Shown here one piece after another: positions 1 to 30,061 of a stretch of 30,061 bases of DNA. The translations under genes and the position numbers were made by a program. Positions within the stretch are counted from its first letter, which is position 1; each line of letters opens with the position of its first letter. The notes under the pieces are model-generated. The model ran no database searches and was not told the origin of the DNA. It was given only the letters and a program-made list of their open reading frames with translations. The DNA comes from a virus, in the IMG/VR virus record IMGVR_UViG_3300007734_000555, positions 1 through 30,061 of that record. One strand, 5' to 3'.

Positions 1-11
1 GGCAAATTCAT
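1..11 (-). CDS. Start of next late/structural gene, cut by window edge
   Basis: An ATG on the minus strand (bases 11 to 9) overlaps the stop of the upstream small gene in an ATGA arrangement, the same coupling used through this operon. Only three full codons lie in the window, so the product cannot be named. Inferred from position after the portal, it could be a scaffold or capsid gene. Confidence 0.35.
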
Positions 12-247
12 ACATTCTTCTCATTTAAGTCCTCAAATGCTCTTTCGCTGACTTGTTTCAAGTTTTTCAGCCAAATAAGTATAGATAACTCACCTTTTCT
101 GAATTGTAGACTTTTTTCATCTGCAATTGTTGAAATATTATTCAAAGGTTCTATCATTTTGTCAACATCTTCCATCAAATCTATCCACCCTTGAGTGGAC
201 ATTGTTGAGAAGCGTTCCTCATAGTAGCGTTGAAGTTCTGGATTCAT
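8..247 (-). CDS. Small unknown phage protein after portal
   Basis: A 79-residue, acidic, mostly helical protein that I do not recognise. Its ATG overlaps the portal stop codon by four bases (ATGA), and its own stop overlaps the next ATG at the window edge in the same way, so it is translated as part of the packaging/head operon. It has no membrane segment, cysteine pairs or signal peptide. Position between portal and the next head gene suggests a head-assembly role, but this is inference only. Confidence 0.75.
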   Translation of the reverse strand: MNPELQRYYEERFSTMSTQGWIDLMEDVDKMIEPLNNISTIADEKSLQFRKGELSILIWLKNLKQVSERAFEDLNEKNV

Positions 248-2214
248 TGTCTCATCATCTGTTTTTCAACAATCTTAGCTTTATTCTGAATATCTGCTTC
301 TTTTAGCATCAATTCAGCAACCTTGACCCGCTTATCGAACTCTCGTGAAGCTAAAGCGTCATCAGTTGGGAGGTTCTTGGTATTAGCCGCCATACTCTTT
401 GCTTGCAACTCAATAGGCATCAATTGCGCTTCAGTCAATAACTTTTGCGCTTCAGCCTTATTCTGCTCTGCTTGTGTAGTTTGGACAGCAATCTGTGCTT
501 GAGCCAGTTGCATAGCCAATTGTTGTTGCATCTGAGCCGCTTGTTGAGCCTGTGGATCAGCCTGAGACATCTTGTCTAGCATGGCAATCAACTCAAATCT
601 GTTTGACAGAGAAGAATTAGCCATAATGCCCTTCAAAATGATAGGCAAAACAGGTGTATTAGGGCCAAGAGTCTGGAGTAAACCAATCATCTGTTGTTGT
701 TCATGCTCACGGGCAATGATTCCCAACGCTGCCGTAGGAATAAACTTCATGTCTACAGTAGGATAACGCTCTGGATCGAACTGCATATAGCGGTAGGCGG
801 CTTTGGTGATGAAGGGGATCATAAAATCCTCTTGGAAGTTCACCAAGGTACGCTTGTATTTCTTGATAATTGAGGCTACTGCCATCGAAATACCGCCCTG
901 ACCCGCATCTCTAGCAACGGCAGATACCATTCCCTGAGAGTCAAGAGTGCCTGTTGCCATCAAAAGCATACGTTCAAACTCTTTGGCAGTTTGCAAGTTA
1001 GACCCATCAGTGTTGCCAAACTTGAATGGGAACAGAATTTCATTTGGATTGCCGTTTGTCAGAATTGCTTTGCCTGGCTTGACTTCAAACTTAGCACCCC
1101 TTGGTAGACGAGTAGCATCCATAGCCATCATTGGGCTAGTTGTGAGAGCTAGTGAATCTAAGTGTGAACGAACTTGGGCATCTATGGCTTTTTGTGAGTT
1201 ATAAGCCTTCTCTACAGTGCCACGACCCAATAGCCGATTAGGAACTGTATCGTCCTGATAAGCAAGGATTGGGCGATCCTTCATCATGTATGGGTTCTTT
1301 TCTGCCTTCAGAAGAACACCATCATTGGCAATCACCACGATAGCCTCAACCAGATCGGAATACTCATCCTGAATACTGTCTTCAGGGAACAAGTCCTCTA
1401 CTTCAGCATCATCATTCTCTATTTGGTCAAGGTACTCTCTAGGAACTAATCCATAGTAAGTCAGAAGTTTTACTTTGTCATCTTCGTACTGAGTAATCTC
1501 TTGGGTAGGCTCTAAGTCCGTATCCATAGAGTCAGTACCGACTTTTACCTTGCGGTAGATGCCATCTTCTTGACCTTTAACGACCTTGTGGATAGAGACA
1601 TACTTCTCAATAGCCACACCCATACAGTCATCAATAGATGTTCCGTTGGGATCAAACAGGAAGTTACGGGGGTTTACAGGAACAATCTTGACTGCAATGC
1701 GGTCTTGTTCTACCACTCCGATAGCGGCTTGACCGATTTGACCAGGTATTGCCTGAGTAGATGGAACATAGACTTTCTCTGTTTTGACAACAATCTCACC
1801 GATACCCGTACCATATAGTTCAGCAAGTAGTTCAATCTGGTCAATAGACTTACGAATCTTATCGACCTTGAAGTCTTCCATCAGTTGAGCCTTGATAGCT
1901 TCAACGTCTAGGGGGCTACCATTAACATCACGAATATCATCTTGGATGTCAAAGAACTCACCCTGACCAAAGATGGCTTCCATGATTTCAGCATGGCGTG
2001 TCTCTACGGCTTGTTGGGTAGCGGGAGTAACGATACGGCTACGCTCGGATTCACGGGTTTTGTCTTGGGCATCCCACTCACCATTGAAGATTCGCTCGTA
2101 CTCTAGCCAATCGTCCAAATAGTTGGTGTCTCGGTAGTCCCTCCATCTATCACAATGGTCAACAACAAAGGAAACCAGTTCTTTGTCTGAATCGCTAGGT
2201 TCTTGGAATTCCAT
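244..2214 (-). CDS. Portal protein
   Basis: A 656-residue protein whose sequence and place match podovirus (P22-like) portal proteins, the dodecameric ring at the capsid vertex through which DNA is packaged and ejected. The N-terminal part (WRDYRDTNYLDDWLEYERIFNG, read in pieces around residues 24-48, then SRIVTPATQQAVETRHAEI) is the typical opening of this family. The last 130 residues are rich in Q, A, E and K and should form a long helical barrel or coiled coil, as in the P22 portal. It sits directly downstream of terminase and one small gene, and overlaps the next gene by ATGA. Length is usual for the family. Name rests on family recall and context. Confidence 0.88.
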   Translation of the reverse strand: MEFQEPSDSDKELVSFVVDHCDRWRDYRDTNYLDDWLEYERIFNGEWDAQDKTRESERSRIVTPATQQAVETRHAEIMEAIFGQGEFFDIQDDIRDVNGSPLDVEAIKAQLMEDFKVDKIRKSIDQIELLAELYGTGIGEIVVKTEKVYVPSTQAIPGQIGQAAIGVVEQDRIAVKIVPVNPRNFLFDPNGTSIDDCMGVAIEKYVSIHKVVKGQEDGIYRKVKVGTDSMDTDLEPTQEITQYEDDKVKLLTYYGLVPREYLDQIENDDAEVEDLFPEDSIQDEYSDLVEAIVVIANDGVLLKAEKNPYMMKDRPILAYQDDTVPNRLLGRGTVEKAYNSQKAIDAQVRSHLDSLALTTSPMMAMDATRLPRGAKFEVKPGKAILTNGNPNEILFPFKFGNTDGSNLQTAKEFERMLLMATGTLDSQGMVSAVARDAGQGGISMAVASIIKKYKRTLVNFQEDFMIPFITKAAYRYMQFDPERYPTVDMKFIPTAALGIIAREHEQQQMIGLLQTLGPNTPVLPIILKGIMANSSLSNRFELIAMLDKMSQADPQAQQAAQMQQQLAMQLAQAQIAVQTTQAEQNKAEAQKLLTEAQLMPIELQAKSMAANTKNLPTDDALASREFDKRVKVAELMLKEADIQNKAKIVEKQMMRQ

Positions 2215-2218
2215 AATA

Positions 2219-2653
2219 TTACCTTGTCGTATCGCTAAATGGATCGCTATAAGCGGGGTTTACTGGTGCAGAGTTTACAACAGGAGCAAAAATATCTGAA
2301 TCTTTTAACCCAAGATCACGGGCAGATTGCAATATCTGTAGATATTTATGGGCTTGGATGTCTTCAGGACGAGTGGCAAACATATCTCGAACAACATCAT
2401 AAGCTCCCGTATTTGCAGGCCATTGGCGTGTTCCTTCGCCTACCGCATCGTTATAGGCAGATACCAAAGAGAAACCAGATGTAGGATTTGGATCAAACTT
2501 TCCATCATCAAGTCCACGATTCGTTACTCGAACAGCACCAGCCTTTAAAAGAGCATCAAAGTTCAATGGACGAAAATCAGCAGATAACTTCTTATTATCT
2601 GAAGTAAGACCTTTATACTTATCTAAATCTGTGATTTTGCTTAAATAATCCAC
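2219..2653 (-). CDS. Unknown phage protein between terminase and portal
   Basis: A 144-residue soluble protein that I cannot assign. It starts at GTG, placed directly after the TGA of the large terminase (TGAGTG), with a CAGGGG ribosome-binding sequence just upstream inside the terminase end. Proline/asparagine-rich turns surround a predicted helical middle (residues 80-115), and the C-terminus is a disordered S/P/N/D tail. The next gene, the portal, begins four bases after its stop. The constant position in the packaging block suggests a head or packaging accessory role. Confidence 0.75.
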   Translation of the reverse strand: MDYLSKITDLDKYKGLTSDNKKLSADFRPLNFDALLKAGAVRVTNRGLDDGKFDPNPTSGFSLVSAYNDAVGEGTRQWPANTGAYDVVRDMFATRPEDIQAHKYLQILQSARDLGLKDSDIFAPVVNSAPVNPAYSDPFSDTTR

Positions 2654-3916
2654 TCAAACCCCTGAAATAATATCTACTGGTTGCCAATCCTCGCTGTCAT
2701 CATCTTCTTCCATGTAAGATGTAACAGCCAGTTGGTCAATATAACTAAGGGAGTCGGGCAAGTCATCGTGAACCCCTTGTGCGGGGAACAGGATTAACTG
2801 GTCTACAAACTCATCCCAATCTTCTTCCGAATTTAACACAATTCTGCCATGCTCGAACCTACCTTGTAAAGCCCAGATGATTCTGTCAGCTTTTTTTCTA
2901 TTCCCGTGGGTCAAATCTATGATGTGAGCGTATGTGTTGTTCTTTCGCATAAGGTCGCTCAGATAGGGCAAAACAGCGTTCTTTAAAGCCCCCCTCTCTA
3001 TCCCCACACTAAGGGGTCGGTAGTCCCTGATAGCCATCAGAATCTTGGCAGCAGTCTCTCGGATGTCCCATCTTCCATGCTCAATCTTCTTAACAAACCA
3101 CTTCCCATCGTCTGTTACCTTGACGATAGCAATAGAAGTCTCATCCAGACGTTTCTTAGAATTAGCCGCTTGTTTGGCAACTTCCTCGAATCCTGCAAGG
3201 TCAACAGCGATGAAGTAGCTTCCATAGTCAGGTTCTACCCCGTATTTAATCCATTCTTCCTTGAATAGATCAGAGCCAGCATTGGTAAATGAAGCCATGT
3301 ACTCTTGTTTGAAAGCAAAGGTGCTTAGAGTCTTTTTAGCACTTTCTATCTCTGCTTGGTCAATCAAGGGGTTATCAGCAGTGGTGAAGTGCCAACTCTT
3401 CCAATCAGGATCATCCTCTGACTCGCCCAACTTAAAGGTGTCGTAGAACCAGTTGCGTCCTTTGGGAGTGCCGATAAAGAGTGCTCTCCCCCGTTTATCA
3501 GACAAACTGGCACGAATGACCTGTTCCCAAGCCTCGGGTTTGATGTCGGCTACCTCATCGAGAACGGCATAGGTCAAGCTAACGCCACGCAAGGTATCAG
3601 GTCTATCAGCACCACGGACGTAGATTCTTGCTCCGTTTATCAGGGTAATGTCCAAGTTATTCACATGGCTTCCTTGGATAACCTCTCTGCCAAGGTCTAG
3701 CAGTAAGTCCCAGATAATCTGTCTTGATTGTCCCATAGTAGGACTCACATAGAGAACCGCAGAGCCTTGTGGACACTTGAGTCCTTCAATCAGTAGGGTA
3801 ACTGCCGCCATCCGTGACTTACCGCACCTACGACCAGCAGCCACAACCTTAAACCGAGTCGTGTCTTTGAATACCTCTTGTTGCCAAGGAAGAAGACTAA
3901 AGTTTAGATCAGCCAT
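2654..3916 (-). CDS. terL: Terminase large subunit (ATPase and nuclease)
   Basis: A 420-residue DNA-packaging motor. A P-loop AGRRCGKS lies at residues 27-34 and a Walker B YAVLDE at 116-121 (D120, catalytic E121). The nuclease half shows the expected acidic residues: D239 in FIAVDLAG, E307 in SVGIERG, and HDDLPDS at 383-389. ATPase and RNase H-like nuclease domains are both complete and the length is normal. The ATG overlaps the end of the small-subunit gene by eight bases. It cuts concatemeric DNA and pumps it through the portal encoded next door. Confidence 0.95.
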   Translation of the reverse strand: MADLNFSLLPWQQEVFKDTTRFKVVAAGRRCGKSRMAAVTLLIEGLKCPQGSAVLYVSPTMGQSRQIIWDLLLDLGREVIQGSHVNNLDITLINGARIYVRGADRPDTLRGVSLTYAVLDEVADIKPEAWEQVIRASLSDKRGRALFIGTPKGRNWFYDTFKLGESEDDPDWKSWHFTTADNPLIDQAEIESAKKTLSTFAFKQEYMASFTNAGSDLFKEEWIKYGVEPDYGSYFIAVDLAGFEEVAKQAANSKKRLDETSIAIVKVTDDGKWFVKKIEHGRWDIRETAAKILMAIRDYRPLSVGIERGALKNAVLPYLSDLMRKNNTYAHIIDLTHGNRKKADRIIWALQGRFEHGRIVLNSEEDWDEFVDQLILFPAQGVHDDLPDSLSYIDQLAVTSYMEEDDDSEDWQPVDIISGV

Positions 3917-4283
3917 ACTTTGCCTCTACATCTTCTGGTTGTTCAGTGTCGATTATTGTTGGCTCTTGCCCCAACCCTGTTATGTTGATGGTTACGGCAC
4001 TTCTCTGGCTCTTATCCTTTTCAAACAAAGAAACAGGAAGAGTCCTATCAAGACACATCTTCAAAGCTACTAATTGATGTGGATGGTCATCATTAAGGGC
4101 TATCTCTATCACCTTCTGAGCCACATCCTTACCTCCACTCCTAATCATCAACTCCTTTAGCTCCTTGAGCCTCTGATGGTCTGTCTTAGGCAATATAGCA
4201 GGTGGGTTGTCAGCAAACCTCTGTATGGTCATCTTGACTGAACCCTTTGGTCTACCACGACCTCTTTTTAATTTCGTTTCCAT
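3909..4283 (-). CDS. Probable terminase small subunit / DNA-binding protein
   Basis: A 124-residue basic protein directly upstream of, and overlapping, the large terminase. The N-terminus carries an AT-hook-like RGRGRPKGS (residues 7-15). Helices in residues 35-85 (HQRLKELKELMIRSGGKDVA, then ALKMCLDRTLP) are typical of proteins annotated as small terminase or packaging DNA-recognition factors in related phages. It lacks a motif that proves the role, so the call rests on position and DNA-binding character. It lies beside the 308-base non-coding gap that could hold the packaging site. Confidence 0.65.
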   Translation of the reverse strand: METKLKRGRGRPKGSVKMTIQRFADNPPAILPKTDHQRLKELKELMIRSGGKDVAQKVIEIALNDDHPHQLVALKMCLDRTLPVSLFEKDKSQRSAVTINITGLGQEPTIIDTEQPEDVEAKYG

Positions 4284-4352
4284 TTTGTCCTTTCTGGAAT
4301 GGTTTTAGCTTTTTCTGAGGGTGGGATGCTCCACAAATATCTCACAGCCCGA

Positions 4353-4371
4353 CCCACCCCCTCCCCCCCCC
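4353..4371 (-). other. G-rich tract on minus strand (possible G-quadruplex)
   Basis: The plus strand reads CCCACCCCCTCCCCCCCCC, so the transcribed minus-strand product would carry G runs of 9, 5 and 3 bases. Four GGG runs can be drawn from these. It sits about 70-90 bases upstream of the small terminase start. Length of such a tract is also prone to replication slippage and sequencing error. Confidence 0.4.
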
Positions 4372-4420
4372 ATACATTCTCTACACCTAGGGTTTCTACT
4401 ACTGTCTATCCTTACAGCAT

Positions 4421-4432
4421 AGGGTTTACCCT
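4421..4432. promoter_or_regulatory. Perfect dyad AGGGTTTACCCT, candidate operator
   Basis: Five-base arms AGGGT and ACCCT flank TT. Close copies occur at 4587-4598 (AGTGTTTACCCT), 5063-5074 (AGGGTTTACCAT) and 12523-12535 (AGGGTTTATCCCT), mostly in the two divergent control regions. This suggests a phage repressor or activator site; the binding protein is unknown. Confidence 0.4.
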
Positions 4433-4457
4433 ACTGCGTTTCTATCCAGTCCTTCCA

Positions 4458-4476
4458 AATGAGAATCGTTCGCATT
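4458..4476. promoter_or_regulatory. Fur-box-like 19-base palindrome, copy 1
   Basis: AATGAGAATCGTTCGCATT has half sites matching at 7 of 9 positions. Against the known Fur 7-1-7 core (TGATAATNATTATCA) it matches at 11 of 14 defined positions by my count. A second copy of the same design lies 89 bases further on. Binding by host Fur is inference; a phage regulator is equally possible. Confidence 0.4.
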
Positions 4477-4482
4477 TAAAGG

Positions 4483-4501
4483 TTATGCGTTTTTTGCATA
4501 A
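4483..4501. repeat. Hairpin TTATGC/GCATAA
   Basis: A perfect 6-bp inverted repeat with a seven-base loop (GTTTTTT) lies between the two palindromes. There is no T run after it on either strand beyond the loop, so it does not look like a standard terminator. Role unknown. Confidence 0.35.
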
Positions 4502-4546
4502 AGTGTGAAAGTAGCGGATGCACCTTTTCAGGGTTACTTGAATCTT

Positions 4547-4565
4547 AATGAGAACTATTCGCATT
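4547..4565. promoter_or_regulatory. Fur-box-like 19-base palindrome, copy 2
   Basis: AATGAGAACTATTCGCATT repeats copy 1 at 16 of 19 positions (all except the three-base centre) and is itself an imperfect dyad (7 of 9). The conserved outer arms AATGAGAA and TTCGCATT indicate a shared binding site rather than chance. Confidence 0.4.
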
Positions 4566-4591
4566 CCCTCATCCTATCCTTCCCTTAGTGT

Positions 4592-4825
4592 TTACCCTAC
4601 CATTGAATCCTCTGTTAAGGGCTGTTGTTTATCCGCGACAATATTTAAAATACTCATGTCCATATCTGGGCGAAACCCTTGGTTGTGGGCATAGTGGTAT
4701 AAATCCAACACATTCTCAAACCCACGGCAAATATTGCCTTTACCCGCTGAAAGCAAGATGATCCTTTGAGGGTCTGTCAATGTCCTTTGGAAATATCGGG
4801 TATTTGGTTTTGAGGGTCTTCCCAT
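4592..4825 (-). CDS. Small putative DNA-binding protein (RHH-like)
   Basis: A 77-residue basic protein with a GRPSKPN start. The segment IILLSAGKGNICRGFENVL (about residues 22-40) resembles the turn and second helix seen in ribbon-helix-helix type phage regulators, where GN-S/C-RG is common. A strong GAGGAA ribosome-binding site precedes the ATG, and a sigma70-like promoter lies at 4855-4883. It is first in the leftward packaging transcript and faces the rightward small-gene cassette, a good place for a regulator. Assignment to RHH is tentative. Confidence 0.6.
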   Translation of the reverse strand: MGRPSKPNTRYFQRTLTDPQRIILLSAGKGNICRGFENVLDLYHYAHNQGFRPDMDMSILNIVADKQQPLTEDSMVG

Positions 4826-4854
4826 GTTTTCCTCGAATTTAATGAATTTAAATA

Positions 4855-4883
4855 ATTGTATACCTATGTTCTACGGGTTTCTA
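4855..4883 (-). promoter_or_regulatory. Sigma70-like promoter for leftward packaging genes
   Basis: On the minus strand TAGAAA (-35, bases 4883-4878) is followed after 17 bases by TACAAT (-10, bases 4860-4855), 4/6 and 5/6 matches to consensus. It would start transcription about 20 bases before the ATG at 4825. The -35 lies in AGTAGAAACCC, a sequence also present at 4390-4400 on the same strand. Confidence 0.4.
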
Positions 4884-4991
4884 CTGATTTAATGAAAAGG
4901 CTCAGGAAGCCCATTTTTAGCCCCTTGGAGAGTCTCAAGCCGTTGCCGCCACTAACCCCTGAAAAAAAGTTGTTCACACCAGTAGTTATAG

Positions 4992-5000
4992 TTATCCACA
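4992..5000 (+). promoter_or_regulatory. Perfect DnaA box TTATCCACA
   Basis: Exact match to the DnaA consensus TTATNCACA. A second exact match in the opposite orientation (TGTGAATAA, 5028-5036) and a one-mismatch site (TTGTTCACA, 4970-4978) give three sites within 67 bases. Confidence 0.55.
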
Positions 5001-5027
5001 TTTTGACTCTTATATAAGACCAAATCC

Positions 5028-5036
5028 TGTGAATAA
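5028..5036 (-). promoter_or_regulatory. DnaA box TTATTCACA (inverted)
   Basis: The minus strand reads TTATTCACA, matching TTATNCACA. It faces the box at 4992-5000 across 27 bases. Confidence 0.5.
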
Positions 5037-5065
5037 CTGGTACTCCATAGGGTATAGATATTAGG

Positions 5066-5096
5066 GTTTACCATTAAGGGTTTAAAGTTGGTAAAC
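5066..5096. promoter_or_regulatory. Inverted repeat GTTTACC / GGTAAAC, candidate operator
   Basis: Perfect seven-base arms are separated by 17 bases. The left arm is part of the AGGGTTTACC motif. A weak promoter, TTGGTA (5088-5093), 17 bases, GATAGT (5111-5116), overlaps the right arm and would drive the plus-strand cassette. Confidence 0.35.
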
Positions 5097-5185
5097 ATAG
5101 GGTTTGTACTGATAGTTTTCTTTTGTTTTGTTGATATTATTACTTTACTGGCCTAGCAGAACTAGGAACCACTAAGGGCGTTAAT

Positions 5186-5398
5186 ATGAAATACACAAAA
5201 GCTGTCGATGTCTGGGCATTGTCTCAGGAACAACGCAAACAATTACAAATTGGTCAATGGGTCTTGGCGGGTTCTGCCAAAGGTCAATGGCTCGGTCAAA
5301 CTGCTAGGTCAGACGTTGCCGCATGGCATCACAAAGGAATCAAAGGTTGGAAGTCTAAAGTGTCAACCCTTCGGGCTTATGCTAAGAATTGGAGTTAA
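5186..5398 (+). CDS. Unknown small protein, first of rightward cassette
   Basis: A 70-residue basic protein, rich in W (6), K and Q. The pattern QEQRKQLQIGQWVLAGSAKG and later WHHKGIKGWKS may be a small beta fold, and I do not recognise the family. It begins 150 bases or so after the candidate promoter, with a weak AAGGG site before the ATG. Being first in an early cassette of tiny genes, a host-takeover or counter-defence role is possible but unproven. Confidence 0.7.
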   Translation: MKYTKAVDVWALSQEQRKQLQIGQWVLAGSAKGQWLGQTARSDVAAWHHKGIKGWKSKVSTLRAYAKNWS

Positions 5399-5401
5399 CC
5401 C

Positions 5402-5593
5402 ATGATTGAACTAAACCAACGCGAAAAACAAATGCTTATCGATGGCCTTGTGCAACATGACCGAAAGATTGATGCGGCCTTGAAAGATGCAAGCGACCTT
5501 AGTTATGGATTTTCCTTGCTAGTACAAGAACAAGCTCGCTATAAAAACCTCATCGCCAAACTTGAAACTTACAACGCAAAGGTCACAGCATGA
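5402..5593 (+). CDS. Unknown small helical protein
   Basis: 63 residues, almost entirely predicted helix with heptad-like hydrophobics (MLIDGLVQHDRKIDAALKDA and LLVQEQARYKNLIAKLETY), so a short coiled coil is likely. It starts three bases after the previous stop and its own stop overlaps the next ATG (ATGA). No family recognised. Confidence 0.7.
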   Translation: MIELNQREKQMLIDGLVQHDRKIDAALKDASDLSYGFSLLVQEQARYKNLIAKLETYNAKVTA

Positions 5594-5685
5594 AAAACAC
5601 GATCTTGGACTACTTAACGGCTATTGGCTTGGGGCTTTGCCTCTGTATTGGTCTAATGGCTTACTTCGATATTTTGGTTAAATAA
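5590..5685 (+). CDS. 31-residue single-pass membrane protein
   Basis: The ATG overlaps the previous stop in ATGA. The peptide has a short polar start (MKNTILDY), one hydrophobic segment of about 20 residues (LTAIGLGLCLCIGLMAYF) and ends DILVK. The coupling and the clean membrane helix argue that it is a real gene although very short. Probably sits in the inner membrane; role unknown. Confidence 0.6.
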   Translation: MKNTILDYLTAIGLGLCLCIGLMAYFDILVK

Positions 5686-5710
5686 TCTCTCTTTTTTAAT
5701 AGGCTTTCAA

Positions 5711-5920
5711 ATGCAAACAACTTCAAACAATTTTCACTCTATGCGAGGCCATGTCGCTGATGGTTGCGTAATCGTTGCGCCAAGTGGCAAACAATTCACC
5801 CTTAAAAACACAATCAAAGGTTGGATGGTTTACGGGTCTGACAATTTGCCAATTTCAGGACATTTGCCATCTGCCTATGATGTAGAATATTTTGTGGTTA
5901 ATGGCTTACAAAACAGTTAA
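5711..5920 (+). CDS. Unknown small protein
   Basis: A 69-residue soluble protein with alternating beta-type segments (GCVIVAPSGKQFTLKNTIKG, WMVYGSDNLPISGH) and a short helix near the end. No family recognised. It is separated from the membrane peptide before it by 25 bases; the leader shows only a weak ribosome-binding site. Confidence 0.65.
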   Translation: MQTTSNNFHSMRGHVADGCVIVAPSGKQFTLKNTIKGWMVYGSDNLPISGHLPSAYDVEYFVVNGLQNS

Positions 5921-6005
5921 TTTCTAGACTGTTGGCCCTTGCTTTAGGGGTCAATGGCCTAGGTGTTTAACTAGGGTTTCATAAATTTTTTAAAAGGTGT
6001 TAATC

Positions 6006-6479
6006 GTGAACAATAAACTCGCACAAACCATTTGCCAAGTTTTTGAGCAGAATCAATATTACTCAAAGTGTCTTAGAACATCTAAGGCTAATGCTCAGGC
6101 CATGTTATCAGGGCGAACCCACTATGTAGATGACTCGACCTTGCGTTACTTCAACAGTCGCATCACATCGGCTCAACCTTCAGATTTTGGAATGTTTTTT
6201 CTTATAACTGAATCGGTGGGAAAAGATAGCTATAACGGAGTAAGGGGATTTCGGTGCGTTCTATTCGACATTAACGGACAAGTCGTTTACCGACCAAGCC
6301 TTGAGGAACTAGAAAGCACTTCGACCAAGGCACAAAAAACCTTTCACGCTTGGTATGAATCATTTAATAGTGAGACTTACTACAAAGACCAAATCAAAGA
6401 GAAGATCATTCGCGTAAATCGTCAAGCGGGTTATCTTGAAGAGTGTTTAAACGCAGTTCAAGAGGCAATCGAAGCATGA
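6006..6479 (+). CDS. Unknown protein of the rightward cassette
   Basis: 157 residues from GTG at 6006; I prefer this start to the GTG at 5997 because AAAAGG at 5992-5997 then lies eight bases upstream, a normal ribosome-binding spacing. The middle of the protein is a mixed beta region (FGMFFLITESVGKDSYNGVR, FRCVLFDINGQVVYRPS) and the end is helical (KEKIIRVNRQAGYLEECLNAV). It is the largest gene in the cassette. Family not recognised. Its stop overlaps the next ATG. Confidence 0.7.
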   Translation: MNNKLAQTICQVFEQNQYYSKCLRTSKANAQAMLSGRTHYVDDSTLRYFNSRITSAQPSDFGMFFLITESVGKDSYNGVRGFRCVLFDINGQVVYRPSLEELESTSTKAQKTFHAWYESFNSETYYKDQIKEKIIRVNRQAGYLEECLNAVQEAIEA

Positions 6480-6718
6480 GCAAATACACAATCACTCATG
6501 GCTCAATCGCTTCTGTCCAATATGTCACCTTACCAGATGGGCAAAAGGTAATTGTCACCTATGCACAAGATGGCTCAGAAAAGGAATTGCCGAAATTACC
6601 CATAGAGGTGCAAGCGTTTGTTAATCGTCAGTTTGGCATTATTTTTATATTGCCTTACGAAAGCCGACAAGACTTTATTGATAACTCCATTCCTTTTGAA
6701 ATAGAGGTGAAACCATGA
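6476..6718 (+). CDS. Unknown small beta-rich protein
   Basis: 80 residues starting at the ATG of an ATGA overlap; an upstream in-frame GTG at 6443 lies inside the previous gene and is less likely. The sequence alternates strands (ASVQYVTLPDGQKVIVTYA, FGIIFILPY). Its stop in turn overlaps the following ATG. No family recognised. Confidence 0.7.
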   Translation: MSKYTITHGSIASVQYVTLPDGQKVIVTYAQDGSEKELPKLPIEVQAFVNRQFGIIFILPYESRQDFIDNSIPFEIEVKP

Positions 6719-6921
6719 GAAAACCTCCGAGTGGCTTCAAGCCAAGATCATTTGACGAGCGAATCTGTGATCTCGACCATTTGCAATTCACGCACAAGAA
6801 ACGAGCTAAACGAGGGTTTTATTATTGGTCAGAGAAAAATCCTGACCAAATATTGCACGAGTTTCATTTATCAGACTATGCCAAATGCACAACGTTTAAA
6901 CAACTTAAGGTTCAATTATGA
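6715..6921 (+). CDS. Unknown small basic protein
   Basis: 68 residues, rich in K, R, F, H and Y, which suggests nucleic-acid or protein contact. It is coupled on both sides by four-base ATGA overlaps. The overlapping +1 frame ORF (6731-6952) lacks such coupling and is a shadow. No family recognised. Confidence 0.65.
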   Translation: MRKPPSGFKPRSFDERICDLDHLQFTHKKRAKRGFYYWSEKNPDQILHEFHLSDYAKCTTFKQLKVQL

Positions 6922-7130
6922 CTCATTTATTAGGTATCGACTTTTATTATGACAACCCCAAAAACAGATTATCTATTGAAAAGATAATGAGTAAACATAA
7001 TGGGACTTTGGATTGCGTTACAGATAAGAATGGGATTTTCTCATTTAAAGATAATGATTCAAGACAAAAAGCAGATCACGAGCTTTACAAACTTGGGATT
7101 ATTTCCGATCCCGTCACAGAGATCGTTTAA
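6918..7130 (+). CDS. Unknown small protein
   Basis: 70 residues; begins at the ATGA overlap with the gene before it. It has a FYYDNPKNRLSIEKIMSKH start and looks like a small alpha/beta fold with no cysteine or membrane segment. Unknown function. Confidence 0.65.
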   Translation: MTHLLGIDFYYDNPKNRLSIEKIMSKHNGTLDCVTDKNGIFSFKDNDSRQKADHELYKLGIISDPVTEIV

Positions 7131-7148
7131 ACACATTGGAGAATAAAA

Positions 7149-7319
7149 ATGACTTTTAGAACTTATCTCATTGAGTTTTACTCATACCCTGATTGTGTTC
7201 ACGCTGAATATGACGAAACAAGCGCAGAATCTTTAGAGGATGCGGTGGCTGAACTTAAAAAGTATCACCCAGACGCAGAGATTTTGAACACCTATATACA
7301 CACATCATGCTTGGAATAA
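7149..7319 (+). CDS. Unknown 56-residue protein
   Basis: This gene starts at ATG 7149 after a GGAG ribosome-binding site at 7138-7141. The protein opens with a strand (TFRTYLIEFYSY), passes an acidic stretch (EYDETSAESL), then a helix (EDAVAELKKY) and HPDAEIL. The same order strand-acidic-helix-(N/H)PD is seen in the next gene, so the two may be distant duplicates. Function unknown. Confidence 0.6.
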   Translation: MTFRTYLIEFYSYPDCVHAEYDETSAESLEDAVAELKKYHPDAEILNTYIHTSCLE

Positions 7320-7321
7320 AA

Positions 7322-7513
7322 ATGCAAACTTATCAAATATTTAAAAACGTGTCTTATGAATACTTTATTGAAGCCGAAACATTAGAGGAAGCTCAGAATA
7401 AAATCATCGATGAGAACCCCGATTATGAAAGTGAGGAATTGATTGAATGGGTTTTTTTAGATGAACATGACGGGGAAAACTGGAAATATGAACCAGTTTT
7501 GCAAGCAAGTTAA
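7322..7513 (+). CDS. Unknown 63-residue protein
   Basis: I place the start at ATG 7322, two bases after the previous stop; an ATG at 7307 in the same frame would overlap the previous gene. The protein reads QTYQIFKNVSYEYFIEAE, then a helix (TLEEAQNKIID) followed by ENPDYE, and an acidic tail. Similar fold order to the preceding gene. Unknown function; very acidic, which is common in DNA-mimic or inhibitor proteins but proves nothing. Confidence 0.65.
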   Translation: MQTYQIFKNVSYEYFIEAETLEEAQNKIIDENPDYESEELIEWVFLDEHDGENWKYEPVLQAS

Positions 7514-7567
7514 ATGATCTACGCTTGCATTGCCCTAATTCTGCGAATACTTGGCGGGAAACGCTAA
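7514..7567 (+). CDS. Possible 17-residue peptide before terminator
   Basis: The ATG begins directly after the previous TAA. The peptide is hydrophobic then basic (MIYACIALILRILGGKR). It ends nine bases before the terminator stem. It could be a membrane-active peptide, but it is short enough to be chance. Confidence 0.3.
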   Translation: MIYACIALILRILGGKR

Positions 7568-7575
7568 ACCCTCAG

Positions 7576-7597
7576 ACCCTCTACGGAGGGTTTTTTT
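7576..7597 (+). terminator. Intrinsic terminator of the small-gene cassette
   Basis: A perfect 6-bp stem ACCCTC/GAGGGT closes a TACG loop; C(UACG)G is a member of the very stable UNCG tetraloop class. Seven T residues follow (7591-7597, the first shared with the stem). It ends the rightward transcript before the convergent operon. Confidence 0.85.
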
Positions 7598-7628
7598 ACG
7601 TCTGGCATAGTTGGTATGGGCAAGCTCT

Positions 7629-7652
7629 AAAAAACGCCTAGAACGGGCTTTT
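7629..7652 (-). terminator. Weak terminator for leftward early operon
   Basis: On the minus strand AAAAGCC, a seven-base loop and GGC followed by G and six T residues can form a short stem with a T tail. The loop contains the restored stop codon of the frameshifted HNH protein. The GC core is only three pairs, so confidence is modest. Confidence 0.35.
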
Positions 7653-8245
7653 ATGGCCTTTGGTGGGCATTTCTTCGCACAATCTGCGAATAGTCTCATT
7701 CAGGGCGTCTATTTCATCCATTTTATTGATTGCCCATGCCCTACGTTGACCATGCCATCCTAAAACTGGGTTTCGATGGCAATCGACACAAATGCAATGC
7801 AGGTATATTGCAAGCCCTGTTTATAGTGATGAGCTTCGCTCGGCCCTGATGCTTGGCAAACTGAGCACGGGAGGTTTTTCACCCTTGCAAGGTGTAATCT
7901 CTCTTTTGCGCTTAGTTTGTTGTTCAAGTTGTGGCCTTTTTCTATACGGGCCGAATACTGGGCGGTTCTCCACACCTCCACTTTTGCTTGGGCTGCGGTC
8001 ATTAACCAGCGATAACGCTCCTCAAGTTTCAACGGCTCCCTTATTCCTTCGAGTATTTCCACATATTCAGGGTGGGCATAAGCGTAAATGTCCTGCTTAC
8101 CTAAAACCTCTGTTCCCGCTTGGCTCGCCAGTTGAGCCTTGCGTGATTTGCGAAATTCCTCAAGGAACATCCTGTCGGCCTTAGCCTTGGCATAGAGTGG
8201 TGCTGTGTCAATTAAATATTGAATGGCCTTGGTGGGTTCGTTCAT
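7638..8245 (-). pseudogene. Frameshifted HNH-type zinc protein (Ref/DUF968-like)
   Basis: The uninterrupted reading frame (7760-8245, 161 codons) has a helical N-terminal domain (about residues 1-110), then starts a zinc/HNH domain, LPCSVCQASGPSEAHHYKQG, and ends in IAFVSIAIETQF. A -1 shift near base 7790 restores the rest of the domain: CVDCHRNPVLGWHGQRRAW and a helical end, with stop at 7638-7640. The combined motif C-x2-C, HH, C-x2-CH, and GWHGQ matches phage HNH-type nucleases of the P1 Ref/DUF968 kind. No canonical slippery heptamer is seen at the junction, so either a one-base deletion, a sequencing error or non-standard frameshifting is the cause. Last gene of the operon with RusA. Confidence 0.7.
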
Positions 8246-8246
8246 G

Positions 8247-8492
8247 TTAACCCTCTGTTCTTTTCATGTTTCTTATGTGAATGGAGAAACTAGATATTGT
8301 GTCTTTTCCAAAAGCAGTCATTTTCTCGATCTCTTTTGCCACTTCTTCTAGAACTTGGTTTCTTTGTGAGGTGGAAACAAACACATCGAAATGATAGGGT
8401 TGCCCTATGTTTCTCAATATTTGTTTACCAAGATTACTTTGTTGCTCAACGGCATTAAATGCCTCGTCTTCCTCTTTAGTCCAATCAGTCAT
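8247..8492 (-). CDS. Unknown small phage protein
   Basis: 81 residues: an acidic helical start (DWTKEEDEAFNAVEQQSNLG), then YHFDVFVSTSQRNQVLEEVAKEIEKM. No motif gives a function. It overlaps the membrane peptide before it by eight bases and stands one base from the HNH-like gene. Present in the early DNA-metabolism operon. Confidence 0.7.
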   Translation of the reverse strand: MTDWTKEEDEAFNAVEQQSNLGKQILRNIGQPYHFDVFVSTSQRNQVLEEVAKEIEKMTAFGKDTISSFSIHIRNMKRTEG

Positions 8493-8577
8493 ACCAAAAC
8501 CTTAATAAACTAAGCACTCCCGCCCAAAAAGCCGCTAGTGCAATCAGAATTAGTTGCCAAACAGATTGTTTACTCAT
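8485..8577 (-). CDS. 30-residue single-pass membrane protein
   Basis: The ATG overlaps the stop of the upstream gene (ATGA at 8574-8577) and the stop falls inside the next gene's start. The peptide has SKQSVWQ, a membrane helix (LILIALAAFWAGVLSLL) and ends RFWYD. Double coupling supports a real gene. Function unknown. Confidence 0.6.
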   Translation of the reverse strand: MSKQSVWQLILIALAAFWAGVLSLLRFWYD

Positions 8578-8813
8578 ACATCTTCGGTCTTATAGTTGAG
8601 TTTGTGATTCTGAAACCGCATGGCTGCCTCAATGTCCAGTTCAGCATAAGCCTCTGGTGACATACATCCAACAATATCACGCCCAGAGAACCAGACTTCC
8701 TTCACAGACTCGTTGTAGGTGGATTTTTCCTCGTCTATTTCGTACTCATAGACAACTGTCACTACTTCGCTACCTTGACCGATTGTTGTGTCAAATTCCC
8801 AAGTATTTTCCAT
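8574..8813 (-). CDS. Unknown small acidic protein
   Basis: A 79-residue acidic protein with beta strands (SEVVTVVYEYEID) and a helix near the end (PEAYAELDIEAAMRFQ). A good AGGAG site lies before the ATG. The strand pattern resembles small phage proteins found near RusA genes, but I cannot name a family. Confidence 0.65.
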   Translation of the reverse strand: MENTWEFDTTIGQGSEVVTVVYEYEIDEEKSTYNESVKEVWFSGRDIVGCMSPEAYAELDIEAAMRFQNHKLNYKTEDV

Positions 8814-8876
8814 GATTCACTCCTGTTAAAAATTAAATGTTATCTAATTGATTGTGTTTTTCTATAGGACTTACCC

Positions 8877-9302
8877 TTACTCCAAACACTCCTTAACGCA
8901 AATATCAACACCTGGCAGACTTGAATAAACCTTCGTAACGTGGATGTTGATGATCTGCGAATCGTCATGGTAGACGACCCCGTTCATGCCATCTTCTACG
9001 CTTTTGAGGATATTACTTGCGTCAGGTTTCTTTGTTGGCTTCTCTGAGCCGTTATCAATGGCTTCTAATCTCTTTTTGGTGCATGACTTGGGGATTGGCA
9101 CTCGAATGTAAAGATACAGGCTTACAGGGGTTTCCAAAGGTTCTGAGCTGCCCATTGCCTCGATTGCAGAATCCTTGATTAAGGTTTCATAGGTTCTTGT
9201 CTTCTCAGGGGTGTAAGCGGTCACGTAATTGCCCCTCTTGACGTATCTAGCCCTTTGTTTGCCAACGGGGTTAGCGTCTACTTTGAATGTCACCATGAAC
9301 AT
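8877..9302 (-). CDS. rusA: RusA-like Holliday junction resolvase
   Basis: A 141-residue endonuclease that cuts branched DNA. It shows the RusA pattern PVGKQRARYV (12-21), KPDASNILKSVEDGMNG (92-108) and VVYHDDSQI (109-117). Compared with E. coli RusA (D70, D72, D91), D94 and D113/D114 are present but the middle acid is Ser96; many phage relatives show KPDxSN, so this may be tolerated. The ATG overlaps the stop of the HNH gene by one base (TAATG). Likely resolves recombination and replication intermediates before packaging. Confidence 0.88.
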   Translation of the reverse strand: MFMVTFKVDANPVGKQRARYVKRGNYVTAYTPEKTRTYETLIKDSAIEAMGSSEPLETPVSLYLYIRVPIPKSCTKKRLEAIDNGSEKPTKKPDASNILKSVEDGMNGVVYHDDSQIINIHVTKVYSSLPGVDICVKECLE

Positions 9303-9823
9303 TAGAATCTCCCAAAATCTTTATGCAGAAACATTGATGCGCTGCAATATGCCTGATGCGCTTCCTCTTTTGTGGGGAAAAGTCCAAGTGAATATATCTT
9401 GTCAAAACACCTAATTCTTGCCCTGAATTTTTTAGTTTGAGGGTGAAAAGTAACACCCTTTAATCCAATTGAACTATGCTTTCTTACTTTTGCGTTCCAA
9501 GTGTTTTGGTATTTATCGGCTTCTCTGAGATTTTCGATATTATTGTTTAATGGATTTCCATCAATGTGGTCAATAATCTTTGGGGCATATCCATGATGTA
9601 TAAAAAATACCAACTTATGCTTCATGTATGTTTTCTTATTTATTGATAAATGTAGATACCTATGTCCAGAGACTTGAGCCAAGCCTCCTTTCTTAACTCT
9701 TCTTGATGTTGGATTTTTCCAATAAAAATTACCATCTACATAGTCAAGATAGAAATGAACATCATCAACAGATAAATCCTTGTATAAAGATTTGTTGATT
9801 GTTTCGTCAGTTATAAACGTCAT
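9302..9823 (-). CDS. HNH homing endonuclease with AP2 domain
   Basis: 173 residues from ATG 9823, chosen because it overlaps the methyltransferase stop (ATGA); in-frame starts further upstream lie inside that gene. An HNH core (MKHKLVFFIHHGYAP, then IDHIDGNPLNNNIENLREA) is followed by an AP2 DNA-binding domain (LKGVTFHPQTKKFRARI, YSLGLFPTKEEAHQAYC). This two-domain form is typical of selfish phage endonucleases. It sits between methyltransferase and RusA genes and is joined to both by overlaps, so it inserted without breaking translation. The coding is AT-richer than its neighbours. Confidence 0.9.
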   Translation of the reverse strand: MTFITDETINKSLYKDLSVDDVHFYLDYVDGNFYWKNPTSRRVKKGGLAQVSGHRYLHLSINKKTYMKHKLVFFIHHGYAPKIIDHIDGNPLNNNIENLREADKYQNTWNAKVRKHSSIGLKGVTFHPQTKKFRARIRCFDKIYSLGLFPTKEEAHQAYCSASMFLHKDFGRF

Positions 9824-10734
9824 TTCAAGATTCTCCATGCGGTTGCCGCGCATAATGGGACCTGCCCATTCCCAATGGCTTTAAGTCTGTCCACTCTAGC
9901 GGCCACCCCATCAGCCACTCGACCCACGTTGGGTTCAGTTGACCACTGCTCCTGTCTACCGATTGACTCAACATAATTTGTTTGCCAATTTTGATTCGTC
10001 TTTGAATTGACGGATTGCTCATGTTGCCCCTGTCCCGATTGTCGGATGCTTGTGGAGTCGGAAACCACAGAACTACCGTTCCCAATCCTGGCGAATCCCT
10101 CTTGAATTCCGATGGACTCCCCTTCTCGTTTGAATTGTGGCAAGTTGGTGTAGGCCACATTTCTTTTCGTTTTTTCAATGCTTTCCTGCTGTTGCTCCCA
10201 CCGTCCAATCCTGTCGTGTTGGGTGTGTGAAAGTAGTCCACGCCATTTGGCACAAATCCAGATTCTGTCCCTCTGATGGTTTGCTCCAACGTCCGCTGCT
10301 CCCAGCACTCCCCATCTCGCATCAAACCCCATTGAGGCCAGGTCTCCGAGAACTCGTCCAAGTCCCCTAGAAGTGAGCATTGGTGAGTTTTCCACGAACA
10401 CGAACTTGGGTCGTACTTCGTGAATGATCCTCGCCATTTCTCCCCACATTGCGCTTCGCTCTCCTTCGATGCCAACTCCTTTTCCTGCAGCTGAGATGTC
10501 TTGGCATGGAAACCCGCCAGATATAACGTCAACAATTCCTCTCCAAGGTCTTCCGTCAAAGGTTTGTACGTCATCCCAAATCGGGAAAGGCGGGAGAAGC
10601 CCGTCATTTTGTCTGGCGCACAGTACGCTTGCGGGGTAATGCTCCCACTCGACTGCACAGACTGTTCTCCAACCAAGGAGGTGTCCTCCAAGAATGCCTC
10701 CACCAGCACCTGCGAATAAAGCCAACTCATTCAA
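9820..10734 (-). CDS. C5 cytosine DNA methyltransferase
   Basis: 304 residues with all core motifs: I LFAGAGGG (6-13), IV GGFPCQDIS with catalytic C77, VI ENSPML (115-120), VIII QRDRIW (154-159) and X AIGNGQVPLCAATAW near the end. The enzyme puts a methyl group on cytosine C5, probably to protect phage DNA from restriction. The part between motifs VIII and X is short, so target choice cannot be predicted. No ATG lies upstream of motif I; the frame must start at TTG 10734 or TTG 10725. The whole gene is overlapped by the +1 frame ORF 9825-10730. Confidence 0.85.
   Translation of the reverse strand: MNELALFAGAGGGILGGHLLGWRTVCAVEWEHYPASVLCARQNDGLLPPFPIWDDVQTFDGRPWRGIVDVISGGFPCQDISAAGKGVGIEGERSAMWGEMARIIHEVRPKFVFVENSPMLTSRGLGRVLGDLASMGFDARWGVLGAADVGANHQRDRIWICAKWRGLLSHTQHDRIGRWEQQQESIEKTKRNVAYTNLPQFKREGESIGIQEGFARIGNGSSVVSDSTSIRQSGQGQHEQSVNSKTNQNWQTNYVESIGRQEQWSTEPNVGRVADGVAARVDRLKAIGNGQVPLCAATAWRILK
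9825..10730 (-). CDS. Overprinted ORF inside the methyltransferase gene
   Basis: A 301-codon open frame, +1 relative to the methyltransferase and nested in it. Unlike that gene it begins with ATG, and this ATG overlaps the stop of the previous gene in ATGA, the coupling used across this genome. The product reads like a protein family that I recall from phage databases: GFHAKTSQLQEKE (73-85), KYDPSSCSWKTHQCSLLGD (105-123), ETWPQWGLMRDGECW (129-143), two WPTPT/FPTPQ elements (192, 223) and LNPTWVEWLMGWPLEW (265-280). Its function is unknown, and it is often labelled methyltransferase by proximity. It may be a true dual-coding gene; evidence is open-frame length, start site and family-like motifs. 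Confidence 0.55.
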   Translation of the reverse strand: MSWLYSQVLVEAFLEDTSLVGEQSVQSSGSITPQAYCAPDKMTGFSRLSRFGMTYKPLTEDLGEELLTLYLAGFHAKTSQLQEKELASKESEAQCGEKWRGSFTKYDPSSCSWKTHQCSLLGDLDEFSETWPQWGLMRDGECWEQRTLEQTIRGTESGFVPNGVDYFHTPNTTGLDGGSNSRKALKKRKEMWPTPTCHNSNEKGSPSEFKRDSPGLGTVVLWFPTPQASDNRDRGNMSNPSIQRRIKIGKQIMLSQSVDRSSGQLNPTWVEWLMGWPLEWTDLKPLGMGRSHYARQPHGES

Positions 10735-10939
10735 TTTGTCCTTCTTTCATTTGACGCATATAAAACCTGACCCGATCTCTTGCTCCTGAACCATAGATTC
10801 TCTCGCAACGCTCAAGCCTGGCACGAACAAAATCATTGTCTTTCAAGGATTCCCAAGTTCGGAATATCTCCCTTGCTTCGGCCTTCTCTAAAACTACTCT
10901 GTCTCCAACATTGGATATGTTTTTTCTCGAATACACCAT
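10727..10939 (-). CDS. Small phage protein (DUF7696-like)
   Basis: A 70-residue basic helical protein with EAREIFRTWESLKDNDFVRARLERCERIYGSG in its middle, a pattern I recall from a small phage family (possibly DUF7696). Its TGA overlaps the ATG of the overprinted ORF. It lies in the operon between the replication gene and the methyltransferase. Function unknown. Confidence 0.75.
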   Translation of the reverse strand: MVYSRKNISNVGDRVVLEKAEAREIFRTWESLKDNDFVRARLERCERIYGSGARDRVRFYMRQMKEGQIE

Positions 10940-10945
10940 AGGGGT

Positions 10946-11053
10946 TTACTCTAGGTCGCCAGTAAGCTCTAAGGCTTGATTTATCAGGTGAAGCGGAAAG
11001 GGGACTCCCTCTTTTACTTTGTCTAACAGAATCATTGCTTCGTAGTGGCTCAT
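10946..11053 (-). CDS. 35-residue small phage protein
   Basis: The ATG overlaps the stop of the replication gene (ATGA). The peptide MSHYEAMILLDKVKEGVPF continues to a second helix and ends LTGDLE. Similar short peptides with the same start and TGDLE end occur beside phage replication genes, by my recall. It is cytoplasmic, with no membrane segment. Function unknown. Confidence 0.65.
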   Translation of the reverse strand: MSHYEAMILLDKVKEGVPFPLHLINQALELTGDLE

Positions 11054-11808
11054 GCACTTTTCCTTAACTGAGCCATCTTTGCTAAAACTTCTAGCGGAAT
11101 AGGTGCGGCTTTGAGGTCATCAGCTTTAATCTTCTCTAGCGCAGGGTCAGGCTCATTCTTTGACGCAACTGTGAGCCTTCCAACATCATAGGGATTTGGT
11201 TTAACAGCTTTGGTGTTTCTAACCCAGTTTCTCCAAGTTGCATCCCAATCCAACTTAACACCTTTTTGACCCGCTTGGGCAACCCAATAATCTTTAAACT
11301 GTTCAGCAACCTGACGGACATCTAAGTCTGGTCTTTCCTGAGTAGCCCAATCTCCCATTGATTTACTGAGAAACCAATCTTGGGCGAGGCGTGAGCCACG
11401 CTTGTTCTCTTTTATTGGTTTATGGTTAATGGTTATTGGTTTATGGTTATTGGTTGCTATTGGGGTAGCATTAGGGGGGCTAATAGCCTCCTCATAGGGG
11501 GGCTTTGACCACCTCTTAGCCGCCCCACGTTTACCTGCTTCAGCAAACTCTTTGTATTGTTTGATTTCCTTGTCTGCACGAGGAGAAACAAAGCCATCTG
11601 CTGTTGAAATGAAGAACTCATTAAGGACAGTCATTACGTCTTCTTCATGCTCACGCATACCGATCTGACGAGCAATATCTCGGTGTTTTATGGGTTGTTC
11701 ATGGAGAAAGTAGAAATCTAGCAAACGTCTGTAAGCTAAATCTTCCATCAAAGAAAGATGATGGGTGTGACTTTTGTAGTCACCAATATGAAACTGGTAG
11801 TAGTGCAT
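11050..11808 (-). CDS. DUF1376 replication-initiator-like protein
   Basis: 252 residues. Residues 1-90 match DUF1376 (MHYYQFHIGDYKSHT, LSLMEDLAYRRLLDFYF), a winged-helix domain found in phage O-like replication proteins. Residues 110-140 are a low-complexity linker with two NHKPI repeats, encoded by a 17-base perfect DNA repeat at 21-base spacing. The C-terminal region has the pattern DWDATWRNWVRN common at the end of phage replication initiators. It probably recruits the host helicase to the origin. Placed upstream of the 35-residue gene with ATGA overlap. Confidence 0.8.
   Translation of the reverse strand: MHYYQFHIGDYKSHTHHLSLMEDLAYRRLLDFYFLHEQPIKHRDIARQIGMREHEEDVMTVLNEFFISTADGFVSPRADKEIKQYKEFAEAGKRGAAKRWSKPPYEEAISPPNATPIATNNHKPITINHKPIKENKRGSRLAQDWFLSKSMGDWATQERPDLDVRQVAEQFKDYWVAQAGQKGVKLDWDATWRNWVRNTKAVKPNPYDVGRLTVASKNEPDPALEKIKADDLKAAPIPLEVLAKMAQLRKSA
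11412..11449. repeat. Iteron-like direct repeat inside the replication gene
   Basis: TTATTGGTTTATGGTTA occurs at 11412-11428 and again at 11433-11449 (21-base period, seven codons). A further partial copy GGTTATTGGTT follows. Lambda-type phages hold origin iterons inside gene O, so this may be an intragenic origin. Confidence 0.55.
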
Positions 11809-11934
11809 ATATTCCGCTTTTTAAACCACCCTTAAAGGAATTGCCAGCAGGAGAAGGGTTAACTCTTTTCGGTTGGGAGATCAGGCCCGACCTAGCTGGA
11901 TTCCATAATATCAAACTAATTCTACTTTGTAAAC
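11809..11934. other. Short spacer between wHTH and replication genes
   Basis: No ORF above 20 codons with support is seen. The leftward leader ends in a purine-rich AAGCGGAATAT before the DUF1376 start. I see no strong promoter or hairpin here. Confidence 0.5.
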
Positions 11935-12309
11935 TCAAATAAATTGGTTGTTCGTAATCTCTTTAGTGAAATTAGGATTGCCATTGAACAACCTTCTGGC
12001 CTGAGAGTTCATCACGGCATACTCAGCCTTGGTAAAAATACCCTTGGCATTGCGTACATCAAAGGGGTTTAGCTTGTCATAAGGCTCATCATTGGCGGCT
12101 TTTTGAGCCTCAATCATGTGTGGTTCTAAAGTGTATTTACAGACCCAAGCACGATTAAACTTGATTTTCTCAACAGTAAGCTCTTTCTTGCGAAACATCT
12201 TCTTGCAAGCAGCCACGATGGAAGTTCTTGGAATGCCTGTCAGATTCTCCATCTGTTGAGCAGTAAGCGATCCATTCTGTAAAGCTCGAATAATTGCTTG
12301 TTGGGTCAT
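11935..12309 (-). CDS. Helix-turn-helix DNA-binding protein
   Basis: 124 residues. The first 60 look like a winged helix: IIRALQNGSLTAQQMENLTG, then IPRTSIVAACKKMFRKKEL, then a beta wing. The C-terminal half (PYDKLNPFDVRNAKGIFTKAEY) is not assigned. It overlaps the preceding gene by ATGA and lies near the start of the leftward early operon. It may regulate early genes or help replication. A 125-base spacer separates it from the DUF1376 gene. Confidence 0.65.
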   Translation of the reverse strand: MTQQAIIRALQNGSLTAQQMENLTGIPRTSIVAACKKMFRKKELTVEKIKFNRAWVCKYTLEPHMIEAQKAANDEPYDKLNPFDVRNAKGIFTKAEYAVMNSQARRLFNGNPNFTKEITNNQFI

Positions 12310-12485
12310 TTGTATAGTCTTTCTAGGTTGATGGGATGGTTAGTATGCAGTTCAAGAGTTCTGGCAAGCAAAGCAACAATAGTCGCTGAGAAGTCCTCTG
12401 GTTCGGTTGTATAAGCCTCTGCCATAGTTTGAGCGTACCCAAGCAAGGTTTCAGCACAAGTTTTTTCAATTTGTTCGATGTTCAT
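12306..12485 (-). CDS. Unknown small protein, first in leftward early operon
   Basis: 59 residues from ATG 12485. An upstream TTG at 12515 is in frame but lacks a ribosome-binding site. The protein is helical (IEQIEKTCAETLLGYAQTMA, ATIVALLARTLELH). The ATG lies about eight bases after the -10 box at 12493-12498, so the message may be leaderless. Its stop overlaps the next ATG. No family recognised. Confidence 0.65.
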   Translation of the reverse strand: MNIEQIEKTCAETLLGYAQTMAEAYTTEPEDFSATIVALLARTLELHTNHPINLERLYK

Positions 12486-12492
12486 GGTCAGA

Positions 12493-12520
12493 ATAGTAGT
12501 GTTGTTTTTATGCAAGTCAA
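12493..12520 (-). promoter_or_regulatory. Sigma70-like promoter for leftward early operon
   Basis: On the minus strand TTGACT (12520-12515) is followed after 16 bases by TACTAT (12498-12493), 5/6 and 4/6 matches. The dyad AGGGTTTATCCCT lies just upstream of the -35. Confidence 0.45.
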
Positions 12521-12522
12521 TC

Positions 12523-12535
12523 AGGGTTTATCCCT
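12523..12535. promoter_or_regulatory. Dyad AGGGTTTATCCCT, candidate operator
   Basis: It lies between the leftward -35 box and a plus-strand TATATAAAA (12535-12543) that could be the rightward -10. It repeats the dyad found at 4421-4432. A regulator here could switch both early operons. Confidence 0.4.
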
Positions 12536-12608
12536 ATATAAAAGGCTAAAAAGGTGTGGCACATTAGTGGTGTGGGCAAACAGTAACCCACGTTTAACAG
12601 GAGTAAAT

Positions 12609-12809
12609 ATGCCGATTCTTAATGGAAAAAAGGTCATAGACCTAGAAGTAGATGGAGTAGACAGCAGAGATTATCCAGACTTCTCTGATGCCTACTTCTC
12701 AGATGGATGTTACGAAGATGGAACACGATTGACAGAAGATGAGTTGAACAAGCTCACCGATCTGGCTGGTGATGTTCTGTGGACAATGGCTTACGAGAGT
12801 CTCACATGA
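12609..12809 (+). CDS. Small phage protein, first of recombination operon
   Basis: 66 residues from ATG 12609, which has a perfect AGGAG at 12599-12603; the longer frame from 12429 has no support. The acidic sequence includes KKVIDLEVDGVDSRDYPDF and ends in a helix with TEDELNKL. Similar small proteins with the pattern VDGVD-x2-DYPDF-DAY occur in many phages by recall. Function unknown. Its stop overlaps the next ATG. Confidence 0.75.
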   Translation: MPILNGKKVIDLEVDGVDSRDYPDFSDAYFSDGCYEDGTRLTEDELNKLTDLAGDVLWTMAYESLT

Positions 12810-13039
12810 AATCAGTATTTGTACAGTATTCTGAACACTTTTCAGACATCCACTACTGCCCTTATTGTTTAAACATCAAGGGAAATAAAATAGTTTGCTG
12901 CCAAGAAGCAGACTTTATTCCGTTCAAGGATTTAGACCTTGACCAACAAAAAGCAATCATTGAAGACGAATTAGATACTTACAGGAGTAAATATGTCAAT
13001 AGAAGCATTACTGAAAAAGAATGTCAACGATCACGTTGA
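12806..13039 (+). CDS. Small zinc-ribbon-like protein
   Basis: 77 residues starting at the ATGA overlap. CPYC and, ten residues later, CC could bind zinc (YCPYCLNIKGNKIVCCQ). Its last 47 bases overlap the start of the annealing-protein gene, and contain that gene's ribosome-binding site, a rather long overlap for this genome. Function unknown. Confidence 0.6.
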   Translation: MKSVFVQYSEHFSDIHYCPYCLNIKGNKIVCCQEADFIPFKDLDLDQQKAIIEDELDTYRSKYVNRSITEKECQRSR

Positions 13040-13610
13040 GAAGAAAAACGGCTTGTCCTACCTATCATGGGCTTGGGCATGGGCAGAGGCTCTCAAAGCT
13101 GACCCTGCCGCTACCTACAATGTAGAGATGTTTGGAGACAAGTGTTTTATGGACATCAATGGTACGGCAATGGTGTTCGTTACCGCTACGATGTTTGGCA
13201 AACCAATGACTTGTCAATTGCCTGTGATGGACTACAGAAACAAGGCCATCCCCAACCCTGATGCTTTTGCAGTCAACACAGCCATCATGCGTTGCATGAC
13301 CAAAGCCCTGGCACTACATGGACTTGGGATGTATTTGTATAGTGGTGAAGACTTGCCTGAAGAGGGTGATAAACATGAAAAAGTAATCATCACACCGACA
13401 CAAGGTGCAGCAGATAATATTCCTCCAGAGGAATTACAGTACTTGCAAGAGATGGCAGTTGAATTGATTGCCACTTGTGAGCAAGGTGACCCCAAGTCCG
13501 CTTGGGATAAGTTGGAATCAGAGAAACTAGATAGCGAACAGAAAGTTGCTCTCTGGACCCTGCTTCCCAGTAAAGTGCGTTCAGCATTAAAAAAGGCTAA
13601 GGAAATTTAA
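12993..13610 (+). CDS. Single-strand annealing protein (DUF1071)
   Basis: 205 residues with the DUF1071 signature [18 protein letters not shown] (residues 21-38) and the following [13 protein letters not shown] and [22 protein letters not shown]. The family belongs to phage recombinases related to Rad52-type annealing proteins. It pairs complementary single strands in recombination-dependent replication. An AGGAG site (part of ACAGGAGTAAATATG) lies before the ATG. It is followed at once by an SSB-like gene (TAATG overlap). The C-terminal 60 residues form an acidic helical tail. Confidence 0.85.
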
Positions 13611-13846
13611 TGGAAAAAAAAGATAACTCTGGTGTTTTGTTTCGCAATGACAAGAAGGAAACAGAAAAGCACCCTGATTACAAAGGAAACATCACTGTAA
13701 ATGGTCAGGATTTCTGGCTATCTGCATGGATTAAAGAGGGTAAATCAGGAAAATTCATGGGTTTAGCAGTATCACCCAAAGAAGACTATCAGCCCAAACA
13801 AGCCCCTAAAAAAGCAAGTTTTGATGATGAGTCAATGCCTTTTTAA
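13610..13846 (+). CDS. Small SSB-like / annealing partner protein
   Basis: 78 residues. Beta-type segments [20 protein letters not shown] and KFMGLAVSP are followed by a flexible basic linker and the acidic tip DDESMPF, which resembles the C-terminal tip of bacterial SSB (DDDIPF) used to recruit repair proteins. It is much shorter than standard SSB (about 170 residues). TAATG overlap with the annealing protein suggests that both work on single-stranded DNA. Known from several phages as a small conserved protein, to my recall. Confidence 0.7.
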
Positions 13847-13859
13847 GTTAATATAACCA

Positions 13860-13919
13860 CGGGGTGAAAGCTGTGCAAAGAGTTTTAAAGCTTGCGGACG
13901 AGCAGCCGTAGCCCCACCC
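13860..13919 (+). ncRNA. Structured RNA leader before winged-helix gene
   Basis: Nested pairs can be drawn: GGGGT/GCCCC (13861-13865 with 13911-13915), GCTGT/GCAGC (13870-13874 with 13902-13906) and GCAA/TTGC (13875-13878 with 13892-13895). The element ends just before the AGGAG of the next gene, so it may be a translational control structure or processed RNA. A 15-codon GTG frame (13864-13911) lies inside it and could alternatively be a leader peptide. Confidence 0.4.
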
Positions 13920-13934
13920 AATAGGAGTTAATAA

Positions 13935-14264
13935 ATGAGTGATATTTTTGGAAGCATGAAAGAATCAATGGAAAGATTCTTTGGTACGCCAGCATTTAAA
14001 CTGGCTAGAAGACAAGACCCTGTAACGAGCCATCAGGCGGCTCAAGCAGTTGATACCACCAAGCTAGAAACAATGGTCTATGAGGCCATTAAGAGCCATC
14101 CAGATGGATGTATCTCAGATGAGATACTTCATATGTATCCGCAGTACCCATATTCCTCAATAACAGCAAGGTATCGTGCTTTGTTAGACAAGGATTTGAT
14201 TGAAGTATCGGGTGTCAAACGTGGCAGGTTTGGCAGAAATCAACGAATTATGAAGGCCAAATAA
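13935..14264 (+). CDS. Winged-helix DNA-binding protein
   Basis: 109 residues. After a polar start, RRQDPVTSHQAAQAV (25-39) leads to a winged helix: LETMVYEAIKSHPDGCISDE, then SSITARYRALLDKDL and a wing (IEVSGVKRGRFG). This pattern is common in small phage proteins near replication genes. It follows the structured RNA and has an AGGAG site. Its TAA overlaps the next ATG (TAATG). May be a regulator; target unknown. Confidence 0.75.
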   Translation: MSDIFGSMKESMERFFGTPAFKLARRQDPVTSHQAAQAVDTTKLETMVYEAIKSHPDGCISDEILHMYPQYPYSSITARYRALLDKDLIEVSGVKRGRFGRNQRIMKAK

Positions 14265-14443
14265 TGCTAGAAAAACCACCACATTCCAAGATTAGTTACC
14301 CATCTACCCCAACAAAAGACTTTAAGTGGTCTTCTGGATCTGATGTCCAAGCTATTTGGAGAAAGCATGGTTGGTGTCCACCAAGCGAGAAGATGCTGCC
14401 ACCACCACCTGAAAAAGTTATGGAATTAAGGAGAGTTAGATAA
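14264..14443 (+). CDS. Unknown 59-residue proline-rich protein
   Basis: Begins and ends with TAATG overlaps to its neighbours, which supports it strongly. The sequence includes FKWSSGSDVQAIWRKHGW then CPPSEK and four prolines in a row, and ends in a basic RRVR. Similar IWR-x2-GW-PPSE motifs are known in phage hypothetical proteins by recall. Function unknown. Confidence 0.7.
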   Translation: MLEKPPHSKISYPSTPTKDFKWSSGSDVQAIWRKHGWCPPSEKMLPPPPEKVMELRRVR

Positions 14444-14751
14444 TGTCTTACGCTGATATTGAAATTCGCATAATCCAATGGGCAGAAGCCCGAAAGATTA
14501 TCCCCAATAGCAACCCAGAGTCTCAGCTTCTAAAAGCAGTCTCTGAAATAGGAGAATTAGCCGATGCCACGATTAAAAAAGACCGAGAAGCTATTGTTGA
14601 TTCTGTTGGCGATGTCATGGTGTGCCTTATTAACTACTGCGCTCTTCAAGACATCAATCTGGTAAACTGCATGGAAGTTGCATACGATCAGATTAAAAAT
14701 AGGCGGGGCATACTATTGCCCAATGGAGTGTTCCAAAAGGAAGTTACTTAG
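14443..14751 (+). CDS. MazG-like nucleotide pyrophosphohydrolase
   Basis: 102 residues of a single MazG-type helical domain. The metal-binding residues fit SEIGELADA (E35, E38) and DSVGDVMVCL (D53, D57). Such phage enzymes hydrolyse (d)NTPs or alarmones and may help keep the host active. TAATG overlap upstream. Its 3' end overlaps by eight bases the end of a gene on the other strand. Confidence 0.8.
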   Translation: MSYADIEIRIIQWAEARKIIPNSNPESQLLKAVSEIGELADATIKKDREAIVDSVGDVMVCLINYCALQDINLVNCMEVAYDQIKNRRGILLPNGVFQKEVT

Positions 14752-14887
14752 CCAATAGATAAAGCCCCACATTGCTAAAACTGTAACCTGCGTACACAAT
14801 AGCCATGTGTGGGTTATCTTTCCATAACTGCTCACCAGCTATGTAAGCGTAAATTGCCCCTGTGAGAATGATTAGCCAAGCACTCAA
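14744..14887 (-). CDS. 47-residue membrane protein
   Basis: The start is TTG (14887-14885), overlapping the stop of the metallophosphatase as TTGA. The protein has two hydrophobic segments: SAWLIILTGAIYAYIAG and MAIVYAGYSFSNVGLYLLA, joined by EQLWKDNPH. By recall, similar GAIYAY ... VYAGY-FSN proteins occur in phages. It is convergent with, and overlaps, the MazG gene. Function unknown, probably inner membrane. Confidence 0.65.
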   Translation of the reverse strand: MSAWLIILTGAIYAYIAGEQLWKDNPHMAIVYAGYSFSNVGLYLLAK

Positions 14888-15870
14888 AACGCACCTACAT
14901 CAATCACTTCACCCCTAAACTGAATCAAGTCTTCATCAAATTTATGGACGAGTTCAGGCCATAAAAGCTGACCATTGAAGAAGTTTAACACCGCAAAGCC
15001 TGATCTGTGGTTACTTGGGTTTATCTCAGCATAAGTAAATTGTGGCCCATCAGTCTCAGCTAAAGTTCCTGTATCCACACCATAACGAATCCCGTTATAG
15101 TCGCTAAAAGGAGTCACTTTTAGGCTATGTAAATGTCCAGTTACTACGGATACACCAGCGTTAACAGTATTGTTGTGTGTGGCATGAACACCACCTTTGT
15201 AACGATGTTTAACAATTAAGTTATCTGTAGGCCATACTGCCCAACAGAAGTCCCACTCTGGGATATGGTCTGTCAGCTTAAAGCCTTGAACTTCCTTAAA
15301 TTGTGGTGCGTGTTGCGCTAATCTGTTGCCAAACCGAATATCGTGATTGCCCCATGTAAACAAGAGCTTTACATTGTGCCTCGCTGCTTTAGCAACTTCC
15401 TCTATCTCACCCAATGCACCCTGACAAGCCTTTAGCTCTTGGATGACAGAAGTCTGTGGTTGGTCAGTTATATCATGGCGAGATATAGACGCTCCATCAA
15501 AAGCATCCCCGTTACATATCACCGCCTTGGGTTTGAACTGTTCTATAGCCCATAGAAGCCCTTTAAAGGCCGTTGTACGCTGACTTGGGATGAAGTGGGC
15601 ATCTGAGAACACAATTACTGTTCCGTCCAGTATGCCAAGATTTATCTGTTTTAAAGGAGAGAAGGATTTTGGCTTGTTAGCGGCATAGTTAGCACCACGA
15701 TGGTCTTTTGCTATTAAAGTTACTTTGTAGGTATCTTCAATCCACCTTCTACGCAGATGAACTGCTCTGTTTGGAATTCCAAGATGTTTGGCTATTTCAG
15801 TTGCAGATTGCATTTGCTCCCAAAGTTGGATAAATTCCATATCCGTACACGTTTCATTATGAGCGCCCAT
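14884..15870 (-). CDS. Metallophosphatase with N-terminal HTH
   Basis: 328 residues. Residues 10-45 (EFIQLWEQMQSATEIAKHLG, IPNRAVHLRRRWIE) form a helix-turn-helix. From about 84 the calcineurin-like phosphoesterase motifs follow: SDAHF (D90, H92), NGDAFD (120-125), GNHD (174-177), H229 and GHLH (245-248), so the two-metal site is complete. Substrate unknown; nucleic acid is possible because of the HTH. The start overlaps the metallopeptidase end by 14 bases; M11 is an alternative. Confidence 0.85.
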   Translation of the reverse strand: MGAHNETCTDMEFIQLWEQMQSATEIAKHLGIPNRAVHLRRRWIEDTYKVTLIAKDHRGANYAANKPKSFSPLKQINLGILDGTVIVFSDAHFIPSQRTTAFKGLLWAIEQFKPKAVICNGDAFDGASISRHDITDQPQTSVIQELKACQGALGEIEEVAKAARHNVKLLFTWGNHDIRFGNRLAQHAPQFKEVQGFKLTDHIPEWDFCWAVWPTDNLIVKHRYKGGVHATHNNTVNAGVSVVTGHLHSLKVTPFSDYNGIRYGVDTGTLAETDGPQFTYAEINPSNHRSGFAVLNFFNGQLLWPELVHKFDEDLIQFRGEVIDVGAF

Positions 15871-16231
15871 TGGAATCCCTTGAAAGTAACTTTTCTAGCA
15901 GATTGATGACCCTATGCTCTTGCATCTCAACCTCGTCTTGAGAGGATTTAGGGTCTTGCGCCACAGTCATTAAATCGTGTAGAAACACATGAAGTAACTC
16001 GTGTAAAGCAGTCTGATCCAAAGATTCTGGTGTGATCTTCTCAGCACCAAAGTCGCCTAGTCTGTAAGTAGCTAATCTAGCCGCAGAATTAAACTCCACA
16101 GAAGCCATAGCAGCCTTTGCAGGTTTACTTCCCTTTTCTATACGCCAATCACCAAGACTAAGCACTTGTTGCCACTTTTTGACACAATGTGCGAAGTGTA
16201 CGACATCTTGTGGTGTAGGAATGTTAGGCAT
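15857..16231 (-). CDS. Putative zinc metallopeptidase-like protein
   Basis: 124 residues with a gluzincin-type HELLH (77-81) in TALHELLHVFLHDL and acidic/histidine residues further on (VEMQEHRVIN) that might give the third ligand. A beta region precedes it (MASVEFNSAARLATYRL). Many phages have such short HExxH proteins; their targets are not known. It lies between lysozyme and metallophosphatase genes in the late operon. Confidence 0.75.
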   Translation of the reverse strand: MPNIPTPQDVVHFAHCVKKWQQVLSLGDWRIEKGSKPAKAAMASVEFNSAARLATYRLGDFGAEKITPESLDQTALHELLHVFLHDLMTVAQDPKSSQDEVEMQEHRVINLLEKLLSRDSNGRS

Positions 16232-16261
16232 TACAACACCTTATAGGATATTTATTACAGT

Positions 16262-16762
16262 TTAGTTTAACAAAGAGCACTCAGCTTGTCTGCGTTTGAG
16301 AAGACCAGGCAACACTTTCCCGCCACCTTTAGTCCACAACATAAAGGCTTCTGCTGCCCCATTCCAATCCTCACGATTGATTTTCATGCGGATAGTTGAC
16401 CTCTGGTAGTTGCCTAAACCTGCGTTGTAAGCAAAACTGGTAGCAGCGTCAAATTTACTTTGATGATTAACAAGATTAGGGCTAAGTCGAAGAACACCAC
16501 GTTCAAAAGAATTGATGTCCACCTTGAATAAATCAACCAGTTCCTCTTTTGACCATACACGATTATCTTCCCCCTTGAGTTGGTAATCAGACCTGATAAG
16601 CCCTGTATAACCTTCTTTACGGACGTTTGGAAGGCTTAATTGGTCTGCATACATAGCGTGACCCCACCCAACAGTCCAAATCGCAGCACTGCACCGATAC
16701 GGCCTGTTCCTGTAGCCTTCATAGAAGTGCATCAAGTCCTCACCAGCTTTGCTGACTTTCAT
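16262..16762 (-). CDS. Endolysin, GH24 lysozyme
   Basis: 166 residues, cutting the peptidoglycan glycan chain. The GH24 motif is seen as YEGYRNRPYRCSAAIWTVGWGH: E15 is the catalytic acid, T30 matches T26 of T4 lysozyme, and C24 stands where T4 has D20. Cys at this site is known in other phage lysozymes and supports activity in T4. A C-terminal LPGLLKRRQAEC is typical. No signal peptide is visible, so export depends on the holin. ATG overlaps the holin stop (ATGA). Confidence 0.9.
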   Translation of the reverse strand: MKVSKAGEDLMHFYEGYRNRPYRCSAAIWTVGWGHAMYADQLSLPNVRKEGYTGLIRSDYQLKGEDNRVWSKEELVDLFKVDINSFERGVLRLSPNLVNHQSKFDAATSFAYNAGLGNYQRSTIRMKINREDWNGAAEAFMLWTKGGGKVLPGLLKRRQAECSLLN

Positions 16763-17262
16763 TTCTTAGACCAACCTCTTGAGCCAAACCAGAAGCCAAT
16801 AATTCCACCCAACATTGCCATTTCATCAGTAGAGAAAATGATGTCTGACAAGCGAATCAAGTCATCTATGCTCATCACTAAGCTAGGGCGAGAGTAGATA
16901 TAGTAGGCAATCCAAGCATTGATGGCACATAACTCAAAGACAAAGATATAGGTAACTGTAGGTCTAACAGTACCGACATAGTTGGCAACCCATTGAGAAG
17001 CCTTCTCTAAGACCTTCTCATCGTGTTTTAAAGCCGCCTCAGTCATCTGTGCCTCTGCTTGCATGGCAATCTGATCTGTGCGAATCTCCTCCATACGCTC
17101 TTGAGCAGCAAAGCCTTGAGCCATCATCTGAAGTTGTAATTCAACCTGAATCCTAGATAAAGCTAACTCATGCTTTTGGTCTGCCTTATTCTGGAAGAAG
17201 TCTAGTAGTTTTGGTAAACCTGAAATTAACAGGCCACCAAGTGTTGAGAAAAGAGAAAGCAT
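16759..17262 (-). CDS. Holin (3TM-type)
   Basis: 167 residues. Hydrophobic parts are residues 1-20 (SLFSTLGGLLISGLPKLLDF), about 108-125 (VTYIFVFELCAINAWIAYY) and 145-162 (AMLGGIIGFWFGSRGW). A long charged helix lies between the first and second. This is the layout of the Holin_3TM family that goes with GH24 endolysins. It opens the inner membrane to release the lysozyme encoded next. Name rests on layout and position. Confidence 0.75.
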   Translation of the reverse strand: MLSLFSTLGGLLISGLPKLLDFFQNKADQKHELALSRIQVELQLQMMAQGFAAQERMEEIRTDQIAMQAEAQMTEAALKHDEKVLEKASQWVANYVGTVRPTVTYIFVFELCAINAWIAYYIYSRPSLVMSIDDLIRLSDIIFSTDEMAMLGGIIGFWFGSRGWSKK

Positions 17263-17264
17263 TA

Positions 17265-17540
17265 TTAGTCCTTACATTTAGATTTATCGTCACCTTGCAT
17301 GAGTTTTACCCCAGACAAAAAGCCAATCATACCGCCAACAATTGTTTGAAATGCTGGCCCAATCAAGGCAAAAATTAAACCATTTTCAACTTCTTTTGCC
17401 CACAGACCAAGTAAAAAAGCTCCAACCATTGCCAACATACAAAGGCATAAAGTTGTCGAAACAATCATAGTGACATAAAAAGTCAATTTCTCTTTAGTGT
17501 TTGAAATCGGCTTGCGTAAAGTGCGTGTTGGTCTATTCAT
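17265..17540 (-). CDS. Two-helix membrane protein, second holin-like
   Basis: 91 residues with two membrane segments (FYVTMIVSTTLCLCMLAMVGAFLLG, read in two parts, and LIFALIGPAFQTIVGGMIGF), a basic N-terminus and a charged C-terminus (DDKSKCKD). Size and layout are typical of class II holins or antiholins. Just upstream of the 3TM holin in the lysis block. Confidence 0.7.
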   Translation of the reverse strand: MNRPTRTLRKPISNTKEKLTFYVTMIVSTTLCLCMLAMVGAFLLGLWAKEVENGLIFALIGPAFQTIVGGMIGFLSGVKLMQGDDKSKCKD

Positions 17541-17773
17541 ACATAAATATCTAGTTTACGATTCTGAAATATCTCCATACGGAGTCGCTCTTGAACTACT
17601 TTTTTTGTGTAAATCTCAAAGGCCAAATCTTGCAATTCAGTTTTCTTTTGCTTGGCTATCTCATTTACCTTGTTCATTTCATGTTGTTTCTCTAACTTTG
17701 CTTGAGCAAGGTCATGCCTGTCTGGATACCCAGAAGGTTGAACTGTTGGGAATAGCTTGATTGTGTCTATCAT
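17537..17773 (-). CDS. Coiled-coil protein in lysis block
   Basis: 78 residues, no signal or membrane segment. From about residue 22 it is one long charged helix (LAQAKLEKQHEMNKVNEIAK and on), ending in RKLDIYV. Both ends overlap neighbours by ATGA. Similar short proteins lie near lysis genes in other phages by recall. A spanin role is unlikely without an anchor. Confidence 0.65.
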   Translation of the reverse strand: MIDTIKLFPTVQPSGYPDRHDLAQAKLEKQHEMNKVNEIAKQKKTELQDLAFEIYTKKVVQERLRMEIFQNRKLDIYV

Positions 17774-18057
17774 TTCTTCTCCCTTTCCAGTGCTTCTTTG
17801 TACCCATGAATCACCAATGCCCTTAAATGATGTGAATCAGCATTACCAGCCCACTCAGCCAAGTTGTTCCAGATTACTTTAAAGTCGGTACTTCTGCACA
17901 ATTGTTGATGTTTTGTAAGCCACTCAACCATCAATCTATGTCTTTCAGTCGGATCGTGTATTCCCCAAGCAATAGAGTAAAACTCACGCACACTACATAG
18001 GTCTTTTCCTGTAGATTGAAGTGAGAGGATAAGAACAAGTGCTACTAACCATCTCAC
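17770..18057 (-). CDS. Putative secreted protein in lysis block
   Basis: 95 residues from GTG 18057, chosen because it overlaps the stop of the membrane peptide before it (GTGA); a TTG at 18069 is the alternative. It starts with a signal-like segment (MRWLVALVLILSLQSTGKDLC) followed by a helical domain with YSIAWGIHDPTERHRLMVEW. The Cys could be a lipobox, but LSLQSTGKDLC fits poorly. A periplasmic role near lysis is possible. Confidence 0.65.
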   Translation of the reverse strand: MRWLVALVLILSLQSTGKDLCSVREFYSIAWGIHDPTERHRLMVEWLTKHQQLCRSTDFKVIWNNLAEWAGNADSHHLRALVIHGYKEALEREKK

Positions 18058-18146
18058 GGCATCGCCCAAATTATGATGTAACTACCAAATATCACAAACA
18101 ATGTGATACAGACTGCCGCAATGATTGCTACAGCCCAATCTTTCAT
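18054..18146 (-). CDS. 30-residue single-pass membrane protein
   Basis: ATG at 18146, GTGA overlap with the next gene. The peptide MKDWAVAIIAAVCITLFVIF is a membrane helix and it ends GSYIIIWAMP. Similar MKD ... AIW-MP peptides are found in phage late regions by recall. Starts two bases after the preceding gene's stop. Function unknown. Confidence 0.65.
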   Translation of the reverse strand: MKDWAVAIIAAVCITLFVIFGSYIIIWAMP

Positions 18147-18148
18147 TT

Positions 18149-20410
18149 TTAATATGACAAAGGAATCTTAGCCCTTGCCGATTCCATTAACAAAGAAGTT
18201 AAGTCTCTGCTTGTGCGATTAACACCAGCTTCATCGCCTTTTTCTTGCATAGCCATTGATTGACTCATAAGATTTTTTAACTCAGAGTTAAAAATTGCTT
18301 GTCGTTGTTGGTCAATAGTCGTGGTTGGTTGAGGTGGTGGTGCGCCTATTTCTGGTGGTAACTCAATGTTTGTTGAAGGCATACTCATTAACTCTGGTGG
18401 TAACTCAATATTTGGTGGCATCTCAATATTTGGCTCTTGCATTGGTACTTGAGTTTGAGTTGTTGGCAATGCCGTTGTGGCAGCCGCAAATGGAAGTATT
18501 GGGCTTGCCTTATCTAAATCAACCAAAGATTGCAAAGTATTCTTGCTTTGAGGCGAAATAGCCGCATTCTGTAAAAACTTTTTACCCTCACCAGAAAGTA
18601 ATACTGACATCAACTGTTGCTCTGTCAGACCCTTATCTTTAAAAATAGCATTTACTGCGTCTGTCGTTAATCGAGTCGCTTTTCCAATTTGATAGCCTCC
18701 AACAGTACCCGCTAAAGCCTCTATGTCTCTAGCAAGGCCACCACCAACAACAGCCTCATCTACTGGTGCAGTACCAATCTGTATCTTTCTAGTAAATACA
18801 GCAGCATCTTTCATTCTTTTGGAAAACTCAGACGCATTTGTTCCTAAAGCATCAACAACTTGACCAGCTAGGTTTGGATCAGTAGCTTTGACAGTATTCC
18901 ATTTATCTGAAATAGCACCAAGATCATAAGTGAATGTTCCATCTGGTTGTTTCTTATAAGCATCTTTCAAAAATTCATCAAAGACTCGCTTATCAATTGC
19001 TTTTAAAGATTCAGTACGATTTTCACCAACCCATTCTCTAAACTGTTGTCTTTGAGCAGGATTAGTTTGTTGATATGCTTTTGTTAAATCTTCAATCGTA
19101 ATTTCATTAAAAGATTTGTTTTGCAAAAATTTAGGAACGCCTTGCGAAATTAAAGCATCATATTCTTCAGAGGCAGTTTTATATTGATTTCTTGCTTGAA
19201 TCAGATAGCCAGCCGCTTTTTTCTGTGATACATCACTTGCTACTCTTGTAGTATTTGATAAATCATTAGCTAAACCACCAAATAAAGCATTGTTAACCCT
19301 TTTCATGTCATCTAGAGCTAACCCCGTGACAACAGAATCACCACCTTCTGCTTTTTTACCAAACTCATGTAAGAACCCCTGAAGTCTTTGAACAGTAAGT
19401 TTGTCTGGAATAGTTCCAGTTGGTGTATCAACAAGAAGTTTATTTTCTAACTTGTTTAAATAAGACAATACAGAATCATTGTCTGGATACTGCCCTCTTA
19501 GCTTTTCAATTGTTGCTCTTGTTGCTGTTGTTTCAACAAATGGAACATCTCCAGCTTGTTTAAATGCCTTGTTGAATGCTTCATTGCCAGCAGTATTTCT
19601 TGCATCTTTTACTGCTGCAAGTTTGTCTTGTATTGTTTTGGCAATGCCTGTAGCCGCTTCTTCTGGTGTTTGAACAGATGATCTTGGTCGAATACCCTTT
19701 AAAGCCTCTTTAGCCGCTTCATTTTCCATTGCAGTAAATAGTTCTGAATACTTTGGATTCTTACGCACTTTCTCAATCATGGCGGCAACTTCAGGCGAAG
19801 ATGAGCCTTGACCACGAACCATATAGTTCTGAAACATATTACGCTCAGAAGGATTTAACTCTCCCAAAAGCTCATCAGCCTTTGACATTAACTTTCTGTC
19901 TTTAAAGGCTTTCCATCCAAATTGAGCAAGTTGCGTCAATCCAACTAATCCAACGGCAATGTCTGGTGCTGATTGGAGAAGCGCACCCTCTTTAGAAGTT
20001 GCTTCAGGAGTCATTCCCGCAAACTCTAATGTTCGTTCACGCAACGAAGGCAATTTACCCGCCTCTTCGCCAAACATACCTTTCTTTCCAGCAATCAACT
20101 CTGACAATGTTGGAGAACGCTTTTCTTGATATAGGTTATATCCACCAATTGCAATGTCAGGAATGCCCGTTAGAAGCCCTGTAGCCGCAGAAACAACGCC
20201 AGAGCCTAGTTCACCAATAGTGCCTGTAGAACGTATTTGACTCTCAATTCGCCCAATATCTTTGTAATATTTGCTATTGATAATCGCACGAGAATCATTT
20301 GGTATTTCGCCACTTTTGATAGCAGTATTCAAGCGATCTTTAGCAGAATTTAACTGTTTAACAAGGGCATCGTATGCTTCTTGTCGTGTGTTAGGACGAT
20401 TGTCAGCCAT
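18149..20410 (-). CDS. Large virion protein, candidate ejection protein
   Basis: 753 residues. It has helical segments throughout, one hydrophobic region (about 90-115: VVSAATGLLTGIPDIAIGG), then a long KATA/TETRA-type helical middle. Near the end a proline-rich stretch has three related units (NIEMPPN, NIELPPE, NIELPPE) followed by a glutamine-rich helix. No enzymatic motif seen. Size, place after tail genes and before lysis genes, and helical low-complexity content fit podovirus internal virion proteins. Identity inferred from context only. Confidence 0.65.
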   Translation of the reverse strand: MADNRPNTRQEAYDALVKQLNSAKDRLNTAIKSGEIPNDSRAIINSKYYKDIGRIESQIRSTGTIGELGSGVVSAATGLLTGIPDIAIGGYNLYQEKRSPTLSELIAGKKGMFGEEAGKLPSLRERTLEFAGMTPEATSKEGALLQSAPDIAVGLVGLTQLAQFGWKAFKDRKLMSKADELLGELNPSERNMFQNYMVRGQGSSSPEVAAMIEKVRKNPKYSELFTAMENEAAKEALKGIRPRSSVQTPEEAATGIAKTIQDKLAAVKDARNTAGNEAFNKAFKQAGDVPFVETTATRATIEKLRGQYPDNDSVLSYLNKLENKLLVDTPTGTIPDKLTVQRLQGFLHEFGKKAEGGDSVVTGLALDDMKRVNNALFGGLANDLSNTTRVASDVSQKKAAGYLIQARNQYKTASEEYDALISQGVPKFLQNKSFNEITIEDLTKAYQQTNPAQRQQFREWVGENRTESLKAIDKRVFDEFLKDAYKKQPDGTFTYDLGAISDKWNTVKATDPNLAGQVVDALGTNASEFSKRMKDAAVFTRKIQIGTAPVDEAVVGGGLARDIEALAGTVGGYQIGKATRLTTDAVNAIFKDKGLTEQQLMSVLLSGEGKKFLQNAAISPQSKNTLQSLVDLDKASPILPFAAATTALPTTQTQVPMQEPNIEMPPNIELPPELMSMPSTNIELPPEIGAPPPQPTTTIDQQRQAIFNSELKNLMSQSMAMQEKGDEAGVNRTSRDLTSLLMESARAKIPLSY

Positions 20411-20419
20411 GATGATTCC

Positions 20420-21739
20420 TTAAAGTTTTCCAGCGTCACGAAGAGCTTTTTCAGCTTGTGATCTAGTTACTGTAACGCCCTTACCCGCATTAAATTGAAT
20501 AACAGAATCAATTTTCTGCTCTCTACTCATTCCACTTGTTTTTTCTACAGGCTTAGGACTAGGCTTTTCTTCTGTTGGTTTAGCAGATGGAACATTTGGT
20601 GCTTCTGTTCTGCCTTGAGATTGCAAAGCAGTTCTCTTAGCAAGCAACTCTTGTTTTAAACTTTCTTCGGCTCTTATAAGGCTATCAAGAGCACCTTGCA
20701 TTCTTGCAGAGCTATAGAAAGTTGAGGGTGTAGCAATTTGATCTTTTGCTCGCTGTGCATCGTCTTTAGCTTGAACACCTTTAGCGGAATTCAAAACAAA
20801 GTTTACTCGCTCAGTAATTGCCCTTGTAAACTCATCTTTCTTTACTTGATTTCCAACTTCTTGACCACCAAAAACAGGTGGAATAACAGCACCAAGGAAG
20901 TCAAAAGCATTAGATGCAGCATTGAATTTCACATCACCAGATTTAAGTGATTTTGAAAGAGATTCAAGTTGTGTTGAATTAGAAATTTTCTCAAGACTAG
21001 CATCAATCTCTGCAATATCTTTTTGTGATCCAGCAGGAAGATTACCAGCAGTGGCTTGTTGAATGGTTGGTTTTGGTACTGTGCTAGGCTTTTCTTCCCC
21101 AGCAGGAGTCATTGCTTTAAAAGTCAATGGAAATGCTTTTGAAGGGTCTGTAGCGGGTTGTGTAATCATTTGACCACTTGCTTGGTCAAAATAACTGCGA
21201 GGTTTTGACAGCATTTGACCAGCCATATTAGCAGTTGATAATTCAGTAGCAGTAGGCTCTTGACCATTCAAATATTTATTTTCAACACTTTGCAAAATAT
21301 TGATATAACGCTCATCACCAGTAAGTTTGGCGGGTTGTGGCCCTTGCAATGCCTTTAGTGTTTGCGCCTGTTGTAAAGCTAACTTTGATTGAGATTCTTG
21401 TAATGATTTTGCTCTATCAATCAATCCTACTGCAAACTCAGCATCACCAAGATTTGCCGCTTGTTTTGCTGTTGCAATTAAAGATTGTGGGTCAGTTAAA
21501 TCAAGTTGTTGAAGAAATTGATTGCGCTGAGACATCTTCTTCATTTGTGGGTCTTCAATGCCCATAGCACCCGCAATGCCTCGACCTAGTTGGTCAACAC
21601 CAGAGTACAGAGTGGCACGTGCCGCAGCACCTGGATCCATCTGTGCCAATGCAATGCCACGATTCAACGATTGAGTATCACGTTGCTCACCATATTGTTC
21701 AGGAGTTAGCCCAAAAAGGCTTGGAACGATGTTTGCCAT
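20420..21739 (-). CDS. Virion protein, candidate internal/ejection protein
   Basis: 439 residues, soluble and largely helical, rich in A, Q, S and K. The start MANIVPSLFGLTPEQYGEQR and the repeated helices with QLDLTDPQSLIATAKQAANL are typical of structural proteins in uncultured podoviruses by recall. The C-terminal 80 residues contain a disordered P/K/E linker (KPTEEKPSPKPVEKTSG). Next to the 820- and 753-residue proteins; together they may form the ejection apparatus. Confidence 0.6.
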   Translation of the reverse strand: MANIVPSLFGLTPEQYGEQRDTQSLNRGIALAQMDPGAAARATLYSGVDQLGRGIAGAMGIEDPQMKKMSQRNQFLQQLDLTDPQSLIATAKQAANLGDAEFAVGLIDRAKSLQESQSKLALQQAQTLKALQGPQPAKLTGDERYINILQSVENKYLNGQEPTATELSTANMAGQMLSKPRSYFDQASGQMITQPATDPSKAFPLTFKAMTPAGEEKPSTVPKPTIQQATAGNLPAGSQKDIAEIDASLEKISNSTQLESLSKSLKSGDVKFNAASNAFDFLGAVIPPVFGGQEVGNQVKKDEFTRAITERVNFVLNSAKGVQAKDDAQRAKDQIATPSTFYSSARMQGALDSLIRAEESLKQELLAKRTALQSQGRTEAPNVPSAKPTEEKPSPKPVEKTSGMSREQKIDSVIQFNAGKGVTVTRSQAEKALRDAGKL

Positions 21740-21748
21740 GATTTATCC

Positions 21749-24211
21749 TTATGATGCGGTAAAGTATGGGTTTAAAGCAGCGTAGGGGTTTGCTGCAGAA
21801 AAGTCCCAATTAGCTGGTGCTGCTCCAAGGAAACCACCTAAAACAGAACCCCAAGCCGAGCCTGGTTGACCCGCTGCTATCGCTGCTTGTGCCCAAGGAT
21901 TAGTAGTGGCATTTGCACTTGTTGTTAATGCACCCGCTGCTTGTGCTCCCGTAATACCAAGTCGTCCTGCATTAGCACCAGCAGTTGCTTGAGTATTTGC
22001 CAATGAAATTGATGTAGCAAAGGGTTGTTGAGCCGCAGTCTCAATTGCTTGAACTTGTGCCATAGCTGCCGTATAGGGGTCATAGGCGGCTTTTTGACCT
22101 GCATAATAGCTACCCAAATTAGTAGCTCCTTGAGTGAAAAGAGACCCTCCAAGTGCTAGTCTCTCTTTTTCAAGTGCTTGTTGTTTAGCTAGTGCATCTA
22201 TACCAAACTGTTGGCCTTCAATTCCAAGTTTCTGACCTGCTCCAATTAGGGTAGAGCCAAACTGTTGTCCTTCTATACCAAGTTTCTGGCCTGTTCCAAA
22301 CAATCCCGCACCAAACAAAACATCTTTTTGTCCCGCTTGTTGTGCTGCAGCCGCTAATTCAGCTTCTTGTTTAGCACGAGCGTTATACAAAGCCTGTAGT
22401 TCAGGAGTAGTAGCACCATAAGAGCCGCCTTGAGCCACAGAAAGACCACCACGGCCTTGTTGTTGCAGTTTGTTTTGCAGAGTAGCTAACTCTAACTCTC
22501 TGCCTGGTTGCAACAAAGCCATCTGTTGATTCAGATAGTTTTGTGCTACTTGTTCAGGAGATTGAGCAATGTACTTACCTCCAAGAGCAGTTAAAGCCTG
22601 ACTTTCTGGAGATAAAGTTAAATAACCAGTACCAAGAGCTGTTAAATCCTTGCTTTGTTGTGATAGAGGTAAATATTGATTAGCAATTTCAGCCAAACGA
22701 GGATCAGTTTTAGCATCCAATAATCCTTGACCTAATTTAAATAAACTTTGTGCGCCAGTTTGAAGAGGAGCATATTGTGCTTGTGCGCCTTCTGCTTGTG
22801 TTAAACCTGCATTTGCCAAAGCCGCTAATCTATCTTGTTGGGCTTTAGCTTCTGGACTTAGATTGTAATTAGCATCAATCATTCGACCCGTTACAGGATC
22901 AAATGCAAAGTTAGAAGTACCAAACCTAGTAGTCATCCCAATGGGACGGAATTGACTAGCTAAAACTGCTTGATCTGTTGCAGTTTGAATCTTTTGAGCC
23001 GCAGCAGTCGCTGCCGCCCTAGACTCAGCAGATTGAGCAACACTTCCCGCAGTGCTAAGAAGGCCGCTACCTATTTGTGCTATCTGCGCTACTGATAAAC
23101 CTGCAGAAGCCAAAGAAGCTATTTGAGCCGCAGTTAATCCCGTTGCCGCAGTTGTAGCTGCTGTTGCCGCATTGGCTGCTGTTGCCGCAGTAGCTGCAGT
23201 AGTTGCAGTAGTTGCAGTAGTTGCAGTAGTTGCCGCAGCCGCATTTGCTGCAATTTCAGCCGCAGTTAGTCCACCTACTGCTGATGATGCCGCAAACTCT
23301 GCTCCTGACAAGCCTAAAGCAGCCGCTTCTGCAGCCGTTAGACCTAATCCTGCCGCCTCTGCCGCTGTTATTGCCGTTGTTGCTGTACCAGCAGTAGTAG
23401 CCAATAATCCAGAAGCATCTAAACCTAAGTAAGCACCACCAGCAATTAAGGCGGCTTTTACCCAACTAGGAACATTTGAGCTAGAAGCTGCAGTTGTGTA
23501 GAAAATGGGCTTACCAGTAGCATCAAAATTAACACGATAGCCAGTGTTTCCTTTACCAGAAAATGTCCCACCAAAAGCATTACCAGTTTGACGTTCACCA
23601 TAAGTATTGGGAACTGCTTGACCTGTTACCTTGTTGCCAAAACCTCCACCTGGCAATGCTCCAAACTGGTTAATATCAGTAATGCCGATACCAGCCAAAA
23701 TAGTAGCCATGTCAGTTGCATTGGCTTCCGCAGAACCTTGACCTTGACCCGTCCATTTATCTATATTACCTTGAGCTAAGATTTGACCCTTGATGTTAGA
23801 TATATTGGAATTGGTTAACTCAAGTTGTGCGGCTTCCTTAAATTGAGCAAATTCAGCAGGTTCAATCGTGCTACCAAATAATCTAGTCCATTCATCAACT
23901 ACTGCTTGCGACTCAGGTGCTCTACCTAACACTTGTTGATACAGATCAGCAATTGTTGTAGGGGCGGTAGTAGCCGCAGTGGTAGTAGCGGCAGTAGTAG
24001 CCGCAGTTGTAGCAGCAGTAGTAGCCGCAGTATTTCCAGAACCTGTTAGCAAGGATGCACGTTGTGCTATCTCAGGAGCAGCCGCAGTTTTAAACTGTGC
24101 CAATTCAGTATCGTCAACATAATCGCCAAATACGCTTTTCCAGTAGGCTAATCCCTCTGGCTCTGCTGGGCGACCTAGCACCTGCTGATAAATGTCATTT
24201 ACTGTTGGCAT
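21749..24211 (-). CDS. Repeat-rich virion protein, DUF4214-like repeats
   Basis: 820 residues. The first part holds two related units of about 45 residues, each with (D/N)(I/L)YQQVLGR (8-14 and about 90-97) and E-AQFK, like DUF4214 repeats. Between them and further on are Ala/Thr tracts (TAATTAATTAATTAATTT type), then a hydrophobic Ala/Gly-rich region (LTAAEAAGLGLTAAEAAALG). Near residues 630-690 GQKLGIEGQQFG is repeated. Alanine content is very high. Probably a virion/ejection protein; the tail-fibre side cannot be ruled out. Confidence 0.65.
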   Translation of the reverse strand: MPTVNDIYQQVLGRPAEPEGLAYWKSVFGDYVDDTELAQFKTAAAPEIAQRASLLTGSGNTAATTAATTAATTAATTTAATTAPTTIADLYQQVLGRAPESQAVVDEWTRLFGSTIEPAEFAQFKEAAQLELTNSNISNIKGQILAQGNIDKWTGQGQGSAEANATDMATILAGIGITDINQFGALPGGGFGNKVTGQAVPNTYGERQTGNAFGGTFSGKGNTGYRVNFDATGKPIFYTTAASSSNVPSWVKAALIAGGAYLGLDASGLLATTAGTATTAITAAEAAGLGLTAAEAAALGLSGAEFAASSAVGGLTAAEIAANAAAATTATTATTATTAATAATAANAATAATTAATGLTAAQIASLASAGLSVAQIAQIGSGLLSTAGSVAQSAESRAAATAAAQKIQTATDQAVLASQFRPIGMTTRFGTSNFAFDPVTGRMIDANYNLSPEAKAQQDRLAALANAGLTQAEGAQAQYAPLQTGAQSLFKLGQGLLDAKTDPRLAEIANQYLPLSQQSKDLTALGTGYLTLSPESQALTALGGKYIAQSPEQVAQNYLNQQMALLQPGRELELATLQNKLQQQGRGGLSVAQGGSYGATTPELQALYNARAKQEAELAAAAQQAGQKDVLFGAGLFGTGQKLGIEGQQFGSTLIGAGQKLGIEGQQFGIDALAKQQALEKERLALGGSLFTQGATNLGSYYAGQKAAYDPYTAAMAQVQAIETAAQQPFATSISLANTQATAGANAGRLGITGAQAAGALTTSANATTNPWAQAAIAAGQPGSAWGSVLGGFLGAAPANWDFSAANPYAALNPYFTAS
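22196..22290 (-). repeat. Coding repeat GQKLGIEGQQFG
   Basis: Two adjacent copies of the encoded peptide GQKLGIEGQQFG, in the 820-residue protein, with matching DNA (plus strand contains CCAAACTGTTG and CCAAGTTTCTG twice). Recent internal duplication. Confidence 0.55.
23185..23240 (-). repeat. 9-base tandem repeat (Ala-Thr-Thr)
   Basis: TTGCAGTAG (plus strand) repeats several times without gaps. It encodes repeated Ala-Thr-Thr. Such perfect short repeats gain and lose units by slippage in frame. Confidence 0.6.
23960..24030 (-). repeat. Second Ala-Thr repeat tract
   Basis: Repeated GTAGTAGCCGCAG-like units, 12 bases apart, encode Thr-Ala-Ala-Thr runs between the two DUF4214-like units. Imperfect copies show older expansion than the tract at 23185. 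Confidence 0.5.
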
Positions 24212-24229
24212 TGTTTTTTCTCCTGTGTA

Positions 24230-24253
24230 GTTCTACTTAATTAAAGATAGAAC
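24230..24253. repeat. Inverted repeat GTTCTA/TAGAAC between tail genes
   Basis: Perfect six-base arms with a 12-base loop containing TTAATTAA. The leftward message would form this hairpin just upstream of the AGGAG of the 820-residue gene. Read rightward it is followed by five T, but no rightward genes are here. Confidence 0.4.
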
Positions 24254-24256
24254 TTT

Positions 24257-24514
24257 TTATGCTCGTGCCGCTTCAGCCGCAGCCTGTGCCGCTTGATAGG
24301 CTGCAACCACTTCAGCAGTCCAAGCCGCATTGCAGATTGCAACTACATTAGCGGGGATGCCTGTTAGGTCTTGTGCGGGTGTTAGGCTTGAACGATGGTA
24401 AGTTTGGCTGATTTGATTGCCATCTTCCATGATGCGTGTTGCCTCACGATAGAAAACTGTGCCATTTTCTTCAACAAGAATTTGGTCAATAGTTGTGGTT
24501 TTAGTAAGTGACAT
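24257..24514 (-). CDS. Small tail-associated protein
   Basis: 85 residues with an N-terminal beta part (TIDQILVEENGTVFYREATR, IMEDGNQISQTYHR), then an Ala-rich helical end (AAYQAAQAAAEAARA). The pattern is frequent next to phage tail-fibre genes, to my recall, and may be a virion or fibre-assembly protein. The start has an AAGGAAAA site. No function is established. Confidence 0.65.
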   Translation of the reverse strand: MSLTKTTTIDQILVEENGTVFYREATRIMEDGNQISQTYHRSSLTPAQDLTGIPANVVAICNAAWTAEVVAAYQAAQAAAEAARA

Positions 24515-24522
24515 AATTTTCC

Positions 24523-26808
24523 TTATGTGGTTGTTTGATAGGTAATTGAACCTTGTATGCTTGTACTATTTGCAAAAACAGTCACGCTATTATTTATAGA
24601 TGTTGTTGATGCAGTTGTTCCAGAGAAAAACAGGCTAGAACTACCTGACCCTCCCCTAAGACAAAGTGAATAAACAGATGTTGCAATGCTGGCAAAATAT
24701 GTTAAGCATCCACTTACGTCATTTGCATAAGTTGGATTGTTTATTGCAAATGGCAATCCACTAATATTTGTTGTGCTTCCTGTTCCAAGAACATCTATGC
24801 CTATGTTAAATTGTAGAGTAACTATATTACCAACTTTTGTATAAGTACCCCACCTTCCAGTATAGGTAGCATTTCCACCAATATTAGGTGTCCAAGTTCC
24901 TTCCTCATAGTCATCTAGCGTATTAGCGTCTGATGATGCTGATTGAGTTGCGGGGAATGTAATGCCTGAACCATCTGTTGATGGCGTTGCAGTTCCTACT
25001 GCAATACAACCTGTAGCACCAATAGCCGCAAGTTGTGTAGTTCCTTGAATATTTGAACCTGTAAAGAATTTAAATCCTTTGTTACCCGCATGACTATTTG
25101 TAAATATCAACTCACTATTTGCACCCGCACTATCTCTATATATTAACGCCCCATAAGTCGCACCACCTAACTGTATGCTTCCACTATTGGCGTTATCCGA
25201 ATTTTTTAATATTGCCGTATATGCACCAACATTTCCCGCTGAACCACCTATTGTTGTTAGCGTACTACCATCAAAAGTTAGATTAGCAGATGCACCAAAT
25301 GCACCAGAATTGTTATATTGAATTTGTGTGTTTACACCCGCAGGTGTTCCACCACCAGAAGCTGCAATCGTAATTGCACCCGCAGAATTGGTAATCGTGA
25401 CGTTTGTTCCCGCAGTCAATGTTGCTTTAGTAAGCGTATTTCCTGTGCTATTACCAATTAACAGTTGACCATCTGTGTAGGAAGTCTGTCCTGTACCGCC
25501 ATTAGCTACTGGTAAAGCAGTACCTGAGTAGGTCATTGCCAATGTGCCAGATGTGGTAATTGGTGAGCCTGAGACACTAAAGACACTTGGGACTGTAGCC
25601 GCAACGCTAGTGACAGTTCCAGAGCCACCAGCAGAAGCTGCAATAGTTTGATTAGGCCATGTGCCAGTAACAGTTATGTTTGATCCCGCAACAATGCTAG
25701 GAGTTGTTGTTCCTGTTCCACCATTGGCAACAGGAAGTGTTCCAGTAACACCAGTAGACAAAGGCAAACCAGTTGCATTAGTCAACGTTGCGCTTGTTGG
25801 TGTTCCCAAGATAGGAGTAACTAGAGTAGGAGAAGTAGCAAATACATTAGCACCAGTTCCTGTTTCATCAGTCAAAGCTGCTAAAAGATTAGCAGAACTA
25901 AAAGAACCAAGAGATGTAGCATTACCAGTAGAAGTAATAGCACCAGTAAGGTTAGCATTTGTCGTTACATTACCCGCAGTCAAACCAGAAGCAGTACCTG
26001 TGATGTTTGTTCCAACCAAAGCGGAAGGAGTACCCAAAGCGGGTGTCACCAGTGTTGGCGAGTTTGACAACACTACATTACCAGTACCAGTAGAAGAAGT
26101 TACACCAGTACCACCATTTGCAACAGGCAGAGTGCCTGTAATGTCGGCAGTAGATAGGCTTACTGCATCCCATGAAGCATTTGTGCCATCAGTTTGTAGA
26201 TACTTGTTTGCGTTACCTGTTTGGCTAGGCAAAAGGTTATTCAGACCACCTGCGGCAGTAGAAGCACCCGTACCGCCATCAGCTACTGCTAAATCGGTAA
26301 TACCTGAGATTGAGCCACCAGTGATGGTTGCGCTAGAAGATGTGATTGGGCCTGTAACACCCGCAGTAGCCGTAACAGCACCTGTCAGAGTTGAAGTACC
26401 TGTGACTGCCAATGTAGTGCTTGCAGTGATTGCTTTAGCCGCCAAGGTGGTGTTATTGACTGTGGCAGTTCCTGTAGCCGCACCAATGTTTACAGCAGTA
26501 GCCGCACCAAATGCGTTTACAGTTGTAGATACAGTGTTAAAAACACCTTGTGTTGCAGTGCCAACAATGTCACCAGTTGTATCGTCAATTGTGACTGCAC
26601 TGTTTTGAATGATCTTGCCAGTGGTTGAATCAAACCTAGCAATGGCGTTATCGGTGCTAGAAGCCGCACCATCCGTCTTAGTTGCAACAGCAATCTGAAT
26701 GTTATTAAATTCAGTATCAATCTCAGTACCTTTGACAATCTTTAAAGGATTGCCAGGCGATAGGTTATCTTTGGTAGCGAAATTGGTACTTTTTGTATAA
26801 TTTGACAA
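24523..26808 (-). CDS. Tail fibre / receptor-binding protein
   Basis: 761 residues. The N-terminus (FATKDNLSPGNPLKIVKGTE) is a virion-binding type. The shaft holds repeats of LPVANGGTG or VADGGTG (four copies) and SPTLVTPxLGTP (two copies), typical of phage fibre shafts. The end begins DDYEEGTWTPNIG and YTKVGNIVTLQF, a C-terminal head seen in receptor-binding tips. The start is TTG, supported by AAGGAG seven to eight bases upstream, in the end of the HNH gene. The long plus-strand ORF opposite the shaft is a shadow of repeats. Confidence 0.85.
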   Translation of the reverse strand: MSNYTKSTNFATKDNLSPGNPLKIVKGTEIDTEFNNIQIAVATKTDGAASSTDNAIARFDSTTGKIIQNSAVTIDDTTGDIVGTATQGVFNTVSTTVNAFGAATAVNIGAATGTATVNNTTLAAKAITASTTLAVTGTSTLTGAVTATAGVTGPITSSSATITGGSISGITDLAVADGGTGASTAAGGLNNLLPSQTGNANKYLQTDGTNASWDAVSLSTADITGTLPVANGGTGVTSSTGTGNVVLSNSPTLVTPALGTPSALVGTNITGTASGLTAGNVTTNANLTGAITSTGNATSLGSFSSANLLAALTDETGTGANVFATSPTLVTPILGTPTSATLTNATGLPLSTGVTGTLPVANGGTGTTTPSIVAGSNITVTGTWPNQTIAASAGGSGTVTSVAATVPSVFSVSGSPITTSGTLAMTYSGTALPVANGGTGQTSYTDGQLLIGNSTGNTLTKATLTAGTNVTITNSAGAITIAASGGGTPAGVNTQIQYNNSGAFGASANLTFDGSTLTTIGGSAGNVGAYTAILKNSDNANSGSIQLGGATYGALIYRDSAGANSELIFTNSHAGNKGFKFFTGSNIQGTTQLAAIGATGCIAVGTATPSTDGSGITFPATQSASSDANTLDDYEEGTWTPNIGGNATYTGRWGTYTKVGNIVTLQFNIGIDVLGTGSTTNISGLPFAINNPTYANDVSGCLTYFASIATSVYSLCLRGGSGSSSLFFSGTTASTTSINNSVTVFANSTSIQGSITYQTTT

Positions 26809-26810
26809 GA

Positions 26811-27347
26811 TTATTCTCCTTGTGTCAGATAAGCTAACAACATTTCAAGCTCTTGTATAGACGCATAACCTTTTATGCGATTTGCCTTCCAAGAAATAAT
26901 TTGAATGTTATCTGGTGTATAGCCTTTAGTTGAATCTATACGATCAATACTTGGACTTGTTTCTCTAAAACCTGCATTGTTAAATTCAAGTTTCATTCCA
27001 AAAATAGGGCAACAACCATCTTTGGGATAAATTGATTTTACATCTTCAATAGTAATTGTATGCTCACGATGCTTATCCTTTGCACGTTGTTTTGATGCGT
27101 TAATTAGCATTTGTAAACGATAGTCAAAGTTTTGGCGACGATTACGTTGATATGTTCTTGAATATTCAAGACCTTCTTGATAATTTTCAGCTCTACGTTT
27201 TTTTTGATAAGCCACATCACAGGGGCTACATTTATATTGCAAACCATCGGGAGCTGCTTTATTTTTAGTAAATTCAGAGAATGGCTTTTCTTCTTTACAA
27301 CTATTGCAAATTTTTGTAAATTGAGCAAGTTTTAAGACATTTGACAT
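26811..27347 (-). CDS. HNH endonuclease with zinc ribbon
   Basis: 178 residues. CNSCKEEKPFSEFTKN (14-29) and CSPC (41-44) form a zinc ribbon. A basic linker follows, and then the nuclease part: CPIFG, PSIDRIDSTKGYTPDN and WKANRIKG, as in phage HNH/endonuclease VII-like homing enzymes. It stands between nozzle-like and tail-fibre genes, has its own ATG, and its end contains the fibre gene's ribosome-binding site. Likely a selfish mobile gene; it does not interrupt its neighbours. Confidence 0.85.
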   Translation of the reverse strand: MSNVLKLAQFTKICNSCKEEKPFSEFTKNKAAPDGLQYKCSPCDVAYQKKRRAENYQEGLEYSRTYQRNRRQNFDYRLQMLINASKQRAKDKHREHTITIEDVKSIYPKDGCCPIFGMKLEFNNAGFRETSPSIDRIDSTKGYTPDNIQIISWKANRIKGYASIQELEMLLAYLTQGE

Positions 27348-27357
27348 GGTTTACCTC

Positions 27358-28902
27358 TTACCCTATTTTGCCATCTTTGGCTTGAATTTCAATCTTTTGC
27401 AGAGAAAATGAAACATTATTGATCGTTGTTTCATAACCAGTTTGAACAATCTTACCTGCACCAGAAGCATTGGCAGAAAGAGTCTTAATTGGCACGCCAC
27501 TTGTATATTCAGCAATGTTGTACTCACCAATGCCATACTCGTAGCTAACTTGTGTTGGGATATAGATGTTTTCTGATTGATAAGCACCAGAGTAGTCAAA
27601 ACCCCACTTGATCGTTAAATACTGATTCGATCCACCAATCACAATAGCAGTAACAGATTTCAAAATAGAAATCTGGTTAGGGTTTCCTAAGTCGGCATTG
27701 TTTGTGTAGTACGAGAATCGGTATGTAGATGCGTCATCAAGATAAGTTCCATACTTACCAATATATCCGTTCTTACCAATATATAAGTCACCATTACGCA
27801 AAGAGCGCAAGGCAGTAGGAGCAATTGAGTCCCATTTCGTTACACGAGAAGCACCATCTTGCAAAGATTGTTTGGTATCGAAACAGTAAACTTGGAATGT
27901 TGTAGGCAAAACTAGCAGATAAAAGGCTTCTTTTTCTGAGTAAACAGACTTCAGATTAGCCAGTGTCTCACCCGCCAATGATGAATTTAGGTCAAAACGA
28001 ACATTCTTAGACAAGTCTCGCAAAGGAGCAGACTTCTCTTGAATAGTTCTCATCAAAGAGCGAACACCTGAATCTGACAAGAAAATAACATCAGAACCAA
28101 CGCTTTGAATAGTATCTCTTGCGATACAACCAATAGAGCCTATTGTGTCGCTCAGAACAATGGTTGAAGGTGTAGAAGCACCAGAGTAGACAAGAATCTG
28201 TCGTTTACCAAAGATGAATAAGAAATCATTGTGAGCAGCCAAGCCCATCACTTCATCAGCACCATTAGGCCATACACGAGAGACATCCAATGAGCCTGAA
28301 GTACCACCCCCCCATACATGACCTGCAATCAGATCAGAGAAGGTAATCGTTACTTTATCTGTAGAAGTATTAGCTACCCATAAGCGACCAAATGCTGATA
28401 AACAGATGTTTGCTTGAGGAACAGTTGCTACATAACCAGACTTCTCGGAAACTCTGCGATAAGTAGTCGTACTTATAGCGGGGTCATAAATCAAAGGATC
28501 ATGGTCTGTTTGGAAAAAGTATGCAATCCCATTAAGAGTTGCACATTGCCAATTACTAGCAGTAATAGTAGGAGGAGACCCCCCACCACCATAGGTCAAC
28601 TCAGTCACTGCATTAGAAGTGCCAAGTTTGAATATCTTATTGTTTCCAGCAAATAGGATTGTCAGAGTTCCATCAGTCTGGACTAACTCATGGATTACAC
28701 CAACATCATTAGCACCTAGATTGCCAGAAGACGAGTTAACCCTTGACCAACCTTTTCTAGCACCAATACGACCATACTGATCCAAGATGCAATTGGTTGC
28801 AACCAAAGCAAAACCCGCCCCTAAATCAAGGGGAGAATCTTCAGTATTCAGGCCATAAAAGCCTGGTGCTGAGAGACTGTAACTTTGAAGTTGTGAAGCC
28901 AT
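27358..28902 (-). CDS. Tail hub / nozzle protein (gp10- or gp12-like)
   Basis: 514 residues, beta-rich. It opens with SAPGFYGLNTEDSPLDLG and CILDQYGRIGARKGW, the pattern at the start of podovirus tail-tube/stabilisation proteins (P22 gp10, T7 gp12 type) with propeller-like domains (FGRLWVANTSTDKVTITFSD, and FLFIFGKRQILVYSG). It forms the lower tail around the DNA channel. ATG overlaps the adaptor stop by one base. Confidence 0.82.
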   Translation of the reverse strand: MASQLQSYSLSAPGFYGLNTEDSPLDLGAGFALVATNCILDQYGRIGARKGWSRVNSSSGNLGANDVGVIHELVQTDGTLTILFAGNNKIFKLGTSNAVTELTYGGGGSPPTITASNWQCATLNGIAYFFQTDHDPLIYDPAISTTTYRRVSEKSGYVATVPQANICLSAFGRLWVANTSTDKVTITFSDLIAGHVWGGGTSGSLDVSRVWPNGADEVMGLAAHNDFLFIFGKRQILVYSGASTPSTIVLSDTIGSIGCIARDTIQSVGSDVIFLSDSGVRSLMRTIQEKSAPLRDLSKNVRFDLNSSLAGETLANLKSVYSEKEAFYLLVLPTTFQVYCFDTKQSLQDGASRVTKWDSIAPTALRSLRNGDLYIGKNGYIGKYGTYLDDASTYRFSYYTNNADLGNPNQISILKSVTAIVIGGSNQYLTIKWGFDYSGAYQSENIYIPTQVSYEYGIGEYNIAEYTSGVPIKTLSANASGAGKIVQTGYETTINNVSFSLQKIEIQAKDGKIG

Positions 28903-29546
28903 TAGATTGCCACAAAGTTATCTTCAGGATAACGAGTGCTTTCCATTGCAATAGCATCAGAGAGCATTCCTCTAAACAAAGCATAAGCCTCAGAAGAGTT
29001 TGTTCCACCATCTTCACCACGCTCAAGTAAAGCACGAGCATAGGCACTTTGAGAAACCAAGTAGTCTAAAACCTTGACTGAAGTGCTGTCAGATGACAAA
29101 TTAACTTGTGGAATTGTCACTTCAAACTTTAAAGTAAATACTCCATCAGGAATAGGATATAAATCAACCTTTGTGTCGCCACTAGAATCTGCGCCATTAA
29201 AGCAATATTGAGCAGGGATGCCTTTAGCAGGCGTTCCAAAACTCAACTTGCGGTTCATGTCTGAAACTGCAATGTTGCTCAATACAATATTGTTTGTGGT
29301 ATTAAGGGCTTCAGCAATACGAAACTTCTGACCAGTACCAGTTAAAGAATAAGAACTTGTATTGGCAGTAGTCGTAACTGTAACTGTTTGATTTAACACA
29401 TTCCAAGTGTATGTATCTTCAATCTGACGTTTGGCATCATTCACAAACTTGCCAATCAAAGCAGAATAGGTTGTTTCGCCAACAGTAGATACTGTGCTTT
29501 CACGCAAGCGAACTAATACATCGTTAACAAGTTCTAAATAGGTCAT
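28902..29546 (-). CDS. Head-tail adaptor / tail tube protein
   Basis: 214 residues. It starts TYLELVNDVLVRLRE and has an alpha/beta region with FVNDAKRQIEDTYTWNVLN, a known pattern of adaptor proteins (T7 gp11/P22 gp4 type) that connect the portal to the nozzle. The C-terminus is helical (VSQSAYARALLERGEDGGTN). It directly precedes the nozzle gene, as in other podoviruses. Confidence 0.8.
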   Translation of the reverse strand: MTYLELVNDVLVRLRESTVSTVGETTYSALIGKFVNDAKRQIEDTYTWNVLNQTVTVTTTANTSSYSLTGTGQKFRIAEALNTTNNIVLSNIAVSDMNRKLSFGTPAKGIPAQYCFNGADSSGDTKVDLYPIPDGVFTLKFEVTIPQVNLSSDSTSVKVLDYLVSQSAYARALLERGEDGGTNSSEAYALFRGMLSDAIAMESTRYPEDNFVAI

Positions 29547-29878
29547 GTTCGTTGCGCTCCATTAACCTCAAAGGTTGCAAGAAAAGTGAATGTGCTTGAC
29601 GATTCAGTTGTAATTTGAATTCTATCGCCTTCTTCTAAAACGATATAAGCTGCACCATCAAACTGAAGGTACTGTTTAGAAGTAAAGTTGTAAGTAGTAA
29701 GAATATCGTAAGTAGCCGCTAGACTTGCGTCATACCATTGGACTGTGATGTGTTTTGTTGATCCGCCAGTATTGTGAATATACATCACAGTAAACTTGGC
29801 ATAATAACCCGTAGGTACTGTGTAAACAGTAGTCAGCGTATTAGCTGTTGGGTTAATTCCGACTGAAACTGGCCTCAT
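29543..29878 (-). CDS. Small beta-rich virion protein
   Basis: 111 residues, nearly all beta: ANTLTTVYTVPTGYYAKF, TVMYIHNTGGSTKHITVQWY and YIVLEEGDRIQITTESS. This resembles small beta-sandwich virion proteins (decoration or fibre-adaptor type) in phages. It overlaps both neighbours by ATGA. Role inferred from position before the adaptor. Confidence 0.7.
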   Translation of the reverse strand: MRPVSVGINPTANTLTTVYTVPTGYYAKFTVMYIHNTGGSTKHITVQWYDASLAATYDILTTYNFTSKQYLQFDGAAYIVLEEGDRIQITTESSSTFTFLATFEVNGAQRT

Positions 29879-30061
29879 TTACTATTCCTCTTAGAGATCG
29901 CTTTAGCCTTCGCTTTAGCGTCTTCTTTGGACGATGCGCCCCAAGCTCTAAGAGATAATAGGAGTCGGGTAGGCTTCCCATCTTTCATCTCAGCGCCAGG
30001 CATATTGCCCATTCGTGCTAAAAAGGATGCCCTACGAGGGTTATCTCCCGACTTTACTGGT
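29875..30061 (-). CDS. DUF6321-like small basic protein, 5' end outside window
   Basis: The end of a minus-strand gene; 61 codons plus stop are visible. The sequence NPRRASFLARMGNMPG, then PTRLLLSLRAWGASSKEDA and an AK-rich end, matches small basic phage proteins I know as DUF6321. Its TGA overlaps the next ATG (ATGA). It is rich in R and K, so it could bind DNA. The start lies beyond the right edge. Confidence 0.7.
   Translation of the reverse strand, partial: PVKSGDNPRRASFLARMGNMPGAEMKDGKPTRLLLSLRAWGASSKEDAKAKAKAISKRNSK

Follow-up and report, generated by a model that had tools for sequence, protein, structure and literature searches.

A phage C5-cytosine DNA methyltransferase whose small domain is very likely encoded out of frame within the gene for its large domain

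INTRODUCTION

Two-subunit members of the C5-methyltransferase family are known exceptions to the presence of motif IX on the same chain (PMC3404938). In M.AquI (CYCGRG), motifs I-VIII are in the larger subunit and motifs IX-X are in the smaller; in M.EcoHK31I (YGGCCR), the larger subunit holds motifs I-VIII, motif X, and the predicted TRD, and the smaller holds only motif IX (PMC3404938). The alpha gene of M.EcoHK31I reportedly contains the beta coding sequence in a different frame. A further alternate-frame gene is the ShiLan domain, an HNH endonuclease hidden out of frame within the methylase gene of an actinophage (PMC11855218).

Here, we analyzed a 30,061-base IMG/VR virus record (hereafter the window, meaning this whole stretch of DNA) that contains phage terminase, portal, and tail-fibre-like genes. 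One of its loci carries two open frames, alpha (the methylase frame) and beta (+1 relative to alpha). As in M.EcoHK31I, alpha has motifs I-VIII and X without IX, and motif IX is on a second polypeptide from an alternate, overlapping frame; this likeness is drawn by analogy, without sequence comparison, and the need for both polypeptides is inferred. Unlike M.EcoHK31I, the window beta (301 aa) covers the whole alpha gene, its start codon is only 4 nt away from that of alpha, and the recognition region lies, by homology, in beta, whereas the predicted TRD of M.EcoHK31I is in the large subunit (PMC3404938). M.AquI is similar in that a C5 methyltransferase is split between two genes, and its layout (alpha I-VIII, beta IX-X) is shared by loci L019, L051, L066, and L330 and by Renna12; the window differs in having motif X in alpha rather than in the smaller subunit and in its complete overlap. 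The ShiLan domain is likewise an alternate-frame gene within a phage DNA methylase gene, but it is an inserted homing element, whereas the window beta is unrelated, involves no insertion, and spans the whole gene. A ShiLan-type hidden HNH was rejected as the identity of beta on these grounds (no insertion, and beta is not an HNH protein). The PHROGs v4 family phrog_1008 ('DNA methyltransferase') matches the window beta, Paenibacillus phage Shelly gp56, and, in single-chain actinophage methylases, the C-terminal half; its annotation gives no hint that many members come from a second frame within genes of the phrog_363 type. We regard the window pair as a further form of a known, rarely recognised two-subunit kind, in a family that is very widespread.

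RESULTS

Two full-length frames in the same DNA

Alpha and beta share the same DNA stretch of ~0.9 kb, and each is open over its full length in translation (Table 1). An earlier note, made from the sequence alone, had claimed that a full-length methyltransferase and a 301-codon +1 frame share this DNA, and its coordinates, starts, and motifs held. Its claim that beta has an ATG coupled through ATGA to the gene before also held, the ATG overlapping the TGA of the preceding gene at 10727-10730. The claim that the methyltransferase must start at TTG is true of the window, but TTG is a local choice, and ATG, GTG, and TTG vary among relatives. The part of beta overprinted on alpha is its N-terminal ~160 residues, whereas its C-terminal half comprises the target-recognition region and motif IX.

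Table 1. Positions of the two frames and their elements in the window
Feature	Position	Strand	Remarks
Alpha, putative C5-cytosine methyltransferase large-domain subunit	9820..10734	-	304 aa; TTG start (10732-10734); motifs I-VIII and X, without IX
Beta, second open frame	9825..10730	-	301 aa; ATG start (10728-10730); +1 relative to alpha
Alpha motif IV with catalytic Cys (GFPCQDIS)	10492..10515	-	From translations; the same DNA gives the FHAKTS stretch in beta
Alpha motif X (GNGQVPLCAATAW)	9835..9873	-	From translation
Beta residues 190-228, PTP repeats (WPTPT...FPTPQASD)	10047..10163	-	Like the in-frame VIII-IX region of single-chain actinophage methylases
Beta residues 265-283, motif IX (LNPTWVEWLMGWPLEWTDL)	9882..9938	-	hhalign against single-chain methylases
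Shared initiation region, AAGGA-CAAA-TTG-A-ATG	10728..10743	-	From sequence; one Shine-Dalgarno-like site would serve alpha TTG and beta ATG

A gene for an HNH endonuclease with an AP2-type domain (window 9302-9853, minus strand) overlaps the 3' end of alpha and beta by ~30 bases and is followed by that of a RusA-like resolvase. Elsewhere in the window, a 315-aa open frame (25661-26608, plus strand) lies antisense to a 761-aa tail-fibre-like gene (24523-26808, minus strand).

The alpha TTG is preceded by AAGGA and lies 4 nt upstream of the beta ATG. Among 113 non-redundant relatives, codon 1 of alpha was ATG in 47, TTG in 21, and GTG in 17, and the remaining 28 had the alpha start 3-12 codons upstream (22) or three codons downstream (6). 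Two starts 4 nt apart, (A/G/T)TGAATG, were thus found in 85/113 loci. The first codon of alpha was variable and the beta ATG was invariant among relatives; codon 2 of alpha was AAT in 111/113 loci, as the beta start ATG requires.

Alpha lacks motif IX, and beta carries it

Alpha matched PF00145 (E = 1.3e-31) and phrog_363 (6.7e-67), and it carries motifs I, IV (PCQ), VI (EN), VIII, and X in one frame, which meets the criterion for a C5-cytosine DNA methyltransferase (PF00145). The PF00145 match stopped at profile position 228 of 324 on the window alpha, whereas it reached position 312 on the PFR1 homologue. Motif IX was not found in the alpha frame of window-type loci, leaving the PF00145 criterion of a same-chain motif IX unmet.

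Beta matched phrog_1008 (1.4e-33; residues 65-283 on profile positions 36-281 of 329). It matched no Pfam family, and comparison with PDB sequences gave nothing significant (best E = 0.18). The AlphaFold model of beta alone was poor (pLDDT 57.5, pTM 0.28); such a prediction could reflect a fold that depends on a partner, and it proves nothing.

In single-chain actinophage relatives (WillSterrel, PFR1, and others), motif IX (LNPAFPEWMMGWP, LSARFVEWMMGLP) and the PTP repeats are in the methylase frame, and the +1 frame is closed. The C-terminal pattern of beta, PTP repeats plus LNPxWVEWLMGxP, was related to these enzymes by several comparisons. The beta motif IX region aligned with that of single-chain methylases by hhalign profile comparison (96.7%, E = 4.6e-10), and the PTP region matched the WillSterrel methylase frame by BLASTP (1e-09). 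A profile of the beta PTP region matched 23 of 27 single-chain methylases (best 1.4e-15) and one of beta motif IX matched all 27, in both cases far above shuffled controls; neither profile matched the alpha frame of window-type loci. Because of this homology, we assigned the C-terminal half of beta to the small domain (recognition region and motif IX). The N-terminal ~160 residues have no counterpart in the single-chain enzymes, and their role is unexplained. A structural model of the PFR1-type single-chain enzyme (pTM 0.75) was closest to M.HhaI (Foldseek 5e-15); at the sequence level, alignment of motif IX of the single-chain relatives with that of M.HhaI (KLHPRECARVMGYPDSY) was weak. For the PFR1 enzyme itself (Propionibacterium phage PFR1 gp45; locus L183, 1465-2511), the annotated GTG start omits motif I, and the open frame upstream encodes TIGSLFTGYGGL.

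The second frame is open more often than chance allows

Searches of IMG/VR with either frame matched at least 600 stretches, nearly all of them relatives. The beta frame, +1 to the methylase, had no stop in 165/165 related sequences, including those gathered by the methylase frame alone, and the third frame of related sequences mostly had 14-26 stops. When the codons of the window alpha were permuted among synonyms, beta was open in 0/500 permutations, with 5.9 stops expected; over 107 loci, the mean probability of an open beta was 0.0013 and stops averaged 5.3. The reciprocal permutation, with the beta protein fixed and the alpha frame checked, was open in 0/500. The openness of the second frame is thus more than chance.

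Motifs IX and X are partitioned between the frames

Motifs IX and X were detected by pattern in 260 non-redundant loci, and in almost every locus each occurred once across the two frames. Where motif IX was in the +1 frame, that frame was open in 199/204 loci; where it was in the methylase frame, the +1 frame was open in 0/28. The window-type layout, with X in alpha and IX in beta, accounted for 195/260 loci. Both motifs were in alpha, with the +1 frame closed, in 27/260, and both were in beta, with alpha ending after motif VIII, in 10/260. In the remaining 28/260, one or both motifs were missed by the pattern, and most of those inspected carried variants; inspected loci without pattern motif IX mostly had a variant such as LNPMWVEWLMGWSLGW, as a rule in the +1 frame. 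Because beta was the query that yielded the GTDB loci and half of the window-type loci, a motif IX in beta is expected there. Loci gathered with methylase queries are an independent test, and they agreed with the partition. In L019, L051, and L066, which are close relatives of the window, motif X has shifted into the beta frame and is lost from alpha; Renna12 gp41/gp42 has the same layout (IX-X in beta).

Two loci showed further irregularities. In Mycobacterium phage GigiOuiOui (L177, 1636-2720), the N-terminal part of the methylase switches frame between motifs IV and VI and gp65 ends early; the beta-like gp66, with motifs IX and X, is intact, and alpha seems broken or in need of another mechanism. 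Paenibacillus polymyxa plasmid pAP1 (L178, 2022-2558) has two tandem copies of the motif IX region in the beta frame (LNPTWVECLMGFP, LNPAWVECLMGFP), the second past a stop, so that the recognition end appears to be duplicated.

Both frames are under purifying selection

Substitutions were sorted by their effect on alpha and on beta, with single-chain actinophage methylases and clusters of neighbouring genes as controls. In window-type loci, rates (x1e-4) were 2109 for changes synonymous in both frames, 636 for those synonymous in alpha only, 199 for those synonymous in beta only, and 59 for those changing both. In these loci, Dcm-synonymous changes that alter beta were suppressed ~3-fold. The sn/ss ratio was 0.30, versus 1.38 in single-chain actinophage methylases. 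In five neighbouring-gene clusters the ratio was 0.87-2.0, and in two others it was 0.53 and 0.29, on very few changes. Alpha-synonymous changes that would stop beta had a rate of 5e-4 in window-type loci (4/8,412 weighted opportunities) versus 256e-4 in single-chain methylases. Along the gene, sn/ss was 0.30 (codons 2-60), 0.32 (60-165), and 0.36 (165-end), and in the last segment, from motif VIII on, beta (sn 522) was constrained at least as much as alpha (ns 638). Both frames are under purifying selection. Chance or codon bias as the cause of the open beta frame was ruled out by the permutations, by the closed +1 frame of single-chain methylases, and by these rates.

Distribution of the nested layout

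The arrangement is present in hundreds of phages and bacteria and is mostly unannotated. The phages that have it are those of Acinetobacter, Pseudomonas, Salmonella, Klebsiella, Vibrio, cyanobacteria, Paenibacillus, and Bacteroides, and it also lies on Leptospira and Paenibacillus plasmids. Among genomes, a good number of which are metagenome bins, it was found under the labels Pseudomonadota, Spirochaetota, Planctomycetota, Verrucomicrobiota, Nitrospirota, Bacteroidota, Bacillota, and Actinomycetota, and in one labelled as a Poseidoniaceae archaeon. A locus resembling that of Salmonella phage S9-5 is present in four complete E. coli genomes.

DISCUSSION

The product of the locus is very likely an m5C DNA methyltransferase of two subunits, with the small domain read out of frame within the large-domain gene; translation, complex formation, and activity are inferred. 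What is shown is that both frames are open, that purifying selection acts on each of them, that alpha is without motif IX, and that beta has the motif IX and recognition region of single-chain homologues. In the proposed scheme, alpha would be the large catalytic domain (motifs I-VIII and X), and the completely overlapping +1 frame, beta, would supply the small domain, with its target-recognition region and its motif IX, plus an N-terminal extension overprinted on alpha. A single Shine-Dalgarno-like site would bring ribosomes to the start codons of both alpha and beta, which are 4 nt apart, and the products may assemble into one enzyme like M.EcoHK31I. The most likely role would be shielding phage DNA from restriction. 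Expression of both frames, the alpha-beta complex, its activity, and its role rest on inference only, as there are no expression, interaction, or activity data.

Several claims of the earlier note bear on this reading. Membership of beta in a common phage protein family was confirmed (phrog_1008). The suggestion that this family is an overprint of methyltransferase DNA held only for the N-terminal half, the C-terminal half being a piece of methyltransferase read in another frame. That beta possibly acts with the enzyme was supported and sharpened, in that beta is most likely the missing small domain, although there are no data on a complex. The note had held that many stops in homologous second frames, or a lack of independent family members, would refute it; no stops were seen in 165 sequences, and phrog_1008 and Shelly gp56 exist. 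Constraint on both frames, which it had proposed as a check, was found.

A referee might ask whether the second frame is merely an untranslated by-product of methyltransferase conservation and codon usage. Much of the beta similarity does sit over conserved motifs IV, VIII, and X, which alone would give some +1 similarity. This explanation is nevertheless all but excluded: permutation yields 5.3 stops on average, single-chain methylases are open in +1 in 0/28 cases, sn/ss is 0.30 versus 1.38, alpha-synonymous stop-making changes are nearly absent, the start ATG of beta does not vary, and homologues of its C-terminal half exist in a different frame context.

Beta might instead be translated and have a separate function, for example as a regulator or anti-restriction protein, without being a methyltransferase subunit. 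Overprinted proteins often serve accessory roles; nothing in methylases corresponds to the N-terminal half of beta, and beta has no Pfam match. We find this highly improbable, since beta holds exactly what alpha misses and each of motifs IX and X is present a single time across the two frames, in three layouts that are interchangeable. Also very improbable is a programmed +1 frameshift after motif VIII that joins the N-terminal part of alpha to the C-terminal half of beta in one chain. Such a shift would fit the +1 position of beta throughout, and the split genes of actinophages (Renna12 gp41/gp42) are readable in this way. Against it, beta begins at an invariant ATG of its own next to the alpha start, selection acts on the N-terminal 160 codons of beta (sn/ss 0.30-0.32), for which a late frameshift would have no use, and alpha retains motif X in 195 loci, which a fusion would skip.

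Returning to the nested two-subunit enzyme, a bolder reading that we consider likely is that m5C methyltransferases with the small domain in the +1 frame of the catalytic domain form a large class, mostly unrecognised, that extends over phages, bacteria, and perhaps archaea. Changes of frame would have taken lineages from one layout to another among the fused, the AquI-like, and the nested, and many database 'DNA cytosine methyltransferases' would be half enzymes. If the two-subunit reading is true, these loci would rank, in length and in spread, among the foremost same-strand dual-coding gene pairs known outside small viruses. The dual coding would have a clear reason, in that the two frames supply the two domains of a single enzyme from the same DNA. 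The reading would also account for the absence of motif IX in many phage 'Dcm' proteins and warn that a methylase tested from one frame alone may prove inactive. The three layouts offer a natural series for the study of gene splitting and re-fusion through frame changes.

An account of the nested pair as a widespread phage family was not found in the literature searched, which did not cover most subscription journals. Annotators have spotted single cases, such as the beta homologue Shelly gp56, annotated 'g55 internal gene'. The two-subunit reading would also correct annotations that call only one frame, whichever it is. Public records of four loci (L182, 1409-2575; L166, 2001-2729; L174, 1893-2573; L167, 392-652) annotate the beta frame only. 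In Alfacinha3, the beta frame (gp46) is named 'cytosine-specific methyltransferase', others are called hypothetical, and the real methyltransferase frame is unannotated.
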